A DNA stretch of 64,000 bases from Acidaminococcus fermentans (GTDB lineage Bacteria; Bacillota; Negativicutes; Acidaminococcales; Acidaminococcaceae), in contig NZ_VULN01000003.1 of assembly GCF_009696675.1 (NCBI RefSeq), positions 124,001 to 188,000 on the forward strand, in the 5' to 3' direction. The notes beneath the pieces are model-generated. The model was given only the letters and a program-made list of their open reading frames with translations, had not been told where the DNA came from and did no database searches. Both the position numbers and the translations under genes were made by a program. Shown here piece by piece: positions 1 to 64,000 of the stretch; within the stretch, counting starts at the first letter, position 1, and each line of letters opens with the position of its first letter.

Positions 1-81
1 TCCGCCCCCGGCAAGACCGTCTACAAAGAATTCGGCTTCACCGTGGACCATGTGGTGGAAATGGTGAAGAAACTGAAGTGA
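1..81 (+). CDS. Transketolase C-terminal subunit, 3' end only (partial)
   Basis: The window opens inside a reading frame of 26 codons ending in TGA at 79-81. The visible C-terminus (…YKEFGFTVDHVV…) resembles the last residues of the C-terminal half of split transketolases, where a short helix closes the protein after a 'GESAPG'-like segment. Anaerobic Firmicutes commonly encode transketolase as two subunits. Only the tail is present, so the identification rests on a short stretch; 1-deoxyxylulose-5-phosphate synthase has a related C-terminus and is the main alternative. Confidence 0.5.
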   Translation, partial: SAPGKTVYKEFGFTVDHVVEMVKKLK

Positions 82-88
82 TTGGATG

Positions 89-119
89 AAAAAGGCTGTC
101 GCTCAGGCGGCAGCCTTTT
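89..119 (+). terminator. Rho-independent terminator after the transketolase fragment
   Basis: A GC-rich stem (AAAGGCTGTCGC / GCGGCAGCC with a TCAG loop) is followed by five T residues. It lies between the transketolase stop at 81 and the thiD start at 139, so it would separate the two units unless read through. Confidence 0.7.
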
Positions 120-138
120 TCAGAAAGAAGGAGAAAAC

Positions 139-954
139 ATGTTCCATCTGTTGACCATTGCCGGGTCGGATTCTTCCGGCGGAGCCGGCATCCAGGCTGA
201 CCTGAAGACTTTTGCCGCTCATGGCTGCTACGGCATGAGCGTGATCACTGCCGTGACTGCCCAGAACACCACCGGGGTCACCGCCATCCAGAACATCGAC
301 CCGGAAGTGGTGGAAGCCCAGATCGATGCCGTATTCCAGGATATCCGGGTGGACGGGGTCAAGGTAGGGATGGTGTCCAATTCCGCTTTGATCCGGGCCA
401 TTGCCCGGAAAATGGAGGAGTACGCTCCCAAAGTGCTGGTGGTGGATCCGGTGATGGTGGCCACTTCCGGCAGCTATCTCTTGGAAAAAGAGGCCCGGAA
501 GGACCTTCAGGAAAAACTGCTGCCTCTGGCCACCCTGATCACTCCCAACATGCAGGAAGGAGAAGTATTGTCCGGCCTTTCCATCCGCAGCCAGGATGAC
601 ATGGAAAAGGCTGCGGCGGTGATCTGCCAGAAAGGGGCCAGGGCCGTGCTGCTGAAAGGCGGCCATCTGGCGGATACGGCCGATGACTACCTTCTGTATC
701 CCGGGGAAGGGGACTGGCTGAAGGGAAAATGGTTCCCGGGCCAGCGGTTCGACAACCCCAATACCCATGGCACCGGCTGCAGCCTGTCTTCTGCCCTGGC
801 CGCGGAACTGGCCGCCGGTCAGCCACTTCCGGAAGCCGTGGAAAAGGCCAAGGCCTATGTGGCCCTGGGCATCCAGAACGGTCTGGCGGTGGGCAAGGGC
901 CACGGGCCCATCCACCATTTCGTGGATCTGTACCGGCATGCCGGCTGGGAGTGA
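139..954 (+). CDS. thiD: Hydroxymethylpyrimidine/phosphomethylpyrimidine kinase ThiD
   Basis: ThiD phosphorylates HMP and then HMP-P to give HMP-PP for thiamine synthesis in the cytoplasm. The 271-residue protein has the family's substrate loop GSDSSGGAGIQAD at residues 9-21. Near the C-terminus it has the ribokinase-fold anion hole HGTGCSLSSA, with Cys214 in the usual position. The ATG at 139 is preceded by AGAAGGAG; the frame is open upstream to 82, but that extension runs through the terminator stem and is unlikely to be translated. thiE follows after 6 bases, so the two are probably co-transcribed. No TPP riboswitch is seen here, unlike thiC at 24782. Confidence 0.95.
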   Translation: MFHLLTIAGSDSSGGAGIQADLKTFAAHGCYGMSVITAVTAQNTTGVTAIQNIDPEVVEAQIDAVFQDIRVDGVKVGMVSNSALIRAIARKMEEYAPKVLVVDPVMVATSGSYLLEKEARKDLQEKLLPLATLITPNMQEGEVLSGLSIRSQDDMEKAAAVICQKGARAVLLKGGHLADTADDYLLYPGEGDWLKGKWFPGQRFDNPNTHGTGCSLSSALAAELAAGQPLPEAVEKAKAYVALGIQNGLAVGKGHGPIHHFVDLYRHAGWE

Positions 955-960
955 TGCATC

Positions 961-1593
961 ATGAAAAAATTTGATCTGAGCCTGTACCTGGTCACTGACC
1001 GGAACTGTCTCCAGGGCAGGGATTTTTATGAAGCGGTGGAGGAAGCCCTCCGGGCCGGGGTGACCCTGCTCCAGCTCCGGGAAAAGCATCTGGGCCTGGA
1101 AGACCTGGTGGCGGAAGGGAAAAAGGTAAAGGCCCTGTGCCGGAAGTACCAGGTGCCCTTCCTGGTGGACGACAATGTGGAAGCGGCCAAAATCCTGGAA
1201 GCAGACGGTGTCCATCTGGGCCAGGAAGACGAGGCCATCCAGAAGGCCCGGGCGGCTCTGGGGCCGGACGCCATCATCGGCATTTCCGCTCACAATCTGG
1301 AGGAAGCCCTGGAAGCCCAGGCCCAGGGGGCCGATTACCTGGGAGTGGGGGCCCTGTATCCCACCGGGAGCAAAAAGGATGCCTCCCTGCTGCCTGCCGG
1401 GATGCTGGAAAAAATCGTCCAGGCGGTCCGGATCCCGGTTGCAGGCATCGGAGGCATCCAGGAAGACCGGATGGAGGAAGTACTGGACCAGGGTGCCGCC
1501 GGCTGTGCCATGATCAGCGCCATTCTGGGAGCTCCTGACATCACCGCTGCTGTCAGCCGGATGAAGGCCCTAATCCAGGCCCGGCAGCAGTGA
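961..1593 (+). CDS. thiE: Thiamine-phosphate synthase ThiE
   Basis: ThiE couples HMP-PP to thiazole phosphate to give thiamine monophosphate. The 210-residue TIM barrel shows the family landmarks: the N-terminal LYLVTDR strand, the LLQLREK phosphate-binding strand near residue 40, the YLGVGALYPTGSKK loop near 121-135 and the VAGIGGI strand near 160. Length is normal for the family. It starts 6 bases after thiD and forms the second gene of a thiDE pair. ThiM and the thiazole branch are not in the window. Confidence 0.95.
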   Translation: MKKFDLSLYLVTDRNCLQGRDFYEAVEEALRAGVTLLQLREKHLGLEDLVAEGKKVKALCRKYQVPFLVDDNVEAAKILEADGVHLGQEDEAIQKARAALGPDAIIGISAHNLEEALEAQAQGADYLGVGALYPTGSKKDASLLPAGMLEKIVQAVRIPVAGIGGIQEDRMEEVLDQGAAGCAMISAILGAPDITAAVSRMKALIQARQQ

Positions 1594-1605
1594 CGGGAGG
1601 CAGCC

Positions 1606-2010
1606 ATGGCAAGCGACCTGAAAACGGAAAAACTGGGGAAGAAGCTCCTGTCCCGGTTCACCCGGCAGCTGACGGACCAGGTGTTCCTGTTCCTCCAGCA
1701 GGACCCGGAGCTTTATGAGGAATACCAGGCCCTGGTCCGGGACAGCAGCCCCAACGGTGTGAATTCCGTCCTGGGCCGGATGATCACCGAAGCCTATGAT
1801 CTGGTGAACCTGAACAAGGAAACCCATCCCCAGTCCCCTCTTTTGAAAAAATACACCCGCCATGCAGTCCGGTGGGAAAAGGAGGACCTGGAAGTCCAGA
1901 AAAAAGTCCTTTACGGGGACCGGGACCTGTTTACTCCCCAGCCGGCCAAATCCGGTGAGGAACGGAAAGCCCCCAAAAAGAAGGGACCGGACCAGGAGAG
2001 TCTCTTCTGA
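1606..2010 (+). CDS. Hypothetical protein, 134 aa, charged
   Basis: I do not recognise this family. The product is soluble-looking and highly charged, with a Lys/Glu-rich C-terminal tail (residues about 110-134) likely to be disordered and no membrane segment or cysteine motif. It begins 12 bases after thiE behind GGGAGGC and ends just before a terminator at 2024, so it is probably the last gene of the thiDE transcript. That does not by itself imply a thiamine role. Confidence 0.7.
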   Translation: MASDLKTEKLGKKLLSRFTRQLTDQVFLFLQQDPELYEEYQALVRDSSPNGVNSVLGRMITEAYDLVNLNKETHPQSPLLKKYTRHAVRWEKEDLEVQKKVLYGDRDLFTPQPAKSGEERKAPKKKGPDQESLF

Positions 2011-2023
2011 GAAAAAAACCTTG

Positions 2024-2054
2024 CCTGTCAAGGAAAAATCCTTGACAGGTTTTT
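2024..2054 (+). terminator. Terminator overlapping the -35 box of the SRP operon promoter
   Basis: A 10-bp perfect stem (CCTGTCAAGG / CCTTGACAGG, 6-base loop) is followed by TTTTT. The right arm of the stem contains the TTGACA hexamer used by the next promoter, so terminator and promoter share bases. Confidence 0.85.
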
Positions 2055-2070
2055 CTCTTTATAGTACAAT
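2042..2070 (+). promoter_or_regulatory. Sigma-70 type promoter for ylxM-ffh operon
   Basis: TTGACA at 2042-2047 and TACAAT at 2065-2070 are separated by exactly 17 bases. It lies 18 bases upstream of the ylxM start and just after the hypothetical gene's terminator, making it the likely start of the SRP/ribosomal operon. Confidence 0.85.
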
Positions 2071-2087
2071 AGCACCCGGTGATATTC

Positions 2088-2453
2088 ATGCAGGATGAAG
2101 GCTTTGAAAAAAGGATCCGGTTCGGTCAGCTCTATGCCATCTACGGCGGGCTGCTCACGGAGAAACAGCAGAAAATCATGGAAGAGTATTTCTACGATGA
2201 CCTGTCATTGGGAGAAATCGCGGAAAATACCCAGACCAGCCGTCAGGCGGTCTATGATCTGCTGCGGCGTGTGGAACAGACCTTGGAAAAGTACGAAAAC
2301 AGACTTCACCTGCTGCACCAGGATCAGGAACGGCAGTTCAAGCTCCGGGGAGCGGTAAAACTCCTGGAAGCCTGCCGGATCAGTGACAGCACCGATCCCC
2401 GTTTGGGGAAGGTGGAAGATATCCTGAAAAGCATCATTGACGAAAGCAGGTAA
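2088..2453 (+). CDS. ylxM: SRP-associated DNA-binding protein YlxM
   Basis: YlxM/p13 is a small helix-turn-helix protein encoded next to ffh in Firmicutes and associated with the SRP pathway. The 121-residue product has a sigma-70 region-4-like HTH: LTEKQQKIMEEYF, then LSLGEIAENTQTSRQAVYDLLRR at about residues 25-64. The ATG at 2088 is preferred over an in-frame GTG at 2079; both have weak Shine-Dalgarno sequences. ffh starts 2 bases after the stop, indicating tight coupling. Confidence 0.9.
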   Translation: MQDEGFEKRIRFGQLYAIYGGLLTEKQQKIMEEYFYDDLSLGEIAENTQTSRQAVYDLLRRVEQTLEKYENRLHLLHQDQERQFKLRGAVKLLEACRISDSTDPRLGKVEDILKSIIDESR

Positions 2454-2455
2454 CT

Positions 2456-3802
2456 ATGGCTTTTGAAATCCTAACCGACAAACTGACGGCAGCCATCCAG
2501 AAGCTCCGGGGACAGAAGACGGTTTCCGAACAGGATCTGAAAGAGACCCTCCGGGAAGTCCGGCTGGCCCTGCTGGAAGCGGATGTGAACTTCAAGGTCG
2601 TCAAAGAATTTACCGCCAAGATCAAGGAGCGGGCCATGGGGCAGCAGGTTGACCCCAATCTCACTCCAGGCCAATATATTGTGAAGATCGTCCATGAGGA
2701 GCTCATCGAGCTCCTGGGGGGCACCCAGAGCAAGCTGAACCAGGCGGCCAATCCGCCTACGGTAATCATGCTGGTGGGGCTCCAGGGCGCCGGCAAGACC
2801 ACCACTCTGGGCAAGCTGGCCAACTACCTGCGGAAAAACGGGAAGAAGCCGCTGATGGTGGCCGGGGACGTGTACCGTCCTGCCGCCATTACCCAGCTGG
2901 AAGTCATCGGCAAACAGCTGGATATGCCGGTGTTCTCTCTGGGAGACCAGGTTTCTCCGGTGGAAATCGCCAAAGAATCCCTGAAGCGGGCCAATGCCCT
3001 CCTGTGCGATACCGTGCTCATCGATACCGCCGGCCGTCTCCATGTGGACGAGACCCTGATGAATGAGCTGAAAGACATGAAAGCCGCGGTCCATCCGGAC
3101 GAAATCCTGCTGGTGGTGGATGCCATGACCGGCCAGGACGCCGTTACGGTGGCCGATTCCTTCAACAAAGCCCTGGGCATTACAGGGCTGATTGTGACCA
3201 AGCTGGACGGTGACGCCCGTGGGGGCGCCGTACTCAGCGTCAAGGCAGTGACCAACTGTCCGGTGAAGTTTGTAGGGATGGGAGAAAAACTGGATGCCCT
3301 CCAGCCCTTCTATCCTGACCGTATGGCTTCCCGGATCCTGGGCATGGGGGACGTGCTCTCCCTGATCGAAAAGGCTCAGGAAGCCATCGATGTGGATTCG
3401 GCCAAAAAAATGGCGGAATCCCTGAAGAAGAATGAATTCACCCTGGACATGTTCCTGGACCAGATGAAACAGGTCAAGAAACTGGGGTCCCTGGAATCCA
3501 TTCTCAGCATGATCCCCGGCATGGGTAAATTTGCCAAGCAGCTGGAAGGGGTGGATCTGGACGGCAAGGAAGTCCGCCGGCTGGAAGCCATCATCTATTC
3601 CATGACGCCTCAGGAGCGGCAGAATCCCCGGATCATCAACGGGTCCCGGCGCAAGCGCATTGCAGCCGGCTGCGGCCAGCGGGTCCAGGATGTGAACCGG
3701 CTGCTGAAGCAGTTCGAAGAGAGCAAGAAGCTCATGAAGACCATGCAGGGTATGAACAAGTATGCACGGAAAGGCAGATTCAAACTGCCTTTCATGCAAT
3801 AA
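2456..3802 (+). CDS. ffh: Signal recognition particle GTPase Ffh
   Basis: Ffh binds 4.5S RNA and the signal sequences of nascent membrane proteins and delivers ribosomes to FtsY. The 448-residue protein has an N domain, then the G domain with GLQGAGKTTT near residue 106, DTAGRL near 190 and TKLDGDARGGA near 248. A methionine-rich M domain (about 300-440) carries the RKRIAAGCGQRVQDVNRLL RNA-binding segment. Length is typical. It follows ylxM closely, and rpsP comes next, the standard Firmicutes order. Confidence 0.98.
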   Translation: MAFEILTDKLTAAIQKLRGQKTVSEQDLKETLREVRLALLEADVNFKVVKEFTAKIKERAMGQQVDPNLTPGQYIVKIVHEELIELLGGTQSKLNQAANPPTVIMLVGLQGAGKTTTLGKLANYLRKNGKKPLMVAGDVYRPAAITQLEVIGKQLDMPVFSLGDQVSPVEIAKESLKRANALLCDTVLIDTAGRLHVDETLMNELKDMKAAVHPDEILLVVDAMTGQDAVTVADSFNKALGITGLIVTKLDGDARGGAVLSVKAVTNCPVKFVGMGEKLDALQPFYPDRMASRILGMGDVLSLIEKAQEAIDVDSAKKMAESLKKNEFTLDMFLDQMKQVKKLGSLESILSMIPGMGKFAKQLEGVDLDGKEVRRLEAIIYSMTPQERQNPRIINGSRRKRIAAGCGQRVQDVNRLLKQFEESKKLMKTMQGMNKYARKGRFKLPFMQ

Positions 3803-3829
3803 AACCAATCTGGTAAGGAGGTGAATGTT

Positions 3830-4102
3830 GTGGCAGTTAAAATCCGTCTGAAACGTATGGGTGCCAAAAAGAGCCCCTTCTATCGTATCGTCGTTGCTGA
3901 CGAACGGGCTCCCCGTGACGGCCGTTTCATCGAAACCGTAGGTACCTACGATTCCACTGTTGATCCCGCCGTGGTTACCATCGACGAAGAAAAAGCTCTG
4001 TCCTGGATGAAAAAGGGCGCACAGCCGACTGATACGGTTCGTTCCATGTTCAGCAAACAGGGTCTGATGGCGAAACTGGCTGGCGAAAAAGCAGCCAAAT
4101 AA
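3830..4102 (+). CDS. rpsP: 30S ribosomal protein S16
   Basis: S16 is a 30S assembly protein. The 90-residue product opens with [20 protein letters not shown], the canonical N-terminus. The GTG at 3830 is chosen because AAGGAGGTG sits 7 bases upstream and the protein then begins at the conserved residue. An in-frame GTG at 3821 overlaps the Shine-Dalgarno itself. khpA follows after 11 bases. Confidence 0.97.
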
Positions 4103-4113
4103 GGAGGATGACT

Positions 4114-4341
4114 ATGAAAAAGATAGTTGAAGTGATTGCTAAGGCTATCGTGAATAATCCCTCCGAGGTCCAGGTGGAGGAAGAAAGGACCGGATCTTCC
4201 GTGATCCTGAAACTCCACGTGGCGCCTGAAGATATGGGTAAAGTGATCGGCAAACAAGGCCGCATTGCCAAGGCCATCCGTCTGGTGATGAAAGCAGCTG
4301 CTACCCGCGAAAACGTGAAAGTCATCGTTGATATCGACTAA
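4114..4341 (+). CDS. khpA: KH-domain RNA-binding protein KhpA
   Basis: KhpA is a small single-KH protein that, with KhpB/EloR, binds RNA and influences cell elongation in Gram-positive bacteria. The 75-residue product has the KH signature VIGKQGRIAKAIR with GKQG at about residues 46-49. The ATG at 4114 is correct because AAGGAGG (4101-4107) directly abuts an earlier ATG at 4108. Position between rpsP and ylqD/rimM matches Firmicutes. Confidence 0.94.
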   Translation: MKKIVEVIAKAIVNNPSEVQVEEERTGSSVILKLHVAPEDMGKVIGKQGRIAKAIRLVMKAAATRENVKVIVDID

Positions 4342-4352
4342 AGGTGGTTACC

Positions 4353-4760
4353 ATGGATAAAATGATCGTTCGGGTGCCTGTAGTCATCAAGGCCAAGGTC
4401 ACTGAAGACCTGAAAGCCAAGATCATTGCAGATATGAAGCGTCAGGTCCAGGCGGCAGAACTGGATTTCGAACAGTTCCAGTTCAATGCCAAGCGGGCGC
4501 TGAATGAACAGTCCGCTGCCGGTCCGGAGGCTGTCCGGGGGCTCCAGGAGCAGATCCAGTATGAAAAGGCCCAGCGGGGCCATGCTCTCCAGGAACTGAA
4601 AGACAAGCTGGAACGGGCTGAAAACCTGGAAATCGGCAGTGAAGTCGGTCATGGTACACTGGAACGTTCTGTAGAAATCGCTGTAGGCAGCGACCTGGAA
4701 GCCCTTATGGGGGCGGAAATCGTCGTGGAAGACGGCAAAGTCGTCGGCTTCAGAGAATAA
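4353..4760 (+). CDS. ylqD: YlqD-family protein
   Basis: Members of this family of unknown biochemical function sit between khpA and rimM in Firmicutes. The 135-residue product has an N-terminal beta segment (VRVPVVIKAKVTEDLK), a long Glu/Gln/Lys-rich coiled-coil helix at about 25-100, and a C-terminal beta region (IAVGSDLEALMGAEIVVEDGKVV). ATG 4353 has AAGGTGG upstream; the open frame starts 9 bases earlier at a GTG that lies in the Shine-Dalgarno. Assignment relies on position and this helix-sandwich layout. Confidence 0.8.
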   Translation: MDKMIVRVPVVIKAKVTEDLKAKIIADMKRQVQAAELDFEQFQFNAKRALNEQSAAGPEAVRGLQEQIQYEKAQRGHALQELKDKLERAENLEIGSEVGHGTLERSVEIAVGSDLEALMGAEIVVEDGKVVGFRE

Positions 4761-4764
4761 GCCT

Positions 4765-5259
4765 ATGGAACAGCATATCGTGATTGGCAAAATTGTCGCC
4801 CCGCATGGCGTGCGGGGCGAATTTCGCATTATGCCGCAGACGGATCATCCGGAGCGGTACGCCAAAATGAAGAAGATCACCCTGGACAACGGCCGGGACT
4901 ACACGGTCCAAAGCCTCCGTCAGCACAAGAATGTGTACCTGATGAAGGTGGAGGGCATTGAGACCATGAACGATGCGGAGACCCTCCGGGGCCGGACCAT
5001 CGTCCTGCGGCCGGAAGAACTGCCTCCTCTGCCGGAAGGCCAGTTCTATGTCCGGGACATCATCGGCTTTGCCGCCGTGACTCCGGAAGGGGAAACGGTG
5101 GGGATGCTGAAGGATGTGATCAGCCCCGGTTCCACCGATGTGTTCGTCATTGCTCCGCCCCAGGGGGAAGATATCCTGGTGGCGGCCATTGCGGACAATA
5201 TCCGGAACATCGACTGGGAAAAGAAGCAGATCACTGTGGTGCTGCCGGAGTGGATCTGA
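4765..5259 (+). CDS. rimM: Ribosome maturation factor RimM
   Basis: RimM binds S19 and assists maturation of the 30S head. The 164-residue protein has the N-terminal barrel signature IVAPHGVRGEFRI at about residues 9-21. A C-terminal PRC barrel (FYVRDIIGFAAVTPEGETVG…) leads to the usual ending …KKQITVVLPEWI. It lies 4 bases after ylqD and 1 base before trmD, consistent with translational coupling. Confidence 0.96.
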   Translation: MEQHIVIGKIVAPHGVRGEFRIMPQTDHPERYAKMKKITLDNGRDYTVQSLRQHKNVYLMKVEGIETMNDAETLRGRTIVLRPEELPPLPEGQFYVRDIIGFAAVTPEGETVGMLKDVISPGSTDVFVIAPPQGEDILVAAIADNIRNIDWEKKQITVVLPEWI

Positions 5260-5260
5260 G

Positions 5261-6031
5261 ATGAAATTCGTATTTGTCACTCTTTTCCCGGAGATGATCC
5301 GGAGCGCCTGCAGCTGGAGCATCCTGGGCCGGGCGGCTCAGGAAGGGCTCCTGTCCGTGGACTGTGTGGATCCCCGGGACTATGCCACCGACCGGCACCG
5401 GAGCGTGGACGATACCACCTGCGGCGGCGGAGCAGGGATGGTGCTGAAACCCCAGACTTATCTGGCGGCCCTGGAACGGGCCCGGGAGCTGGCACCGGGA
5501 GCCCTGGTGGCGGCCCTGACCCCGGTGGGAGAATCCCTCCGGCAGGAACGGGTGTGTGAACTGGCCCGGAGCGGGCAGGATCTGATCCTGCTCTGCGGCC
5601 ATTATGAAGGCTTTGACGAACGGATCCTGGAGGAAGCTGATCTCCGGCTTTCCATCGGGGATTTTGTGCTGACCGGAGGAGAACTGGCGGCCCTGTGCAT
5701 CATGGATGCAGTGGCCCGGTTCATTCCCGGGGTGCTGGGCAAGCAGGTAAGCGCCGAGGAAGATTCCTTCCATGACAGCCTGCTGGAATACCCCCAGTAC
5801 ACCCGTCCGGTGGAGTACAGGGGCAAAGCCGTGCCGGAAGTCCTGCTTTCCGGCGACCACGGTAAAATCGGCCAGTGGCGGAGAAAGGAGAGCCTGCGGG
5901 CCACCTTCCTCCACCGCCCGGAACTGCTGCGGACCATGCAGTGGCAGAAGGGGGACGGGAGACTGTTCCTGGCCATGGAAGAAGAAGAAAAAGAGAAGTC
6001 CCGGACGGCCGGGAAAAGCAGGGAATCCTGA
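5261..6031 (+). CDS. trmD: tRNA (guanine-N1)-methyltransferase TrmD
   Basis: TrmD methylates G37 of tRNAs reading CNN/GGG codons and prevents +1 frameshifting. The 256-residue protein shows the SPOUT trefoil-knot motifs DDTTCGGGAGMVLKP (about 50-64), LLCGHYEGFDER (about 110-121) and SIGDFVLTGGELAA (about 131-144). ATG 5261 follows the rimM stop by one base. The C-terminal 20 residues are unusually Glu/Lys-rich. rplS follows with its own promoter and leader. Confidence 0.97.
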   Translation: MKFVFVTLFPEMIRSACSWSILGRAAQEGLLSVDCVDPRDYATDRHRSVDDTTCGGGAGMVLKPQTYLAALERARELAPGALVAALTPVGESLRQERVCELARSGQDLILLCGHYEGFDERILEEADLRLSIGDFVLTGGELAALCIMDAVARFIPGVLGKQVSAEEDSFHDSLLEYPQYTRPVEYRGKAVPEVLLSGDHGKIGQWRRKESLRATFLHRPELLRTMQWQKGDGRLFLAMEEEEKEKSRTAGKSRES

Positions 6032-6040
6032 CTTTTTCGG

Positions 6041-6070
6041 TTGCACCGGGAGCCGGCTGTATGGTATAAT
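6041..6070 (+). promoter_or_regulatory. Promoter for rplS (extended -10)
   Basis: TTGCAC at 6041-6046 and TATAAT at 6065-6070 are 18 bases apart, with TGG immediately before the -10. rplS can therefore be transcribed separately from the upstream operon. Confidence 0.75.
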
Positions 6071-6074
6071 ACAG

Positions 6075-6151
6075 CGTATGCATTAACGGGCGGTCCGCTG
6101 TTAGCACGTGGCTAGACATGAACGTCTTGGATTCTGAGGAGGAAATTAATA
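6075..6151 (+). promoter_or_regulatory. Structured 5' leader of rplS, possible L19 autoregulatory leader
   Basis: About 75 transcribed bases precede rplS. They can fold into an AACGGGCGG/CCGCTGTT hairpin and an AGAC/GTCT hairpin just upstream of the GAGGAGG Shine-Dalgarno. Ribosomal-protein leaders that bind L19 are known from Firmicutes. Whether this one belongs to that class cannot be decided by eye. Confidence 0.45.
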
Positions 6152-6493
6152 ATGAACGTTATTGAAGCAATTGAAAAGGAACAGCTGCGTTCCGACATTC
6201 CCGAATTCCGTCCTGGCGATACCCTGAAGGTATATGTGAAGGTTGTGGAAGGCACCCGTGAACGGGTTCAGCTGTTTGAAGGCGTATGCATTGCCCGGAG
6301 CGGTTCCGGTGCCCGGGAAATGTTCACTGTTCGCCGCGTTGCTTCCGGCGTTGGTGTGGAAAGAATGTTCCCTGTCCATTCCCCGCGTCTGGAAAAAATC
6401 GTTGTATCCCACAGAGGTGTGGTACGCAGAGCAAAACTGTACTATCTGCGTAAACTGACCGGTAAAGCCGCTCGTATCAGAGAACGTCGGTAA
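6152..6493 (+). CDS. rplS: 50S ribosomal protein L19
   Basis: L19 lies at the subunit interface. The 113-residue product shows the family sequence ([22 protein letters not shown] … [13 protein letters not shown] … [19 protein letters not shown]). GAGGAGG lies 7 bases upstream of ATG 6152. It uses the high-expression codon set, visibly different from the neighbouring lepB. It closes the ylxM-rplS block and is followed by a strong terminator. Confidence 0.98.
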
Positions 6494-6505
6494 TCGGATC
6501 AATGA

Positions 6506-6534
6506 GGCAGTTGCTCCGGCAACTGCCTTTTTTA
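6506..6534 (+). terminator. Terminator of rplS
   Basis: A 9-bp perfect stem GGCAGTTGC/GCAACTGCC with a TCCG tetraloop is followed by seven T residues. Confidence 0.93.
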
Positions 6535-6550
6535 TTGCAAAGGAGAAGGC

Positions 6551-7090
6551 ATGAGCGAAGAAAAGAAATCCGGCTCCTGGCAGGATACGGTCAGTGACTG
6601 GCTGATTTCCATCATTGTGGCCGTGGTGCTGGCTTTTGGGATCCGTACCTTCCTGGTGGAACCCTATATGGTCTCTGGACCTTCCATGATGAACACCCTC
6701 CAGGACCAGGAACGGCTGCTGGTGAACAAGCTGGTCTATTACACCCGCCAGCCCAAACGGGGAGAAATCATCGTGTTCAAGTATCCCAGTGACACCCGGC
6801 GGGACTTCATCAAACGGGTCATCGCCGTGGGCGGGGACACCATCGAGATCCGGGACGGGAAGACCTATGTGAACGGGGAAGCCCTGGATGAAAGCTATAT
6901 CCGGGAACCCTTCCACACCAACCTGCCCAAGACCACCGTCCCTGCCGGCCATATCTTTGTTATGGGGGACAACCGGAACAACTCCGAAGACAGCCGGTTC
7001 CGGGATGTGGGCTTTGTGGATCTGAGCCTGGTGAAAGGCAAAGCCAGCCTGATCTTCTGGCCCCTGGGACAGATACGGGCACTGCCTTGA
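6551..7090 (+). CDS. lepB: Signal peptidase I
   Basis: Membrane-bound Ser/Lys protease that cleaves Sec signal peptides. The 179-residue protein has one N-terminal membrane segment (about residues 16-36). The nucleophile motif SGPSMMNTL follows with Ser45, then the general base Lys88 in DFIKRVIAVGGD and the box GDNRNNSEDSR near 139-149. This is the short Gram-positive type with one anchor. AAAGGAGA precedes ATG 6551. It lies between the rplS terminator and its own. Confidence 0.96.
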   Translation: MSEEKKSGSWQDTVSDWLISIIVAVVLAFGIRTFLVEPYMVSGPSMMNTLQDQERLLVNKLVYYTRQPKRGEIIVFKYPSDTRRDFIKRVIAVGGDTIEIRDGKTYVNGEALDESYIREPFHTNLPKTTVPAGHIFVMGDNRNNSEDSRFRDVGFVDLSLVKGKASLIFWPLGQIRALP

Positions 7091-7096
7091 AAAAAA

Positions 7097-7139
7097 GGGG
7101 CTGTGAAAAAATGAAAGATCATTTTTTCACAGCCCCTTT
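7097..7139 (+). terminator. Strong terminator after lepB
   Basis: A 17-bp perfect inverted repeat (GGGGCTGTGAAAAAATG / CATTTTTTCACAGCCCC, 6-base loop), ending at 7136 and followed by TTTA. Confidence 0.88.
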
Positions 7140-7203
7140 ACTGCACCAAATTCCCGTTAATGCCCCGCTTTTTCCACAATTCGCTTCTGAATGGGAAGCA
7201 TGG

Positions 7204-7209
7204 TATAAT
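7204..7209 (+). promoter_or_regulatory. Probable -10 box for rbgA
   Basis: TGGTATAATG is a good extended -10 element. The best -35 candidate 17 bases upstream (TCGCTT at 7181) is weak. It lies 55 bases before the rbgA start. Confidence 0.5.
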
Positions 7210-7263
7210 GGGGCCTATGCATATTGACAGGCGTTGCCTGTTTGGATAAGAAAGGATGTACCC

Positions 7264-8151
7264 ATGGAAAATACAATCGGCGGAAAGAAATTCCATATCC
7301 AGTGGTTCCCCGGCCATATGACCAAGGCCAAACGGATGATGGAAGCCAACCTGAAACTGGTGGATGTGGTGGTGGAACTGCTGGACGCCAGGATTCCCCG
7401 GTCCAGTGCCAACCCCATGCTCCAGCAGCTGATCGGCAGCAAGCAGAAAATCGTGGTGCTGAACAAGACGGACATGGCAGATCCGGACCGGACCCGGGAC
7501 TGGCTGGCCTATTTTAAGAAGCACAGCTTTACGGCCCTGGAGGTGGACTGTCAGAAAGGCAAGGGAGTCAAGGCCCTGGTGAATGCCATCCAGAAAGCCG
7601 GAGAACCCACCCTGGAAAAATGGCGGAAAAAGGGCGTACGGAACCGGTCCATCCGGGTGATGATCGTAGGAATCCCCAATGTGGGGAAATCCACCCTGAT
7701 CAACCGGCTGCTGGGGAAGAACAAAGCCGCAGCCCAGAACAAGCCGGGGGTGACCCGGGGGCCTCAGTGGGTGATCCTGGGGAAGGGGCTGGAACTGCTG
7801 GATACCCCCGGTGTCCTGTGGCCCAAATTCGACAATCCGGAAACCGGGTTCTGCCTGGCGGTGACCGGTGCCATCCGGGAAGAGGTCTTTGATCAGGAAA
7901 CCGCCGTCCATATCCTGGTCCAACGGCTGATGAAGCTGTATCCCCAGGAATTGTCCGCCAGTTACCGGATCGAACTGACACCGGAAGATACCGTGGAAGC
8001 GGCGGAGGAAAAAATCGCCCGGGCCCGGGGCTGCCTGAAAGCCGGCGGAGTCCTGGATATGAATAAAACAATCCAGATGATTCTCCGTGACTTCAAGACC
8101 GGGAAACTGGGATCCTTCTCCCTGGAAGCCGCTCCCCGGGACGAGGCCTGA
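7264..8151 (+). CDS. rbgA: Ribosome biogenesis GTPase RbgA/YlqF
   Basis: RbgA is a circularly permuted GTPase needed for late 50S assembly. In the 295-residue protein G4 (LNKTD, near residue 67) precedes G1 ([10 protein letters not shown], near 136-145) and G3 (DTPG, near 180), as expected for the permuted family. The N-terminus carries the typical [16 protein letters not shown] 7264 is preferred over an in-frame upstream ATG at 7234 because AAAGGATG lies just before it and the protein then starts near the conserved region. rnhB begins 1 base after its stop. Confidence 0.96.
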
Positions 8152-8152
8152 C

Positions 8153-8965
8153 ATGGAAAAAAAAGAGAGCATCCAGGTAATCCGGGAACAGCTGAAACTG
8201 GGGCCGGAAGAAGCAGAACTGGAACGCTGGCGGAAGGATGGGCGGACCGGTGTCCGGAAACTGCTGGAAGCCTATGACCGGAAACAGGCAGCCCGGAAAC
8301 TGGAACGGGAACGGCTGGAACGGCTCCAGGATCTGGAACGGGAATTTTGGGAACGGGGTATGGATCAGGTGGCCGGCTGCGACGAAGCGGGCCGGGGGCC
8401 GCTGGCCGGACCTTTGGTGACGGCGGCAGTGATCCTGCCTCACGGAATCTGGCTGCCCGGTCTTACCGATTCCAAAAAGGTCACTCCTGCCCGGCGGGAA
8501 ACCCTGTATGGAGAGATCCTGGAACAGGCGGTTAGCGTTACCGTCAGCATCCTGGGACCCAGGGAAATCGATCGGCTGAACATCTACCAGGCGGCCAAAA
8601 CCGCCATGACCCTGTGTCTGACCCATATGAAGGTGCACCCTCAGGGGGCCATTACCGATGCCATGCCCCTGGAGATTCCGGGGATCCCTGTGGAGGATAT
8701 GGTTCGGGGGGACAGCAAAAGTGCAGCGGTGGCGGCCGCTTCCATCATCGCCAAGGTCACAAGGGACCATATCATGGAAGACCTGGACCGGGACTATCCC
8801 CAGTACGGATTTGCCAAACACAAGGGATACGGTACCGCCCGGCACATCCAGGCCATCCTGGACTGCGGCCCCAGCCCCTGGCACCGGAGAAGCTTCGAAC
8901 CTCTGAAGTCCATGGATCTGAAAGAACCCGCCGTCAGTGAAAACAAACTGCTGAAGTTGAAATAG
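8153..8965 (+). CDS. rnhB: Ribonuclease HII
   Basis: RNase HII removes ribonucleotides and RNA primers from DNA. The 270-residue protein has the DEAGRGPLAGP signature with Asp77-Glu78. Further acidic residues are Asp106 (LTDSKK) and Asp169, and the RGDSKSAAVAAASIIAKV segment is present. An N-terminal extension of about 65 charged residues, predicted coiled coil, precedes the catalytic domain, a common feature in Firmicutes RnhB. It starts 1 base after rbgA and is likely co-transcribed. Confidence 0.96.
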   Translation: MEKKESIQVIREQLKLGPEEAELERWRKDGRTGVRKLLEAYDRKQAARKLERERLERLQDLEREFWERGMDQVAGCDEAGRGPLAGPLVTAAVILPHGIWLPGLTDSKKVTPARRETLYGEILEQAVSVTVSILGPREIDRLNIYQAAKTAMTLCLTHMKVHPQGAITDAMPLEIPGIPVEDMVRGDSKSAAVAAASIIAKVTRDHIMEDLDRDYPQYGFAKHKGYGTARHIQAILDCGPSPWHRRSFEPLKSMDLKEPAVSENKLLKLK

Positions 8966-8966
8966 G

Positions 8967-8990
8967 GGGCTGTTGCCAGGGCAACAGCCC
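8967..8990 (+). terminator. Hairpin after rnhB, weak terminator
   Basis: A 10-bp perfect stem GGGCTGTTGC/GCAACAGCCC begins 1 base after the rnhB stop. No T tract follows, so it may be an RNA-stabilising stem rather than a terminator. Confidence 0.45.
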
Positions 8991-9056
8991 GGTCAGCTGT
9001 CAACGGCTTAAGGAAGTCAGCAAAGCTGACATTGAACAAAAAAGGAGGGAATCAGT

Positions 9057-9413
9057 ATGGTCCACCAACGCCGCCGGTTCGGGAACTGGGGGGAGGAGGC
9101 GGCCGTCCGCTATCTGGAAAAACAGGGATATGAGATCCTGGACCGGAACTACCGGAGCAGTTGGGGAGAAATCGACATCATTGCCCGGCACTGGGGAGTG
9201 CTGGCCTTTGTGGAAGTAAAGACCCGGCACAGTCTGAAATTCGGCCGCCCTGCCGCCGCCGTGACCCGGGACAAACAGATCCGCCTCCGGAAAACCGCCT
9301 GGTGCTACCTGCGGGAGAATCCGGTGATCCGGTACAGGAGCCGGTTCGATATTATCGAGATCCTGGATCTGTATGGGAAAATTTCTCTGAATCATTTGAA
9401 GAATTGCTTTTAA
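9057..9413 (+). CDS. yraN: UPF0102 family protein YraN
   Basis: YraN proteins are small, endonuclease-like proteins of unclear role. The 118-residue product has the PD-(D/E)XK-like pattern GEEAAVRYLEKQGYEILDRNYR, WGEIDIIAR and FVEVKTR in the expected order. AAAGGAGG precedes ATG 9057. rnhB-yraN-comM is a common order. A degenerate heptamer repeat lies in the 137-base gap to comM. Confidence 0.93.
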   Translation: MVHQRRRFGNWGEEAAVRYLEKQGYEILDRNYRSSWGEIDIIARHWGVLAFVEVKTRHSLKFGRPAAAVTRDKQIRLRKTAWCYLRENPVIRYRSRFDIIEILDLYGKISLNHLKNCF

Positions 9414-9423
9414 GTATAAAATC

Positions 9424-9446
9424 TGTCAATGGTCAACTGCCGATGG
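9424..9446 (+). repeat. Short degenerate heptamer repeat (complement of CCATTGA family)
   Basis: TCAATGGTCAACTG reads on the opposite strand as two consecutive heptamers of the CCATTGA/CAGTTGA type, the same family as at 23413 and 60968. Confidence 0.45.
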
Positions 9447-9501
9447 ATGCCAGCGTGGGTGGCTTTGGATGAAGAAATCGGTGGTTTCTCCAATCACGGC
9501 A

Positions 9502-9536
9502 AACGACACACGATGAACGACTCACGATACACGACA
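9502..9536 (+). repeat. Degenerate heptanucleotide tandem repeat (MACGAYN)5
   Basis: Five consecutive heptamers AACGACA, CACGATG, AACGACT, CACGATA and CACGACA lie just before the comM start. The period is exactly 7 and the ACGA core is invariant. Confidence 0.75.
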
Positions 9537-9550
9537 AAGGAGCTGATTCC

Positions 9551-11074
9551 ATGTACGCACGGACCTGGGGGGAAACCACCCGCGGGATCAACGGAGAAAT
9601 GGTTACAGTGGAGGTGGATGTGACCAACGGCATGCCTGCCTTTGAAATGGTGGGGCTGCCGGATACGGCAGTGAAGGAGGCCCGGGAGCGGGTGAAGGCT
9701 GCGGTGAAGAATTCCGGCTTCCGGTTCCCGGACACCCACATAACCGTGAACCTGGCTCCGGCGGACCTGAAAAAGGATGGGGCCGGACTGGATCTGCCCA
9801 TTGCCCTGGGGGTGCTGGCTGCCAAGAAGTATGTGAAACTGCCGGACCCCATGCCCGTGTTTGCCGGAGAGCTGGCCTTGGATGGATCCCTGCGCCCGGT
9901 GAACGGGATCCTGCCCATGATCCTCCGGGCCCGGGACGAAGGGCTGCCGGCCATTTTCATCCCTTCCGGCAACGCCACCGAAGGGGAACTGGTGGATGGT
10001 ATCCAGGTCTATACAGCGGACAACCTGGGGCAGATCGTGGACCATTTCCAGGAAAAGCAGCCTCTGGAGCCTCTGGCCAAAAAGGTGCTGGAACTGGAGA
10101 AACCCCTGGAGGATACCGTGGACTTTGCAGACGTCCAGGGCCAGAAAGTGGCCAAGCGGGCCCTGGAAATCGCTGCGGCGGGAGGCCACAATGTGCTGAT
10201 GGTGGGGGCTCCCGGAGCCGGGAAGACCATGCTGGCCCGGCGGCTGCCTTCCATCCTGCCGCCCATGACCGAGGAAGAAGCCCTGGAAGTGACCAAGATC
10301 TACAGCATCTCCGGCCTTTTGAAAGGCCACCACGGCATTATGGTGGAACGGCCTTTCCGGAGCCCCCACCACACGGTTTCCCAGTCGGCACTCATCGGAG
10401 GGGGCAGCATCCCCCATCCCGGAGAGGTGACCCTCAGCCATCACGGAGTCCTGTTTCTGGACGAGCTGCCGGAATTTTCCCGGAGCGCCCTGGAAGTGCT
10501 CCGGCAGCCCCTGGAAGACGGGATGGTCACCATCAGCCGGGTCCAGGCCTCTCTCACCTATCCCGCCCGGTTCATCCTGGTGGCGGCCCAGAATCCCTGT
10601 CCCTGCGGGTTCTGGGGAGAAGAGGACAACCTTCACCAGTGCACCTGCCGGCCCGGGGACATCGCCCGGTATCAGAAGAAGATTTCCGGGCCCCTCCTGG
10701 ACCGGATCGACATCCAGATCCACGTGCCCCGGCTCCAGTACCAGGAAATGAAAAGCAGAAAGAAGGGGGAAAGCTCCGCGGCCATCCGGGAACGGGTGGT
10801 GGCAGCCCGTCAGGTCCAGCGGGAACGGCTGAAAGGCACCCACCTGTTCTGCAACGCCAGTATGGGCCGGCGGGAGGTCAAGGCCTTCTGTCCTCTGACA
10901 CCTCAGGCGGAAGCCCTGCTGGAAAAATATTTCGTCAGCCTGGGCCTCAGTGCCCGGAGCCATGACCGGATCATCAAAGTGGCCCGGACCATTGCGGATC
11001 TGGCCGGCAGTGAGGACATCACGGCGTTCCATCTGGGCGAAGCCATCCAGCTGCGGACCAGCATCCAGGGATAG
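9551..11074 (+). CDS. comM: YifB/ComM family AAA+ ATPase (Mg-chelatase-like)
   Basis: ComM-type proteins are hexameric helicases that promote branch migration during natural transformation. The 507-residue product has an N-terminal Lon-S16-like domain (about 1-170), a Walker A GAPGAGKTML near residue 219, a Walker B ending in DELPE and a C-terminal Mg-chelatase domain. Cysteines near 350 (CPCG, CTC) match the family. AAAGGAGC lies upstream of ATG 9551. It directly precedes pilus genes, which fits a competence context, though YifB is widespread without it. Confidence 0.9.
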   Translation: MYARTWGETTRGINGEMVTVEVDVTNGMPAFEMVGLPDTAVKEARERVKAAVKNSGFRFPDTHITVNLAPADLKKDGAGLDLPIALGVLAAKKYVKLPDPMPVFAGELALDGSLRPVNGILPMILRARDEGLPAIFIPSGNATEGELVDGIQVYTADNLGQIVDHFQEKQPLEPLAKKVLELEKPLEDTVDFADVQGQKVAKRALEIAAAGGHNVLMVGAPGAGKTMLARRLPSILPPMTEEEALEVTKIYSISGLLKGHHGIMVERPFRSPHHTVSQSALIGGGSIPHPGEVTLSHHGVLFLDELPEFSRSALEVLRQPLEDGMVTISRVQASLTYPARFILVAAQNPCPCGFWGEEDNLHQCTCRPGDIARYQKKISGPLLDRIDIQIHVPRLQYQEMKSRKKGESSAAIRERVVAARQVQRERLKGTHLFCNASMGRREVKAFCPLTPQAEALLEKYFVSLGLSARSHDRIIKVARTIADLAGSEDITAFHLGEAIQLRTSIQG

Positions 11075-11086
11075 GAGGGCGGAACC

Positions 11087-13405
11087 ATGATTTCCCTTCC
11101 ATGGCTGTCTTTGCTCATTTCCTTTTTCTGGTTCGCCCTGGGCTCCTGTCTGGGCAGCTTCCTGAATCTGTGCGCCAACCGGCTCCGGCGGGAAGAATCC
11201 ATTATCTGGGGCCGGTCCCATTGTGACAGCTGCGGCCATATCCTGGGGCCGGGAGAACTGATCCCTCTGGTCAGTTATCTGCGCCAGAAGGGAAAATGCC
11301 GGCACTGCGGCAAAGAACTGACCGTATCCCTGTTCTGGCGGGAAGCGGAAGCCGGAGCCCTGTTCCTGCTCCTTTCCCGGATGCCCGGGCCTCCGGCGGT
11401 ACTGGCTCTGAGGCTGGCTTGTGTGAGCCTACTGCTCCTTATGGCTTGGACGGACAGGGACGAAATGCAGCTGTACGAAGTTTTTTTCCTTCCCCTGGGA
11501 CTGTTGTTCCTGCTTCTCCACGGACTGACGGACGGAGATTTTTTGTCTCCTCTGACAGGGGCCGGACTGCTGGGGGGACTGCTCCAGCTGATCCACTGGC
11601 GGTATCCCCAGGGCATGGGAGCCGGGGATCCCAAACTGGCAGCGGTGATGGGTCTGTGGCTGGGACCCTGGACAGGGCTCCAGGGCCTTTTCCTGGCTGC
11701 CGGCCTTGCTTTTGTTTCCGTCTGTCTGTTTGCCTTTAATCCGGAAAACAACGGATGGGACAAGGCACCAGTACAGGTGCCCCTGGCTCCCTATTTCGTC
11801 CTGGCCGGACTGCTGCTCCGGTTCCGTTCTGTCTTTGGGCTGATGGAACCGGACAGGATGCTGCTGTGTGTCCTTGGGCTTGCAGGACCGGGGCTGGAAG
11901 AAGGAAAAGCCCGGCTGGGCCAGGCTGCAGGGTGGCTCCGGCGCCGGCTGTCTCCCTGGCCCCGGCAGCTGCTGGGTGTTCAAATCAGCGGAGACCGGGT
12001 GACTCTGGTTCAGGTCCGGAAAAAGAAGAAAGCCTGGGAAGTGGAACGGTACCAGGAACTGGCCTGGCCGGAACGGATCCGGCTGGCCCTGTACCGGCAG
12101 CAGGGGGAGGAACCGGCCCTGTGGCTCCAGGAAGTCTGTGCCAAACGGGGGGTTACAGCCCAATCTATCCTGTGGCTCCTGGGGCCGGATCTGTTGGAAT
12201 TCCGGAATCTGTCCCTGCCCGGTCTGTCCCGGAAGGAACAGATCCAGGCGGCATCCTGGGAGATCCTACAGCAGATCCCCTATCCCCCGGGTTCTTTTGC
12301 CCTGGGGACGGAACCCTGTCCGGACCGGAAGGAAGAAATCCTGGCGGGAGCCGTGCCCCTGGCCCTGCTGGATACCGTAGGGGTCATCAGCCGGCAGCTG
12401 GATTGGGAAATCCTGCAGGTGGAAGGGGCTCCGGCGGCCTGGGGATGGTGGCTGGAAAAAGAGGAGGCGGGATTTCTCCTGATCCTGGGAGAAGAAGGCC
12501 TCCAGGGGGCCTGGTATGCCCGGGGCCGTCTCCTGGCCTGTCGGAACCTGCCGGGATCCGGTCGGGGAGAACCTTTCCGGGACCAGCGGGACGAGGCGGT
12601 GGAAACCCTGTGGGAACATCTGTCTCCCGGGGTCCGGGACCGGTTCCAGGACGGGCCGTCCGGTCTGTATCTGGCCGGCGGTACGGAACAGGAACAGGCT
12701 GCCTGGCTGGAATTCTTCCGGCAGCAGTGGGAATGCCCTGCTCAGGTCCTGGAACTGGAACCCCGCTTCCAATGGGCTCCCTATTATGAAGAGAAAAAGC
12801 AGGCGGTTCTTACAGCTGGCCTGTGGGGTGTTTTGGGAGGGATCCTGGGGGCCGGACGGGAGAGTGGTTTCTGCTTTTCCCTGTTCCGGCAGGGAACGGG
12901 AAGGCTGTCCCGGATCTCCTGGTCGGCCCTGGGAAAGAAACTGGCGGCGGTTTCCCTGATCCTTTGTCTATGGCTGGCCGGATGCCTTTTCCTGGCCCGG
13001 AAGGAACAGGAACGGTGCATCTTACAGCTGCAGCAGGTCTCCGGCTGGGAAACCTTCTGGCAGGCACAGCAGCAGCGGCGGAAACAGCTGGCCCGGCAGC
13101 AGAAAGAAAAAAAGCAGCGGATCCGGCAGCAGGTGAACTGGGGGGATTTCCTGACTCTCCTGGGGAACCAGGTGCCGTCAGACTGCTGGCTTACCCGGGT
13201 GGAACAGCAGAAGGAGGGAAAGGTCCTGCATCTGGAAGGCCGGAGCCTGAAAAGGAATGGGGCTCTCCAGCTGGTAAAACGCCTCCAGCAGCGGCCGGAA
13301 GTGATCCAGGTGAAACTGGACCGGCTGGAACAGGAAGAAAGGGAATCAGATCTGACCGGTTTTGCCCTCCAGATCCGTCTGAAAGAGGAGGAAACTCATG
13401 GATGA
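11087..13405 (+). CDS. Prepilin peptidase / PilM-GspL-like / PilN-like fusion protein
   Basis: One uninterrupted 772-residue frame carries three functions that are usually separate genes. Residues 1-255 are a prepilin peptidase: GSCLGSFLNL membrane start, zinc-type cysteines Cys46/49 and Cys71/74, and catalytic aspartates Asp123 (TDRDEM) and Asp181 (GAGDPK). From about 295 a PilM/GspL-like domain begins (LLGVQISGDRVTLVQVRKKK). A membrane segment at about 619-637, a Gln/Lys-rich coiled coil to about 690 and a PilN-type fold complete the protein. It starts 12 bases after comM and overlaps the pilO-like gene by 8 bases. Domain calls are from motifs; the linkage is seen directly. Confidence 0.85.
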   Translation: MISLPWLSLLISFFWFALGSCLGSFLNLCANRLRREESIIWGRSHCDSCGHILGPGELIPLVSYLRQKGKCRHCGKELTVSLFWREAEAGALFLLLSRMPGPPAVLALRLACVSLLLLMAWTDRDEMQLYEVFFLPLGLLFLLLHGLTDGDFLSPLTGAGLLGGLLQLIHWRYPQGMGAGDPKLAAVMGLWLGPWTGLQGLFLAAGLAFVSVCLFAFNPENNGWDKAPVQVPLAPYFVLAGLLLRFRSVFGLMEPDRMLLCVLGLAGPGLEEGKARLGQAAGWLRRRLSPWPRQLLGVQISGDRVTLVQVRKKKKAWEVERYQELAWPERIRLALYRQQGEEPALWLQEVCAKRGVTAQSILWLLGPDLLEFRNLSLPGLSRKEQIQAASWEILQQIPYPPGSFALGTEPCPDRKEEILAGAVPLALLDTVGVISRQLDWEILQVEGAPAAWGWWLEKEEAGFLLILGEEGLQGAWYARGRLLACRNLPGSGRGEPFRDQRDEAVETLWEHLSPGVRDRFQDGPSGLYLAGGTEQEQAAWLEFFRQQWECPAQVLELEPRFQWAPYYEEKKQAVLTAGLWGVLGGILGAGRESGFCFSLFRQGTGRLSRISWSALGKKLAAVSLILCLWLAGCLFLARKEQERCILQLQQVSGWETFWQAQQQRRKQLARQQKEKKQRIRQQVNWGDFLTLLGNQVPSDCWLTRVEQQKEGKVLHLEGRSLKRNGALQLVKRLQQRPEVIQVKLDRLEQEERESDLTGFALQIRLKEEETHG

Positions 13406-13961
13406 AAAGAAACCGCTGGTTTCCCGGCTCCGGGAGGATCCGTTCCAGGGAGCCCTGCTAGGCCTGGGCGTACTGTGCCTGTGGACCTGGCTGGTGCTCC
13501 CTCTGGGCCGGGAACTGCTGACTGTGAAAAGACAGAATGAGGTCCGGAAGGAGAAACTGGAGCAGCTGGCCCTTTTTGCAGCCCGGTGGGATCCGGAACA
13601 GGAGGCCCGGGAAAAAAGTCTGCTGGAACAGGGAAAACGGGAGAATCCCTCCCTGCCTCCGGAAGCCTGGCTGGGGGCCCTGGAAGCTGCCGCTGCCCGG
13701 AACGGGCTCCAGGTGATCCGACTGGCTCCCCTGACTCCGAAAGGAAAAAAGGATCCGGCTGGCCTGGAAGCGGAACTGGAAGGCTCCTATCCCCGGCTGG
13801 TGACTTTTTTCCGCTGGTGGGAAGCCCGGTATCCCGGGGTGTGGACCCGGGAGGGGCGGCTGGAGGCCCGGGAAAAAGGGGAAAAAGTGCTGTTTCACGG
13901 AAAATTCATAACAGGCCCTGTGAAAAGTTCCAAATCGGGAGAAATACACACTTCTTATTGA
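13398..13961 (+). CDS. PilO-like pilus assembly protein
   Basis: The 187-residue product has a short cytoplasmic N-terminus and one membrane segment at about residues 17-38. A charged coiled-coil stretch follows, then an alpha/beta C-terminal domain (LEAELEGSYPRLVTFFRWWEARYPG…), the PilO/GspM layout. It overlaps the end of the fusion gene by 8 bases, so translation is coupled, and with the PilM/N portions it would form an inner-membrane alignment complex. Sequence-level similarity is weak, so the assignment rests on topology and position. Confidence 0.7.
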   Translation: MDEKKPLVSRLREDPFQGALLGLGVLCLWTWLVLPLGRELLTVKRQNEVRKEKLEQLALFAARWDPEQEAREKSLLEQGKRENPSLPPEAWLGALEAAAARNGLQVIRLAPLTPKGKKDPAGLEAELEGSYPRLVTFFRWWEARYPGVWTREGRLEAREKGEKVLFHGKFITGPVKSSKSGEIHTSY

Positions 13962-13986
13962 CCGATTTCGTTAATAATGAGATAAT
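13958..13986 (+). promoter_or_regulatory. Promoter for the 14053 aminotransferase
   Basis: TTGACC at 13958-13963 and GATAAT at 13981-13986 are 17 bases apart. The -35 hexamer overlaps the stop codon of the pilO-like gene. Confidence 0.6.
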
Positions 13987-14052
13987 AGAATGTACAACGA
14001 TTATTCTCGTTTTAAAAACGTTCGCTTTTTACTGAGGGGAGGACCTATTATT

Positions 14053-15309
14053 ATGATGAACAGCTGTGTTGCACCACATGCCCAGAAGAAGACCAAGCCG
14101 TCCAAGGACCGTATTTTTGGAGCCAGCGAAGCGGCCCAGAAACGGATCAGCGAAATCGGCGCAGATGCGGTGATCAATGCCACCATCGGCTGCATCCTGG
14201 ACAATGATGAAAACTTTGTGGTGCTGCCCACAGTCAGCAAAGTATACCGGAGCCTGAAAGACGCGGAATATTTTAAATATGCCCCCATCATGGGCCTGCC
14301 GGAATATCTGGAACTGGTTCAGAACGCCTGCTTCAGCCAGTCCCGTCCGGAAGGGTTTACGGCAGCCATTGCCACCGCCGGAGGCACCGGGGCCATCCAT
14401 CATGCTGTCTGGAATTATGCGGAAGCCGGAGATACCGTTCTGACCTCTGCCTGGTACTGGGGAGCCTACAACCAGATCTGCGAGGATATGGACCGTCACC
14501 TGGCCACTTATCCCATGACCACCCCGGAACACAAGTTCAACCTGGCCGGCTGTGAAGCCAAAGTCCGGGAAATCCTGGCCCAACAGGACCGGATCCTGCT
14601 GATTATCAATACTCCGGCCCACAATCCCACCGGGTTCAGCCTGACTCCGGAAGACATTGAAAATGTGGTGAAGATGCTGGAAGCCGCCATTGCCGGTACC
14701 GACAAAACCGCCGCTCTGTGCCTGGATGTGGCTTACATCGACTATGCCGGGGAACGGGAAGAAGTCCGGAAAATCTTCCGGAAGCTGTCCAACCTGCCCA
14801 AAAACATCTTTGGCCTGATCGCCTACAGCCTGTCCAAGAGTTTCACCATGTACGGCCAGCGCTGCGGAGCTCTTATCGGGGTCACCAGTGATGAAAAACA
14901 GATCCTGGAATTCATCAACGCCAACAAATACACCAGCCGGGCCTGCTGGTCCAACTGCAACCGGGGTGCCATGGATACCCTGGACACCATCTACAGTGAT
15001 CCGGAACTGCTGGAAACCATCCAGAAGGAACGGGCCCATTACTACAGCATGATCCAGGAACGGGGAGACATCTTTACGGATGAAGCCAAAAAGTGCGGCC
15101 TGAAGATGCTGCCCTACATTTCCGGTTTCTTCCTGTCCATTCCCGCCAAGGATCCGGAAGCGGTCTGCGACCGGCTCCATGAAGACAATATTTTCTGCGT
15201 GCCTCTGGCAGCCGGGGTCCGGGTAGCCGTATGCGGAGTGCCCAAGCATAAAGTCTACGGCATGGCAGCCAAAATCAAAGCAGCCATGGACGAAGTGGGA
15301 GAAGACTAA
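14053..15309 (+). CDS. Pyridoxal-phosphate aminotransferase, class I/II
   Basis: The 418-residue protein is a fold-type I aminotransferase. The PLP lysine is Lys262 in YSLSKSFTMYG; earlier landmarks are the AGGTGAIHHAV phosphate loop and NTPAHNPTGFSL. The closest remembered relatives are bacterial aspartate/aromatic aminotransferases. Substrate cannot be fixed by eye. ATG 14053 (with another at 14056) follows GAGGGGAGG; the open frame begins 63 bases earlier at the promoter, which is too early. The nucleoside kinase follows after 79 bases. Confidence 0.85.
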   Translation: MMNSCVAPHAQKKTKPSKDRIFGASEAAQKRISEIGADAVINATIGCILDNDENFVVLPTVSKVYRSLKDAEYFKYAPIMGLPEYLELVQNACFSQSRPEGFTAAIATAGGTGAIHHAVWNYAEAGDTVLTSAWYWGAYNQICEDMDRHLATYPMTTPEHKFNLAGCEAKVREILAQQDRILLIINTPAHNPTGFSLTPEDIENVVKMLEAAIAGTDKTAALCLDVAYIDYAGEREEVRKIFRKLSNLPKNIFGLIAYSLSKSFTMYGQRCGALIGVTSDEKQILEFINANKYTSRACWSNCNRGAMDTLDTIYSDPELLETIQKERAHYYSMIQERGDIFTDEAKKCGLKMLPYISGFFLSIPAKDPEAVCDRLHEDNIFCVPLAAGVRVAVCGVPKHKVYGMAAKIKAAMDEVGED

Positions 15310-15388
15310 AAAACAAAAGGAGCCGGAAAGCAGCACAGGCAGCCTGCGGGCTGACAGATCCAGAAAACAGAAAAGGGGAGCGGAACAG

Positions 15389-17047
15389 ATGCAGATTACA
15401 GGACCAGACGGAAAACCAAAAGCATTTCAGGACGGGACGCCTCTCGGAGTCATCGCCCAATCCTACAAACAGCTCTACAGCAGTCCCGTGGCGCTGGGGG
15501 TGGTGAACGGCCAGCCCCAGCCGCTGCAGCTGTGTCCTCAGGACGGGGATCATGTGACCTTCTATCCCCTGGACAGTGAGCAGGGATACCGGTCCTACAT
15601 TGCCACCTTCCAGTTTGCCCTGATTGCCGCCATGAACCGGAGACGGCCGGAAATCCAGCTGGAAGTGGAAAACACCTTTGGTCATGGCCTTTTCTGTTCG
15701 GTCAAGAACAAGATCTTCCTGAGCAAATATGATCTGGAAGATGTGACCCACTGCATGGAAGAGATGATCCGGGATCAGGAACCGGTCCAGATCCGGCAGC
15801 TGAGCCGGGATGAAGCCCGGTCCTATGTGAAGCCCCAGTTCTTCCAGGATGAGGCTCCTTTGCTGGATGCCCTGCCGGAGGATTACCGGATCAACCTTTA
15901 CGGGGTGGGGGACCGGTTTGCCTATTCGGTGATGCCCCTGCTGCCCAATCTGGGCTGCCTGAAGGCCTTTGAACTGGTGTGGATGGGGTCCGGGATCCTG
16001 CTCCGGTACGGCCGCCAGGACCAGCTGGACCGTCTGGAACCCTATGTGGAACGGAAAAAGCTGGCGGCAGTCTATGCCCAGTCGGAAAAAATGGGCCAGG
16101 TGATGCACTGTCCTACGGTGGCAGCCCTGAACCAGTACATCCGGGAAGGGAACAGCCGGGGCATCATCCAGATGTGCGAAGCCTACCATGAAAAATCCAT
16201 TGCCCGGATCGCTGATGAAATCGACGCGGATGGACGGAATGTACGGCTGGTGCTGATCGCCGGCCCCTCTTCCTCCGGGAAGACCACCTTTTCCCAGCGG
16301 CTGGCAGTGCAGATGCGGGTGAACGGCCTGCGGCCCATTCCCATTTCCCTGGACAATTATTTCAAGGAGCGGGAGCAGACCCCTCGTCTGCCGGATGGCA
16401 GCTACGATTTTGAATCCATTGAAGCCCTGGATACAGAATTGTTCAATGAGCATATGGAACGGCTGCTCCGGGACGAAACCGTGGAAATCCCTTACTTCAA
16501 TTTCAAGACCGGCCACCGGGAATATCGGGGCCAGAAGGTGTATCTGGGGGATGACGGAGTCCTGGTAGTGGAAGGCATCCATGGGATGAACGAGAAGCTT
16601 TCCGCCCGGGTCCGGCGCAGGAACAAGCTGAAGATCTACATCAGCGCCCTGACGCCTCTTTCTTTTGATGATTACAACCGGATTCCCACCACCGATATGC
16701 GGCTGCTCCGCCGGATGGTCCGGGATTCCCAGTTCCGCTCCCATGATGCCCGCCAGACCATCCAGAACTGGCACAAGGTGCGTCAGGGAGAAGAACGGAA
16801 CATTTTTCCCTTCAGCGAAGAAGCGGACATTATGTTCAATACCACCCTCATTTATGAGCTGGCCGTATTCAAAAAATATGCCTGCCCCCTGCTGGAACAG
16901 ATTCCCCGGGATGCAGCAGAATATCCGGTTGCCCGCAATTTCCTGGATATGCTGCAGATCGTAGAATCCATAGACGACAAGGCCATTCCCAACAACTCCA
17001 TTATCCGGGAATTCATTGGCCATTCGATTTTTGGAGATTTACTGTAA
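15389..17047 (+). CDS. TGS-containing uridine kinase-like nucleoside kinase
   Basis: This 552-residue two-part protein has an N-terminal TGS/threonyl-tRNA-synthetase-like region (residues 1 to about 230). The phosphoribulokinase/uridine kinase domain follows, with Walker A GPSSSGKTTFS at about 292-302 and the substrate motif SLDNYF. Firmicutes members are annotated as nucleoside kinases; the physiological substrate is uncertain. AAGGGGAG precedes ATG 15389. aspC-like 17063 begins 15 bases after the stop. Confidence 0.88.
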   Translation: MQITGPDGKPKAFQDGTPLGVIAQSYKQLYSSPVALGVVNGQPQPLQLCPQDGDHVTFYPLDSEQGYRSYIATFQFALIAAMNRRRPEIQLEVENTFGHGLFCSVKNKIFLSKYDLEDVTHCMEEMIRDQEPVQIRQLSRDEARSYVKPQFFQDEAPLLDALPEDYRINLYGVGDRFAYSVMPLLPNLGCLKAFELVWMGSGILLRYGRQDQLDRLEPYVERKKLAAVYAQSEKMGQVMHCPTVAALNQYIREGNSRGIIQMCEAYHEKSIARIADEIDADGRNVRLVLIAGPSSSGKTTFSQRLAVQMRVNGLRPIPISLDNYFKEREQTPRLPDGSYDFESIEALDTELFNEHMERLLRDETVEIPYFNFKTGHREYRGQKVYLGDDGVLVVEGIHGMNEKLSARVRRRNKLKIYISALTPLSFDDYNRIPTTDMRLLRRMVRDSQFRSHDARQTIQNWHKVRQGEERNIFPFSEEADIMFNTTLIYELAVFKKYACPLLEQIPRDAAEYPVARNFLDMLQIVESIDDKAIPNNSIIREFIGHSIFGDLL

Positions 17048-17062
17048 GGAGGAACAAGAACC

Positions 17063-18253
17063 ATGCACATTTCCCAACGGACGCTGCACATTCCCACATC
17101 CCCCATCCGGAAACTGGCGCCTATTGCCAACCGGGTGGAAAAGACCAAAAAGATCTATCATCTGAATATCGGACAGCCGGATATCCCCACCCCGGAAAGT
17201 TTCTTCGAAGGGGTGGCCTCCTACCATCCCAAAGTGGTGGCCTATGGAAAATCCCAGGGGGATGCCAAACTGCTGAAAGCCATCCAGGGATATTATGAAT
17301 CCTGGGATATGGACTATGCCCTGGACGATATTTTTGTCACCAACGGGGGCAGTGAAGCCATTTCCTTTGCCATTATGACCACCTGTGACCCGGGGGACAA
17401 TGTGCTCATGTTCGAGCCCTTCTATGCCAACTACAAGAGCTTTACCGGGGCCTACAATGTGGAAATCAACGGGGTTCCCACCTCTCCGGACACCGGCTAC
17501 CATCTGCCGGATCAGGAAACTGTGGAAAAATACATCAATGACAAGACCCGGGCCATCCTGATTTCCAACCCGGGGAATCCCACCGGGGTAATCTACACCC
17601 GGGAAGAAATGGACATGCTGTCCCGGATTGTCCGGAAATATGATCTGGCTCTCATTGCCGATGAAGTGTACCGGGAATTCGTCTATGATGGACAATACAC
17701 CAGCTTCGGACGGCTCCGGGAACTGGATGACAACCTGGTGCTCATCGATTCCGTCTCCAAACGGTACAGCGCCTGCGGCGCCCGGAGCGGCTGCGTGATC
17801 ACCCGGAACAAGGCTCTCCAGCAGGAACTGCTGAAATGCTGCCAGGCCCGGCTTTCCTGTCCGGACATTGTGCAGCTGGGAGCTGCGGCTCTGTACACCA
17901 CCCCCAAATCTTACTGGGAAGATGTGAAGAAAGAATATACCAAACGAAGGGATACCATCAAGGGATTCCTGGCCCAGATGCCCGGCGTGATTTCCTCCGA
18001 TCCCAAAGGGGCTTTCTATGTCATGGTGAAAATGCCCATCGACGATACGGAAAAATTTGCCAAGTGGCTGTTGGAAGACTTTGACATCGACGGGGAAACT
18101 GTGATGATCACCCCCGGCAACGGGTTCTATGCTTCTGATGTAACCAGAGGACAGGACGAAGCCCGTCTGGCCTACGTACTGAACGTAAAAGACCTGGAAA
18201 AAGCCATGCACATCCTGGCGGAAGGATTGAAGCAGTATCCGGGGAGAAAATAA
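17063..18253 (+). CDS. Aspartate-type aminotransferase, class I/II
   Basis: The 396-residue protein is a class I/II aminotransferase with N-terminal LNIGQPDIPTP, the NPGNPTG segment near residue 173 and PLP lysine Lys233 in SVSKRYSACG. It is likely to act on aspartate or a related amino acid and uses 2-oxoglutarate. AAGGAGGAA precedes ATG 17063. It is unrelated at close range to the 14053 aminotransferase. A terminator follows directly. Confidence 0.88.
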   Translation: MHISQRTLHIPTSPIRKLAPIANRVEKTKKIYHLNIGQPDIPTPESFFEGVASYHPKVVAYGKSQGDAKLLKAIQGYYESWDMDYALDDIFVTNGGSEAISFAIMTTCDPGDNVLMFEPFYANYKSFTGAYNVEINGVPTSPDTGYHLPDQETVEKYINDKTRAILISNPGNPTGVIYTREEMDMLSRIVRKYDLALIADEVYREFVYDGQYTSFGRLRELDDNLVLIDSVSKRYSACGARSGCVITRNKALQQELLKCCQARLSCPDIVQLGAAALYTTPKSYWEDVKKEYTKRRDTIKGFLAQMPGVISSDPKGAFYVMVKMPIDDTEKFAKWLLEDFDIDGETVMITPGNGFYASDVTRGQDEARLAYVLNVKDLEKAMHILAEGLKQYPGRK

Positions 18254-18258
18254 AAAAA

Positions 18259-18286
18259 ACCGCTGCCCAGGCAGCGGTCTTTTTTT
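18259..18286 (+). terminator. Terminator of the aminotransferase-kinase cluster
   Basis: Stem ACCGCTGC/GCAGCGGT with loop CCAG is followed by eight pyrimidines (CTTTTTTT) and preceded by an A tract. Confidence 0.9.
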
Positions 18287-18492
18287 ATTTGCAAATGGAA
18301 TCGATCCAGGCAAACAATTCTTCCAGATCGTAGTCTCCCGCGTGGCCTTTGCCCCAGGCGGTTGACGGATTTTCCCTCCAGATAGGCGGAAGGAATGAAA
18401 ATGTTCATCTTTTCATAGTCTGCATTTTTGGGATGGGATACATACACCAGATCCCGCCAGGCATAGTAGGAAACCTGCCGGGCTTTGAGATG
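18285..18492 (-). pseudogene. Collapsed alpha/beta hydrolase (tannase/esterase-like) remnant
   Basis: Read on the minus strand, an N-terminal piece (SYYAWRDLVYVSHPKNADYE then KMNIFIPSAYLEG) joins, after a frame change near 18355-18365, to a C-terminal piece (WGKGHAGDYDLEELFAWIDS) ending at TAA 18285-18287. These look like the beginning and end of one hydrolase of several hundred residues, so the middle has been lost. An in-frame TGA at about 18493 removes the true 5' end. The hydrolase assignment is from memory of family start and end sequences. Confidence 0.6.
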
Positions 18493-18642
18493 TCAGCGTT
18501 GTTCGATACAGCAGCAGGCCAGATTTGCTTATTGCGGGCCAAGCTGATAGCTGACTTCTGATAGACCCACAAGATACGGTCTGATTTCTTCTTACTCGCC
18601 GCCCCATCCCCCTTTTTCCTTCCCTTCCTCCGGTTTTTACGC

Positions 18643-18648
18643 TATAAT
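18643..18648 (+). promoter_or_regulatory. Probable -10 box for the DEAD-box helicase gene
   Basis: TATAAT at 18643-18648 lies 37 bases upstream of the helicase start. No convincing -35 is present in the pyrimidine-rich stretch before it. Confidence 0.45.
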
Positions 18649-18684
18649 AAAGGGTACGATTGAAAAATGAGAGGAGATGATTCC

Positions 18685-19938
18685 ATGGCGGCAGGTTTTG
18701 CCCAGCTGAAAGTGGACGAGGCGATGGTGGAGAAGCTCCATCGGACGGGGAAGGACATCCCCACCCCTGTACAGGAGCGTGCCATCCCGGCCCTTCTGAA
18801 CGGCCGGGACGTAATCGCCCGTGCCCAGACCGGGGTAGGGAAGACACTGTCCTTTGTGATCCCCCTGTTTGATAAAGTGGACCCGAAGAAGGAATTTGTC
18901 CAGGCCCTGATCCTTTCCCCCACCCGGGAACTGGCTCAGCAGACGGCCGGGGAAATCCGGAAACTGGACGGGGATACGGGAATCCATACCCTGACGGTCA
19001 GCGGCGGACGGGATTTTGAAGAGGAAAAACGGAAAATCGGGCACAGGGCCCAGGTGCTGGTGGGAACTCCCGGCCGGCTGCTGGATCACCTGCGGAAGGG
19101 GAACACCAGCCTGGGCGGGGTGAAATACCTGGTGCTGGACGAAGTGGATGAAATGCTCCGCCAGGGCTTCGGGGAGGATATCGAAACCCTCCTGAGCCTG
19201 ATGCCCCAGCCCCACCAGACCATGATGTGTTCCGCCACATTGGATGAGGAAGTCCGGAAACTGGGCCGGCAGCTGACCACCAATCCCCTGGTCATCGACA
19301 TTGCCCCCAGGGAAGCCACTGCTTCCACTATCCATCAGATCTGCATCAAGGTCAGCGAAGACCACAAGGCAGAGGCCCTGGCTTCCCTGATCCGCCGGTA
19401 CAACCCCTTCCTGATGCTGGTGTTCTGCTGCAGCAAGGAACGGGCCATCGAACTCAGCGACTGGCTCTATGGGGAAGGTTTCAATGTGGATGTGCTCCAC
19501 GGGGACATGTCCCAGACCAAGCGGCGCCAGGTGATGGAAAACTTCCGGAAGGCCAAGCTCCAGATCCTGGTGGCCAGCGACATTGCCGCCCGGGGCCTGG
19601 ATGTGGAAGGTATCACCCAGGTGGTGAACTACGACATTCCCCACGATCCGGACTGGTATGTCCACCGGATCGGACGGACGGGCCGGGCCGGCAGCGAAGG
19701 CACGGCCATCACCTTCTATACGGCGGATGAGACCCGCTGGCTCCAGAACCTGGAGAAGAAGCTGAACATCACCCTGGAACGGCAGAATCTGGCCGGGGAG
19801 AAGGTCCGCCGGACGGTGAAGCCGGTGCGTCCCAAGAAGAAACGGGTGCCCAAACGGGGCAAAAGCGCTGTAGGTCCCAACAAACGGGGAACCAAATATG
19901 CGGAAGCGTCCCGGAAACAGAAACCCAAAGAAAAATAA
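18685..19938 (+). CDS. DEAD-box family RNA helicase (DEVD variant)
   Basis: The 417-residue core helicase contains the Q motif (PTPVQERAIPALL), motif I AQTGVGKT near residue 47, PTRELAQQ, motif II DEVD at 152-155, SAT near 183 and HRIGRTGRAG near 327. It ends in a Lys/Arg-rich RNA-binding tail of about 50 residues. Motif II is Asp-Glu-Val-Asp rather than DEAD. ATG 18685 is chosen because GAGGAGA lies 8 bases upstream; an earlier ATG at 18667 lacks one. A role in RNA unwinding or ribosome assembly is a family inference. Confidence 0.93.
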   Translation: MAAGFAQLKVDEAMVEKLHRTGKDIPTPVQERAIPALLNGRDVIARAQTGVGKTLSFVIPLFDKVDPKKEFVQALILSPTRELAQQTAGEIRKLDGDTGIHTLTVSGGRDFEEEKRKIGHRAQVLVGTPGRLLDHLRKGNTSLGGVKYLVLDEVDEMLRQGFGEDIETLLSLMPQPHQTMMCSATLDEEVRKLGRQLTTNPLVIDIAPREATASTIHQICIKVSEDHKAEALASLIRRYNPFLMLVFCCSKERAIELSDWLYGEGFNVDVLHGDMSQTKRRQVMENFRKAKLQILVASDIAARGLDVEGITQVVNYDIPHDPDWYVHRIGRTGRAGSEGTAITFYTADETRWLQNLEKKLNITLERQNLAGEKVRRTVKPVRPKKKRVPKRGKSAVGPNKRGTKYAEASRKQKPKEK

Positions 19939-19967
19939 TCAATCATTGAAATGGAGAGGTGCTAACC

Positions 19968-21434
19968 ATGAGTGAAGTACGTGTACGTTTTGCTCCCAGT
20001 CCCACTGGGTATCTGCACATCGGCGGGGCCCGGACGGCTCTGTTCAACTGGCTGTTTGCCCGGAGCCAGGGGGGGAAGATGGTCCTGCGGATCGAAGATA
20101 CCGACCGGGACCGGCTGAAGGAAGATTCCGTCTCCCAGATCATTACCAGCCTGAAATGGCTGGGCCTGGACTGGGATGAAGGACCGGAAGTGGGCGGGGA
20201 CCATGGCCCCTACTACCAGTCTGAACGGCTGGACCTGTACCGGAAATACTGCCAGCAGCTGGTGGATGAGGGCAAGGCCTACTACTGCTTCTGCTCCGCC
20301 GCCGATCTGGAAGCCCAGCGGGAAGAACAGCGGAAGAAAAAGCAGCCTTTCCATTATGCAGGCACCTGCCGGGACCTGGATCCGGCGGAAGCCAAGAAAC
20401 GGGTGGAAGCGGGAGAAGCCCATTCCATCCGGATCAAACTGCCCAAAGAAGGCACCATCACCGTCCATGACATGATCCACGGGGACGTGACCTTCAACTG
20501 GAACCAGTTCGATGATTTCGTCATTATGAAGACCAACGGGATCCCCACCTACAACTTTGCCGTAGTGGTGGACGACCATCTCATGGGCATGACCCATGTG
20601 CTCCGGGCGGAAGAACACCTGACCAATACCCCGAAACAGCTGGTGATCTACGATGCCCTGGGCTGGAAAGCACCGGAATTCGGCCATATGCCCATGATCC
20701 TGGCACCGGACCGGAGCAAACTGAGCAAACGGCATGGAGCCACCTCTGTGGAAGAATTCCGGGACAAAGGGTACCTGCCGGAAGCCATTATCAACTACTT
20801 GACCCTGCTGGGCTGGGCACCCGGCAATGACCAGGAAATCTTCACCCTGGAAGACACGGTGAAAGCTTTTGACTTCAGCAAAATGTCCAAAAAGGCTGCC
20901 GTATACGATGTGAAAAAGCTCACCTGGCTCAACGGACAGTATCTGTCCGACCTGCCTCTGCGGAAAATCGCCGATGCCGCCGTGCCTTTCTTCAAGAAAG
21001 CCGGACTCATCGATGACAGCTATCTGCCGGCTCATCAGGAATACTTCGACCACCTGGTGGATGTGGTCCGGGTGCGGGTAAAGACCCTGGAAGAACTGGC
21101 GGATGGTGCCAGCTATTTCTTCAAGGATTTTGACAGCTACGATCCCAAAGGCGTGGCCAAGTCCTTCAAGCCGGAAGCCGCTGACCTGCTCCAGAAAGCC
21201 CATGATGCCCTGGCAGCCCTGCCAGTGTTCGATCTGAAGACTACGGAGGAATGCTACAACAAGCTGGCGGAAGAACTGGGCCTGTCCCTGGGCAAAGTGA
21301 TCCATCCCACCCGTCTGGCCCTGACCGGCCGGACCTTCAGCCCGGGCATGTTCGACGTGATGGTGCTCCTGGGCCGGGAAAAGACCCTGGAACGGCTGGA
21401 AAAAGCCATCGCCTTCATCAAGACACAGGGCTGA
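19968..21434 (+). CDS. gltX: Glutamyl-tRNA synthetase
   Basis: GltX charges tRNA-Glu and is a class I synthetase. The 488-residue protein has the HIGH-type motif HIGG at 17-20 (PSPTGYLHIGGARTALFNWL) and the KMSKS-type KLSKR at 251-255. Length is typical. ATG 19968 follows GGAGAGG; the open frame begins 9 bases earlier. The ROK kinase starts 4 bases after the stop. Confidence 0.97.
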   Translation: MSEVRVRFAPSPTGYLHIGGARTALFNWLFARSQGGKMVLRIEDTDRDRLKEDSVSQIITSLKWLGLDWDEGPEVGGDHGPYYQSERLDLYRKYCQQLVDEGKAYYCFCSAADLEAQREEQRKKKQPFHYAGTCRDLDPAEAKKRVEAGEAHSIRIKLPKEGTITVHDMIHGDVTFNWNQFDDFVIMKTNGIPTYNFAVVVDDHLMGMTHVLRAEEHLTNTPKQLVIYDALGWKAPEFGHMPMILAPDRSKLSKRHGATSVEEFRDKGYLPEAIINYLTLLGWAPGNDQEIFTLEDTVKAFDFSKMSKKAAVYDVKKLTWLNGQYLSDLPLRKIADAAVPFFKKAGLIDDSYLPAHQEYFDHLVDVVRVRVKTLEELADGASYFFKDFDSYDPKGVAKSFKPEAADLLQKAHDALAALPVFDLKTTEECYNKLAEELGLSLGKVIHPTRLALTGRTFSPGMFDVMVLLGREKTLERLEKAIAFIKTQG

Positions 21435-21438
21435 ACCC

Positions 21439-22338
21439 ATGGATAAATACATCTGCCTGGATATTGGGGGCACCGCCATCAAATACGGCCTGGCAGACAG
21501 CAGAGGGAGACTGTTCAACAAGGACAGTCTCCCCAATGTTATTGCCAAAGACGGAGTGGACGCCTTCCTGGACCAGGTGCTGGGGCTGATCGGCTTCTAC
21601 CAGAAATACTTCAAGATCCAGGGGGCCGCCATTTCCATGGCTGGCATGATCAATCCCCAGAACGGGGAAGTGCTCCATGCGGCTCCGCATTTTCCCGGGC
21701 TCACCGGCACCAATCTGGTCCAACTGGTATCCCGGAAGCTCCAGCTGCCCTGCCGGGTGGAAAATGACGTGAACTCTGCAGCCCTGGGGGAATACTGGCT
21801 GGGGAACGGCCGGGGAGCCAAAAGCCTGTTCTGCATCACCATCGGCACCGGCATCGGGGGCGCCTTTGTACTGGACGGCAAACTCTGGCCCGGGAATTCC
21901 TTCACTGCCGGGGAAGTGGGACAGGCCAAACTGGGTGGCCGGAACCACTGGGAGGACGCCGCTTCCGTCACTGCTCTGGTCCAGAAAGCCGCCCGGCTGA
22001 AAGGAGTGGATCCGGAAACCCTCAACGGGAAGATCCTCTGTGAAATGGTCCGCCACGGGGACAAACCTCTCCACCGGCTGCTCCGGGAAACCGTCCACCA
22101 GTGGGCCACAGGAATTGCGGCCATCTGCTACATGATGAATCCCCAGCGGGTGATCCTGGGGGGCGGCATCATGGCCCAGCAGGACCTGCTGGAACCCATG
22201 CTCCAGGACAGCCTGAAAAAGGAACTGCTGCCGGTGGTACTGGACAAGACCACCGTGGCCTTTGCGGGCCTGGGCAATGATGCAGGGCTGATCGGCGCCC
22301 TATACAACTTCCTGGCCAGAGAAAAGAAAAGAAGTTGA
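21439..22338 (+). CDS. ROK family sugar kinase
   Basis: The 299-residue protein has the ROK ATP-binding start LDIGGTAIKYG (7-17), the END-type segment VENDVNSAALGEYW and the second phosphate loop GTGIGGA near 136. The CXCGXXGC zinc motif of glucokinase-type ROK proteins is absent (GGRNHWEDAAS occupies the region), which is more like N-acetylmannosamine kinase-type members. The sugar substrate is unknown. It starts 4 bases after gltX and overlaps, at its 3' end, the -35 box of the rplM promoter. Confidence 0.85.
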   Translation: MDKYICLDIGGTAIKYGLADSRGRLFNKDSLPNVIAKDGVDAFLDQVLGLIGFYQKYFKIQGAAISMAGMINPQNGEVLHAAPHFPGLTGTNLVQLVSRKLQLPCRVENDVNSAALGEYWLGNGRGAKSLFCITIGTGIGGAFVLDGKLWPGNSFTAGEVGQAKLGGRNHWEDAASVTALVQKAARLKGVDPETLNGKILCEMVRHGDKPLHRLLRETVHQWATGIAAICYMMNPQRVILGGGIMAQQDLLEPMLQDSLKKELLPVVLDKTTVAFAGLGNDAGLIGALYNFLAREKKRS

Positions 22339-22363
22339 CATCAGCTGTAATATACTGTACAAT
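22335..22363 (+). promoter_or_regulatory. Promoter for rplM-rpsI
   Basis: TTGACA (22335-22340) and TACAAT (22358-22363) are separated by 17 bases. The -35 overlaps the ROK kinase stop codon. Confidence 0.88.
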
Positions 22364-22369
22364 ATTACG

Positions 22370-22465
22370 GTATCACTTTGAGCATGCGCCGTTAGCCCCG
22401 GCCCGTACCCAAAGACTCATCACTGGATACAGTTCAAGATTGAGTTTTTATTAGGAGGAATAAGG
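22370..22465 (+). promoter_or_regulatory. Structured 5' leader of rplM, possible L13 autoregulatory leader
   Basis: About 95 bases of leader lie between promoter and gene. They contain complementary arms GACTCA (near 22411) and TTGAGTTT (near 22440), plus a GC-rich segment around 22387-22402. L13 leaders are known in Firmicutes. This is a positional and structural suggestion only. Confidence 0.4.
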
Positions 22466-22903
22466 ATGAAAACATACATGGCCACCCCGGCTACCATTGA
22501 ACGCAAATGGTATGTAGTGGATGCCGCTGACAAGACTCTGGGCCGTCTGGCTGCAGAAGTTGCCAAAGTGCTCCGCGGTAAAAATAAACCGACTTTTACC
22601 CCGCATATGGATACCGGTGATCACGTGATCATCATCAACGCTGCTCAGGTGAAACTGACCGGCAAAAAACTGGTGCAGAAGGTTTACTTCCGTCATTCCG
22701 GGTATCTGGGCGGCGACAAATACACCAAAGCAGGGGATATGCTGAAGAACAACCCTGTAAGAATGGTGGAACTGGCTGTTCGGGGTATGGTTCCCCACAA
22801 CCGTCTGGGCAATCAGATCATCAAGAAACTGCATGTATACGCTGGTTCTGAACATCCTCATGCTGCACAAAAGCCTGAAGTTCTGACCATCGATATTCGC
22901 TAA
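22466..22903 (+). CDS. rplM: 50S ribosomal protein L13
   Basis: L13 is an early 50S assembly protein. The 145-residue product shows TFMATPA-like start ([19 protein letters not shown]), [18 protein letters not shown] and the terminal [19 protein letters not shown] precedes ATG 22466. Codon use is the highly expressed type. rpsI follows after 20 bases, the universal pair. Confidence 0.98.
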
Positions 22904-22923
22904 GAGGAGAGGAGAACTAGAAA

Positions 22924-23316
22924 ATGGCAAAAGTTACGTATGATGCAACTGGCAGCCGCAAAAGCTCCGTTGCCCGTGTTCGCCTTGTTCCGGGCGAAGG
23001 CAAAATCGTTGTAAACGGCCGTGAACTGAGTGAATACTTCGGCCTGAAGACCCTGGAACTGGTTGTTCGGCAGCCGCTGGACACCACCGAAACCCTGGGC
23101 AAATATGATGTACTGGCCAACGTTGTTGGCGGCGGCATCTCCGGCCAGGCTGGCGCAATCCGTCATGGTATTGCCCGCGCCCTGCTGAAAGTTGACGCTG
23201 ATTTCCGTCCTCTGCTGAAGAAAGCCGGTCTCCTGACCCGCGATCCTCGGGAAAAGGAACGCCGCAAGTACGGTCTGAAAAAAGCAAGAAAGGCTTCCCA
23301 GTTCTCCAAACGGTAA
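22924..23316 (+). CDS. rpsI: 30S ribosomal protein S9
   Basis: S9 contacts the P-site tRNA through its C-terminal tail. The 130-residue product shows [16 protein letters not shown], the [20 protein letters not shown] motif and the conserved ending [11 protein letters not shown]…FSKR in equivalent form. GAGGAGAGGAG lies upstream. A strong terminator follows. Confidence 0.98.
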
Positions 23317-23345
23317 TTTTCCGTTCCGGTTCATGGAAACCTCAA

Positions 23346-23386
23346 ACGAGGGTATTGCACATTCTGTGCAATACCCTCGTTTTTTG
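23346..23386 (+). terminator. Terminator of rplM-rpsI
   Basis: A 16-bp perfect inverted repeat (ACGAGGGTATTGCACA / TGTGCAATACCCTCGT, 3-base loop) is followed by six T residues. Confidence 0.95.
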
Positions 23387-23412
23387 CATATCCAACGAAT
23401 CCTTTTCTTCAG

Positions 23413-23440
23413 CCATTGACCATTGACAATTGACCATTGA
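23413..23440 (+). repeat. Heptanucleotide tandem repeat (CCATTGA)4
   Basis: Four consecutive heptamers CCATTGA, CCATTGA, CAATTGA, CCATTGA lie between the convergent rpsI and thiC terminators. Confidence 0.8.
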
Positions 23441-23443
23441 CAT

Positions 23444-23476
23444 AAAAAACAGGGGCCTGGATGGCCCCTGTTTTTT
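23444..23476. terminator. Bidirectional-looking terminator downstream of thiC
   Basis: AAAAAACAGGGGCC / GGCCCCTGTTTTTT is a perfect 14-bp inverted repeat with a 5-base loop. It overlaps the thiC stop at 23475 and can end transcription from either side. Confidence 0.9.
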
Positions 23477-24782
23477 ATTTGCTCTTCTTCGCCTTGACTT
23501 CGTCCATGTATTCGTTCATGATCTTCACGGCGCAGTAGTCTCCGCACATGGAGCAGTATTCTTCGCTGCTCTTGTTCTTGGCAGACCGGATGGCTCTGGC
23601 TTTTTCCGGATCGATGGCCAGGCTCAGCTGTTTGTCCCAATCCAGGACTTTCCGGGCTTTGGCCATGGCCAGATCCTGGGCTACCGCAGAGGGCAGGCCT
23701 TTGGCCACGTCGGCGGCATGGCCGGCGATCCGGGCGGCTACCACCCCTTCCCGGACGTCATTGATGTCCGGCAGGCCCAGGTGTTCGGCCGGAGTCACAT
23801 AGCACAGGAAGTTGGCGCCGGTAAAGGCGGCCAGGGTACCGCCGATGGCGGAAGTGATGTGGTCGTAGCCGGGAGCGATATCGGTGACCAGGGGCCCCAG
23901 CACATAGAAGGGAGCACCGTGGCAGATCCGTTTCTGGAGCTGCATGTTGGTGGCAATCTGGTTGTAGGGAACATGTCCCGGGCCCTCCACCATCACCTGT
24001 ACCCCTTTGGCCCAGGCACGCTGGGTCAGTTCGCCCAGGTTCAGCAGTTCCTGGATCTGGGTCCGGTCGGTGGCGTCTGCCAGGCAGCCGGGCCGGCAGC
24101 CGTCGCCCAGGCTGATGGTTACATCATATTTGGCACAGATGTCCAGGATTTCGTCGTAGAATTCGTAGAAGGGATTTTCCTTCCCGTTGTGGAGCATCCA
24201 GCCGGACAGGAAAGAACCGCCCCGGCTGACAATGTCCATTTCCCGGCCTTCGTTGATCAGGTTGTGGAGGCACTGGCGGGTGAGGCCACAGTGCATGGTC
24301 ATGAAGTCAGCCCCGTCCTTGGCCTGCTGTTCCACTACGGTGAAAATGTCGTTCTTGTCCATTTCCGTCACTTTGCCATGGGCCTTGATGGCCTGGACCG
24401 TGGCCTGATAAATGGGTACGGTGCCCACCATGGCGGTGGAATGTTCAATGATGGCCTTCCGGGAGGCGTCGATGTTGTTGCCGGTGGACAGATCCATCAC
24501 CGCATCAGCTCCGGCGTCGATGGCTGCTTTCAGTTTGTCCAGTTCCGGAGCGGGATCCGGAAAAGCGGAAGAAGTCCCGATGTTGGCGTTCACCTTGGTG
24601 GAAAGGCCTTCGCCCACACCCCGGGGGACCAGGTTCTTGTGGTTGATGTTGGCGGGGATGCAGATGGTGCCTTTGGCCACTCCGTCCCGGATGAATTCCG
24701 GGGTGACTCCTTCCTGGCGGGCCACTTCCGCCATCTGGTCAGTGATTTTACCCTGCAGTGCAGCTTGTCTTTGGGTCAGCAT
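23475..24782 (-). CDS. thiC: Phosphomethylpyrimidine synthase ThiC
   Basis: ThiC is the radical-SAM enzyme that rearranges aminoimidazole ribotide to HMP-P. The 435-residue product is the short class without the long N-terminal domain. Its C-terminal cluster motif is CSMCGDYC at about 410-417 (CX2CX3C spacing as read here). Landmarks include GDGCRPGCLADATD and the VMVEGPGHVPYNQI loop. AGGAGGATT precedes the ATG at 24782. A TPP riboswitch with terminator lies immediately upstream. It would feed HMP-P to ThiD (139) and ThiE (961). Confidence 0.97.
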   Translation of the reverse strand: MLTQRQAALQGKITDQMAEVARQEGVTPEFIRDGVAKGTICIPANINHKNLVPRGVGEGLSTKVNANIGTSSAFPDPAPELDKLKAAIDAGADAVMDLSTGNNIDASRKAIIEHSTAMVGTVPIYQATVQAIKAHGKVTEMDKNDIFTVVEQQAKDGADFMTMHCGLTRQCLHNLINEGREMDIVSRGGSFLSGWMLHNGKENPFYEFYDEILDICAKYDVTISLGDGCRPGCLADATDRTQIQELLNLGELTQRAWAKGVQVMVEGPGHVPYNQIATNMQLQKRICHGAPFYVLGPLVTDIAPGYDHITSAIGGTLAAFTGANFLCYVTPAEHLGLPDINDVREGVVAARIAGHAADVAKGLPSAVAQDLAMAKARKVLDWDKQLSLAIDPEKARAIRSAKNKSSEEYCSMCGDYCAVKIMNEYMDEVKAKKSK

Positions 24783-24807
24783 AAAACAAATCCTCCTTCA
24801 TGGATAC

Positions 24808-24845
24808 AAAAAGGGCCGCTTTCCTGACATAAAGGAAAGCGGCCC
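24808..24845 (-). terminator. Expression-platform terminator of the TPP riboswitch
   Basis: On the minus strand GGGCCGCTTTCC / GGAAAGCGGCCC forms a 12-bp perfect stem with a 9-base loop followed by five T residues. It ends 26 bases before the thiC start and directly follows the aptamer. Confidence 0.88.
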
Positions 24846-24860
24846 GACAAAACAGCCTCA

Positions 24861-24943
24861 CCACTTTCCTTCGGCGGTATTAACCGCATCAGGTTCAAAG
24901 GGTCGACCGTCAGGTCTCTCAGCGATAGCGCCCCTAGTGATGC
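24861..24943 (-). promoter_or_regulatory. TPP riboswitch (THI box) upstream of thiC
   Basis: The minus strand contains the diagnostic THI elements in order: AGGGGCGC…GCTGAGAG, ACCCTTTGAACCTGAT and GGTTAATACCGCCGAAGGAA. A terminator follows, so thiamine pyrophosphate should cause premature termination. A plausible promoter upstream is TTGCAT (complement of 24971-24976), 17 bases, TAAAGT (complement of 24948-24953). Confidence 0.95.
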
Positions 24944-25008
24944 TTCAACTTTAACAAAAAATAGAAAAGAATGCAACAGGAAAAATTCAAATTGCTAACT
25001 TCTGAGTA

Positions 25009-25029
25009 GTTAGACAATTCACAATAAAT
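25009..25029 (+). repeat. attL: left 21-bp core repeat of the outer element
   Basis: GTTAGACAATTCACAATAAAT here matches 41491-41511 at 20 of 21 bases, in the same orientation. It lies 33 bases beyond the -35 of the thiC promoter and 140 bases from the integrase stop. Confidence 0.88.
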
Positions 25030-25168
25030 CTAGGCGGCCTAATTGCGTTTATGTTCGCAACAGACCGTAAACGTAGAATCCATGCGGGTTTTCGGCTTTT
25101 TCGTCACCTTCTTTATGTTCGATGAAATCCGTAAAAATAACAACGCTCTGCACAATTTCTGCACATTT

Positions 25169-26329
25169 TTAGATGGTCAGTTTTTCAAGGGCTTCCCGTT
25201 CTTTTTCCTTCATTTTACTGGTGACATGGGTGTAAATCTTCATCGTGGTTTGCGGGTTGGAATGTCCGACCCTTGCCATAATGGTTTTGAGGGGGAAGTT
25301 TTCTTCTACCAACATACTGATATGGGTGTGACGAAAAATATGAGAAGTGATGTGCTTGCCATTGACCCGAACCTTTTTGAGAGTCGATTCAATGGTATTA
25401 TAGTCATAGGGAGAACCAGAGCGACCCGTAAAAATGTAACCTTTGTCCTTGTAACCGTCCGTCCACAGAGATTTCCTTTTATCATCCGTGATGAACCATT
25501 CAAGGATACTGACGGCACGGGAGTTGATTGCCACGGTGCGACAGGAAGTCGCATTTTTAGGAGTGCTACGGCGGGTGGGCAATTCCTCGTATTCTACACG
25601 AGTTATTGTCCCATTGACATGGATTTCCTTCTTTTTAAGGTCGATATCTTCCCGCCGCAAGGCCAGAAGTTCCCCAATCCTCAGCCCCGTCAAGCTGATG
25701 AACTCCATAGCGTATCCGATTCTCTCGTTTATCGCTACAAGTTGGTGAAGACAATCCTTCAATTCATCCCGTTCCAAAAACTTGTTGGCGGTCTTGCCTT
25801 CTTCTTCCATCGTCATGGGACGGCGGGGAAGTCGGATTTCCAGAAATTCGTTGATATTGTCGATATAGTGGGCCTTTTTCGCATAGCGCATGGAATTCTT
25901 GATGATTCCCAACACTGCATTACAGTACCCTCGTGAATTTGCGTTCATGGATTTTATGGCCCTTTCCACAAGGGCGGGGGTAACGTCACGGAACAAAATC
26001 CCATCGGGAAGCAAGGAGAGAATCTTGCGAACTTGATTGATGTGATTTTGTTGTGTCTGCGGCTTTACCTCGCTTTTCACAGAGTCGAGCCATTCGCCCA
26101 ACAGTTGCCGCATGGTCAACGTTTTGGCTATCGTTTCAGCCCTTTTCGGTTTGGCCATCCTCTTGACGTTGTACTTCTTCAACAACATCCGCCGTGCCTG
26201 GCCCTCAGCCTGTTTCGTGTGTTTGGCAAGGGTGACGGCAATGGAATAGGTCTTCCCATTCTCATCGGTGAACCGTTCACGGTAGACATACCGTGTACCT
26301 TTCGAATTTTTCGTTTCAGTTATCCACAT
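25169..26329 (-). CDS. int: Tyrosine recombinase/integrase (Tn916/phage type)
   Basis: The 386-residue protein has an N-terminal three-strand arm-binding domain (MWITETKNSKGTRYVYRERF…), a SAM-like core-binding domain (about 80-180) and a catalytic domain. The catalytic residues appear as TGLRIGELLALR, the HIFRHTHIS box and the nucleophile in TTMKIYTHV. The start MWI is chosen over an in-frame ATG at 26404 because integrases of this type begin there and AGAGG precedes it. It would recombine the 21-bp cores at 25009 and 41491. A 19-bp repeated motif (26353-26371) lies 24 bases upstream of the start. Confidence 0.93.
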   Translation of the reverse strand: MWITETKNSKGTRYVYRERFTDENGKTYSIAVTLAKHTKQAEGQARRMLLKKYNVKRMAKPKRAETIAKTLTMRQLLGEWLDSVKSEVKPQTQQNHINQVRKILSLLPDGILFRDVTPALVERAIKSMNANSRGYCNAVLGIIKNSMRYAKKAHYIDNINEFLEIRLPRRPMTMEEEGKTANKFLERDELKDCLHQLVAINERIGYAMEFISLTGLRIGELLALRREDIDLKKKEIHVNGTITRVEYEELPTRRSTPKNATSCRTVAINSRAVSILEWFITDDKRKSLWTDGYKDKGYIFTGRSGSPYDYNTIESTLKKVRVNGKHITSHIFRHTHISMLVEENFPLKTIMARVGHSNPQTTMKIYTHVTSKMKEKEREALEKLTI

Positions 26330-26352
26330 ATACAATACCTCTTTCCCGTTCC

Positions 26353-26371
26353 ACGCTGCCCCTGTAAGCCG
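26353..26371 (+). repeat. 19-bp element motif, copy 1
   Basis: ACGCTGCCCCTGTAAGCCG, followed by CCAG. It is identical to 27492-27510 and a one-mismatch inverted match to 41401-41419. It sits just upstream of the integrase start. Confidence 0.75.
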
Positions 26372-26413
26372 CCAGACATGGGATAAAGGTATCAGCCCCC
26401 GCATGGACGGGGG

Positions 26414-27094
26414 TTATTTTTTGGGAACTGTGGACAGGTCGAACGGGTGATACCGCTCTTCCAGATATTCGCAAACATCGAAAAAGTTCGGGTTCAGTGA
26501 AGTGAATTTCGCTCTCAGTTCCTTGTATTTTGGGTCTTTATCTAACTCCATCATAGCGGGGTAGAGTGATTCTTCCTGTAGAAGACGGAAGGCGTTATCC
26601 AGTTGCCGCCGTTCAACATGGTTGCCCTTTGACTGTAAAAGACTGACGATTTCAACAACTCTTTCATATGGTAAATAGTAGGATTGCACGGGCGGCGCAT
26701 ACAGTTTGGTAGAACGGTCTTTAGAATCCGACATTCTGAACGGAAACCCCTCAACGCTTTCAGTAGAAAGAAGTTCAACGGTCGTGGAACCATCTCTTTC
26801 GAGAAATTGCAAACGATACCCATAGGATTCCAAAAAGTTTACAAGTTTTTCTTTCTCGCTTTCTGGTTCGTAATCTATGAGCCTGTCAAGCGATAATCCC
26901 AACACCCTTGCGATTTTCCAACAGATTTCAATGGACGGTGTTCTTCTTCCACCCTCGTAATTTATGAGGGCTTGCCTAGAAATATTGGCCCCGTGTGCAA
27001 GTTCTTCTTGTGTCAGTTCGGCACGTTCTCTGTAGAACTGGATTGCCTTTCCCAATTTACCTGCAAATGAATCATCTTTAGCGGTTGCGACCAT
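26414..27094 (-). CDS. XRE-family transcriptional regulator, probable element repressor
   Basis: The 226-residue protein has an N-terminal Cro/CI-type HTH (LTQEELAHGANISRQALINY… at about residues 30-65). A larger C-terminal region that I do not recognise follows; it has no S24 peptidase-like serine/lysine motif. GAGGTG precedes the ATG at 27094; the open frame starts 9 bases earlier at the GTG inside the Shine-Dalgarno. It is divergent from the small XRE gene at 27281 and co-oriented with int, the usual lysogeny-module arrangement. Confidence 0.85.
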   Translation of the reverse strand: MVATAKDDSFAGKLGKAIQFYRERAELTQEELAHGANISRQALINYEGGRRTPSIEICWKIARVLGLSLDRLIDYEPESEKEKLVNFLESYGYRLQFLERDGSTTVELLSTESVEGFPFRMSDSKDRSTKLYAPPVQSYYLPYERVVEIVSLLQSKGNHVERRQLDNAFRLLQEESLYPAMMELDKDPKYKELRAKFTSLNPNFFDVCEYLEERYHPFDLSTVPKK

Positions 27095-27118
27095 TTTTAT
27101 CACCTCATCTCAATTATA

Positions 27119-27147
27119 CAGTTGCGTTTAACCCTAGTCAACAACTG
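27119..27147. promoter_or_regulatory. Possible operator in the divergent regulator gap
   Basis: CAGTTG (27119-27124) and CAACTG (27142-27147) form an inverted pair with 17 bases between them, in the 186-base gap between divergent regulators. Short, so only suggestive. Confidence 0.35.
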
Positions 27148-27280
27148 AATCGTAATTTCTATTATGGTCGCCCCTTGTAATTTTAGAAAAAGTGTGCTAC
27201 TGTATAAATGTAACCAAATGGAATAGTAAAAATAAATGCTGTTCCAAATGTTCAGACACTAGAGAAAGGAAGTGTTCCTC

Positions 27281-27481
27281 ATGAGAATCAACGTTTACGC
27301 CGTGTTGGACGCAATGGCAAAGAAGGAAGTCAACCAAACCGCCCTCGCCAAAAAATCGGGCGTGACAAGGCAAGCCATAAACAACGTGCTGAAAGGACAG
27401 AAGAGGGGTGTGCGTATCGACACGATTGGCAAACTTGCCGCCGCACTCGATGTTCCGCCCCTCGAACTCATCCAAAAATAA
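27281..27481 (+). CDS. Small Cro-like XRE DNA-binding protein
   Basis: The 66-residue product is essentially one HTH domain (VNQTALAKKSGVTRQAINNV…). ATG 27281 has GAAAGGAAGTG upstream; an in-frame GTG at 27272 falls in that sequence. As the first rightward gene opposite the 27094 repressor it is likely a Cro-type switch partner. The second copy of the 19-bp motif begins 11 bases after its stop. Confidence 0.85.
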   Translation: MRINVYAVLDAMAKKEVNQTALAKKSGVTRQAINNVLKGQKRGVRIDTIGKLAAALDVPPLELIQK

Positions 27482-27491
27482 AATGCTGACT

Positions 27492-27510
27492 ACGCTGCCC
27501 CTGTAAGCCG
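27492..27510 (+). repeat. 19-bp element motif, copy 2
   Basis: ACGCTGCCCCTGTAAGCCG, followed by TCAG. It lies between the Cro-like gene and the next HTH gene. Confidence 0.75.
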
Positions 27511-27551
27511 TCAGCCTGGACAGTTCAACGAATCGGGAAGGAGATATTTGT

Positions 27552-27752
27552 ATGGAAAAGTACACATTGAAGAAGGCACGGGAACAGTTGGGCCTTCCAC
27601 AAGACATGGCCGCATTTATCATCGGGGTGACTTCCACCACCTTGCGGCGTTGGGAACGGGGTGAATCAACCCCGACCCTTGAAGGGTTTTGGAAACTCTG
27701 CAAACTCTATGGGGTTGAACCCGACAAAATCTGTCTAATGGAAAGGAGATGA
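27552..27752 (+). CDS. Small HTH DNA-binding protein
   Basis: The 66-residue product is an XRE-type HTH (LGLPQDMAAFIIGVTSTTLRRWERGESTP). GGAAGGAGAT lies upstream of ATG 27552. It ends a few bases before the next gene, whose Shine-Dalgarno overlaps its stop. Together with the flanking small genes it forms the early rightward operon of the outer element. A control role in excision or replication is possible but not shown. Confidence 0.8.
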   Translation: MEKYTLKKAREQLGLPQDMAAFIIGVTSTTLRRWERGESTPTLEGFWKLCKLYGVEPDKICLMERR

Positions 27753-27757
27753 TTTCC

Positions 27758-28030
27758 ATGAAGGAGAACGAGATGGTCAAAATCGGCGGCAAGCTGTTCC
27801 GTCAGTTCGCCCCCATCGATTTTGATGGGAACCAATGGTTACGGACGACCCAACTTGCAAAGATGTTCTCTCTGACACGTAGCACGATTTGGAAGTTCGT
27901 GGGAATCATGGAAACCGAACCACGGTACAAGAACAGCATTCTTCATGTCAGCCCCCGTGCCACGCTCATCAAGGGGCGGGATTTCCTCGCATACCTGCAA
28001 GACCGTAACCGAAACTACATGAGGGGGTGA
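27758..28030 (+). CDS. Small putative DNA-binding protein (excisionase-like context)
   Basis: The 90-residue product contains a helix-turn-helix-like middle (WLRTTQLAKMFSLTRSTIWKF) and a basic C-terminus (FLAYLQDRNRNYMRG). I do not recognise the family. ATG 27758 is preferred over ATG 27749 because GAAAGGAG lies 9 bases upstream. Small size, basic character and position after the regulator genes would suit an excisionase or regulator. Confidence 0.7.
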   Translation: MKENEMVKIGGKLFRQFAPIDFDGNQWLRTTQLAKMFSLTRSTIWKFVGIMETEPRYKNSILHVSPRATLIKGRDFLAYLQDRNRNYMRG

Positions 28031-28063
28031 AGACAGACGGCGGCAAGGGTATCACGGAAGAAC

Positions 28064-28219
28064 ATGGACGGAAAAGGCCCAAAAACAGCGAGCAAGGGGC
28101 CAGATTTTCAAAATAAAAAATCAGCCGTGATAGATTCCATGCACCAAATAGATGACACGGAAATACCACGGCTGATGGAAAGGACGATTTTTCATGAAGA
28201 AGAAAATCATTGTTACTGA
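28064..28219 (+). CDS. Possible 51-aa small protein
   Basis: An open frame from ATG 28064 to TGA 28217-28219 encodes a charged 51-residue product (MDGKGPKTASKGPDF…). It overlaps the start of the next gene by 26 bases. The upstream GGAAG is a weak Shine-Dalgarno. An inverted repeat TCAGCCGTG (28121) / CACGGCTGA (28167) lies within it, so this region may be structural rather than coding. Confidence 0.3.
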   Translation: MDGKGPKTASKGPDFQNKKSAVIDSMHQIDDTEIPRLMERTIFHEEENHCY

Positions 28220-28412
28220 ATCGAAAAAAACGCCGATACGGGCCATTCGTGAATATTGCCTAGAGTGTAGCGGGGGGAGCAACGTAGAAGTGAAATTGTG
28301 CGCTCTGGAACGCTGTCCCCTGTATGCGTTTCGGTTCGGGGTGCGCCCCGCAACGGCGGCAAAGAGATTTGCCAGTCAAGGCAATGACGTAATAAAAAAA
28401 TCCGCTCTGTGA
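28194..28412 (+). CDS. Small four-cysteine protein of phage/ICE type
   Basis: The 72-residue product carries Cys residues in the pattern YCLECSGGS…KLCALERCPLYAFRFG, a probable zinc-binding knuckle. Short proteins with this CLECSGG…CPLYPFR-type signature recur in phages and integrative elements of Firmicutes; function unknown. GGAAAGGACG lies upstream of ATG 28194. Confidence 0.75.
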   Translation: MKKKIIVTESKKTPIRAIREYCLECSGGSNVEVKLCALERCPLYAFRFGVRPATAAKRFASQGNDVIKKSAL

Positions 28413-28517
28413 AGGACAAAAACACGAAGCGGATTGGAACAGTACAACGGGAAAGAAGTATCTGTTTTTTCTATTGTAACACGATTTGTTACATTTTACA
28501 AGTGAAAGGAGAATTTG

Positions 28518-28808
28518 ATGATATATCAAATTTTAAAATCCCGTCATGCTGACAGCCCCGAAACGGCTGTCACTACAGATGAACTGATTGAAGCGACTGG
28601 ACTCAGCAAACGACAGGTTGTTGAACAGGTCAAGAAAGAGCGTGAACATCACTTCATCAATAGTATTACGAAAGACGGCGGCGGCTACTACCGACCCCGT
28701 ACAAGGGCGGATGTGGCGAAGTACAACAAAATCCGTGAATACAGGATTGCCCAAACGGCTATTACCATGAGGATGTCCAGAAAGTTCTTGAAGCGTTGGG
28801 GGAACTGA
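28518..28808 (+). CDS. Winged-helix-like small protein
   Basis: The 96-residue product has an HTH pattern in its first half (VTTDELIEATGLSKRQVVEQVKK) and a basic C-terminus. AAAGGAG precedes ATG 28518. I do not recognise a specific family. It ends just before a GC-rich hairpin (28813-28840) and the interrupted gene at 28877. Confidence 0.65.
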   Translation: MIYQILKSRHADSPETAVTTDELIEATGLSKRQVVEQVKKEREHHFINSITKDGGGYYRPRTRADVAKYNKIREYRIAQTAITMRMSRKFLKRWGN

Positions 28809-28812
28809 AACC

Positions 28813-28840
28813 CGTGGGGGCTGCCGTTGTGCGGCCCCTC
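28813..28840 (+). terminator. GC-rich hairpin, possible attenuator before the interrupted gene
   Basis: GGGGGCTGCC…GCGGCCCCTCTT can form a short GC-rich stem followed by pyrimidines. A similar structure (GGGGGC…GGCCCCCTCTTATT) appears at 40937 in the right arm of the same element. Confidence 0.5.
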
Positions 28841-28876
28841 TTCCATTCTAATCAACTCTACAAGGAAGTGATAAAT

Positions 28877-29392
28877 TTGGGCAAGAAGCGAAATAAGAAA
28901 AATAATCTGAACCCGTGGTTGACAGCAAACCGACCAGAGCAGAAAGATTCCTTCATACAAGTTGGTGTAAGCCTTGCAACTCATCCCGCTTTTAAAGATT
29001 TATCATACTCAGCAAAGTTTACATATGAACAGATGTGCCGTGCGGCGAACTATGCTAAAAATAATGGTCTATCAGAATTCGTTTTCCCTCAGTCTGTGTT
29101 TAGTAAATATGGAATAACCAGAAGCACGTTCCAAAAAGCGAAAGAACAACTAATAAGCCACGGCTTTATAGTCTGCACGTTTTGCGGAAAAAATCAACGA
29201 GTTGAATCAAAATACAAGATGGTGAATTGGTGGAAAGAGTGGAATCCTTTAAACGGCTGTCTGAAATGGGGGCGGCTACTGTCTAAAAATGGTACGGCTA
29301 ACAACGTTGGCGCACCCGATGTTGAGTGTCAGCCCCTTCCTAAAATGGATATTACAATTTCCGGAAATGATGAAACCCCGCATGAAACCTAG
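28877..29392 (+). pseudogene. HTH/replication-type protein gene, 5' part, interrupted by the inner element
   Basis: Starting at TTG 28877 (AAGGAAGTG six bases upstream), the frame encodes a 171-residue protein ending 2 codons past the insertion point. It has a winged-helix-like middle (FSKYGITRSTFQKAKEQLISHGFI) as found in phage/plasmid replication or regulatory proteins. The native gene continued at 40719: joining codon 170 (GAA 29384-29386) to 40719 gives 22 more residues and a stop at 40785-40787. The truncated form loses only the C-terminal tail and might still function. Confidence 0.75.
29380..29386 (+). repeat. Left GCATGAA at the inner-element junction
   Basis: GCATGAA is shared with 40712-40718. 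It contains the GA dinucleotide at which TnpX-type serine recombinases exchange strands. Splicing here restores the host reading frame. Confidence 0.7.
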
Positions 29393-29617
29393 CTTTTTGG
29401 GATTGTAGGCTGTTTCTTGTGCCGTACCAATTTTAGACAAGGGGTGTACCGAATTCAGACAGATATTATAATAATATAACCATGGCTAGGGGCTTATTTA
29501 GTGGTTGTATGTTTGTCACCCTGTTGAAATGCTCATGTACGGTAAGGAAGCAAGCAACCGAAAACAAGAGATAGACCGCCAGCACTACACTATTCCGAAC
29601 CAAAGACCAAAAGATAA

Positions 29618-29659
29618 GCATTGTGGGAAAATCTAAACTTTTGGATTTTCCTACAATGC
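29618..29659. repeat. Long imperfect hairpin upstream of tet(W)
   Basis: GCATTGTGGGAAAATC and GATTTTCCTACAATGC form a 16-bp stem with one G-T pairing and a 10-base loop. There is no strong T tract. It lies in the about 790-base stretch between the interrupted gene and tet(W), which otherwise holds only a doubtful short ORF and the tet(W) leader. Confidence 0.6.
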
Positions 29660-29863
29660 CAACTACGGCGGAATCCCTCCCACTCCTTATATCTTTCTGT
29701 ATACATTGAATTTGTATTTAGTAAAATGCAGACAACACCACGGATCGGCTTTTGGTTGGACAATTCCAACCAAACACCACAGCAGACAGCAGAAAACATT
29801 CTGAACGCTAGGAAGCCGGTATGATTGTTACATATAAGGGGAAGAAAAATTTCTTTTAGGTAC

Positions 29864-29892
29864 TTGCTTTCCTAAAACTGATGTGATATAAT
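29864..29892 (+). promoter_or_regulatory. tet(W) promoter
   Basis: TTGCTT (29864-29869), a 17-base spacer and TATAAT (29887-29892) with a TGTG just before the -10. The leader peptide starts 29 bases downstream. Confidence 0.85.
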
Positions 29893-29920
29893 GATTTAAT
29901 CCAGAAAAGGAGTAAAAAAT

Positions 29921-29944
29921 ATGCGGCAAGGGATTCTTAAATAA
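29921..29944 (+). CDS. tet(W) leader peptide (7 aa)
   Basis: ATG at 29921 through TAA at 29942-29944 encodes MRQGILK behind AAAAGGAG. Ribosomal-protection tet genes are known to be preceded by short leader peptides that couple tetracycline-induced ribosome behaviour to attenuation. Confidence 0.75.
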   Translation: MRQGILK

Positions 29945-30112
29945 AACTATAATCAAATAGTGGGAACAAAGGATTATGATAGCTCCTTTTGTAGGGGCTT
30001 AGTTTTTTGTACCCAATTTAAGAATACTTTTGCCTTATCAATTTTGACATATCCCCAAAAACAGCAATCACAAACAGGTGTATGCTGTATATGTGTATGT
30101 CCGCAACTTATA

Positions 30113-30151
30113 ATCCCCAGTGGTAAAAGTATTTTACTGCTGGGGATTTTT
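30113..30151 (+). terminator. Attenuator hairpin in front of tet(W)
   Basis: ATCCCCAG (30113-30120) pairs with CTGGGGAT (30140-30147), extended internally by complementary GTAAAA/TTTTAC, and is followed by TTTTT. It lies between the leader peptide and the tet(W) start. Confidence 0.8.
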
Positions 30152-30185
30152 ATGCCCTTTGGGGCTGTAAAGGGAGGACAATCAC

Positions 30186-32105
30186 ATGAAAATAATCAAT
30201 ATTGGAATTCTTGCCCATGTAGACGCTGGAAAGACGACCTTGACGGAGAGCCTGCTATATGCCAGCGGAGCCATTTCAGAACCGGGGAGCGTCGAAAAAG
30301 GGACAACGAGGACGGACACCATGTTTTTGGAGCGGCAGCGTGGGATTACCATTCAAGCGGCAGTCACTTCCTTCCAGTGGCACAGATGTAAAGTTAACAT
30401 TGTGGATACGCCCGGCCACATGGATTTTTTGGCGGAGGTGTACCGCTCTTTGGCTGTTTTAGATGGGGCCATCTTGGTGATCTCCGCTAAAGATGGCGTG
30501 CAGGCCCAGACCCGTATTCTGTTCCATGCCCTGCGGAAAATGAACATTCCCACCGTTATCTTTATCAACAAGATCGACCAGGCTGGCGTTGATTTGCAGA
30601 GCGTGGTTCAGTCTGTTCGGGATAAGCTCTCCGCCGATATTATCATCAAGCAGACGGTGTCGCTGTCCCCGGAAATAGTCCTGGAGGAAAATACCGACAT
30701 AGAAGCATGGGATGCGGTCATCGAAAATAACGATGCATTATTGGAAAAGTATATCGCAGGAGAACCAATCAGCCAGGAAAAACTTGCGCGGGAGGAACAG
30801 CGGCGGGTTCAAGAAGCCTCCCTGTTTCCGGTCTATCATGGCAGCGCCAAAAAGGGCCTTGGCATTCAACCGTTGATGGATGCGGTGACAGGACTGTTCC
30901 AACCGATTGGGGAACAGGGGAGCGCCACCCTATGCGGCAGCGTTTTCAAGGTTGAGTACACCGATTGCGGCCAGCGGCGTGTCTATCTGCGGCTATACAG
31001 CGGAACGCTGCGCCTGCGGGATACGGTGGCCCTGGCCGGGAGAGAAAAGCTGAAAATCACAGAGATGCGTATTCCATCCAAAGGGGAAATTGTTCGGACA
31101 GACACCGCTTATCCGGGCGAAATTGTTATCCTTCCCAGCGACAGCGTGAGGTTAAACGATGTATTAGGGGATCAAACCCGGCTCCCTCGTAAAAGGTGGC
31201 GCGAGGCCCCCCTCCCCATGCTGCGGACGACGATTGCGCCGAAAACGGCAGCGCAAAGAGAACGGCTGCTGGACGCTCTTACGCAACTTGCGGATACTGA
31301 CCCGCTTTTGCGCTGCGAAGTGGATTCCATCACCCATGAGATCATTCTTTCTTTTTTGGGCCGGGTGCAGTTGGAGGTCGTTTCCGCTTTGCTGTCGGAA
31401 AAATACAAGATTGAAACAGTGGTAAAGGAACCCACCGTCATTTATATGGAGCGGCCGCTCAAAGCAGCCAGCCACACCATCCATATCGAGGTGCCGCCCA
31501 ACCCGTTTTGGGCATCTATCGGACTGTCTGTTACACCACTCCCGCTTGGCTCCGGCGTACAATACGAGAGCCGGGTTTCGCTGGGATACTTGAACCAGAG
31601 TTTTCAAAACGCTGTCAGGGATGGTATCCGTTACGGGCTGGAGCAGGGCTTGTTCGGCTGGAACGTAACGGACTGTAAGATTTGCTTTGAATACGGGCTT
31701 TATTACAGTCCAGTCAGCACGCCGGCGGACTTCCGCTCATTGGCCCCGATTGTATTGGAACAGGCATTGAAGGAATCGGGGACGCAGCTGCTGGAACCTT
31801 ATCTCTCCTTCACCCTCTATGCGCCCCAGGAATACCTTTCCAGGGCTTATCATGATGCACCGAAATACTGTGCCACCATCGAAACGGCCCAGGTAAAAAA
31901 GGATGAAGTTGTCTTTACTGGCGAGATTCCCGCCCGCTGTATACAGGCATACCGTACTGATCTGGCCTTTTACACCAACGGGCAGAGCGTATGCCTTACA
32001 GAGCTAAAAGGGTATCAGGCCGCTGTCGGCCAGCCGGTCATCCAGCCCCGCCGTCCAAACAACCGCCTGGACAAGGTGCGCCATATGTTTCAGAAGGTAA
32101 TGTAA
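30186..32105 (+). CDS. tet(W): Tetracycline resistance ribosomal protection protein Tet(W)
   Basis: Tet(W) is an EF-G-like GTPase that dislodges tetracycline from the 30S subunit. The 639-residue length and the sequence as I recall it match Tet(W) throughout, with scattered substitutions: G1 AHVDAGKTT (10-18), DTPGH, NKID, and the C-terminal [24 protein letters not shown] precedes ATG 30186. It has a leader peptide and attenuator upstream and a methyltransferase gene downstream, the arrangement often carried with tet(W). Mosaic tet(O/W/32) forms exist; I saw no abrupt divergence but cannot exclude a small mosaic segment. Confidence 0.95.
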
Positions 32106-32155
32106 AGATACATAATCGTCAAGACGGCAACAATCAGAAGTTATGGAGGGTAACA

Positions 32156-32923
32156 ATGGAATATCGTAAGGAAGATTTAATGGAAGCAAAAAAGCAAATT
32201 TTGGGAGTGGGAGAGAACATGGGAACAGAGGAAAGTAAAAAAATCTGGGAGGAGAACGCACAATTTTGGGATAATGCAATGGGTGACGAATCTAATGAAT
32301 TTCACAGAGAGGTAGTGCGTCCCAAAGTAACGGAACTTCTATCTCCTAATCCTGCGGATTATATTTTGGATATTGCGTGTGGCAATGGAAATTATTCTTC
32401 GTATCTTGCACAAAGAGGCGCTTCGGTTGTCGCTTTTGATTACAGCAAAAAAATGATAGAATTGGCTAAAAGACGGCAATCACAATATGCAAAACAAATT
32501 GAATTTTGTGTGGCGGATGCGACCAATAGAAAAAGTATATTAGAATTAAAAAGAAATCGAGCCTTTACGAAAGCAGTTTCTAATATGGCAATTATGGATA
32601 TTACGGATATTGAACCACTTCTTATGGCTGTTTATGAACTGTTGCAGGAAAGCGGAATTTTTGTCTTTGCAACGCAACACCCTTGTTTTGTCACGTTGAC
32701 TGAAAAATATATGACACCGCACAGTTACTATGATATAGCGATTGAAGGGCAACCGAAAGAGCAGATTTATTATCATCGTTCCATACAAGATATTTTTAAC
32801 CTTTGTTTTAGAGCTGGATTTGTCATTGATGGATTTTATGAAGAATGTTTCAAAACCAACAAAGAAATTCCTATGGTAATGATAGTAAGGCTTAAGAAGG
32901 TAAAACGTGATACCTTACAATAA
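32156..32923 (+). CDS. Class I SAM-dependent methyltransferase linked to tet(W)
   Basis: The 255-residue protein has the Rossmann SAM motif YILDIACGNGNYSSYLAQRG and the post-I acidic motif VVAFDYSKKMIELAK. It is AT-richer than tet(W). ATG 32156 follows GGAGGG; a second in-frame ATG at 32219, also after a purine-rich run, would give a 234-residue form starting at MGTEESKKIW. Such a methyltransferase frequently follows tet(W) in gut bacteria. Its substrate is not known to me. Confidence 0.85.
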   Translation: MEYRKEDLMEAKKQILGVGENMGTEESKKIWEENAQFWDNAMGDESNEFHREVVRPKVTELLSPNPADYILDIACGNGNYSSYLAQRGASVVAFDYSKKMIELAKRRQSQYAKQIEFCVADATNRKSILELKRNRAFTKAVSNMAIMDITDIEPLLMAVYELLQESGIFVFATQHPCFVTLTEKYMTPHSYYDIAIEGQPKEQIYYHRSIQDIFNLCFRAGFVIDGFYEECFKTNKEIPMVMIVRLKKVKRDTLQ

Positions 32924-33092
32924 ATTCAAGTTTGTCGGGTAAATAGCAAAGCCAGCCGAGCCAGCGGGCGGTCAAGATGAACGGGCTTCGCCCACCGTTG
33001 ACAGCCCCGCCCGGTTTCGCAGTTAGGCAGTCAAGGAGCGACAGCAAGGAGTGCTGCCGCCCCGCACTATTATTCAGAGAGGGGGAATTTCC

Positions 33093-33515
33093 ATGACAGA
33101 CCAGAAAGCCTATCAAGAATATATCCAGCGCAGGTACAACGCCTTTTGCAAGACTGTTATCCGCTGTGCCGCCTTGGACAAGATTTTGAAGCTTAAACGG
33201 CAATGGGAACGGCAAGTTTCCCTTGACTATCTGATGAACGAGAAGTTTGTCCAGTTTGCCGCGTCGGAGCCGGACGAGGAATACCCATTTACCGTCTGCG
33301 GTCAGACCGTCCTGCTCTGCAACGCCGCCCTTGCCGACGCGATCTCTGTTTTGCCGGAGCAGACGCGGGAAGAAATCCTGCGCTATTACTTTCTGCGCCA
33401 GCCGCAGCGCGTGATCGGCGCGTGTATTGGCCGGTCACGCAGCACAGCGGGGCGGCATATCCAGCTTGCCTTGCAGCGGCTACGCGAAGAAATGGGGGTG
33501 AGCCGGTATGAGTAG
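33093..33515 (+). CDS. Sigma-70 family-like small regulatory protein
   Basis: The 140-residue product has a C-terminal sigma region 4-like HTH (LPEQTREEILRYYFLRQPQRVIG… then SRSTAGRHIQLALQRLREEM). Short sigma-like ORFs are typical of Tn916/Tn1549-type and related mobilizable elements. AGAGGGGGAA precedes ATG 33093. Its stop overlaps the next start by 8 bases. The 169-base gap to the methyltransferase contains nothing I can identify. Confidence 0.85.
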   Translation: MTDQKAYQEYIQRRYNAFCKTVIRCAALDKILKLKRQWERQVSLDYLMNEKFVQFAASEPDEEYPFTVCGQTVLLCNAALADAISVLPEQTREEILRYYFLRQPQRVIGACIGRSRSTAGRHIQLALQRLREEMGVSRYE

Positions 33516-33720
33516 ACTTCTCCCCTATGAAACAATCCTCAAAGCCCGTGAGGGCGACCCAGAAGCCGTGAACGCTGTCCTGCTCCACTACGCCGGATAT
33601 ATCCGCTATTTCTAAAAAGTGAACGGGCAGGTCAACGCCGAGGTGGAGGACTATGTAAAGCAGCGGTTAATTGACTGTCAATTCAAGTTCCGGCTTGACG
33701 AACCACCGGACAAGTCATAA
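33508..33720 (+). pseudogene. Helix-turn-helix conjugative-element protein with premature stop
   Basis: The frame begins MSRLLPYETILKAREGDPEA, as in the small HTH proteins found after the sigma-like gene in many Firmicutes elements. It stops at TAA 33613-33615 after GYIRYF. The same frame resumes immediately (KVNGQVNAEVEDYVKQRL…) to TAA at 33720, a normal total of 70 codons. A single-base nonsense change (such as TCA to TAA) explains this. The gene is probably inactive unless read through. Confidence 0.8.
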
Positions 33721-33755
33721 AAACTGAATACCAGCCGCCACCGACGCGGCCAGCG

Positions 33756-33794
33756 AAAGCAGTAAGTCTTGAAAAAGATTTACTGCTTTTTTTG
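33756..33794 (+). terminator. Terminator after the sigma/HTH pair
   Basis: AAAGCAGTAA…TTACTGCTTT is a 10-bp stem extended by TCTT/AAGA with a short loop, followed by T7. Confidence 0.85.
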
Positions 33795-34154
33795 TTGTCC
33801 GGCTCCGCTCCCGGCCATTTTGCCCCCTGCCGGTTGTAGTAGTAAGCGAGGAGGGAATTTTTCTGCCCTGGTGTTTGGCATTTGGAGCATTTACCCGTAG
33901 TAGAGGGCAAAGAGAAAGGATTTCTCCAACACCGGGTAGAAACCACTGCGTCCGGTGTCATTTTAGCGAAAGCGGGCAGGAATGCCCTTTACAGGATTAG
34001 TAGTAGCAGAAAAAGAGAAACAAACTTTTGTGGTTGCAGTTTTCCAAAAAAGTGGCGGACGGAAGTGAGAGAAAGTTTGCAGTCACGGAGAGCAAGTTTC
34101 TACCACGGTGCCAAAATCCGCAATTCTGCAGTTTTGCCCCTCGCGGGAAACTTG

Positions 34155-34183
34155 TTGGGGAGTGCCTTCCCCAAACCCTGCTC
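34155..34183 (+). other. oriT: Candidate oriT / nic region
   Basis: TTGGGGA (34155-34161) and TCCCCAA (34168-34174) form an inverted repeat immediately followed by ACCCTGCTC, which resembles the YATCCTG-type nic sites of MOBP relaxases. It lies 35 bases before mobC in a 500-base non-coding stretch (33721-34217). A second small dyad GCCC-TTAC-GGGC follows at about 34189. The assignment is by position and pattern. Confidence 0.55.
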
Positions 34184-34217
34184 ATGCGCCCTTACGGGCG
34201 AGAAAGGAGGTCACACC

Positions 34218-34616
34218 ATGCGAAAGAAATACAACACGCCCCACCGCAGCCGCGTTGTGAAAACCCGGCTGTCCGAAGATGAGTATGCCGACTTCACAGC
34301 GCGGCTTGCGCCCTATGGTATCAGCCAGTCCGAATTTCTCCGGCAGGCGATACGGCGGGCGACCATACGCCCGGTTGTCCATGTGTCGTCGGTCAATGAC
34401 GAGTTGCTTTCCGCTGTCGGGAAGCTGACAGCCGAGTACGGCAGGATCGGCGGCAACCTCAATCAGATTGCCCGGTATCTGAACGAATACGGCGTACCCT
34501 ACAACACCCTTTCCGGCGAGGTACGCGCCGCCATATCCGACCTTGCCGTCCTCAAGTATGAAGTCCTCAAGAAAGTAGGTGACGCGGTTGGCAACACTCA
34601 AGCATATCAACTCTAA
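34218..34616 (+). CDS. mobC: MobC-like mobilization accessory protein
   Basis: The 132-residue basic protein has a ribbon-helix-helix-like N-terminal part (VVKTRLSEDEYADFTARLAPYGISQSEFLRQA) and a MobC-type C-terminal segment (AEYGRIGGNLNQIARYLNE). Such proteins bind oriT and help relaxase nicking. AGAAAGGAGG precedes ATG 34218; the longer open frame upstream is non-coding. The relaxase start overlaps its 3' end by 38 bases. Confidence 0.9.
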   Translation: MRKKYNTPHRSRVVKTRLSEDEYADFTARLAPYGISQSEFLRQAIRRATIRPVVHVSSVNDELLSAVGKLTAEYGRIGGNLNQIARYLNEYGVPYNTLSGEVRAAISDLAVLKYEVLKKVGDAVGNTQAYQL

Positions 34617-36213
34617 AAACGCCGACTACGGAGCCGCCGAGCAATATCTTCTCTTTGAGCATGACGAGTTTACCATGAAGCCCGTCCTTGATGAAACCGG
34701 CAGGCTTATCCCCCGCGAGGACTACCGGCTGTCCACGCTGAACTGCGACGGGGAGGATTTTGCCGTTGCGTGTATGCGGGCCAATCTCCGCTATCAGAAA
34801 AACCAGCGGCGGGAAGATGTGAAAAGCCACCACTACATCATCAGCTTTGACCCGCGGGACGGGCCGGACAACGGCCTGACCGTAGACCGGGCGCAGGCGT
34901 TGGGGGAACAATTCTGTAAAGAGCATTTTCCCGGCCACCAGGCCCTTGTCTGCACCCACCCGGACGGGCATAACCACAGCGGCAACATTCATGTGCATAT
35001 CGTCATAAACAGCCTGCGGATTGAGGAAGTGCCGTTCCTGCCCTACATGGACAGGCCGGCCGATACGAAAGTCGGCTGCAAGCACCGATGTACCGACGCT
35101 GCCCTGCGCTACTTCAAATCCGAAGTCATGGAGATGTGCCACCGGGAGGGGCTTTATCAAATCGACCTCTTGAACGGCAGCAAGAACCGCGTCACCGACC
35201 GGGAGTATTGGGCGCAGAAAAAGGGACAGGCCGCGCTGGACAAGCAGAACGCCCCCATGATTGCCGATAGTATCACGCCCCGGCAGACCAAGTTTGAAAC
35301 GAACAAGGAGAAGCTGCGGCAGACCCTACGGAAAGCCCTTGCCACCGCCGCCAGCTTTGACGAGTTTTCCTCTCTGTTGCTGCAGGAGGGTGTGACCGTC
35401 AAGGAGAGCCGGGGGCGGCTTTCCTACCTCACGCCGGACAGGACAAAGCCAATTACCGCCCGGAAGCTGGGCGACGATTTTGACCGCGCCGCTGTCTTTG
35501 CCGTTTTAGAGCAAAACGCCGCCAGAGCAGCCGAAGCGCCAGCCAGATCCCCCGATCCCCCACGCACCATAAAAGACCGCTTGCAGGTTGCCAGAGCCGA
35601 GATAGCCGCCCCGAAACAGGACGGAGTGCAGCGGCTTGTGGACATTGAGCAGAAAATGGCCGAGGGCAAAGGCCGGGGCTATGAACGCTGGGCGAAGATA
35701 CACAATCTGAAGCAGGCCGCCAAAACGCTGTCCGTCTACCAGCAATACGGCTTTACTTCCCCGGAGCAGTTAGAAGCCGCCGTTGACACCGCCTATCAGA
35801 AAATGCGCCAGACCAGCGGCGAACTGAAAGCACTGGAAACGAAGCTGCAAGGGAAAAAGAAGTTGCAGCGGCAGGTGTTGGCCTACGCCCAGACCAAGGC
35901 CGCCCGCGACGGGCTGCGGGCACAGAAATCCGAGAAAGCCCGCGCCGCATACCGGCAGGCCCATGAGAGCGATTTTATCATAGCCGACGCAGCAGCCCGG
36001 TATTTCAAGGCGCATGGCATTACCAAGCTGCCCGCCCGGAAAGCGTTGCAGGCCGAGATCGAGCAGCTTATCTCCGAGAAAGACGGCCTGTATAACACCT
36101 ATCACGAACAGAAACAGCGGTTCAAGGAGTTGCAGACCGTCAAGCGGAACATCGACCAGATTTTGCGCCGGGACGAGCCGCACCGCAGAAAGGAGCAGAG
36201 CCATGAGCGATAA
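34579..36213 (+). CDS. mobA: MobA/VirD2-family (MOBP) relaxase
   Basis: The 544-residue protein has the relaxase metal-binding histidine cluster HPDGHNHSGNIHVHI from His127, the family's third motif, within an N-terminal domain of about 180 residues. A long coiled-coil C-terminal region (about 300-540) follows. It should nick oriT and pilot the strand. The start is GTG 34579, inside mobC, after AAAGTAG. Translational coupling with mobC is likely. The gene after it overlaps its end by 11 bases. Confidence 0.93.
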   Translation: MTRLATLKHINSKNADYGAAEQYLLFEHDEFTMKPVLDETGRLIPREDYRLSTLNCDGEDFAVACMRANLRYQKNQRREDVKSHHYIISFDPRDGPDNGLTVDRAQALGEQFCKEHFPGHQALVCTHPDGHNHSGNIHVHIVINSLRIEEVPFLPYMDRPADTKVGCKHRCTDAALRYFKSEVMEMCHREGLYQIDLLNGSKNRVTDREYWAQKKGQAALDKQNAPMIADSITPRQTKFETNKEKLRQTLRKALATAASFDEFSSLLLQEGVTVKESRGRLSYLTPDRTKPITARKLGDDFDRAAVFAVLEQNAARAAEAPARSPDPPRTIKDRLQVARAEIAAPKQDGVQRLVDIEQKMAEGKGRGYERWAKIHNLKQAAKTLSVYQQYGFTSPEQLEAAVDTAYQKMRQTSGELKALETKLQGKKKLQRQVLAYAQTKAARDGLRAQKSEKARAAYRQAHESDFIIADAAARYFKAHGITKLPARKALQAEIEQLISEKDGLYNTYHEQKQRFKELQTVKRNIDQILRRDEPHRRKEQSHER

Positions 36214-36589
36214 CCTGCCCCACATGGACTACCGCCAGCACCGGCGGGCGCGGCGGCTGGTACATGAGTGCTGTAACTACGATGAGGGGAACTGCCTGCT
36301 ATTGGACGACGGGGAGCCTTGCGTGTGCGTCCAGAGCATTTCCTTTTCCCTCATGTGCCACTGGTTCCGTGTGGCTGTCCTGCCCCTTGACGGGGAGCTG
36401 GCCGCAGCCCTCTTGTGCCGGGGAAGCCGGAAACGGTGTGCCGTCTGCGGGGCGGCCTTTGTCCCCAAATCCAACCGGGGAAAATACTGCCCCGACTGCG
36501 CCGGGCGCATGAAGAAAATCAAAGCCGCCGAGAGAAAGCGGAAACAAAGGCAGAGATGTCACGCTTTAGAGCCTTTCAAACCCGCATAA
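36203..36589 (+). CDS. Cysteine-rich protein of mobilizable elements
   Basis: The 128-residue product has a C-terminal zinc-ribbon-like CAVCGAAFVPKS…KYCPDCAG and several further cysteines in its first half (CCNYDEGNC…CVCVQS). A Lys/Arg-rich tail follows. Proteins of this design occur between relaxase and repA genes in related Firmicutes elements; function unknown. AAAGGAG precedes ATG 36203 and it overlaps the relaxase end. Confidence 0.8.
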   Translation: MSDNLPHMDYRQHRRARRLVHECCNYDEGNCLLLDDGEPCVCVQSISFSLMCHWFRVAVLPLDGELAAALLCRGSRKRCAVCGAAFVPKSNRGKYCPDCAGRMKKIKAAERKRKQRQRCHALEPFKPA

Positions 36590-36661
36590 ATCAAGGCTTT
36601 TTTCGTGGGTGTCAAAGGGTACGCGATACATTTATCCTTTTCCCCCGGAAACGGCGTTTTA

Positions 36662-37456
36662 ATGCGTGACAATACGCCAAAATCAACCCGAACACAGGGA
36701 GGTGATCCTATCGCTGATTATATCAGGGCAGACACGCGGCTGCCCGCCTATCTGCCGTATCCCCGTTTCCTGCTGAAAATGGAGATTTCACAGACCGCCA
36801 AGCTGCTGTATTCGCTGCTGTTAGACCGTTCCACCCTCTCCCAGAAAAACAAGTGGCTGGACGACGAGGGCAGGATTTATATTATCTATCCCATCGCGGA
36901 GATAGCAGAAATACTGGATAAAGGCAGCACCACCATCAAGGGGGCGCTTAATGAACTGGACACGGCGGGGCTGTTGGAACGGGAACGGGGCGGCTTCTCC
37001 GCACCGAACCGGCTTTATGTCAAAGTACCGCCAGTGCCACAGGTACAGTTTTCAGACCAACTGATGGCCGGAAGTCCGCCCCTCATAGAGCCGGAAAACC
37101 GTCCTACTGATGGTCAGAAAACCGACCTTATGATGGTCGGAAAACCGTCCCCTAACCAAACTACTATAAACAACCTTACAGAGAGCCAAACAAAGGGAGT
37201 GAGTGGGGGGCCGTCCGCGCCCTATGGCCGATATGGAAATATTTTTCTGTCACAGACCGAATACGACGAGTTGCAGGCAGAGTACCCTGACAGGCTGGAA
37301 CGGTTCATCGAGGAAATGAGCCGCTACCTTGCCGCCAACGGGAAAAGCTACCAGAACTATGCCGCCGCCCTGCGGATATGGGCGGGGAACGACAAAAAGG
37401 AAGCCCCTAAAAAGGGCATACCAGACTACTCATGCAAGGAGGGCGAGAGTTTATGA
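36662..37456 (+). CDS. repA: RepA N-terminal-domain replication initiator
   Basis: The 264-residue protein has the RepA_N winged-helix region (YLPYPRFLLKMEISQTAKLLY … IYPIAEIAEILDKGSTTIKGALNELDTAGLL), shared with theta-replicating plasmid initiators. A Pro/Ser-rich linker and a C-terminal domain follow. The ATG at 36662 lacks a clear Shine-Dalgarno; an alternative non-AUG start after GGAGGTGAT at 36709 would remove about 18 residues. Its stop overlaps the ATPase start as ATGA. It implies the excised circle may replicate. Confidence 0.88.
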   Translation: MRDNTPKSTRTQGGDPIADYIRADTRLPAYLPYPRFLLKMEISQTAKLLYSLLLDRSTLSQKNKWLDDEGRIYIIYPIAEIAEILDKGSTTIKGALNELDTAGLLERERGGFSAPNRLYVKVPPVPQVQFSDQLMAGSPPLIEPENRPTDGQKTDLMMVGKPSPNQTTINNLTESQTKGVSGGPSAPYGRYGNIFLSQTEYDELQAEYPDRLERFIEEMSRYLAANGKSYQNYAAALRIWAGNDKKEAPKKGIPDYSCKEGESL

Positions 37457-38295
37457 AGAATGAAATCAACGCGGTTTTGGAGAATATGACGACCACCATC
37501 CCGGAGCCGGAGGACTACACCGGCGAGGACGGTTTACTGTACTGCGGCAAGTGCCGCAAGCCGAAAGAAGCCTATTTTGCGCCGGATAAGGCCGCTATCT
37601 TCGGGCGCGACCGCCACCCGGCAGAGTGCGACTGCCAGAGAACCGCCCGCGAGGAACGGGAAGCCGCCGAAAAGCGGCGCAGACACCTTGACACCGTGGA
37701 AGAACTGAAACGCCGGGGCTTTACCGACCCCACCATGCGGGACTGGACTTTCGAGAACGACAACGGCAGGAACCCGCAGACCGGGCTTGCCCGCCGGTAT
37801 GTGGAGCATTGGGAAGATATGCGGACAGACAATATCGGCTGCCTGTTCTGGGGCGGCGTAGGCACCGGCAAAAGCTACCTTGCAGGCTGTATCGCAAACG
37901 CCCTCATGGAGAAAGAAATCCCCGTCCGCATGACGAACTTTGCTCTTATCCTCAATGACCTTGCCGCCAGCTTTGAGGGGCGCAACGAGTACATTTCCCG
38001 CCTTTGTCGTTATCCGCTGCTGATCCTTGACGACTTCGGCATGGAACGCGGGACGGAATACGGGCTGGAACAGGTGTTCAATGTGATTGACAGCCGTTAC
38101 CGCAGCGGCAAGCCGCTGATCGTCACGACCAACCTTACGCTGGACGACCTGCACAACCCGGAGGACACCGCCCATTCCCGGATTTATGACCGCCTGCTTT
38201 CCATGTGCGTCCCGGTACGCTTTACCGGCGACAACTTCCGGCAGGAAACCGCCAAGCGGAAAATGGAGAGCATGAAGAAACTGATTACCGACTGA
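37453..38295 (+). CDS. DnaC/IstB-like ATPase (helicase loader type)
   Basis: The 280-residue protein has an N-terminal cysteine cluster (YCGKCRKPK…CDCQR) that may bind zinc. The AAA+ domain follows with Walker A GGVGTGKSYLA from about residue 134 and Walker B LLILDDFGMER. It is related to DnaC/DnaI helicase loaders. The start ATG overlaps the repA stop (ATGA), so the two are coupled and form the replication module of the inner element. Confidence 0.93.
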   Translation: MKNEINAVLENMTTTIPEPEDYTGEDGLLYCGKCRKPKEAYFAPDKAAIFGRDRHPAECDCQRTAREEREAAEKRRRHLDTVEELKRRGFTDPTMRDWTFENDNGRNPQTGLARRYVEHWEDMRTDNIGCLFWGGVGTGKSYLAGCIANALMEKEIPVRMTNFALILNDLAASFEGRNEYISRLCRYPLLILDDFGMERGTEYGLEQVFNVIDSRYRSGKPLIVTTNLTLDDLHNPEDTAHSRIYDRLLSMCVPVRFTGDNFRQETAKRKMESMKKLITD

Positions 38296-38309
38296 AAGGA
38301 GTATTGCCT

Positions 38310-38504
38310 ATGGCAGATAACAAGCAGCACGACACCCGCACCACCCGCCGCCCTGACTGTGTGACGGAAATCCGCATGGGCAATTCCGTCCTTGTCGTGT
38401 CCGGCTATTTCAAGAAAGACACCACAACCACAGCCGCCGACAAAATGGCGCGGGTACTGGAAGCGGAAGCCGCTGCTACACAGGAGCCGACTTATCCGGC
38501 GTGA
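38310..38504 (+). CDS. tnpW: TnpW-type transposon-encoded small protein
   Basis: The 64-residue product (MADNKQHDTRTTRRPDCVTE… VVSGYFKKDTTTTAADKMAR) matches the layout of TnpW proteins found beside large serine recombinases of Tn4451-like elements. Their role is not established. GAAAGGAGT lies upstream of ATG 38310. Confidence 0.75.
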   Translation: MADNKQHDTRTTRRPDCVTEIRMGNSVLVVSGYFKKDTTTTAADKMARVLEAEAAATQEPTYPA

Positions 38505-38568
38505 ACCGGGGCATGGAAAAGCGGCCATGCCAGGGAGCATGACCGCTGGAACGAAAATCGGAAGTGCT

Positions 38569-38769
38569 TTAGCAATTCTTAATCTCATTCTCTATAAAAT
38601 AATTTGCAATTTCAAAGGCTTTTATTCTTCTCTTTGCCAATGTGATTTGTGATTTATAACGCTCGGAATTATCCTTTGATTCAAATGTTTTTACTGTTTC
38701 TCTTAGCTTGTGCAGAGTTGAATCAATTTGCCTTTTGGCCGCGGTTAATTCATCTATTGTATACTTCAT
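38569..38769 (-). CDS. Small helical protein, 66 aa
   Basis: This is the only leftward gene inside the inner element. The product is predicted all-helical and charged (MKYTIDELTAAKRQIDSTLH…), likely coiled coil. The ATG at 38769 is preceded by AAAGGAGAAAAC, an excellent Shine-Dalgarno, which is why the longer open frame to 38901 is not used. I do not recognise it. Similar small genes are common next to recombinase genes in Clostridia elements. Confidence 0.7.
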   Translation of the reverse strand: MKYTIDELTAAKRQIDSTLHKLRETVKTFESKDNSERYKSQITLAKRRIKAFEIANYFIENEIKNC

Positions 38770-38994
38770 GTTTTCTCCTTTAACTTCTGATTTTTTTGTT
38801 AAATCAGAGTATACCACGGAGTTATGAACTTTTCTACTGCAAATATGGGACGACAACCCATACCATAAAAATCGGAAAATTGAAAAGCTGTAAAGAAGCA
38901 AATTTAACGCTTTTGCCGCTGTACAGCCCCCGCCGTTCCGTGGTACAATGAAACCACGGAATAGTGGGGCTGGCTGTCGGAAACGGAGGATTTT

Positions 38995-40611
38995 ATGTTA
39001 AGACAAGCCACCCAAAACCTCATTACCGCCCTTTATCCGAGATTGTCCCACGAGGATGAATTGCAAGGCGAGAGTAATTCCATATCGAACCAAAAAAGGA
39101 TACTCGAAACCTACGCAAAACAGAACGGCTTTACCAATCTGCGCTGGTACACCGACGACGGTTTTTCCGGCGCGAACTTCCAGCGGCCCGGATTTCAAGC
39201 CATGCTTGCGGACATTGAAGCCGGGAAAGTGGGTACGGTCATCGTCAAGGACATGAGCCGGTTAGGGCGAAACTACTTGCAGGTAGGGTTTTACACGGAA
39301 ATGCTGTTCCCTCAAAAGGGTGTGCGTTTTATCGCTGTCAACGATAATGTGGACAGTGCCAGCGAGGGCATGGACAACGATTTTACCCCGCTGCGAAATC
39401 TGTTCAATGAATGGCTGGTGAGAGATACGAGCAAGAAAATCAAGGCAGTGAAAAAGTCAAAAGGCATGAGCGGCAAGCCTGTTACCAGCAAGCCGGTTTA
39501 CGGCTATGTGATGGACGAGGACGAGAATTTTATTATAGACGAGGAAGCCGCCCCGGTGGTGCAGCAGATTTACCAGCTTTGCCTTGCCGGGAACGGCCCG
39601 ACCAAGATTGCCCGTATGCTGACGGAGCAGCAAATCCCCACGCCGGGGACGCTGGAATATCAGCGGACAGGCAGCACCCGCCGTTATCACCCAGGCTATG
39701 AGTGCAAATGGGCGACCAACACCGTCGTTCATATCCTCGAAAACCGAGAGTACACCGGATGTCTGGTGAACTTCAAAACGGAAAAGCCTTCTTATAAGGT
39801 CAAGCACAGCATAGAGAACCCCGTCGAGAAGCAGGCCATTTTCGAGAACCACCATGAGCCGATCATCGACAAGGAAACATGGGAACGGGTGCAGGAGTTA
39901 CGCAAACAGCGCAAACGCCCGAACCGCTACGATGAAGTGGGGCTGTTCTCCGGGATTTTGTTCTGCGCCGACTGCGGCCATGTGCTGTATCAGCAGCGGT
40001 ATCAGAACAAAGACCGCAAACAGGACTGCTACATCTGCGGCAGCTACAAGAAGCGCACCCGCAACTGTACGGCGCACTTTATCCGCACCGATCTGTTGAC
40101 CGCTGGTGTCCTGGCAAATCTCCGGCAAGTGACCGAATACGCAGCCAAGCATGAGAGCCGGTTTGTGAAACTACTTGTCCAGCAGAACGAGATCGGCGGC
40201 AAGCGAAAGACCGCCGCAGCCATCAAGCAGCTTGAACAGGCGCAGGAACGCATTTCTGAAATCAGCCGCATTATCAAGCGGCTGTATGAGGACAATGTAA
40301 ACGGCAAAATCAGCGATGAGCGTTTCATGGAACTGTCGGCTGACTACGAAGCCGAGCAAGCGGAGCTGAAAAAGAGAGCCGCCGCCCTGCAAGCCGAACT
40401 GGACAAGTCACAGGCAGCTACCGTCAACGCCGAGAAATTTATGGGCATTGTCCGCAAGCACCTTGCCTTTGAAGAACTGACCCCCACTCTCTTGCGGGAA
40501 ATGATCGAGAAAATTGTGGTGCATGAGTGCAGCTATGATGAGAACGGCACCCGCAGGCAGGACATTGAGATTTATTACAGCTTTGTCGGCAAGATTGACT
40601 TGCCCGAATAA
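38995..40611 (+). CDS. Large serine recombinase (TnpX-like)
   Basis: The 538-residue protein has the resolvase N-terminal domain with catalytic Ser18 (ALYPRLSHED), ESNSISNQKR and KDMSRLGRNYLQVG. A recombinase domain and zinc ribbon (CADCGHVLYQQRY…CYICGSYKK…C) follow, then a C-terminal coiled coil. It is the standard excision/integration enzyme of mobilizable elements of this type, with GA-centred cross-over. CGGAGG precedes ATG 38995. It ends about 100 bases from the inferred right end of the inner element. Confidence 0.94.
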   Translation: MLRQATQNLITALYPRLSHEDELQGESNSISNQKRILETYAKQNGFTNLRWYTDDGFSGANFQRPGFQAMLADIEAGKVGTVIVKDMSRLGRNYLQVGFYTEMLFPQKGVRFIAVNDNVDSASEGMDNDFTPLRNLFNEWLVRDTSKKIKAVKKSKGMSGKPVTSKPVYGYVMDEDENFIIDEEAAPVVQQIYQLCLAGNGPTKIARMLTEQQIPTPGTLEYQRTGSTRRYHPGYECKWATNTVVHILENREYTGCLVNFKTEKPSYKVKHSIENPVEKQAIFENHHEPIIDKETWERVQELRKQRKRPNRYDEVGLFSGILFCADCGHVLYQQRYQNKDRKQDCYICGSYKKRTRNCTAHFIRTDLLTAGVLANLRQVTEYAAKHESRFVKLLVQQNEIGGKRKTAAAIKQLEQAQERISEISRIIKRLYEDNVNGKISDERFMELSADYEAEQAELKKRAAALQAELDKSQAATVNAEKFMGIVRKHLAFEELTPTLLREMIEKIVVHECSYDENGTRRQDIEIYYSFVGKIDLPE

Positions 40612-40619
40612 CCGCCCGA

Positions 40620-40652
40620 CCTATCCGACACAATGGCCAAGTGTCGGATAGG
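40620..40652 (+). terminator. Hairpin after the serine recombinase
   Basis: CCTATCCGACAC / GTGTCGGATAGG is a perfect 12-bp inverted repeat with a 9-base loop, 9 bases after the stop. A T6 run starts 12 bases later. It may double as an end structure of the element. Confidence 0.7.
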
Positions 40653-40711
40653 AACGGCAAAATTTTTTGCACTTCTATTGCTTCTTTATCACACATAAGC
40701 AAACAGATGGG

Positions 40712-40718
40712 GCATGAA
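40712..40718 (+). repeat. Right GCATGAA at the inner-element junction
   Basis: Second copy of the junction heptamer; the bases that follow continue the interrupted 28877 gene in frame. Confidence 0.7.
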
Positions 40719-40787
40719 CCACCACCACAACCACACCCCTGTATGACCATTGAAGATGTCAACAACCATTGGAACCATGAGTTGTAG
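40719..40787 (+). pseudogene. 3' part of the interrupted 28877 gene
   Basis: Twenty-two codons (PPPQPHPCMTIEDVNNHWNH…) ending at TAG 40785-40787 are in frame with codon 170 of the left fragment. The proline-rich linker followed by a short amphipathic tail is a credible C-terminus, giving an intact product of 192 residues. Confidence 0.7.
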
Positions 40788-41029
40788 ACCATTCCACAAG
40801 GAAACCCCTTCCTGTCTATGGGGAGAAGAAGGAAGCAAAACCGTTCGGCGTTCTGCTTGAAGGCCAGACCATCGGGGGCCAGAAGTGCGGCAAATTCCCA
40901 AAAGGGCGTGCGCTGCTGTTCGTCCTGGCCAATGCGGGGGCTGTGATTTGCGGCCCCCTCTTATTCATGATGAGGAAAATCATCGAGTATACGCCCCATT
41001 TTCAAGAAGAAAATCATGGGGATATATAA
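40781..41029 (+). CDS. Coding-like open frame without a clear start
   Basis: This frame runs from a TGA at 40778-40780 to TAA 41027-41029. It reads as a protein-like sequence (KPLPVYGEKKEAKPFGVLLE… and a hydrophobic LLFVLANAGAVICGPLLF). There is no ATG/GTG near the start. It lies one frame off the end of the restored 192-residue gene, so it could be that gene's degraded extension after a frameshift, or chance: a terminator-like hairpin (40937-40964) lies inside it. Confidence 0.3.
   Translation, partial: VVDHSTRKPLPVYGEKKEAKPFGVLLEGQTIGGQKCGKFPKGRALLFVLANAGAVICGPLLFMMRKIIEYTPHFQEENHGDI
40937..40964 (+). terminator. Hairpin in the right arm of the outer element
   Basis: GGGGGC and GGCCCCC around a short loop, followed by TCTTATT. 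Similar to the hairpin at 28813. The stretch 41030-41400 contains no gene I can support. Confidence 0.55.
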
Positions 41030-41256
41030 ACCCTTGCACAGAACACAACGAAAGCCCATTGGGATAGAAGCGGCGGCTTCCATGAACCAGTAAGAGGGAA
41101 TCCCTGTAGCTGAACCGTCCCCGATTTCGTCAAGGTACTGGTTCGGGCCTTCAATGTGCGAGGGTCGGGCGCACGGCGGCGGGTCTTATGAGAAATTTCA
41201 CAGATTTGTCACATTCTATACAGTGCCGCATGGATTCCCCCGCATGATGTTCGGCG

Positions 41257-41301
41257 GCGTGACATGGCGTGACCGTCACGTGACATCACCGTGACGTCAC
41301 G
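41257..41301. repeat. Cluster of GTGAC/GTCAC dyads near attR
   Basis: Within 45 bases there are repeated GTGAC and GTCAC units: GCGTGACATGGCGTGAC, GTCACGTGACATCACC and GTGACGTCACG. They include the palindromes GTCACGTGAC and CGTGACGTCACG. They lie in the otherwise empty stretch of the outer element about 190 bases from attR. Confidence 0.7.
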
Positions 41302-41370
41302 TTTTTGGGAAGTTGCTTCTAAAAGTGAAAATTTCTCTTTTCCCTGTGGAAGCGTTGAAGAACCCAAATA

Positions 41371-41398
41371 AAAAAGGCCCGATTCTTCATCGGGTCTG
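41371..41398. terminator. Hairpin before the third 19-bp motif
   Basis: AAAAAAGGCCCGA…TCGGGTC forms a 7-bp stem with an A tract on its left side, so it would terminate leftward transcription. It directly precedes motif copy 3. Confidence 0.55.
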
Positions 41399-41400
41399 GA

Positions 41401-41419
41401 CGGCTTACAGGGGAAGCGT
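41401..41419 (-). repeat. 19-bp element motif, copy 3 (inverted)
   Basis: CGGCTTACAGGGGAAGCGT is the reverse complement of the 26353 motif with one mismatch. It is 72 bases inside attR, while copy 1 is just upstream of int near attL. Confidence 0.75.
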
Positions 41420-41490
41420 GAAGTTTTATGTTATGCTCATTTTTTGCACAATCGGTGGTTTATGGCCCGCAAAGCCAGTAACCACGAGAT

Positions 41491-41511
41491 GTTAGACAAT
41501 TCGCAATAAAT
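41491..41511 (+). repeat. attR: right 21-bp core repeat of the outer element
   Basis: GTTAGACAATTCGCAATAAAT. Here the core continues into AATTGTCTA (41509-41517), giving the dyad TAGACAATT-7-AATTGTCTA, which spans element and chromosome. Confidence 0.88.
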
Positions 41512-41536
41512 TGTCTACAAATAAGAAAAAATTTAT

Positions 41537-41565
41537 TTGAGATTCTGTTCATTTTGATATATAAT
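41537..41565 (+). promoter_or_regulatory. Promoter for nifJ
   Basis: TTGAGA (41537-41542) and TATAAT (41560-41565) are 17 bases apart, 26 bases beyond attR, so the insertion left this promoter intact. Confidence 0.8.
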
Positions 41566-41637
41566 TATAGGCGACTAGGGGGACTATGGAAGTCTTACTA
41601 TCGTAGTCAGTATCTCTTAGAAAGAGGGGCTATTTAA

Positions 41638-45153
<3,516 letters not shown>

Positions 45154-45171
45154 GTCTCGATTCTTCAAAAT

Positions 45172-45204
45172 CTCCTGTCACGAAAGTGACAGGAGATTTT
45201 TTTT
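45172..45204 (+). terminator. Terminator of nifJ
   Basis: CTCCTGTCAC / GTGACAGGAG with a GAAA tetraloop, then A and eight T residues. Confidence 0.95.
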
Positions 45205-45337
45205 AATAATGTTCAGAATGTTGCATATTTCCATTATGAACTGGTGTAAACAGGAGATATGTGGTAAAATTTAGTCATATCGCTATTCCACCAATCTATA
45301 AGTACAATTGAAAACGCAAACTGCGGAGGAGATTATT

Positions 45338-46942
45338 TTGGTTCAGCTATTCTTGTTTTTAGGCGGCATTTCTCTTTTCCTGTACGGTATGCAGCTGATG
45401 GGCGACGGCCTGCAGCAGGCGGCTGGGGCCAAGCTCCAGAAAATCCTGGGGCAGCTGACAAAGAAGACCATCTACGGGGTGGCCCTGGGGGCCGGGGTTA
45501 CGGCAGTGCTCCAGTCTTCCAGTGCCACCACGGTTATGACCGTGGGGCTGGTCAACGCCGGACTGATGAACCTGGAACAGGCCTTCGGCATCGTCATGGG
45601 GGCCAACATCGGGACCACCATGACCGCACAGCTCATTGCCTTCAACCTGACCGACTACATCACCCTGATCATTGCCATTGGCTTTGTGATGCAGATCATC
45701 TGCAAAAAACGGACCCTGAAGAACCTGGGTTCCGTGCTCCTGGGCTTTGGTATCCTGATGCTGGGCATGAGCATGATGAGCAATTCCGTCATTCCCCTGC
45801 GCCAGGATCCCCGGATCGTGGATATCCTGGGAAGATTCTCCACCCATCCCATTATGGGGCTCCTTACCGGTCTGGGCATGACCCTGGTAATCCAGTCCTC
45901 CTCCGCAACCATCGGTATCCTGATGGCTATGGCCAGCCAGGGGCTGATCCCTCTGGAAGGGGCCATTCCCGTAATCCTGGGTGATAACATCGGTACCTGT
46001 ATCACCGCTGTCATCGCCACCCTCCAAAGCGGTCTCAACGCCAAGCGGGTAGCCTGTTCCCATGTCATGTTCAATCTGTGCGGCAGTATCATTGCTCTGC
46101 TTCTGCTGCCCTTCTTCATTTCTTTTGTAAAGGATATTTCTCCGGCTGGGAATATCGGCCGACAGATCGCCAACGCCCACACTACCTTCAACGTGGTGAA
46201 CACCTGTATTTTCCTGCCTCTGGCACCATATTTCACCCGGTTCATCAAAAAGATCATGCCTGGGGAAGACAATGATATTTCCTATCAGCCCAAGTATCTG
46301 GACAAGAACGTGCTGAACACTCCGGCGGTCGCTCTGGGACTGGCTACTAAGGAAGTGGTCCGGATGGGGGACCTGGCTCTGGAAAATATCCGGAAATCCT
46401 TTACCTGTGTGGATAACTACAATAAAAAGGACGTGGAATTCGTTCTGGAACATGAACCGGTCATCGACAGCTTGGAAGAGGCCATTACCGTGTATCTCAC
46501 CAAGATGAGCGAAAAGAACATGACCAAGGAAATGTCCAACCTGCACACCGGTCTGATCCATGCCTGCAACGATATTGAACGGATCGGGGATCATGCGGAA
46601 ATCATCGCCAAACGGGTCCGGAACATGAGAGAAGACGGAACCACCTTCTCACCGGAAGCCAACCGGGAAATGAAGGAGCTGGAAGTGCTGGTGGTAGCCG
46701 CTGCCACCAAGGCCATCAAGGCCCTGGAAACCAATGACAAAGATCTGGCCCGGGAATCCCTGGATTTCTCCCATCAGGTGAAGCTGAAACAGAAAGCCAT
46801 GCGGAAGAGCCATGTGGAACGGCTGAACGAAGGGGTCTGTACCCCGGAAACCGGTTTTGTGATGCTGGAACTGCTGATCAACATGAAACGGGTCAGCGAC
46901 CACAGCAAGAATATTTCTCAGCTTGTACTGGGGGATTTCTGA
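45338..46942 (+). CDS. Na/Pi cotransporter family protein with PhoU-like domain
   Basis: The 534-residue membrane protein has two copies of the Na/Pi-cotransporter signature, QSSSATTVM at about residue 59 and QSSSATIGI at about 186, in the inverted-repeat membrane half (1-320). A cytoplasmic PhoU-like helical domain (about 340-534) follows. TTG 45338 is chosen because GGAGGAG lies 6 bases upstream; an earlier in-frame TTG at 45308 would place that sequence inside the gene. It likely imports phosphate with sodium. Confidence 0.92.
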   Translation: MVQLFLFLGGISLFLYGMQLMGDGLQQAAGAKLQKILGQLTKKTIYGVALGAGVTAVLQSSSATTVMTVGLVNAGLMNLEQAFGIVMGANIGTTMTAQLIAFNLTDYITLIIAIGFVMQIICKKRTLKNLGSVLLGFGILMLGMSMMSNSVIPLRQDPRIVDILGRFSTHPIMGLLTGLGMTLVIQSSSATIGILMAMASQGLIPLEGAIPVILGDNIGTCITAVIATLQSGLNAKRVACSHVMFNLCGSIIALLLLPFFISFVKDISPAGNIGRQIANAHTTFNVVNTCIFLPLAPYFTRFIKKIMPGEDNDISYQPKYLDKNVLNTPAVALGLATKEVVRMGDLALENIRKSFTCVDNYNKKDVEFVLEHEPVIDSLEEAITVYLTKMSEKNMTKEMSNLHTGLIHACNDIERIGDHAEIIAKRVRNMREDGTTFSPEANREMKELEVLVVAAATKAIKALETNDKDLARESLDFSHQVKLKQKAMRKSHVERLNEGVCTPETGFVMLELLINMKRVSDHSKNISQLVLGDF

Positions 46943-47019
46943 GAATTGATTGTCAATGGTCGATGGCTGAAGGATAGGAGCTGCCTGGAGCAGCTCCTTT
47001 TTTATGAAAAGGAGAGGAA

Positions 47020-47562
47020 ATGAACATCACTGTTTATCTGGGAGCCAATCCGGGGAACCGTCCGGAATATGCCCGTTATGCGTATGAACTGGGACAATGG
47101 ATTGCCGGTCATGGCCATACTTTGATCTACGGAGGCAGCCGTACCGGACTTATGGGGAAATTGGCCGACGGCGCTCTGGAGCAGGGCGGATGGGTGATCG
47201 GGGTGGAACCCCGGTTCTTTATGGAAAAAGAACTCCAGCACCAGGGCCTGACAGAGCTGATCGTCACCGAAAACATGGCCCAGCGGAAAGAGAAGATGCT
47301 GGAACTGGGGGACCTGTTCCTGGCCTTCCCGGGAGGCATCGGGACCCTGGAAGAAATCAGCGAAATCATGAGCCTGAACAAACTGGACATGGTGTCCAAA
47401 CCTTTTGCCTTCCTGGACTACGAAGGCTATTGGCAGCCCATGAAGGCCCTCCTGGACCGGATGGCGGGAGAAGGGTTCGTGTGGAAAGAATGGGTGGAAA
47501 GAATCCTGTTCATCAGGGATCTGGAAGAACTGGAACGGTACTGCAACGGAATGAAACAGTGA
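47020..47562 (+). CDS. LOG family protein (TIGR00730 type)
   Basis: The 180-residue Rossmann-like protein has the phosphoribohydrolase signature PGGIGTLEEI at about 104-113 and an upstream YGGSRTGLMG. Family members release cytokinin-type bases from nucleotide monophosphates or act on other nucleotides. AAAAGGAGAGG precedes ATG 47020. It stands alone, with a repeat-rich gap after it. Confidence 0.9.
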   Translation: MNITVYLGANPGNRPEYARYAYELGQWIAGHGHTLIYGGSRTGLMGKLADGALEQGGWVIGVEPRFFMEKELQHQGLTELIVTENMAQRKEKMLELGDLFLAFPGGIGTLEEISEIMSLNKLDMVSKPFAFLDYEGYWQPMKALLDRMAGEGFVWKEWVERILFIRDLEELERYCNGMKQ

Positions 47563-47586
47563 AAATCAGCTCCAAGGGATTCCTGC

Positions 47587-47691
47587 CGACTTACACGGTA
47601 CCGCCGGGCGCACGCCGGGCGGCCCGCCGGCCCTTGTCAGCCGGGTCGTCGACTTATACGATACCGTAGGGGCCGCACGCCGGGCGGCCCG
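47587..47691 (+). repeat. Two about 40-bp GC-rich direct repeats
   Basis: 47587-47626 and 47650-47691 share CGACTTAYACGRTACCG at one end and an identical 18-bp CGCACGCCGGGCGGCCCG at the other. A related ACCGTAGGGGCGGC/GGCCGCCCG block occurs at 57243. They fill the gap between the LOG gene and tRNA-Gly. Confidence 0.7.
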
Positions 47692-47709
47692 TAAAAAGGT
47701 TCTTTCCCT

Positions 47710-47738
47710 TGACATAAGCTAAATACTGTAATATACTA
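47710..47738 (+). promoter_or_regulatory. tRNA-Gly promoter
   Basis: TTGACA (47710-47715), 17 bases, TATACT (47733-47738), 17 bases before the tRNA 5' end. Confidence 0.85.
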
Positions 47739-47755
47739 TACAAGTAATCCATTTG

Positions 47756-47830
47756 CGGAAGTAGCTCAGTGGTAGAGCATCACCTTGCCAAGGTGGGGGT
47801 CGCGAGTTCGAATCTCGTTTTCCGCTCCAT
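47756..47830 (+). tRNA. tRNA-Gly (GCC anticodon)
   Basis: The sequence folds as a cloverleaf with acceptor stem GCGGAAG/TTTCCGC-type pairing, D-loop AGCTCAGTGGTAGAGC, anticodon stem-loop CACC-TTGCCAA-GGTG (GCC at 47788-47790), T-arm GTTCGAATC and an encoded 3' CCA. It has its own promoter and is solitary. Confidence 0.96.
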
Positions 47831-48021
47831 AACGAAATGAAGGGGCTGTTGCTGACTGCAACGGCCCTTGTTTTTATTCAGAGCCGGCAGCAAGCCGGTT
47901 TCCAGAAGACGCAGACCATTGACCGCTGAAAGGGTGGATTTTTACAAAATCCACCTTGCCGTCTTGCCTTTCCTCCCCCTTTACGGTAGACTAAAGGTTG
48001 AATGAGAAAAGGAGATTCATC

Positions 48022-48771
48022 ATGGGAACCTGTACGGTAGTTATCCTGACGAAAAACGAGGAAAAACATATCCTGGCGGCCCTGGATTCTGCCCGGCCCT
48101 GTGCCGACCAGCTGCTGGTAGTGGATTCCGGCAGTACGGATCATACGGTGGCCCTGGCCCGGGAAGCCGGGGCGGACATTGCTTTCCGGGAATGGGACGA
48201 GGATTTTGCCGCCCAGCGGAATTTTGCCCTGGCCCAGGCTGCAGGAGACTGGATCCTGTACCTGGATGCAGACGAACGGCTGACTCCGGCCCTGGCGGAA
48301 AAAATCAACGCCATCAAAGCCGGCAGCCTGGACCATCAGTATGGGTTCCGGCGGATCAACATCGCCTTCGGCCATGAATTCCACCACGGAGCCTTTAGTC
48401 CAGACCGGGTGAAGCGGCTGTTTCCCCGGGAAAAGGTCTGTTGGGTGGGGAAGGTCCATGAGCGGCCGGAATGTCCCCTGCCGGTGACAGAATTGAAAGA
48501 ACCTCTGGAGCATTATACCTACGACACCTTTGCCCAGTGGTGGAACAAGGCCGGGCATTATACCACCCTGTGGGCGGAAGAAGCCTATGGCCGGGGGAAA
48601 AAGGCCACCGCAGGGACCGCTGCCGGCCACGCCCTGATGGGAATGGTGAAGGCCTATGTGCTGGAAGGGGGCTTCCTGGAAGGGAGCATGGGGTTTGTGG
48701 CCACCCTCCAGCACGGCATCTACACAGCCATGAAATATATGAAATTGGCGGAACTTTGCAGGAAAAAGTGA
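48022..48771 (+). CDS. Family 2 glycosyltransferase (WaaE/KdtX-like)
   Basis: The 249-residue protein has the GT-A start VVILTKNEEKHI, VDSGSTDHT and the metal-binding LDADE (Asp82 to Glu85). The downstream FRRINIAFGHEF…W(V)GKVHE segment is typical of the LPS inner-core beta-1,4-glucosyltransferase group. AAAAGGAG precedes ATG 48022. It is the first gene of the lipopolysaccharide cluster. Confidence 0.88.
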   Translation: MGTCTVVILTKNEEKHILAALDSARPCADQLLVVDSGSTDHTVALAREAGADIAFREWDEDFAAQRNFALAQAAGDWILYLDADERLTPALAEKINAIKAGSLDHQYGFRRINIAFGHEFHHGAFSPDRVKRLFPREKVCWVGKVHERPECPLPVTELKEPLEHYTYDTFAQWWNKAGHYTTLWAEEAYGRGKKATAGTAAGHALMGMVKAYVLEGGFLEGSMGFVATLQHGIYTAMKYMKLAELCRKK

Positions 48772-48804
48772 CAAGACATAAATCAAACAAAAGAGGTGAC
48801 AGAA

Positions 48805-49734
48805 ATGGACGAAATTTCCATTGTACTGGCTTCTGATGACAATTATGCCCAGCATGGGGCTGTAGCCTGTGCTTCCATCCTGGCCAACCACCGGGGAATA
48901 GCCCCCATCCATTTTTACTATTTCGAGGATGGAATCAGTGAGGAAAAGCAGGCAGGGATCGCCGCCACGGTGACAAAGGGCAGGGGAACCATCACCTTTA
49001 TTCCCACTGCCCAGAAGGAAATCCAGGCCCATACCAGCGGCCATGTGAACCGGGCGGCCTATCTCCGGCTGCTGATCCCGGAACTGGTACCGGAAAACGT
49101 AAACCGTGTGATTTATCTGGATACGGACCTGGTGGTGCTGGACGACATCCAGGAACTGTGGGAGATGGACCTGGAAGGGAAACCTTTGGGGGCGGTGCCC
49201 GATCTGGGAATCCTGGCATCTTCCCGGATGCGCCGGCAGAAAGAGGAAACACTGGGAATTGAAGAGGGGGAGCTGTACTTCAATTCCGGGGTGATGGTAA
49301 TGGATCTGAAGGCCTGGCGGGAAAACCAGTATGGGCCCCAGGTGATCCGGTGTGTGGAAGAGGGGAACTTCCGCCATCATGATCAGGACGGGCTGAACAA
49401 GGTGTTCCGGGACAACTGGAAGCCCCTGCCCCTCCGGTGGAATGTGATTCCGCCGGTGTTCACCCTGCCGGTGAAAGTGCTGAAAAAATCCCGCTGGCGG
49501 AACCTGGCCCTGGAGGCCCTGGAACGGCCGGGGGTGTTCCACTGGGCCGGCCGGTACAAACCCTGGGAGTTTCCGCCCAAGGGCCATTTCAACGAAAAAT
49601 ACTATACCTACCTGGCCAGCACAGCCTTTGCCGGGGCAAAAATGCCCCAGCCGGGAACGGATATGAGGGGAAAATCCGTAACCCGTCAGGAACTTCGGCT
49701 GAAGCTGGCTGAATTGTGGAAGAAACTGTTCTAG
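48805..49734 (+). CDS. Family 8 glycosyltransferase, LPS type
   Basis: The 309-residue protein has the GT8 start IVLASDDNYAQHGAVACASIL, the DXD motif YLDTDLVV near residue 105, NSGVMVMDLKAW and HWAGRYKPW. Such enzymes add galactose or glucose to the LPS outer core. ATG 48805 follows AAAGAGGTG; the open frame begins 9 bases earlier in that sequence. GC-rich, like its upstream neighbour. Confidence 0.92.
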   Translation: MDEISIVLASDDNYAQHGAVACASILANHRGIAPIHFYYFEDGISEEKQAGIAATVTKGRGTITFIPTAQKEIQAHTSGHVNRAAYLRLLIPELVPENVNRVIYLDTDLVVLDDIQELWEMDLEGKPLGAVPDLGILASSRMRRQKEETLGIEEGELYFNSGVMVMDLKAWRENQYGPQVIRCVEEGNFRHHDQDGLNKVFRDNWKPLPLRWNVIPPVFTLPVKVLKKSRWRNLALEALERPGVFHWAGRYKPWEFPPKGHFNEKYYTYLASTAFAGAKMPQPGTDMRGKSVTRQELRLKLAELWKKLF

Positions 49735-49758
49735 GGAAGTTGGGGGAGAATTGAAAGA

Positions 49759-50967
49759 ATGATTTCGGACAATCGGCTGCAGTGGCTGCTGATGGCAGCT
49801 ACCAATCTGTATCTGTTCTTTCTGTGCAGTACAAAATGGAATGCAGGGTACAGCATCAGTCTGGGATTGGTTGTTGTTGTAATGTTGATTTATTGGAAAC
49901 GGAAGAAAAAAATCGCAATACCGGTCCACAAAGTATGGCTTTTGTGTTACGGCTTATTTATGGGGCTTATTTTTCTGGCGGCGGTAGCGTCGGGAAAGAC
50001 TGTCGTCATAAAAAGTGCAATGAATTTTATTTTCTATACGATTCCTTTTTGGGTTTTGGTGATGGCTCTCCAGTACAAGGAGAAGCCCATCAGGGCATAT
50101 GCGCAGTGGGGCCTTTGGGGTGGGTCTCTGGTTTTATGCGGGGTTGCTTTTTATCAGCATGTTCTCCAAAATTTCCCTGCCCGGCTCCAAGGGCCTTTTC
50201 CCAATCCCAATAATTTCGCACTGGCTCTGGAATGTCTTCTTCCTTTTCAGGGCTGGCTTCTTTGGGACACTTGGAAAGGGGAAAAAACTGCAAAATGGGA
50301 GTGGCTTGGAATTATACCTTTTGCCTGTAGTATTGTTGCTTTGTGGATGACTCGTTCCAGAGGAGGTATTGCAGGGGCTTTTGCAGGAATGGCTATTGTT
50401 ATTGTGTATCATTGGATCATAAAACGAAAATGGAGTGCAAAAAAACAGATAGCCATATTTTTGTTGTTCCTTACCAGTATGGGAATCTGTACAGCATTTG
50501 GCACTGTGAATTTAGCCCGTCGCAAGTATGATGGCGAACGGGTGCTGCTGTGGAAATCATCGTATTCCATGTGGCTTGATCATCCTGTTATCGGTGTGGG
50601 ATTTGGACAATGGAGTAAAATTTACAAGGCAAAATATATTTTGCCGGAAGCAAAGGAACCGGATTTGCCCGTACCTCACAATAATTTTATGACTTTTTTA
50701 TCTACTGCTGGATTACTGGGGGGAGTTGGATATTTTTGCTTTGCGGCAGGGACTCTGCTTCTTATGATGAGAGCCATACAACTGCACTCTGAGGAATATG
50801 TCTGTTATGCTGTATTGTGGCTTTGCCTTGCCAATCTTATTCATGGAATGGTGGACAATACCCTTTACTCAAAATCAACTATGAGATTATATTTTGCCAT
50901 GTGGGGCATTGGCTGCAGTATACAGACTTCTTCGAAGGGTAAGGCTGATTATCGTACGATTAAATAG
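49759..50967 (+). CDS. O-antigen ligase / WaaL-type membrane protein
   Basis: The 402-residue protein is polytopic, with about ten to twelve hydrophobic segments and a large loop at about 260-310 containing PVPHNNFMTFLSTAGLLGG, the Wzy_C/WaaL signature. It would join polysaccharide to lipid A-core in the periplasm. It is clearly AT-richer than the flanking genes, suggesting separate acquisition. Wzy polymerase is the alternative. Confidence 0.85.
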   Translation: MISDNRLQWLLMAATNLYLFFLCSTKWNAGYSISLGLVVVVMLIYWKRKKKIAIPVHKVWLLCYGLFMGLIFLAAVASGKTVVIKSAMNFIFYTIPFWVLVMALQYKEKPIRAYAQWGLWGGSLVLCGVAFYQHVLQNFPARLQGPFPNPNNFALALECLLPFQGWLLWDTWKGEKTAKWEWLGIIPFACSIVALWMTRSRGGIAGAFAGMAIVIVYHWIIKRKWSAKKQIAIFLLFLTSMGICTAFGTVNLARRKYDGERVLLWKSSYSMWLDHPVIGVGFGQWSKIYKAKYILPEAKEPDLPVPHNNFMTFLSTAGLLGGVGYFCFAAGTLLLMMRAIQLHSEEYVCYAVLWLCLANLIHGMVDNTLYSKSTMRLYFAMWGIGCSIQTSSKGKADYRTIK

Positions 50968-50979
50968 CAGGGGTGAGTC

Positions 50980-51771
50980 ATGGGGATGATGGAAATTTAT
51001 CATTATATAATCAGTTCACCAGTTGCATATCAGAGACGGACTCAAATTGATAAAAATTTTAGGGAATATGGAATAAAACCCAATTTTTTTAACGCCATTA
51101 TGGGGAATCAGCTGACTGAACAGGAGTTGCAGCAATTCACTGCAAAACATAATATTTTAAATAAAGGGGCAATTGGCTGTGCCCTTTCCCATCTTGAAAT
51201 TTACAGGCAGTTGTTGAAAAGTGAAGAACCTTATGTTTTTGTATTCGAAGATGATGTTCGCCTATCTCCGGACTTTGTCCAATATTTCCCTAAAATCAAG
51301 GAATTTTTGAATCAGATGACTAAACCGGCAGTACTGCTTCTTTATAGAGTAAAGGCTCCGACAAAAACCGTTTTTTCATTGGGGAATGGATATAAAATTC
51401 TTCATGCGTTGGCTGGAACAGCTGCTCATGGATATGCAATCAATCGAAAAGCGGCAGAAAACTTGCTAAAGGCACAGAATCCCATACAGTTTGAAATTGA
51501 TGCTTGGAATCTGTATTATAAATTAGGTTATTTAACCATATACTGCATAAATCATGAGTTTGGCTATTTGGATTCAAATGTTTCGCGGAACTCTGTTATT
51601 GAACAGGTTGCCGAAAAAGAAAGAAAGTCATCAAGATATGTCAATCAATATAAAAAAGAACATTTCATGACGTTATATTTCCGGTATCCAATCTGGAAAC
51701 GGTGTATACTTCAACTGAAAAGAATTCAGCGTCATTTTATGGAAATGTACTATGACAAGGAAAATAAATGA
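50980..51771 (+). CDS. Family 25 glycosyltransferase (LPS beta-galactosyltransferase type)
   Basis: The 263-residue protein has the GT25 layout: YHYIISSPVAYQRRTQID, then GAIGCALSHLEIYRQLL and VFEDDVRLSPDF with the acidic motif at 90-92. Relatives add galactose to lipooligosaccharide. AT-rich like waaL. GGGGTGA precedes ATG 50980, and its stop overlaps the next start (ATGA), indicating coupling despite different base composition. Confidence 0.9.
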   Translation: MGMMEIYHYIISSPVAYQRRTQIDKNFREYGIKPNFFNAIMGNQLTEQELQQFTAKHNILNKGAIGCALSHLEIYRQLLKSEEPYVFVFEDDVRLSPDFVQYFPKIKEFLNQMTKPAVLLLYRVKAPTKTVFSLGNGYKILHALAGTAAHGYAINRKAAENLLKAQNPIQFEIDAWNLYYKLGYLTIYCINHEFGYLDSNVSRNSVIEQVAEKERKSSRYVNQYKKEHFMTLYFRYPIWKRCILQLKRIQRHFMEMYYDKENK

Positions 51772-52835
51772 CTTACAAAAATATTTTTGTTGATGGTATC
51801 ATGCATATGGGAGATATGATTATGACCGCCTCTGTGTTTCCGGTGCTTCGGAAGCATTGCCCCGGGGCTAGGATTACGTATCTCTGCAGCGCCAACCTGG
51901 CCTTTGTGGCAGAACTGCTGGAGGGTGTGGATGAAGTGATCCCTTACCGTTATGCCAGCGGAGGCGGGTATGGGGATGTGTGGCGGATGGGGCGGCAGCT
52001 GTCCCAGCGTCATTTTGACCTGGGGATTTCCCTGGACCCCCGGGAACGGGTAACGCTGATGAAATGGTTTGCCCGGATTCCGGAACGGATCAGCATGGAA
52101 CAGGCACTGGGCTGGAAACTGGGATGGGAAAAATGGTTCTATACCCGGGACCTGGAACTGCCTGCAGGCTGGTCCTATCAGGAACATTCCATGGCGGCCA
52201 GCTTTCAGCAGATGATGCGGGGCTTTTTCGGAGATCCTTCCCAGGAATTCGTGCCGCCCCGGCTGAAACCCATGGCGGCGGAACAGGAACGATGGGCACA
52301 GAAGCTGCTGCAGAAAGCGCCGGCCGCCGGGAAGAAGATTGCCTTGTGCATCCAGACGACCTCCCGGACCAAGGACTGGCCGGCGGAAAAGTTCAGCCAG
52401 GTTTGTGACTGGCTGGCAGAAACTTATGGAGCTACCCTGTACCTGACGGGCATTCCTGCCCACCGGGAACGGGGAAATGCCATCCTCCAGGAAATGAAAC
52501 ACCGGGAGGCCGTGGTGGATCTGATCGGGAAAACCAGCTTTCTGGAACTGACGGCTCTTCTGGCCCATATGGACCTGCTGCTGACCCTGGATACCGGGAC
52601 TGCTCATATTGGAGCAGCGGCAGGTTGTCCGGTGGTTACCCTCTTTACCTTCAATTCCCCGGTGATCTATCGGGCGCCGGGAAAACATTGTGTCGGGGTC
52701 AGCGGGCATCTGCCCTGTTCTGGCAAACATATCTGCATCGGTCCCAGCCGGTGTACAAAATCCGACTGTGTGGATGCAGTGACCGTTCCCATGGCGGAAG
52801 CGGCCATAGAGACATTATTTCAGGAGACAGCATGA
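51768..52835 (+). CDS. Family 9 glycosyltransferase (heptosyltransferase type)
   Basis: The 355-residue GT-B enzyme has the ADP-heptose:LPS transferase landmarks HMGDMIMTASVFPVLRK, KDWPAEKF and TLDTGTAHIGAAAGCPVVTLF. It would act on the inner core. The start overlaps GT25 by ATGA and its stop overlaps the next GT8 by ATGA, so three genes are coupled. GC content rises again early within this gene. Confidence 0.92.
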   Translation: MTYKNIFVDGIMHMGDMIMTASVFPVLRKHCPGARITYLCSANLAFVAELLEGVDEVIPYRYASGGGYGDVWRMGRQLSQRHFDLGISLDPRERVTLMKWFARIPERISMEQALGWKLGWEKWFYTRDLELPAGWSYQEHSMAASFQQMMRGFFGDPSQEFVPPRLKPMAAEQERWAQKLLQKAPAAGKKIALCIQTTSRTKDWPAEKFSQVCDWLAETYGATLYLTGIPAHRERGNAILQEMKHREAVVDLIGKTSFLELTALLAHMDLLLTLDTGTAHIGAAAGCPVVTLFTFNSPVIYRAPGKHCVGVSGHLPCSGKHICIGPSRCTKSDCVDAVTVPMAEAAIETLFQETA

Positions 52836-53827
52836 AAACATTTGAACCGGGCTTTTTTGCCCTGGAGAATTTTATTCGGAAGCAGGAAACCTTCGATTTT
52901 CTGGATCCCCATTCTGGGGAACCCTGGCATATGGCTTACAATGTGAACGACCCCTTTTTCCAGATCATGGGGGCTTCTATGGTTTCGGTGCTGGAAAACA
53001 ATCCGGCCCATCCTTTTGTGTTCCACTTGTTTACCGACGGCTACAGCCGGGAAAACGGGGACAAAGTCCGGCAGCTGGCAGAAAAATGGCACTGCCGGTG
53101 CACTCTATATGAACTGGATATGGCACCCTTCCAGGATTTCCATGTAAAAGTGGCCCGATTTTCCCGGATTACCTACGGCCGGCTCTATATGGCCAAAGTT
53201 CTGAAGGGGGAAACGGACCGGTTCCTGTATCTGGATGCGGATACCATGGTGATCCGTTCCCTGGAGGATCTGTTTGGTCTTTCCATGGAGGGCGAGGCTA
53301 TGGGGGCTGTTTCCGAACGGCCGAAAGATGCGGCCTATCGGGGCGGCTATCTGAAGCTGAAGAACGGAAAGTATTTCAACGACGGAATCATGGTGATCAA
53401 TATCCCGGAATGGGAAAAGCAGGGGATTACGGAAAAAGCCTTTTCCTTTCAGAAGGAACCCCGGGAACGGTTCCTGGGACAGAGCCAGGACGTGCTGAAT
53501 CTGACTTTTGACGGCACCAATCTGTTCCTGCCTCCGGTGTACAACGAATTCGGAGGTGGGGAAGACGACAAGGGTGAGGGAGTGATCATCCACTGGACCG
53601 GCCGGCGGAAGCCCTGGCAGATGGTACTGGCCCCCTTCGATGCCCAGTGGCGGCAGTACAATGCCCTGTCTCCTTGGGAGACCATCACCAATACCCTGCC
53701 CATCAAGAAGCCGGAAAACTACCATGACTTCAAACAGTGGGCCAAATACCGGAAAAAAGACAGCCTGGCAGATTATCTGTGGGGAATGGGCTGGTATGCA
53801 ATTTTGAAAATGCGGTATAAGCTGTAA
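52832..53827 (+). CDS. Family 8 glycosyltransferase
   Basis: The 331-residue protein has the GT8 features MVSVLENNPAHPFVFHLFT, LYLDADTMV with the DXD near 136-138, NDGIMVINIPEW and HWTGRRKPW. The start ATG 52832 overlaps the GT9 stop and has AGGAGAC upstream; a longer open frame to 52625 lies inside GT9. It is distinct from the GT8 genes at 48805 and 55822. A terminator follows. Confidence 0.92.
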   Translation: MKTFEPGFFALENFIRKQETFDFLDPHSGEPWHMAYNVNDPFFQIMGASMVSVLENNPAHPFVFHLFTDGYSRENGDKVRQLAEKWHCRCTLYELDMAPFQDFHVKVARFSRITYGRLYMAKVLKGETDRFLYLDADTMVIRSLEDLFGLSMEGEAMGAVSERPKDAAYRGGYLKLKNGKYFNDGIMVINIPEWEKQGITEKAFSFQKEPRERFLGQSQDVLNLTFDGTNLFLPPVYNEFGGGEDDKGEGVIIHWTGRRKPWQMVLAPFDAQWRQYNALSPWETITNTLPIKKPENYHDFKQWAKYRKKDSLADYLWGMGWYAILKMRYKL

Positions 53828-53831
53828 CCGT

Positions 53832-53871
53832 GCGTCACCCTTTTACAGGTGGAGAGAGGGTGACGCTTTTT
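53832..53871 (+). terminator. Terminator of the first LPS transcription unit
   Basis: GCGTCACCC / GGGTGACGC with a 17-base loop, followed by TTTTT. Confidence 0.85.
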
Positions 53872-53934
53872 ATTTATTCTTTTGATCCGTAAAGATAATT
53901 ATATGTACTACTGAGATGATGGAGATGGATTATT

Positions 53935-55776
53935 TTGGATAGAAAAAACAGTTTTGAAAAATATAAGGGGTATGGACATAAAATTCTCGTATCATTAATT
54001 GTTTTTCTGGGGATACTGCTTATCTCCCGGCTGCCATCTACTGTTTATGATTCTTATCTTCGGTATAAAGACATAATAGGAATTACAGCTGTCTGCTTTT
54101 TATCGGCTGTGACCCTAATGGACTTCCGAAAAAGAGCTTTTGTTTGTTGGATTTTAATGCTTTTACTTTATGAGGTTCCAGCTTATATAAAGTTATCAGT
54201 AGGAAGTCCATTAAGCATGGATGAGATAACCGATACTTACTGTCTTGCCACATCGCTGTATTCGTTTATCAGTGGTGGTTTGGTTGCCATTCACTGGATC
54301 TCTAATCGAAAAATTCGGCGGATAGTTGGTGCTGCCTGGAATTTACTGGCTTTGGCGGTCATTTTTGCACCGCTGGGGCTGATTGGTTACTACTTTTTAA
54401 GTGGTCATTTGCTGACATCCAGTATTGTGCTGACTCTTTTTCAAACCAATCTTCATGAAGCGGTGTCCTATCTGAAAAATGATAACCCTGTTTTATGGGG
54501 GGTGTCTTTTGCAGTTGTTTTCAGTATTGCGGGAATCTATATCTATCAGCTGAATCGGACGGCAGATAAGGTACTTAATAAAGAACTGGCGCCAGGTTTT
54601 ACAGTAGTTTTGCTGGCGGCAATAATTCTCTGTGGAACCAAGGGCGTTGCCAAAGTCAGGTATGCATCGGTTACCAGTCTGATAAAACAAACCAGCCAGA
54701 GTTTAGAACAATATAAAGAGTACACCAATGCCAAACGGCGAAGAGAGGAAAATCTGAAAGAACTAATACATCTGTCTGTCGATTCTCAAAAGAGCGGTAC
54801 GTTTGTGTTGGTCATTGGGGAGTCTGAATCACGGGATCATATGCATGCTTATGGTTATCAACGGGAGACGACACCCTGGTTGGATCAGGCTGTTTCGCAG
54901 CCTGAAAATATTTTGTTTACCCATGCATATTCCAATCATACGCATACAGTTCCCACCTTGACATATGCTTTGACTGAAAAGAATCAATATAATGCGGTGC
55001 CTTTGGAAAAGGCTTATTCTATTATAGAAGTGGCAAAAGCAGCCGGATACCGAACCTATTGGATCAGCAATCAAGTTAAATATGGGGCTTATGATACTCC
55101 CATAGCCGCTATTGCAAGCTCGGCAGATCAGGAAATTTGGATTAACGGAAATTCTGGATATACTACTTGGACGAATTATAATGATGGTGAATTGGCTAAT
55201 AAGCTGCGTCAAATCAAATTCGATTCCCAGAAAAACAATCTGGTGATTATCCATCTTATGGGCAGCCATACCGATTATCAGGAAAGATATCCCAAAAAGC
55301 AAGAGAAGTTCTCAGTGAAAGACAAGAAAACAAGAAGAATCAATTCCTATGATAATACCGTCTTTTATACGGATGCGGTTTTGCACCAGATTTATGATAT
55401 AATGCGAGCAAGAGATGAGTTCCAGGGAATGGTCTACTGTTCTGATCATGGAGAAGATATGCAGCACAGCCATGAAGTGACAAAATTCACTTGGTCTATG
55501 GCACGGATTCCTTTTGTCGTTTTTCTGTCCCAGAACTATTGCCAAAGGAATCCTGCAACATTCCAGAATCTGGTAAAGCATAAAGAGGATTATTGGACCA
55601 ATGATTTACTGTATGATGTACTGATCGACTTGATGGGAATTCAGAATCTGCCTGGAAGAGAGGAAACAAAAGACATTGCTTCAGATCAGTATTTTCTTCC
55701 ATTGGAGCAAGGAAAAACCTGCCATGGGACAAAGTCCCTGGCTGATGATCCTGGCGTAGGTTCCGACAATCAATAA
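53935..55776 (+). CDS. Phosphoethanolamine transferase-type sulfatase-fold membrane enzyme
   Basis: The 613-residue protein has several N-terminal membrane segments (residues about 18-270). A periplasmic sulfatase-fold domain follows with GESESRDHMHAYGY, in which Ser297 takes the position of the EptA-type nucleophile Thr, then SNHTHTVPTLTYALT and SDHGEDMQHSHE. Relatives transfer phosphoethanolamine to lipid A or core sugars. AT-rich. The start is TTG 53935 behind GGAGATGG; no ATG is available nearby. Confidence 0.85.
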   Translation: MDRKNSFEKYKGYGHKILVSLIVFLGILLISRLPSTVYDSYLRYKDIIGITAVCFLSAVTLMDFRKRAFVCWILMLLLYEVPAYIKLSVGSPLSMDEITDTYCLATSLYSFISGGLVAIHWISNRKIRRIVGAAWNLLALAVIFAPLGLIGYYFLSGHLLTSSIVLTLFQTNLHEAVSYLKNDNPVLWGVSFAVVFSIAGIYIYQLNRTADKVLNKELAPGFTVVLLAAIILCGTKGVAKVRYASVTSLIKQTSQSLEQYKEYTNAKRRREENLKELIHLSVDSQKSGTFVLVIGESESRDHMHAYGYQRETTPWLDQAVSQPENILFTHAYSNHTHTVPTLTYALTEKNQYNAVPLEKAYSIIEVAKAAGYRTYWISNQVKYGAYDTPIAAIASSADQEIWINGNSGYTTWTNYNDGELANKLRQIKFDSQKNNLVIIHLMGSHTDYQERYPKKQEKFSVKDKKTRRINSYDNTVFYTDAVLHQIYDIMRARDEFQGMVYCSDHGEDMQHSHEVTKFTWSMARIPFVVFLSQNYCQRNPATFQNLVKHKEDYWTNDLLYDVLIDLMGIQNLPGREETKDIASDQYFLPLEQGKTCHGTKSLADDPGVGSDNQ

Positions 55777-55821
55777 AAAATGAAATAAGAAGGAGAAGCA
55801 GTTTAGTACTGCGGGAGAAAT

Positions 55822-56787
55822 ATGGAAATTACGGCAACAATAGAAACCCAAAAAATTGAATTTGGCAGTCCGGATGTACTGGCAGGAAAAGAATCAGTGC
55901 ATATTGGGTACGGAACAGATGAGAATTTTGTGATGCCTATGGGCGTTTCCATGATTTCTGTTTTGGAAAACAATAAGGAACTGCCGATTGTTTTTCATAT
56001 CCTGACGGAAAATATCAGCGAGAAGAGTATTAACCAACTGAAAACCATAGCATCTAGATATCCAAATTGTGGAGTACAAGTTCATTTTACAGATTTGAGC
56101 ATTATTGATGGTCTGCCTATGTTTGCCCTTGGCAAAGCAACCTATATCCGGGTGTTTTTGGGGCAGATTTTGGATCCTGCAGTGGAGAAAATTCTCTATT
56201 TGGATGGAGATATCGTTTGCCTTCAGTCAATTCAGAATCTGATTCATAGAGATTTTTCTGGGAAAACGGTAATGGTGGTAGAAGATGTACCAGCAACAGC
56301 CAGAAAGCAGGAAAAAAAGTTTCAGCTGCAGCAGTATTTTAATGCTGGAATGATTTTTATGAACATGGTTCAATGGCGGCAGGAAAAAATCTCCGAGAAA
56401 TTTCTTGATGTATGTTTTGAGTATAAAGAGAGATTGAATTATTTAGATCAGGATGCATTGAATATAGTGTTGGAAAAGAAGAAACTGATGGTAGGAAGGG
56501 AATATAATTTTATTCCACTTTCTGCCGAGGAAACTGAAGTCCCAGATAACGCGGTATTTCTTCATTATGCAGGGACGAAGCCGTGGTATTGCTGGTTGGA
56601 TTTTCCCCTGAAAAGATATTTTATAAAATATTATAAGATGTCTCCCTGGAAAGATGAATCGCTGCAGCAACCCCGAAATTACCGGGAAATGCATTATATG
56701 TCCCGTGCCCGATGGAGACAGGGAAAATATTTTGATAGTGTGTACTGGTTTATCCAATATATTTCTACTAAAATCAAGAAAAAATAA
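55822..56787 (+). CDS. Family 8 glycosyltransferase with C-terminal GT8C segment
   Basis: The 321-residue protein has IGYGTDENFVMPMGVSMISVLENN, the DXD motif YLDGDIV near 128 and FNAGMIFMNMVQW. HYAGTKPW is followed by a C-terminal extension (about 260-321) typical of LPS GT8 enzymes. AT-rich, matching the 53935 gene. AGAAGGAG lies about 20 bases upstream and a weaker CGGGAGA nearer. Confidence 0.9.
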   Translation: MEITATIETQKIEFGSPDVLAGKESVHIGYGTDENFVMPMGVSMISVLENNKELPIVFHILTENISEKSINQLKTIASRYPNCGVQVHFTDLSIIDGLPMFALGKATYIRVFLGQILDPAVEKILYLDGDIVCLQSIQNLIHRDFSGKTVMVVEDVPATARKQEKKFQLQQYFNAGMIFMNMVQWRQEKISEKFLDVCFEYKERLNYLDQDALNIVLEKKKLMVGREYNFIPLSAEETEVPDNAVFLHYAGTKPWYCWLDFPLKRYFIKYYKMSPWKDESLQQPRNYREMHYMSRARWRQGKYFDSVYWFIQYISTKIKKK

Positions 56788-56819
56788 TTTGTTGAATGTT
56801 GGTAAAAGGGGAGTAGAAG

Positions 56820-57221
56820 ATGGCATCTAAAAATCTCTTACAGATACGGATGGAGACAGCCAAAAAAATCCTCACCAAACTCCACGAACTGGCCGTAAAA
56901 CCGGATCTGTCCGAGGTGGAACGGGATGCCCTGATCCAGCGGTTCGAATTTTCTTTTGAACTGCTTTGGAAATGCGCCAAAGAATACCTTTATGTGGAAG
57001 AAGGGATTGATGCGGCGTCTCCTAAAAAGGTCATCCGGTGCTGCCGGGAACTGGGGCTGCTGGATGAGGGGCAGACCCAGGAAGCCCTGCAGATGGCAGA
57101 TGACCGGAATCTGACCTCCCATACCTATGATGAAACTTTTGCCCAAGCGGTGGTGGAACGGATCCGCCAGTATGATCCGCTGCTCCAGTCCTGGCTGGAT
57201 AAAATAGGCGATGCCAGGTAG
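56820..57221 (+). CDS. HI0074-type nucleotidyltransferase substrate-binding protein (orphan HepT-like)
   Basis: The 133-residue four-helix protein resembles the HI0074/HEPN-related subunits that pair with a minimal nucleotidyltransferase. It contains Arg96-X4-His101-X-Tyr103 (DDRNLTSHTYDE), the RX4HXY pattern of HepT toxins. No nucleotidyltransferase gene lies beside it: upstream is a glycosyltransferase and downstream a regulator. GGGGAGTAGAAG precedes ATG 56820. It is GC-rich, unlike the preceding gene. Confidence 0.82.
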   Translation: MASKNLLQIRMETAKKILTKLHELAVKPDLSEVERDALIQRFEFSFELLWKCAKEYLYVEEGIDAASPKKVIRCCRELGLLDEGQTQEALQMADDRNLTSHTYDETFAQAVVERIRQYDPLLQSWLDKIGDAR

Positions 57222-57235
57222 AAAAAGAAGCGTAT

Positions 57236-57320
57236 AAATCGGAACCGTAGGGGCGGCAGACCCGGCCGCCCGCAGATACATCGTTTGTTCATGTGTTCTG
57301 CGGGCCGCCGGCTGTACAGT
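57236..57320. repeat. GC-rich intergenic inverted repeat (ACCGTAGGGGCGGC family)
   Basis: ACCGTAGGGGCGGC…GGCCGCCCGCAGA and TCTGCGGGCCGCC form overlapping complementary blocks, notably GGCCGCCCGCAGA (57267-57279) against TCTGCGGGCCGCC (near 57298). Related to the repeats at 47650. Confidence 0.55.
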
Positions 57321-57342
57321 TCCTGCGGTTTTTTTCGTTGCA

Positions 57343-57413
57343 AACGCAAATGCAACGCAAAATTTACGTTGCATTTGCGTTGCATTTTTTATTATAATTG
57401 ATGCAACGCAAAT
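57343..57413. promoter_or_regulatory. Operator-like 15-bp dyad plus third half-site around the 57442 promoter
   Basis: AACGCAAATGCAACG (57343-57357) and CGTTGCATTTGCGTT (57367-57381) are a perfect 15-bp inverted repeat with a 9-base spacer. ATGCAACGCAAAT recurs at 57401-57413. The promoter (TTGCAT 57369-57374, 18 bases, TATAAT 57393-57398) is embedded between them. Confidence 0.75.
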
Positions 57414-57441
57414 CACAGAACTGTGAAAGGGGGCGAAGTTT

Positions 57442-58392
57442 TTGGGAAGAAAAAGCAATACGCTGGACCGCCTGGCTTTGAACCGGTTGATCCTGGAAGG
57501 GTCCCACCGGTATTTTGAAGATTTGCCAGCAGAGGATTCTTCTTTAACCTTTTCCGTCCTGTCCCGGGAAATGGAAAAACAACTGGGGGTTTCTCAGGTG
57601 GATACGGATGTATTGAAAACATTGGGATTTTATACGGCAGGAGGCAAGTTCTCCCATGTGGCGGAACTTTTTTCTGATCAGAATACCTTTCCGGGGGTGG
57701 ATATGATGGTCTTTGGCCGGTCCATCAACGAAATCCGGGAACGGATCAAAATCCATGGATGTTCCGTATTGTCGCTGTTCCACCAGGCTGTGGAACGGAT
57801 TGCCCGGGAATACCAGGTGGAGAAAATCGATGGAGTGGAACGGCGGATGGTGGAGAAGATTCCCGGCCAGGCCATCAGAGAAGCCATGGCCAACGCTCTG
57901 GTACATCGTACCTGGGATATTCCCACTGCTATACGGGTGGCCATGTATCCGGACAAGGTGGAAATTACCTCGCCGGGAGGACTGCCGGCAGGCATCAGCC
58001 AGGAAGAATATCTCCATCATCAGATTTCCATTCTGCGGAATCCCAAACTGGCCAATGTGTTCTATCGGCTGGGGTATATTGAAGCCTTTGGAACGGGCAT
58101 CCAGCGGATCCTTTATGCCTACCGCCAAAGCCGGGTCAAACCGGATTTTCAGGTAACGGATCATATTATTCAGGTGATCCTGCCTCTGGTGGATGCCATG
58201 CCGCCCTTGGACCAGGAGGAGCAAAGAATCTGTGCCGTATTTCCGGAAAATGGCCTGCTGAGCCGGCAGGAAATCGAACAGGCCACCGGTTTTGAAAAGA
58301 CCAAAGTCATCCGTCTGTTGAACCGGCTGGTGGGGAAAAAGGCCGTGCTGAAAGTGGGCAAAGGCCGGGGTACCCGGTACCAGCGGCAGTAA
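57442..58392 (+). CDS. ATP-binding transcriptional-regulator-like protein (HATPase_c_4 type)
   Basis: The 316-residue protein has a central GHKL-type ATP-binding segment (EAMANALVHRTW near 147-158, then YPDKVEITSPGGLPAG and AFGTGIQRI). A C-terminal winged helix (about 258-316: LLSRQEIEQATGFEKTKVIRLL) completes it. Related proteins are annotated as predicted transcriptional regulators and sometimes carry an N-terminal AlbA_2 domain, which is not obvious here. GAAAGGGGG precedes TTG 57442. It probably binds the dyad upstream. Confidence 0.8.
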   Translation: MGRKSNTLDRLALNRLILEGSHRYFEDLPAEDSSLTFSVLSREMEKQLGVSQVDTDVLKTLGFYTAGGKFSHVAELFSDQNTFPGVDMMVFGRSINEIRERIKIHGCSVLSLFHQAVERIAREYQVEKIDGVERRMVEKIPGQAIREAMANALVHRTWDIPTAIRVAMYPDKVEITSPGGLPAGISQEEYLHHQISILRNPKLANVFYRLGYIEAFGTGIQRILYAYRQSRVKPDFQVTDHIIQVILPLVDAMPPLDQEEQRICAVFPENGLLSRQEIEQATGFEKTKVIRLLNRLVGKKAVLKVGKGRGTRYQRQ

Positions 58393-58410
58393 TCCAAAAG
58401 GAGGGAAATT

Positions 58411-60438
58411 TTGTTCAGTCTATTCTACGCATCGCTGCAGCAGGATGGAAAGCTGTTTTTGTTCTTTCCCATTCTGTGTGCTGTTTTTCGTCTGATTTTC
58501 ATTGCTGTGTACAATCCGTACCGGAGCCTGAAAGGCAAGGGGAAGGTAATCTGGCACTGTTTCCGGTACGGGTTCTGGTGGGGGATGGATTTCAACGCCT
58601 ATGTGTTCCTGATTCCCCTGGTGGTACTGTCCATTCCCGGGGCCTTTTTTACCGACTGGTACCGGAAAGGAGACCTGCTGCGGATGGCGGGAGGGCTTAC
58701 CTACAGCCTGGTACTGTACCTGGCCTTTGCCGGGAAGATGCTGTTCTACAAGCATTTCCATGATATCTTCAACCAGACCATGAAGCTGGGGGCCAAAGCG
58801 GAAAAGCACAACCTGGTGGATATTTTCTTCCATCAGGACCACGGGGTCTGGATCCTCTTGGGCATCCTGCCCTATCTGGGGGTGTGCGACTTCTGCATCC
58901 ACAAGCTGCTCCAGCTGCCCAGCTTCCAGTATCTGATCTTTTTCAGCCCGGTGCTCCAGTACGCCTACAACACGGTGATCGTCCTGGGGGCTGTGGCGGC
59001 TTTTTACTGGTTCCGGTACGGGGGGACTTTTTGGCATGACGACAAGCCGGAATGGGATACCATCCCCAGTGTGGTAAAAAAGGACATTTTCTTTGCCAAG
59101 GCCACGGTGGACGATCTGGTGGCCCTGGAACAGGTGATGAAGCACAAACTGAATCCGGCCTATGAGCACACCGATGCCCAGGACCTGAAAGCCATCCAGC
59201 CCTTCCTTACGGAAAAGGTCCCGGCGGACAAGCTGCCCAACCCGGCCTATGGGTTCAAAAGGACGGCCAAAGGGGCCCGGATCACCAAACCCACCCATAT
59301 TTTCCTTTTTGTGGGAGAAACCTATCTCCAGCAGTTCTTTGATCCCCAGTTCGCCTGTCTGAACCTGGTGGAAGGGGGCCGGCAGCTGATGGAGGATCCT
59401 CATACGGCGTCCCTGACCAGTGCTCTTTCTGCCGGTATCATCTCCCGGCCTTCCATTGTAAGCCTGATGAGCGGAATCTTCGATGCAGGGCTGGAACTGA
59501 ACGAAAAAGAAAGCTTCTGGCGCAACAACCTGCCCACGGCCCTGCCCCGGCAGCTGAAAAAACTGGGGTATCATTCCACCTACTGGTACGGTGGGAATGT
59601 AACCTATGGGAACTTCAACCAGTTTGCTCCCGCCTGCGGCTTCGACCAGGTGATGACCGCCACGGATTTCTGTGGTAAAGACGCTCCCAAGACCTGGGTG
59701 GGGGTCTATGACAATGTGTTCCTGGAAAAGGCGGCGGAACTGATCCTCCAGCAGGAAGAGGCCAACGGGCCCTACCAGTTCCATTTCCTGTACACCACCA
59801 GCTACCACGGCCCCTTCAAGATTCCCCTGAAGGAGTACGGGTATGACCCGGAAAAGGTGATGCCTGAGGCGCCCCGGGACATCCGGCGGAACAAGGAAAT
59901 CCAGAAAAACCTGGGGACCTTCTGGTTCTCGGACCAGGCCCTGGGGAAATTCATCCGGACCATGCGGAAAGCCTATCCGGACTGTCTGTTCATCCTTACC
60001 GGGGACCATTCCATCGATATGAGCCCGGTGCTGGGGAAAACCTCTCTGATGGGACGGGACTGCAACCTGCGGGAACGGCACAGCCCGGTGCTGCTGGTGA
60101 ACCACCGGGAGCTGAATCCCCACAGCCTGGCCGGGAATACCATCGGGAGCCACATGAACATTGCCCCCACCATTTTCGAACTGATCGCCCCCAAGGGGTT
60201 CACCTATTATTCCTTGTATCCTTCTCTGCTGGAACCCATCGATCATGTGGTATCGCCTTACCACTGGCTGCGGAAAGACGCCTACGGCAGCTACAGCCAG
60301 GACTTCTATCAGCCCCTGGGGCCCCAGTACGGTCCCGAAGACCTCCAGGAAGGCCCCAAACCTTACACGGAAGAAAGGGAAGCCTGGATGGACCTCACCG
60401 GTTATCTGGTCCGGCATCCGGAGGTGCTGGAAAGATAA
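58411..60438 (+). CDS. LTA synthase family / sulfatase-fold membrane protein
   Basis: The 675-residue protein has several membrane segments in residues about 1-205 and an extracytoplasmic sulfatase-fold domain. The nucleophile motif is FVGETYLQQFFD with Thr304, later HFLYTTSYHGPF and TGDHSIDMSP. In a lipopolysaccharide-bearing cell it more likely adds a phospho-substituent to a surface glycan than makes lipoteichoic acid. AGGAGGGAA precedes TTG 58411. GC-rich; 18 bases after the regulator gene. Confidence 0.88.
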   Translation: MFSLFYASLQQDGKLFLFFPILCAVFRLIFIAVYNPYRSLKGKGKVIWHCFRYGFWWGMDFNAYVFLIPLVVLSIPGAFFTDWYRKGDLLRMAGGLTYSLVLYLAFAGKMLFYKHFHDIFNQTMKLGAKAEKHNLVDIFFHQDHGVWILLGILPYLGVCDFCIHKLLQLPSFQYLIFFSPVLQYAYNTVIVLGAVAAFYWFRYGGTFWHDDKPEWDTIPSVVKKDIFFAKATVDDLVALEQVMKHKLNPAYEHTDAQDLKAIQPFLTEKVPADKLPNPAYGFKRTAKGARITKPTHIFLFVGETYLQQFFDPQFACLNLVEGGRQLMEDPHTASLTSALSAGIISRPSIVSLMSGIFDAGLELNEKESFWRNNLPTALPRQLKKLGYHSTYWYGGNVTYGNFNQFAPACGFDQVMTATDFCGKDAPKTWVGVYDNVFLEKAAELILQQEEANGPYQFHFLYTTSYHGPFKIPLKEYGYDPEKVMPEAPRDIRRNKEIQKNLGTFWFSDQALGKFIRTMRKAYPDCLFILTGDHSIDMSPVLGKTSLMGRDCNLRERHSPVLLVNHRELNPHSLAGNTIGSHMNIAPTIFELIAPKGFTYYSLYPSLLEPIDHVVSPYHWLRKDAYGSYSQDFYQPLGPQYGPEDLQEGPKPYTEEREAWMDLTGYLVRHPEVLER

Positions 60439-60499
60439 AATCTGTCAGCGGTCAACGGCCGGTGGAAGGAACCCACAGCTGTGGGTTCCTTCTGAAGGG

Positions 60500-60925
60500 A
60501 AACGCAGCCCTATGGGCTGCTAACCCACCACCCATGCTGCGCATGGATACCCCCGCCCTTGTAAAGGGCGGATATACGCTCGGGCTAACGCCCATTGCCT
60601 CCGTGACACGCAGCCTGAGCTCCAGAGTCACTATCCGTCCCTTTCCAAGGGCGGGGGACCGTTGCGCTTGTAAAGGGCGGATATACGCTTGGGCTAACTC
60701 CCATTGCCCCCGTGATACGCAGCCTGAGCTCCAGTGCCACTGTCCGTCCCTTTCCAAGGGCGGGGGACCGTTGCGCTTGTAAAGGGCGGATATACGCTTG
60801 GGCTAACGCCCATTGCCCCCGTGACACGCAGCCTGAGCTCCAGCGTCACTATCCGTCCCTTTTCAAGGGCGGGGGACCGTTGCGCTTGCGCAATGGTGGT
60901 GGGTTAGCAGCCGCTGGCTGCGTTT
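60500..60925. repeat. MITE-like element with imperfect terminal inverted repeats and 109-bp tandem units
   Basis: The ends are inverted: AAACGCAGCC…GGGCTGCTAACCCACCACC on the left and GGTGGTGGGTTAGCAGCC…GGCTGCGTTT on the right. Between them lie three 109-bp direct repeats. There is no transposase. It occupies most of the 630-base gap between 58411 and 61069 genes, apart from a heptamer repeat and terminator. Confidence 0.8.
60558..60884 (+). repeat. Three tandem 109-bp repeats
   Basis: Units start at 60558, 60667 and 60776 with CTTGTAAAGGGCGGATATACG and end with GGGCGGGGGACCGTTGCG (first unit begins 'CCCGCCCTT'). Only a few mismatches separate them. Each unit contains complementary CCCTTT…AAGGGCGG blocks. 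Confidence 0.9.
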
Positions 60926-60967
60926 TTATTTCTAAAAATTTGCCTGCAAGTTTTTTCCAATGTCTGC

Positions 60968-60991
60968 TGACCGTTGACAGTTGAACGTTGA
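60968..60991 (+). repeat. Degenerate heptamer repeat (CNGTTGA family)
   Basis: CTGCTGA, CCGTTGA, CAGTTGA and ACGTTGA run consecutively, the same period and TTGA core as at 23413. Confidence 0.65.
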
Positions 60992-60992
60992 C

Positions 60993-61029
60993 GGGGTGCC
61001 GCACGCAATGTGCGGCACCCCCTTTTTTT
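60993..61029 (+). terminator. Terminator upstream of the UDP-glucose dehydrogenase gene
   Basis: GGGGTGCCGCAC / GTGCGGCACCCC (5-base loop) followed by CCTTTTTTT. An extended -10 TGGTATAAT (61031-61039) for the next gene follows immediately. Confidence 0.85.
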
Positions 61030-61068
61030 ATGGTATAATATTCTTATTGCAGGAAAGGAGCCGTTTTT

Positions 61069-62235
61069 ATGAAAATCGCTATTGCAGGCACCGGCTATGT
61101 GGGCCTTTCCAACGGGCTCCTGCTGGCCCAGCACCAGGAAGTGGTGGCGCTGGACATTGTGCCGGAAAAAGTACAGATGCTCAACGAAGGCCGGTCCCCT
61201 CTGGTGGATGCGGATATTTCCCGCTTCCTGAAACGGAAGGATATCCGGTTCCGGGCCACTCTGGATCCCCGGGACGCCTTCGAAGGAGCTTCCTATATCA
61301 TTATCTCCACCCCCACCAACTACGATCCCCAGAAAAACTTCTTCGATACTTCTTCCGTGGAAAAAGTCATTGAAGAAGTGCTGGCCATCAACCCGGAAGC
61401 GGTGATGGTAATCAAATCCACGGTGCCGGTGGGCTATACGGAAGAAATCCGGAAACAGTACCATACGGACAACATCATCTTCTCTCCGGAATTCCTCCGG
61501 GAAGGGAAGGCTCTGTACGACAATCTCCATCCCTCCCGGATCGTAGTGGGGGAGGATTCTCCCCGGGGCCGGCAGTTTGCGGCTCTCCTGGCAGAAGGGG
61601 CGGAAAAAAAGGACATCCCCCAGCTGTTCACGGGCTCTACGGAAGCGGAAGCCATCAAGCTGTTTGCCAACACCTATCTGGCTCTCCGGGTGGCCTACTT
61701 CAATGAACTGGATTCCTATGCGGAAATCCGGGGACTGTCCACGGCCCAGATCATCAAAGGGGTCTGCCTGGATCCCCGGATCGGGGACTTCTACAACAAT
61801 CCTTCCTTTGGGTACGGGGGCTACTGCCTGCCCAAGGATACCAAACAGCTCCTGGCCAACTACCAGGATGTGCCCCAGAACCTGATTTCCGCCATTGTGG
61901 CGGCCAACCGGACCCGGAAGGACCACATTGCTGACGAAATCCTGGCCCGGAATCCCAAAACGGTGGGAATCTACCGGCTGACCATGAAAAGCGCTTCGGA
62001 CAATTTCCGTTCTTCCGCCATCCAGGGTGTGATGAAACGGATCAAGGCCAAGGGGATCCCGGTGGTGGTCTATGAACCCACCCTGAAAGAAAAGGACTTT
62101 TTCCGGTCCCCGGTGTGCCGGGACCTGGACCAGTTCAAAAAGGAATGTGACCTGATCGTGGCCAACCGCTGGTCAGAGGATCTGGCGGATGTGAAAGACA
62201 AAGTCTATACCCGGGACCTGTTTGACCGGGACTAA
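61069..62235 (+). CDS. ugd: UDP-glucose 6-dehydrogenase
   Basis: Oxidises UDP-glucose to UDP-glucuronate with two NAD+. The 388-residue protein has the Rossmann [10 protein letters not shown] (7-16) and the catalytic cysteine Cys253 in [11 protein letters not shown]. Near 217 is [19 protein letters not shown]. It is somewhat short, like the compact bacterial Ugd group. GGAAAGGAG precedes ATG 61069. The epimerase that uses its product starts 9 bases later. Confidence 0.95.
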
Positions 62236-62244
62236 GGAGCAGTT

Positions 62245-63243
62245 ATGGAACCTTTTGACGCCAACAAGAAAATCCTGATCACCGGAGCCGCCGGCTTCAT
62301 CGGCTATCACCTGGCCAGACGGCTGCTGTCCCTGGGGGCCCGGGTGGCCGGACTGGACAACATGAACGCCTATTACGATGTGCAGCTGAAGAAGGACCGG
62401 CTGGCCCGGCTGGAACTGTACCCGGCCTTTTCCTTCACCCAGGGAGACCTGGCGGACAAGGAAACGGTGGACCGGACCTTTGGGGATTTCCGGCCGGACA
62501 TTGTGGTGAACCTGGCGGCCCAGGCCGGGGTCCGCTACAGCATCGACCATCCCAGGGAATACATCGATTCCAACATTGTGGGGTTCTTCAACATTCTGGA
62601 GGCCTGCCGGCATTTCCAGCCTGAACATCTGCTGTTCGCTTCCAGTTCCTCCGTATACGGGAATCAGAAGAAGACCCCCTTTGCCACCACGGACAATGTG
62701 GATCATCCCATCAGCCTCTATGCGGCCACCAAGAAATCTGACGAACTGATGGCCTATACCTACTGCCATCTGTACGGGATCCCGGCCACCGGCCTCCGGT
62801 TCTTTACGGTGTACGGGCCTTTCGGCCGGCCGGACATGGCGTATTTCAAATTCACCAACAAGATCATGAAGGGGGAACCCATCACCATCTTCAACCAGGG
62901 GGACATGTACCGGGACTTCACCTATGTGGACGATATTGTCACCGGCATCCAGAACATGCTGTGCCATCCTCCCAAGGCCAATGAGGAGGGGGACCGGTAC
63001 AAGATCTACAACATCGGGAACAACCACCCGGAAAAGCTCATGACTTTCATCGAGACCCTGGAAAAGGCCCTGGGAAAAACGGCGGAGAAGGAATACCTGC
63101 CCATGCAGCCCGGGGACGTGTACCAGACCTATGCGGACGTAAGCGAACTGGAACGTGACTTCGGATTCCGGCCCAGCACCACCATTACCGAAGGGCTGGG
63201 GAAGTTCGCCCAGTGGTACCGGGAGTATTATCATGTTGAGTGA
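62245..63243 (+). CDS. UDP-glucuronate 4-epimerase-type SDR
   Basis: Likely converts UDP-glucuronate to UDP-galacturonate. The 332-residue SDR has TGAAGFIGYH (13-22), the catalytic Tyr159-X3-Lys163 pair (LYAATKKSDE) and RFFTVYGPFGRPDMA, characteristic of the GAE/CapI group. AAGGAGC precedes ATG 62245. Its stop codon lies within the first unit of a heptamer repeat. Confidence 0.93.
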   Translation: MEPFDANKKILITGAAGFIGYHLARRLLSLGARVAGLDNMNAYYDVQLKKDRLARLELYPAFSFTQGDLADKETVDRTFGDFRPDIVVNLAAQAGVRYSIDHPREYIDSNIVGFFNILEACRHFQPEHLLFASSSSVYGNQKKTPFATTDNVDHPISLYAATKKSDELMAYTYCHLYGIPATGLRFFTVYGPFGRPDMAYFKFTNKIMKGEPITIFNQGDMYRDFTYVDDIVTGIQNMLCHPPKANEEGDRYKIYNIGNNHPEKLMTFIETLEKALGKTAEKEYLPMQPGDVYQTYADVSELERDFGFRPSTTITEGLGKFAQWYREYYHVE

Positions 63244-63279
63244 AGAGTGAAGAGTGAAGAGTGAAGAGTGAAGAGTGAA
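63238..63279 (+). repeat. Perfect heptanucleotide tandem repeat (GAGTGAA)6
   Basis: Six identical GAGTGAA units. The first includes the last sense codon (GAG) and stop (TGA) of the epimerase. It ends 12 bases before the next start codon and leads into the GAGGAG Shine-Dalgarno. Confidence 0.95.
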
Positions 63280-63291
63280 GAGGAGACCCAC

Positions 63292-64000
63292 ATGACCAAA
63301 TTCATTGCTGCTGCTGTCCAGATGGACTCCCAGGATGATAAAAATGCCAATCTGGCTGCGGCCGAAGGCTATATCCGGGAGGCGGCCGCCAGGGGAGCCA
63401 GTCTGGTGGTGCTGCCGGAATCCATGAACTACATCGGCCGGGATATGGCCGGAGAAGCAGAAACCATCCCTGGAGGTCCCACCTTCCGGAAGATGGCGGA
63501 ACTGGCCCGGGAACTGGGGATCTGGCTGGAAGCCGGGAGCATTTATGAAAGCAATCCGGAAGACCCGGCCCGTCCCTTCAACACCACCTTCCTGGTGCGC
63601 CCGGACGGAACCCTGGCCGCCAAATATGCCAAGCTCCATCCCTTTGACGTGGTGTTGCCCAACGGGGTAACCAGCCGGGAAAGCGACCGGGTGTGCCCGG
63701 GGAAGACCCTTGCCCTGGGGGATACGGAATGGGGGAAACTGGGCCTGGCCATCTGCTACGATGTCCGGTTCGGAGAGATGTTCCGGATCATGGCCCTGGA
63801 AGGGGCGAAGATTTTTGCTGTCCCTGCCAATTTCACCGTGAACACCGGGAAGGACCACTGGGAAGTGCTGGTCCGGGCCCGGGCCATCGAGAATGAATGT
63901 TACGTAATCGCTCCCAACCAGATGGGGAAGAAGCCCCGGTTCACCGCCTACGGGAATTCTCTGATCGTGGATCCCTGGGGCACGGTAATTGCCAGGGCGT
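63292..64000 (+). CDS. Carbon-nitrogen hydrolase (nitrilase family), 3' truncated by the window
   Basis: The 236 visible residues show the nitrilase triad: Glu43 (LPESMNY), Lys114 (YAKLHPFD) and Cys155 (AICYDVRFGEMFR). The last motif and overall spacing resemble the omega-amidase/Nit2-type branch. GAGGAG precedes ATG 63292. The frame is open at the window's end; about 30-40 residues would be missing compared with the usual 270 or so. Confidence 0.9.
   Translation, partial: MTKFIAAAVQMDSQDDKNANLAAAEGYIREAAARGASLVVLPESMNYIGRDMAGEAETIPGGPTFRKMAELARELGIWLEAGSIYESNPEDPARPFNTTFLVRPDGTLAAKYAKLHPFDVVLPNGVTSRESDRVCPGKTLALGDTEWGKLGLAICYDVRFGEMFRIMALEGAKIFAVPANFTVNTGKDHWEVLVRARAIENECYVIAPNQMGKKPRFTAYGNSLIVDPWGTVIARA

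Follow-up and report, generated by a model that had tools for sequence, protein, structure and literature searches.

An open reading frame of Acidaminococcus fermentans joins a probable prepilin peptidase to a GspL-like PilM-PilN scaffold

We analysed a 64,000-nucleotide stretch of the Acidaminococcus fermentans genome (hereafter, the window; source genome of 2.35 Mb, 99.9% complete, G000 in our comparisons), for which placement in the Acidaminococcaceae was borne out. All features of the window described here lie on the + strand. A PilD-PilM-PilN fusion gene occupies positions 11087..13405, reading from an ATG at 11087 to a TGA at 13403-13405; its 772 codons (772 aa) form the single frame without internal stop that had been claimed, and a good ribosome site lies upstream of the start (TAGGAGGGCGGAACC ATG). 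The conserved upstream neighbour is yifB (comM; 9551..11074; TIGR00368, E 2e-183), which also precedes pilD in the other Acidaminococcus loci and ends 12 bases before the fusion gene. Downstream is a pilO/gspM-like gene of 187 aa (13398..13961) with a weak match to the GspM model NF040576 (E 3e-4, below cut-off); its start at 13398 overlaps the end of the fusion gene at 13405 by 8 bases, and a homologue is located downstream in several relatives. The gap and the overlap are both as given in the original prediction. We also observed that yifB/comM upstream of the fusion in A. massiliensis (G003; L048, 6117-7665) is split over two frames that overlap around its middle, such that it appears to be frameshifted or to contain a sequencing error.

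The N-terminal part of the predicted protein was expected to be a complete prepilin peptidase, and our Pfam searches agree. An A24_N domain, the methylase part (residues 18-96, 11138..11374; PF06750, E 8e-24, 84 bits against a cut-off of 23), contains the zinc cysteines C46, C49, C71 and C74, and a Peptidase_A24 domain (residues 111-208, 11417..11710; PF01478, E 2e-10, 41.3 bits against a cut-off of 26.5) contains the catalytic D123 (11453-11455) and the GxGD aspartate D181 (11627-11629). These six residues are at the predicted positions and are invariant in an alignment of the five fused proteins described below. Eight membrane helices are predicted for the PilD part, two of which merge as residues 180-216 in the AlphaFold model of the window protein; the eighth begins at a PLAPY motif (residues 232-250, 11780..11836; helix 233-250 in the model). 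In both domains, the four cysteines, the two aspartates and the eight predicted helices, this part resembles the PilD/GspO/ComC prepilin peptidases (MEROPS A24A; PF06750 and PF01478). By contrast, those enzymes end after the last helix (20-31 residues past the TM8 motif in sister species), whereas the fusion runs on into a scaffold. As a separate observation, PilD is shortened to 156-193 aa in five genomes from other genera of the family (G034, G023, G033, G024 and G031; L068-L072), with apparent loss of the zinc/methylase domain, and adjoins shortened or fused PilM-PilN genes.

The middle part of the protein (residues 290-590, 11954..12856) had been assigned to a PilM/GspL-like domain. A Pfam search of the fusion protein found no match here and none to PilM_2; the Pfam GspL model PF05134 gave no match at E 1, the PilM model TIGR01175 gave an E value of 0.0017 and 17.4 bits, far under its cut-off of 133, and a PDB sequence search with the fusion protein as single query returned no matches. 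By contrast, a profile from an alignment of relatives matched the PDB PilM entry 2ych (E 1.8e-18) and Pseudomonas aeruginosa PilM (E about 3e-10). The AlphaFold model of the fusion (mean pLDDT 85) has an actin-like domain at residues 294-587, for which Foldseek found P. aeruginosa PilM 5eoy (E 3.6e-15) and, further, the PilM-PilN complex and GspL cytoplasmic domains. Hence, the PilM/GspL-like assignment held. The same order of parts recurs in a second model, made for the fused relative that has diverged furthest. The ATP motif DIG..K is missing from the PilM domain in all nine Acidaminococcus species compared (G000-G008), fused or split, and is retained in most separate PilM proteins of relatives. 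The middle part thus has the fold of PilM of type IVa pili but lacks DIG..K; it is not classifiable as a canonical PilM, and the GspL profile is without match either.

The C-terminal part agrees with the predicted PilN-like anchor, coiled coil and fold. A membrane anchor lies within residues 614-640 (12926..13006), with a hydropathy peak at 619-635, at the start of a single long helix that spans residues 612-681 in the model and is followed by a ferredoxin-like end (helix/coiled coil plus ferredoxin-like domain, residues 641-772, 13007..13402). Pfam PilN (PF05137) matches residues 688-764 with an E value of 1e-7 and 32.3 bits against a cut-off of 22.8. Failure of PilM and PilN profiles had been named as grounds for rejecting the assignment: the stock PilM profiles do fall below cut-off, whereas the profile from the genus and the predicted fold identify PilM, and the PilN profile passes. 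Overall, the three-function architecture is supported by Pfam, the AlphaFold model and Foldseek. Compared with PilN of type IVa pili, the fold is alike, as is the pilM-pilN gene order in relatives; however, the INLLP PilM-docking peptide, retained in separate PilN proteins of relatives, was not seen at the PilM-PilN junction of the fused forms, which have a covalent link instead. Given the loss of DIG..K and the lack of INLLP at the junction, we suggest that the middle part is at most a scaffold without nucleotide binding that would work like GspL. GspL/PulL/EpsL proteins of type II secretion likewise have a PilM-like cytoplasmic domain, one membrane helix and a PilN-like domain in one chain, with the ATP motif gone, and PulL has been described as a PilM-PilN fusion (PMC10191384; on PilD biology and PulL as such a fusion, see also PMC4471445). 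The A. fermentans protein differs from these in having no PF05134 match, in lying between pilD and a pilO-like gene, and in its N-terminal peptidase.

We next consider the distribution of the fusion. Five of the nine Acidaminococcus species carry the triple fusion as an open frame, namely A. fermentans, A. massiliensis (G003), A. provencensis (G008), G005 and G007; in the other four (G001, G002, G004 and G006), pilD is apart from a pilM-pilN fusion. In other genera of the family pilD is a gene of its own, and pilM and pilN are two genes in some genomes (G010, G011, G012, G013, G019 and G025, among others) and a single fused gene in others (G009, G018, G026, G030 and G035). A scan of named genomes with the single fusion sequence found no relatives; a five-row alignment as query recovered them. 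For 380 genomes of the class and a phylum-wide sample of 398, the matches listed included no further uninterrupted PilD-PilM fusion; weaker matches lie beyond those listed, and a fusion would score high. To date, the triple fusion is known only from part of one genus. In both the YifB tree (support 95/94) and the PilD tree (100/99), the fused species group as a single clade, which makes a single origin of the triple fusion the simplest reading of these sequences. Note that separate genes with a stop in relatives had been proposed as a sign of assembly error. Such genes do exist in four sister species, three of which have a single in-frame stop, as would be expected if two genes had been joined in error here; however, the same open architecture occurs in five species of one clade, from separate assemblies. 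The misassembly reading, to which we give a negligible probability, is refuted by these five genomes, and the difference between sister species reflects evolution.

The split species also indicate how the fusion may have arisen. In G001, G002 and G006, pilD and pilMN are in one frame, with a single stop (TGA, TAA and TAA, respectively) and a short intergenic stretch between them. In the fusion, the place of the pilD stop and intergenic stretch of split species is taken by a linker of low model confidence (residues 251-289, 11837..11953). Measured from the TM8 motif of PilD to the PWP motif of PilM, the distance is 58, 60, 60, 60 and 56 codons in the five fused proteins; counted through the in-frame TAA of G006, it is 29+1+30 = 60 codons. 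This similarity looks like the footprint of stop-codon loss, and the simplest account of the sequences would be the loss of one stop codon with length nearly unchanged. We infer that the linker, with its short hydrophobic segment, was put together from the end of pilD, the old stop codon, the sequence between the genes and the N-terminus of PilM. We propose that pilM and pilN would first have fused to give a GspL-like protein, in which the INLLP docking peptide became dispensable, and that within Acidaminococcus the PilM ATP motif would also have been lost; the stop between in-frame pilD and pilMN would then have been lost once, in the ancestor of the five species, with the intergenic stretch becoming the linker. 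The PilM-PilN step is of a known kind. The addition of PilD appears to be undescribed: our searches of open-access papers found no report of PilD fused to PilM, PilN or other domains.

Between G000 and G007, dN/dS is 0.39 for PilD, 0.44 for the linker, 0.33 for PilM and 0.31 for PilN, about tenfold higher than for yifB (0.03), indicating that all domains of the fusion are under purifying selection yet are fast-evolving. The fast evolution of the PilD part would be expected if it were a relic, with pilins processed by another enzyme, and G000 and G007 do additionally carry a short CpaA/TadV-like A24 peptidase. By contrast, the two aspartates and four cysteines are invariant, dN/dS for this part is 0.39, and the genomes of G003, G005 and G008 contain no Peptidase_A24 match besides the fused gene. 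A relic is thus highly improbable, and we rejected it on the basis of the conserved residues, selection and sole-copy status; from the purifying selection and the sole A24 gene in three fused species, the fused PilD part is very probably a working peptidase. The chain might instead be cut post-translationally, or its downstream part made from an internal start, giving separate PilD and PilMN proteins. The linker, with its low confidence in the models, is probably flexible, and internal start codons do occur, including a GTG at codon 305 of this gene with a weak SD-like GGAG. However, comparison of the five fused species revealed no internal start that has both a ribosome site and a conserved position, which led us to reject an internal start for the PilM part, and we consider separate products unlikely.

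As originally predicted, the ATPase, PilC and pilins are absent from the window. They were found elsewhere in the genome: pilB at C23:198784 with a secretin gene at C23:196915, both outside the window, and pilC with four to five pilin-like genes at C1:~40-44 kb, adjoining nrdR. Hence, the pilus genes are at three places in the genome rather than in the compact competence-pilus locus that had been suggested. Beside the secretin gene and pilB (C23:~197-200 kb), a small gene upstream of the secretin has a PilP-like look and no Pfam match. Small genes downstream of pilC (C1; L010, 4125-6700) encode the pilin-like N-termini GFTLIE, GFVLTE, GFFLLD and GSLLAE, and the first, with the canonical N-methylation motif, alone reaches the Pfam N_methyl cut-off. 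PilB (L011, 8662-9942, on C23, about 10.7 kb beyond the window end) has only 426 aa. Its T2SSE match begins at residue 42, and no MshEN-type domain was detected at its N-terminus, despite the presence of a PilM/GspL-like partner; GspE binds GspL through an N-terminal domain of this kind. A second full-score T2SSE ATPase was seen only in G000, where it is TadA-like and on C2, and G007 among the nine species, and a Tad-type system was also observed in the A. fermentans genome (L002, 1315-1953; L005, L006, L008 and L015; contigs C19, C2 and C21), comprising a short CpaA-like peptidase, a TadA-like ATPase, single-domain platform proteins and a secretin. All nine Acidaminococcus species have PilB and ComEC, and no PilT-like ATPase was found. 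With the rest of the machine and ComEC in place and no such ATPase found, the system is likely to be a competence pseudopilus or a non-retracting pilus. In the related Veillonella, mutagenesis pointed to a pseudopilus-type locus as the likely DNA-uptake machinery (PMC5397411); that locus likewise consists of Negativicutes pseudopilus genes including a prepilin peptidase but, unlike the fusion, its peptidase is described as a gene of its own beside a pilin gene (PMC5397411).

At the level of sequence, these data establish one predicted chain with three domains, a clade of apparently single origin, conserved catalytic residues and signatures of purifying selection on each part. The reading that we favour, with a probability of about 0.68, is that a working prepilin peptidase/methylase has been joined, in two steps, to a GspL-like PilM+PilN scaffold, part of either a competence pseudopilus or a type IV pilus that does not retract, in a diderm Firmicute. 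Counting against this reading are the activity of PilD on its own and the topology problem, both taken up below, the lack of a detected N-terminal domain in PilB and the roughly tenfold excess of dN/dS over yifB. In such a protein, pilins would be cleaved, and may be methylated, by the PilD part on the cytoplasmic side; the PilM part would be cytoplasmic and close to PilB, and the PilN part would meet PilO outside. With the parts so placed, each assembly platform would carry its own peptidase.

This arrangement poses a concrete question of membrane topology. With the eight membrane segments and four cytoplasmic loops of prepilin peptidases (PMC10191384), the PilD C-terminus, and hence the PilM part, would come to lie outside, whereas the PilM part is expected on the inside, where it would meet PilB, and the PilN part outside. 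The chain would therefore have to return within residues 250-289, or the eighth segment would cross incompletely; some prepilin peptidase segments may not cross the membrane fully (PMC10191384), and the eighth segment of this protein is charged (R245 and R247). The linker has a short hydrophobic segment around residues 258-266, in which L259, L263 and G264 are invariant in the fused proteins, but by hydropathy the run covers about 8-13 residues, fewer than an ordinary helix needs to cross the membrane, and neither model has a confident ninth membrane helix in the linker. The topology problem is not evidence against the fusion. We tentatively suggest, as a rather doubtful extension of the favoured reading, that pilins are matured where they are assembled and that the linker, made from a former stop and intergenic DNA, supplies the membrane turn back into the cytoplasm; if so, non-coding sequence would have turned into a topology-determining element.

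Coupling of pilin maturation to assembly by the fusion is plausible, and we offer it as a testable proposal and not as a result. PilD is active without any partner in cell-free tests (PMC10191384), indicating that tethering is unnecessary for its activity. This agrees with a neutral fusion, in which a chance stop loss joined neighbours that tolerate a 1:1 link, leaving the parts unchanged and with no gain from tethering. Consistent with such an event, the genes fused once, the in-frame adjacency pre-existed in the sisters G001, G002 and G006, and the linker evolves fastest of the parts. However, the fused state and a near-constant linker length have been kept through extensive divergence (this protein has 30-62% identity to the other fused proteins), and three linker residues are invariant. 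We regard a neutral fusion as a serious contender, albeit with the odds against it.

Under the favoured reading of a working peptidase on a GspL-like scaffold, the fusion would fix the ratio of peptidase to scaffold at 1:1. PilD has been described as an enzyme that acts on its own, and a natural PilD-scaffold chain offers a direct test of whether prepilin maturation can take place at the assembly platform or gains from doing so. Within the family all stages can be seen together, from separate genes through PilM-PilN fused to all three fused, and the family hence provides a series for pilus machines rebuilt by gene fusion. In further genera (G026 and G035, L064/L066; G013, L058; G058, L082), we observed pilD and the next gene in one frame with a single stop codon between them, indicating that an arrangement permitting fusion recurs.

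Follow-up and report, generated by a model that had tools for sequence, protein, structure and literature searches.

A putative autoregulatory operator at the promoter of a Schlafen gene that has lost its RNase domain in Acidaminococcus fermentans

The 64-kb stretch of Acidaminococcus fermentans DNA analysed here (the window) contains a large inverted repeat between two genes read on the plus strand. Upstream lies an orphan HI0074/HepT-like gene (56820-57221). Downstream lies a gene of 316 codons with a TTG start (57442-58392), followed after 18 nt by a plus-strand gene for a sulfatase-fold membrane protein (58411-60438; Pfam Sulfatase, E = 3e-18). A preliminary description of this DNA had recognized both neighbours and the 18-nt gap; Pfam bears out the two assignments and the gap is correct. 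Between hepT and the repeat, on the same strand, RNA folding reveals a GC-rich hairpin followed by a T run (57243-57340), likely the hepT terminator. The segment 57240-57345 folds to -57.8 kcal/mol (z -6.0 against shuffles), and a simple terminator scan did not list the hairpin. Rfam gave no match across 56700-58500.

The main palindrome (57343-57381) is perfect over 15 bp. One arm, AACGCAAATGCAACG, occupies 57343-57357 on the plus strand and its exact reverse complement occupies 57367-57381, as first described. The arms can be extended to 19 nt, 95% complementary with one mismatch, around a 1-nt centre. A third half-site, ATGCAACGCAAAT, had also been noticed just after the -10 element, and it is found at 57401-57413, immediately 3' of TATAAT. 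The full array is larger: five TGCAACG half-sites lie at 57336-57342 (minus strand), 57351-57357 (plus), 57367-57373 (minus), 57378-57384 (minus, 11 bp from the third) and 57402-57408 (plus, just 3' of the -10), reaching from the -35 to slightly beyond the -10.

How unusual is such a structure? Perfect inverted repeats with arms of at least 12 and gaps of at most 30 number 12 in the window, and three of these are overlapping readings of the dyad. When the whole window was shuffled eight times with its dinucleotide composition kept, the numbers of repeats with arms of at least 12 were 0, 0, 0, 0, 0, 0, 0 and 1, and arms of at least 15 never appeared. The dyad is therefore beyond chance for random sequence. 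Length alone does not set it apart among real sequences, since four further places in the window (7094-7139, 23344-23382, 23442-23478 and 45167-45200) have perfect inverted repeats with arms of 15-21. We also ran the genome search for the half-site that the preliminary description had proposed. Across the whole 2.35-Mb genome, the 15-mer has no copy outside the dyad element. The 13-mer half-site occurs six times with at most one mismatch, four of them in the operator element. The two outside sites, which by eye seem unrelated, are C1:273411, inside an open frame, and C30:6090, located between open frames near repeat-like DNA; the idea of a genome-wide regulon was dropped.

The half-site array spans a weak -35, a perfect -10 and the likely transcription start. 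The -10 is the consensus TATAAT (57393-57398, plus strand). The candidate -35, TTGCAT (57369-57374, plus strand), is read from the sequence as a weak match and stands 18 nt upstream of the -10. The dyad had been placed over the -35 region; this holds in that TTGCAT falls inside the operator, but the hexamer is a poor -35 and a consensus promoter scan reported no site at the promoter of the 57442 gene. A ribosome-binding site, AAAGGGGG, was found by eye at 57426-57433 on the plus strand.

What protein does this promoter serve? An ATPase-like domain and a winged helix had been proposed. The first is confirmed by Pfam as HATPase_c_4 (aa 163-247; 57928-58182, plus strand; E = 5.5e-20). For the second, the Pfam HTH matches of the window protein are below cut-off, and the support comes from the confident C-terminal segment of an AlphaFold2 model of its A. 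massiliensis relative. That model is poor overall (mean pLDDT 45) and its C-terminal 60 residues alone were used; within them, residues 360-417 form a winged helix of the order H-H-H-E-E. Transferred with a 102-residue offset, the model places a predicted recognition helix (local pLDDT 78-88) at aa 286-298 of the window protein (58297-58335, plus strand). Judged by this model, the window protein keeps the C-terminal winged helix.

The preliminary description, which proves partly right as a whole, overlooked what the gene is: a bacterial Schlafen without its RNase domain. The A. massiliensis relative (L003/L005) has 418 residues and is 98% identical to the window protein over their common part. 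It carries SLFN_AlbA_2 at 4-108 (E = 1.8e-18), HATPase_c_4 at 265-349 (E = 3.5e-20) and then the winged helix. Full-length relatives are bacterial Schlafens, composed of an SLFN_AlbA_2 RNase domain, an HATPase domain and a winged helix. Residues E4, E9 and K11 (ExxxxExK) are invariant in 20 of 20 aligned full-length proteins, and the available part of one report describes this motif as essential for the RNase activity of SLFN14 (PMC12215978). The Pfam scan found no SLFN_AlbA_2 in the window protein, and the ExxxxExK motif is absent. The remaining N-terminal tip reads GRKSNTLDRL, in which both catalytic Glu positions have changed, to K and D, as we would expect once these residues no longer matter.

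The RNase domain is missing because of an in-frame deletion. Aligned with the full-length genes of A. massiliensis and of a further Acidaminococcus genome, G001, which also has the operator, the window gene (genome G000) follows both for about 26 nt from the start codon (18/26 identical) and then jumps by exactly 306 nt, in a deletion known from one assembly. The junction (57464-57467, plus strand) shows TGGA microhomology. Operator, ribosome-binding site, start region, HATPase domain and winged helix are all kept beside it. Among the matches listed in a search of 380 genomes of the class Negativicutes, none is a full-length Schlafen copy in the window genome. PADLOC returned partial pAgo-associated matches alone for the regulator, over the HATPase region, and the one solved structure to match it was that of an uncharacterised protein (3LMM, residues 154-330).

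The Schlafen family itself is already known. Bacterial members have been described with BREX loci; they join an SLFN RNase to a minimal histidine kinase and a wHTH (PMC12839542, citing Taboada et al. 2025; available part). Their domain order is that of the full-length relatives here, whereas the window protein lacks the RNase domain. The available part of that article describes no operator or autoregulation for bacterial Schlafens. The literature searched, as far as its texts were available and with preprints and most subscription journals left aside, yielded no description of Schlafen operators or of RNase-less forms. A family that we take to be COG2865, 'predicted transcriptional regulator with HTH and Schlafen-like domain', likewise joins HATPase_c_4 to a C-terminal winged helix in a predicted regulator; what differs here is that comparative evidence attaches a concrete operator.

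Is the operator conserved with the gene? The operator core is identical to that of the window at 49 of 49 positions in A. massiliensis and 47 of 49 in G001. The 12-bp block holding the fifth half-site (12/12) and the -10 (6/6) are identical in all three genomes. The spacer between core and -10 matches the window at 2 of 8 positions in A. massiliensis and 5 of 8 in G001, and the leader at 15 of 29 in each. The class search provided 34 upstream regions for scoring, the window gene included; G103s was left out, as 79 bp precede the gene. The palindrome was unmatched by any of 40 shuffles in 25 of the 34. No palindrome beyond the shuffles was found in the other nine (G222a, G237a, G008, G215, G355, G119, G353, G355s and G267n), four of which (G237a, G222a, G355 and G215) have half-sites visible by eye. 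Most relatives' palindromes lie, by eye, directly 5' of a TATAAT-like element; the exceptions are G262, G285 and G038n, whose best palindrome is 90-150 bp upstream of the start, away from the -35.

Adding five relatives from other classes (phylum search, 398 genomes) gave an enlarged set. A palindrome score of at least 11 was reached by 26 of the 39 upstream regions in this set, that of the window gene among them, and by 4 of 62 controls (Mann-Whitney p = 2e-11), the controls being regions upstream of open frames of at least 150 aa with an ATG and a preceding purine-rich stretch, not curated genes. Most of the relatives' proteins showing this enrichment are 43-60% identical. Outside the class the conservation is weak: among the five added relatives a strong palindrome was found in one (G695), AACG/CGTT half-sites were visible by eye in three (G563, G637 and G410), and nothing clear was seen by eye upstream in G587. 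A significant palindrome still precedes the RNase-less genes of G000, G102 and G105; retention of the operator thus does not depend on the RNase domain.

The operator sequence follows the protein subfamily. Types assigned by eye among the relatives include TGCAACG, CAAACG/CAGACG, GGAACG, CAATTG and CAATCG. In a sister subfamily of about 30% identity, the same promoter place is taken by TTAGAA-type repeats, often spaced 9-12 bp apart (L125-L143; 19 of 20 regions usable, L144 having been dropped when no start motif was found). At least one such element occurs in 18 of the 19 sister promoters and at least two in 13. In the 43 upstream regions compared for the window gene and its relatives, such an element is never seen more than once. 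The motif AACG/CGTT, in turn, is found at most once in every one of the 19 sister promoters and at least twice in 32 of the 43. The 43 include the upstream region of a phage-labelled scaffold, L124, whose protein has an early stop and was used nowhere.

Does the operator type also follow the recognition helix? Of 17 TGCAACG-type proteins, 15 have Arg at one position of the predicted helix, as against none of eight CAAACG/CAGACG-type proteins (Fisher p = 4e-5, ancestry ignored). Three proteins do not obey this rule: G358 and G355 combine a TGCAACG operator with Glu, and G378 combines GGAACG with Arg. In a tree from which the winged helix was left out, the association has one independent pair on supported branches and four on all branches. 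With so few pairs, the association is suggestive, not significant once ancestry is counted. CAATCGT operators are paired with the helix KTTQLLK in G035, in G695 from another class and on a viral-labelled contig, L121; G035 and G695 are sisters in the tree, so their common operator represents one origin. The preliminary description had proposed tight autoregulation by the downstream protein, and comparison supports this proposal well: orthologous operators are conserved and their sequences are specific to the subfamily.

Which genes would such an operator control? Both neighbours had been put forward as targets. The sulfatase gene lies about 18 nt 3' of the regulator in the window genome, A. 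massiliensis and G001. In G008 the operator and promoter (L043:1501-1606) stand directly before the sulfatase gene with no regulator gene between, apparently left behind when the whole Schlafen gene was lost. In the remaining five Acidaminococcus genomes the sulfatase gene is present, but a 22-bp operator segment finds no match at up to three mismatches. Outside the genus, among 60 loci around relatives, a sulfatase-family gene adjoins the regulator only in G038, from another genus of the family (G038:C168; L093:1-1700). It is 26% identical and follows the regulator's C-terminal part by about 100 nt, one hint of an older association. Because neighbours differ between genera, the common target would be the regulator's own promoter. 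This distribution makes control of the sulfatase gene by read-through from the operator promoter likely in the window genome, not in general. As a target, then, the sulfatase is plausible in the part of the genus where three genomes join regulator to sulfatase and one joins operator to sulfatase, but not for the five without an operator match. The claim for hepT did not hold up. The strong hairpin and T run separate it from the operator, it is found beside only two of the 60 loci (those of the window and A. massiliensis), and it appears to lie outside the regulated unit.

We put at roughly 0.78 the probability that 57336-57413 is an operator through which the 57442 protein, by means of its winged helix, represses its own gene. 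The mechanism we infer is as follows. The C-terminal winged helix would bind inverted TGCAACG half-sites, with the HATPase domain probably determining assembly of the protein into a dimer or a larger oligomer, and the bound protein would block RNA polymerase at its own promoter. For the ancestral full-length form, the operator would normally hold down production of a costly RNase, with release on a signal that may be the ATP state or a phage-derived trigger. After the 306-nt deletion, the stripped repressor would still act on its own promoter, and its control would extend to the sulfatase gene through read-through.

Parts of this scheme have precedents. BrxR/CapW-type repressors of defence loci are winged-helix proteins that bind large palindromes at their own promoters, as proposed here. 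They carry WYL domains, whereas the Pfam scan found none in the window protein, and the full-length form here joins effector and repressor in one polypeptide. In toxin-antitoxin operators, a toxic RNase is kept low as its own complex binds inverted repeats. Here, in contrast, there is a single gene with no separate antitoxin known, and the RNase-less form would be the repressor alone. The scheme offers a specific and testable account of how a bacterial Schlafen encoded by one gene may restrain its RNase: a winged helix within the RNase polypeptide itself appears to recognize a matching operator at the promoter of the gene, and operator types differ between subfamilies.

Could the truncated gene instead be decaying, its operator a relic without present function? 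We consider this rather unlikely. The altered catalytic positions in the remaining tip would fit such decay, as would G008, where the regulator gene is gone and the operator remains. On the other hand, the 316-codon frame is open and nearly identical to its A. massiliensis relative. The short genes of G102, G103 and G105 have dN/dS of 0.08-0.11, which places them under protein-level selection now or until recently, although some of it may date from before the RNase domain was deleted; the value for the window gene against A. massiliensis, 0.17, comes from 25 substitutions, too few to judge. Similar RNase losses, moreover, recur in several genomes.

That an unrelated host regulator binds the site, with the downstream protein not its ligand, seems improbable. 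A 15-mer unique to the element, with just two one-mismatch 13-mers elsewhere in the genome, argues against it, as does an operator sequence that shifts with the protein subfamily. Related operators are also found with the gene on a viral-labelled contig and in a genome of another class.

Very little speaks for an operator belonging to a HepT/MntA toxin-antitoxin module: A. massiliensis has a second, 27-nt copy of the operator's 5' part upstream of mntA-hepT, but G001 has the operator and a full-length Schlafen without an adjoining hepT, the single operator copy found in G008 is downstream of hepT, and hepT is all but absent from the Schlafen-relative loci. Scan, fold and conservation likewise fail to support the terminator that the preliminary description named among the outcomes that would refute its reading, and we give scant credence to the dyad's ending the upstream hepT transcript: as RNA it folds to -25.8 kcal/mol (z -4.4) with a T-rich stretch after it, but it has no GC-rich stem with a direct T run, the terminator scan lists nothing there, the stretch from hepT to the dyad already has a far stronger hairpin with a T run, conservation extends to half-sites 1 and 5 and the -10, none of which a terminator would need, and the gene upstream of the operator in G001 is a glycosyltransferase-like frame, not hepT.

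Loss of the RNase domain extends beyond the window gene and into other genera. Among the matches listed in the 380-genome class search, at least 13 places have open frames of 312-335 aa, and the RNase domain is absent in 11 of those 13 (G000, G102, G103, G105, G355, G109, G262, G378, G266, G281 and G223). Two candidates were dropped. G267:C13 runs into a contig end, and its N-terminal part lies at the end of another contig; G278:C51 seems to carry a frameshift, and the domain can still be read farther upstream in a different frame. Operator elements remain before most RNase-less genes. Besides the significant palindromes of G000, G102 and G105, half an operator is present in the 79 bp available for G103, and TTAGAA-type elements precede the short genes of G109 (three), G262 (two), G378 (five), G223 (two), G266 (one) and G281 (one). 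Before the short copy of G355 no clear operator is seen.

The deletion junctions differ between lineages, so the RNase half was lost several times. The main-clade tree requires four changes between long and short forms, one of which may be a regain in G101. G102, G103 and G105 share the same junction (L073, L074 and L077 compared with L060), and the full-length G101 gene is nearest to that of G102 in the common part (dS 0.08). This closeness suggests either that one spot was deleted more than once or that recombination restored the domain. Repeated loss of the RNase half alone supplies natural separation-of-function variants. A bolder and rather doubtful idea is that RNase-less Schlafens are a recurrent, selected class that keeps operator, sensor and DNA-reading domain and acts as trans-acting repressors or as immunity proteins that poison their partners. 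If so, stripped copies would counter full-length Schlafens arriving on mobile DNA, like solitary antitoxins, and the operator type would determine which incoming Schlafen is silenced.

The surroundings of hepT vary among these genomes. The gene is accompanied by mntA in A. massiliensis and G008, stands without it in the window, and does not adjoin the operator in G001. The orphan gene of the window keeps an RX4HXY motif, RNLTSHTY, but lacks the MntA partner that adjoins it in A. massiliensis and G008; the window genome has a single mntA match, partial and at 50%, at G000:C34:82183. The second operator segment of A. massiliensis (L003:2670-2696) is identical over its 27 nt to the operator's 5' end, and is possibly a duplication from insertion of an mntA-hepT cassette between terminator and operator.
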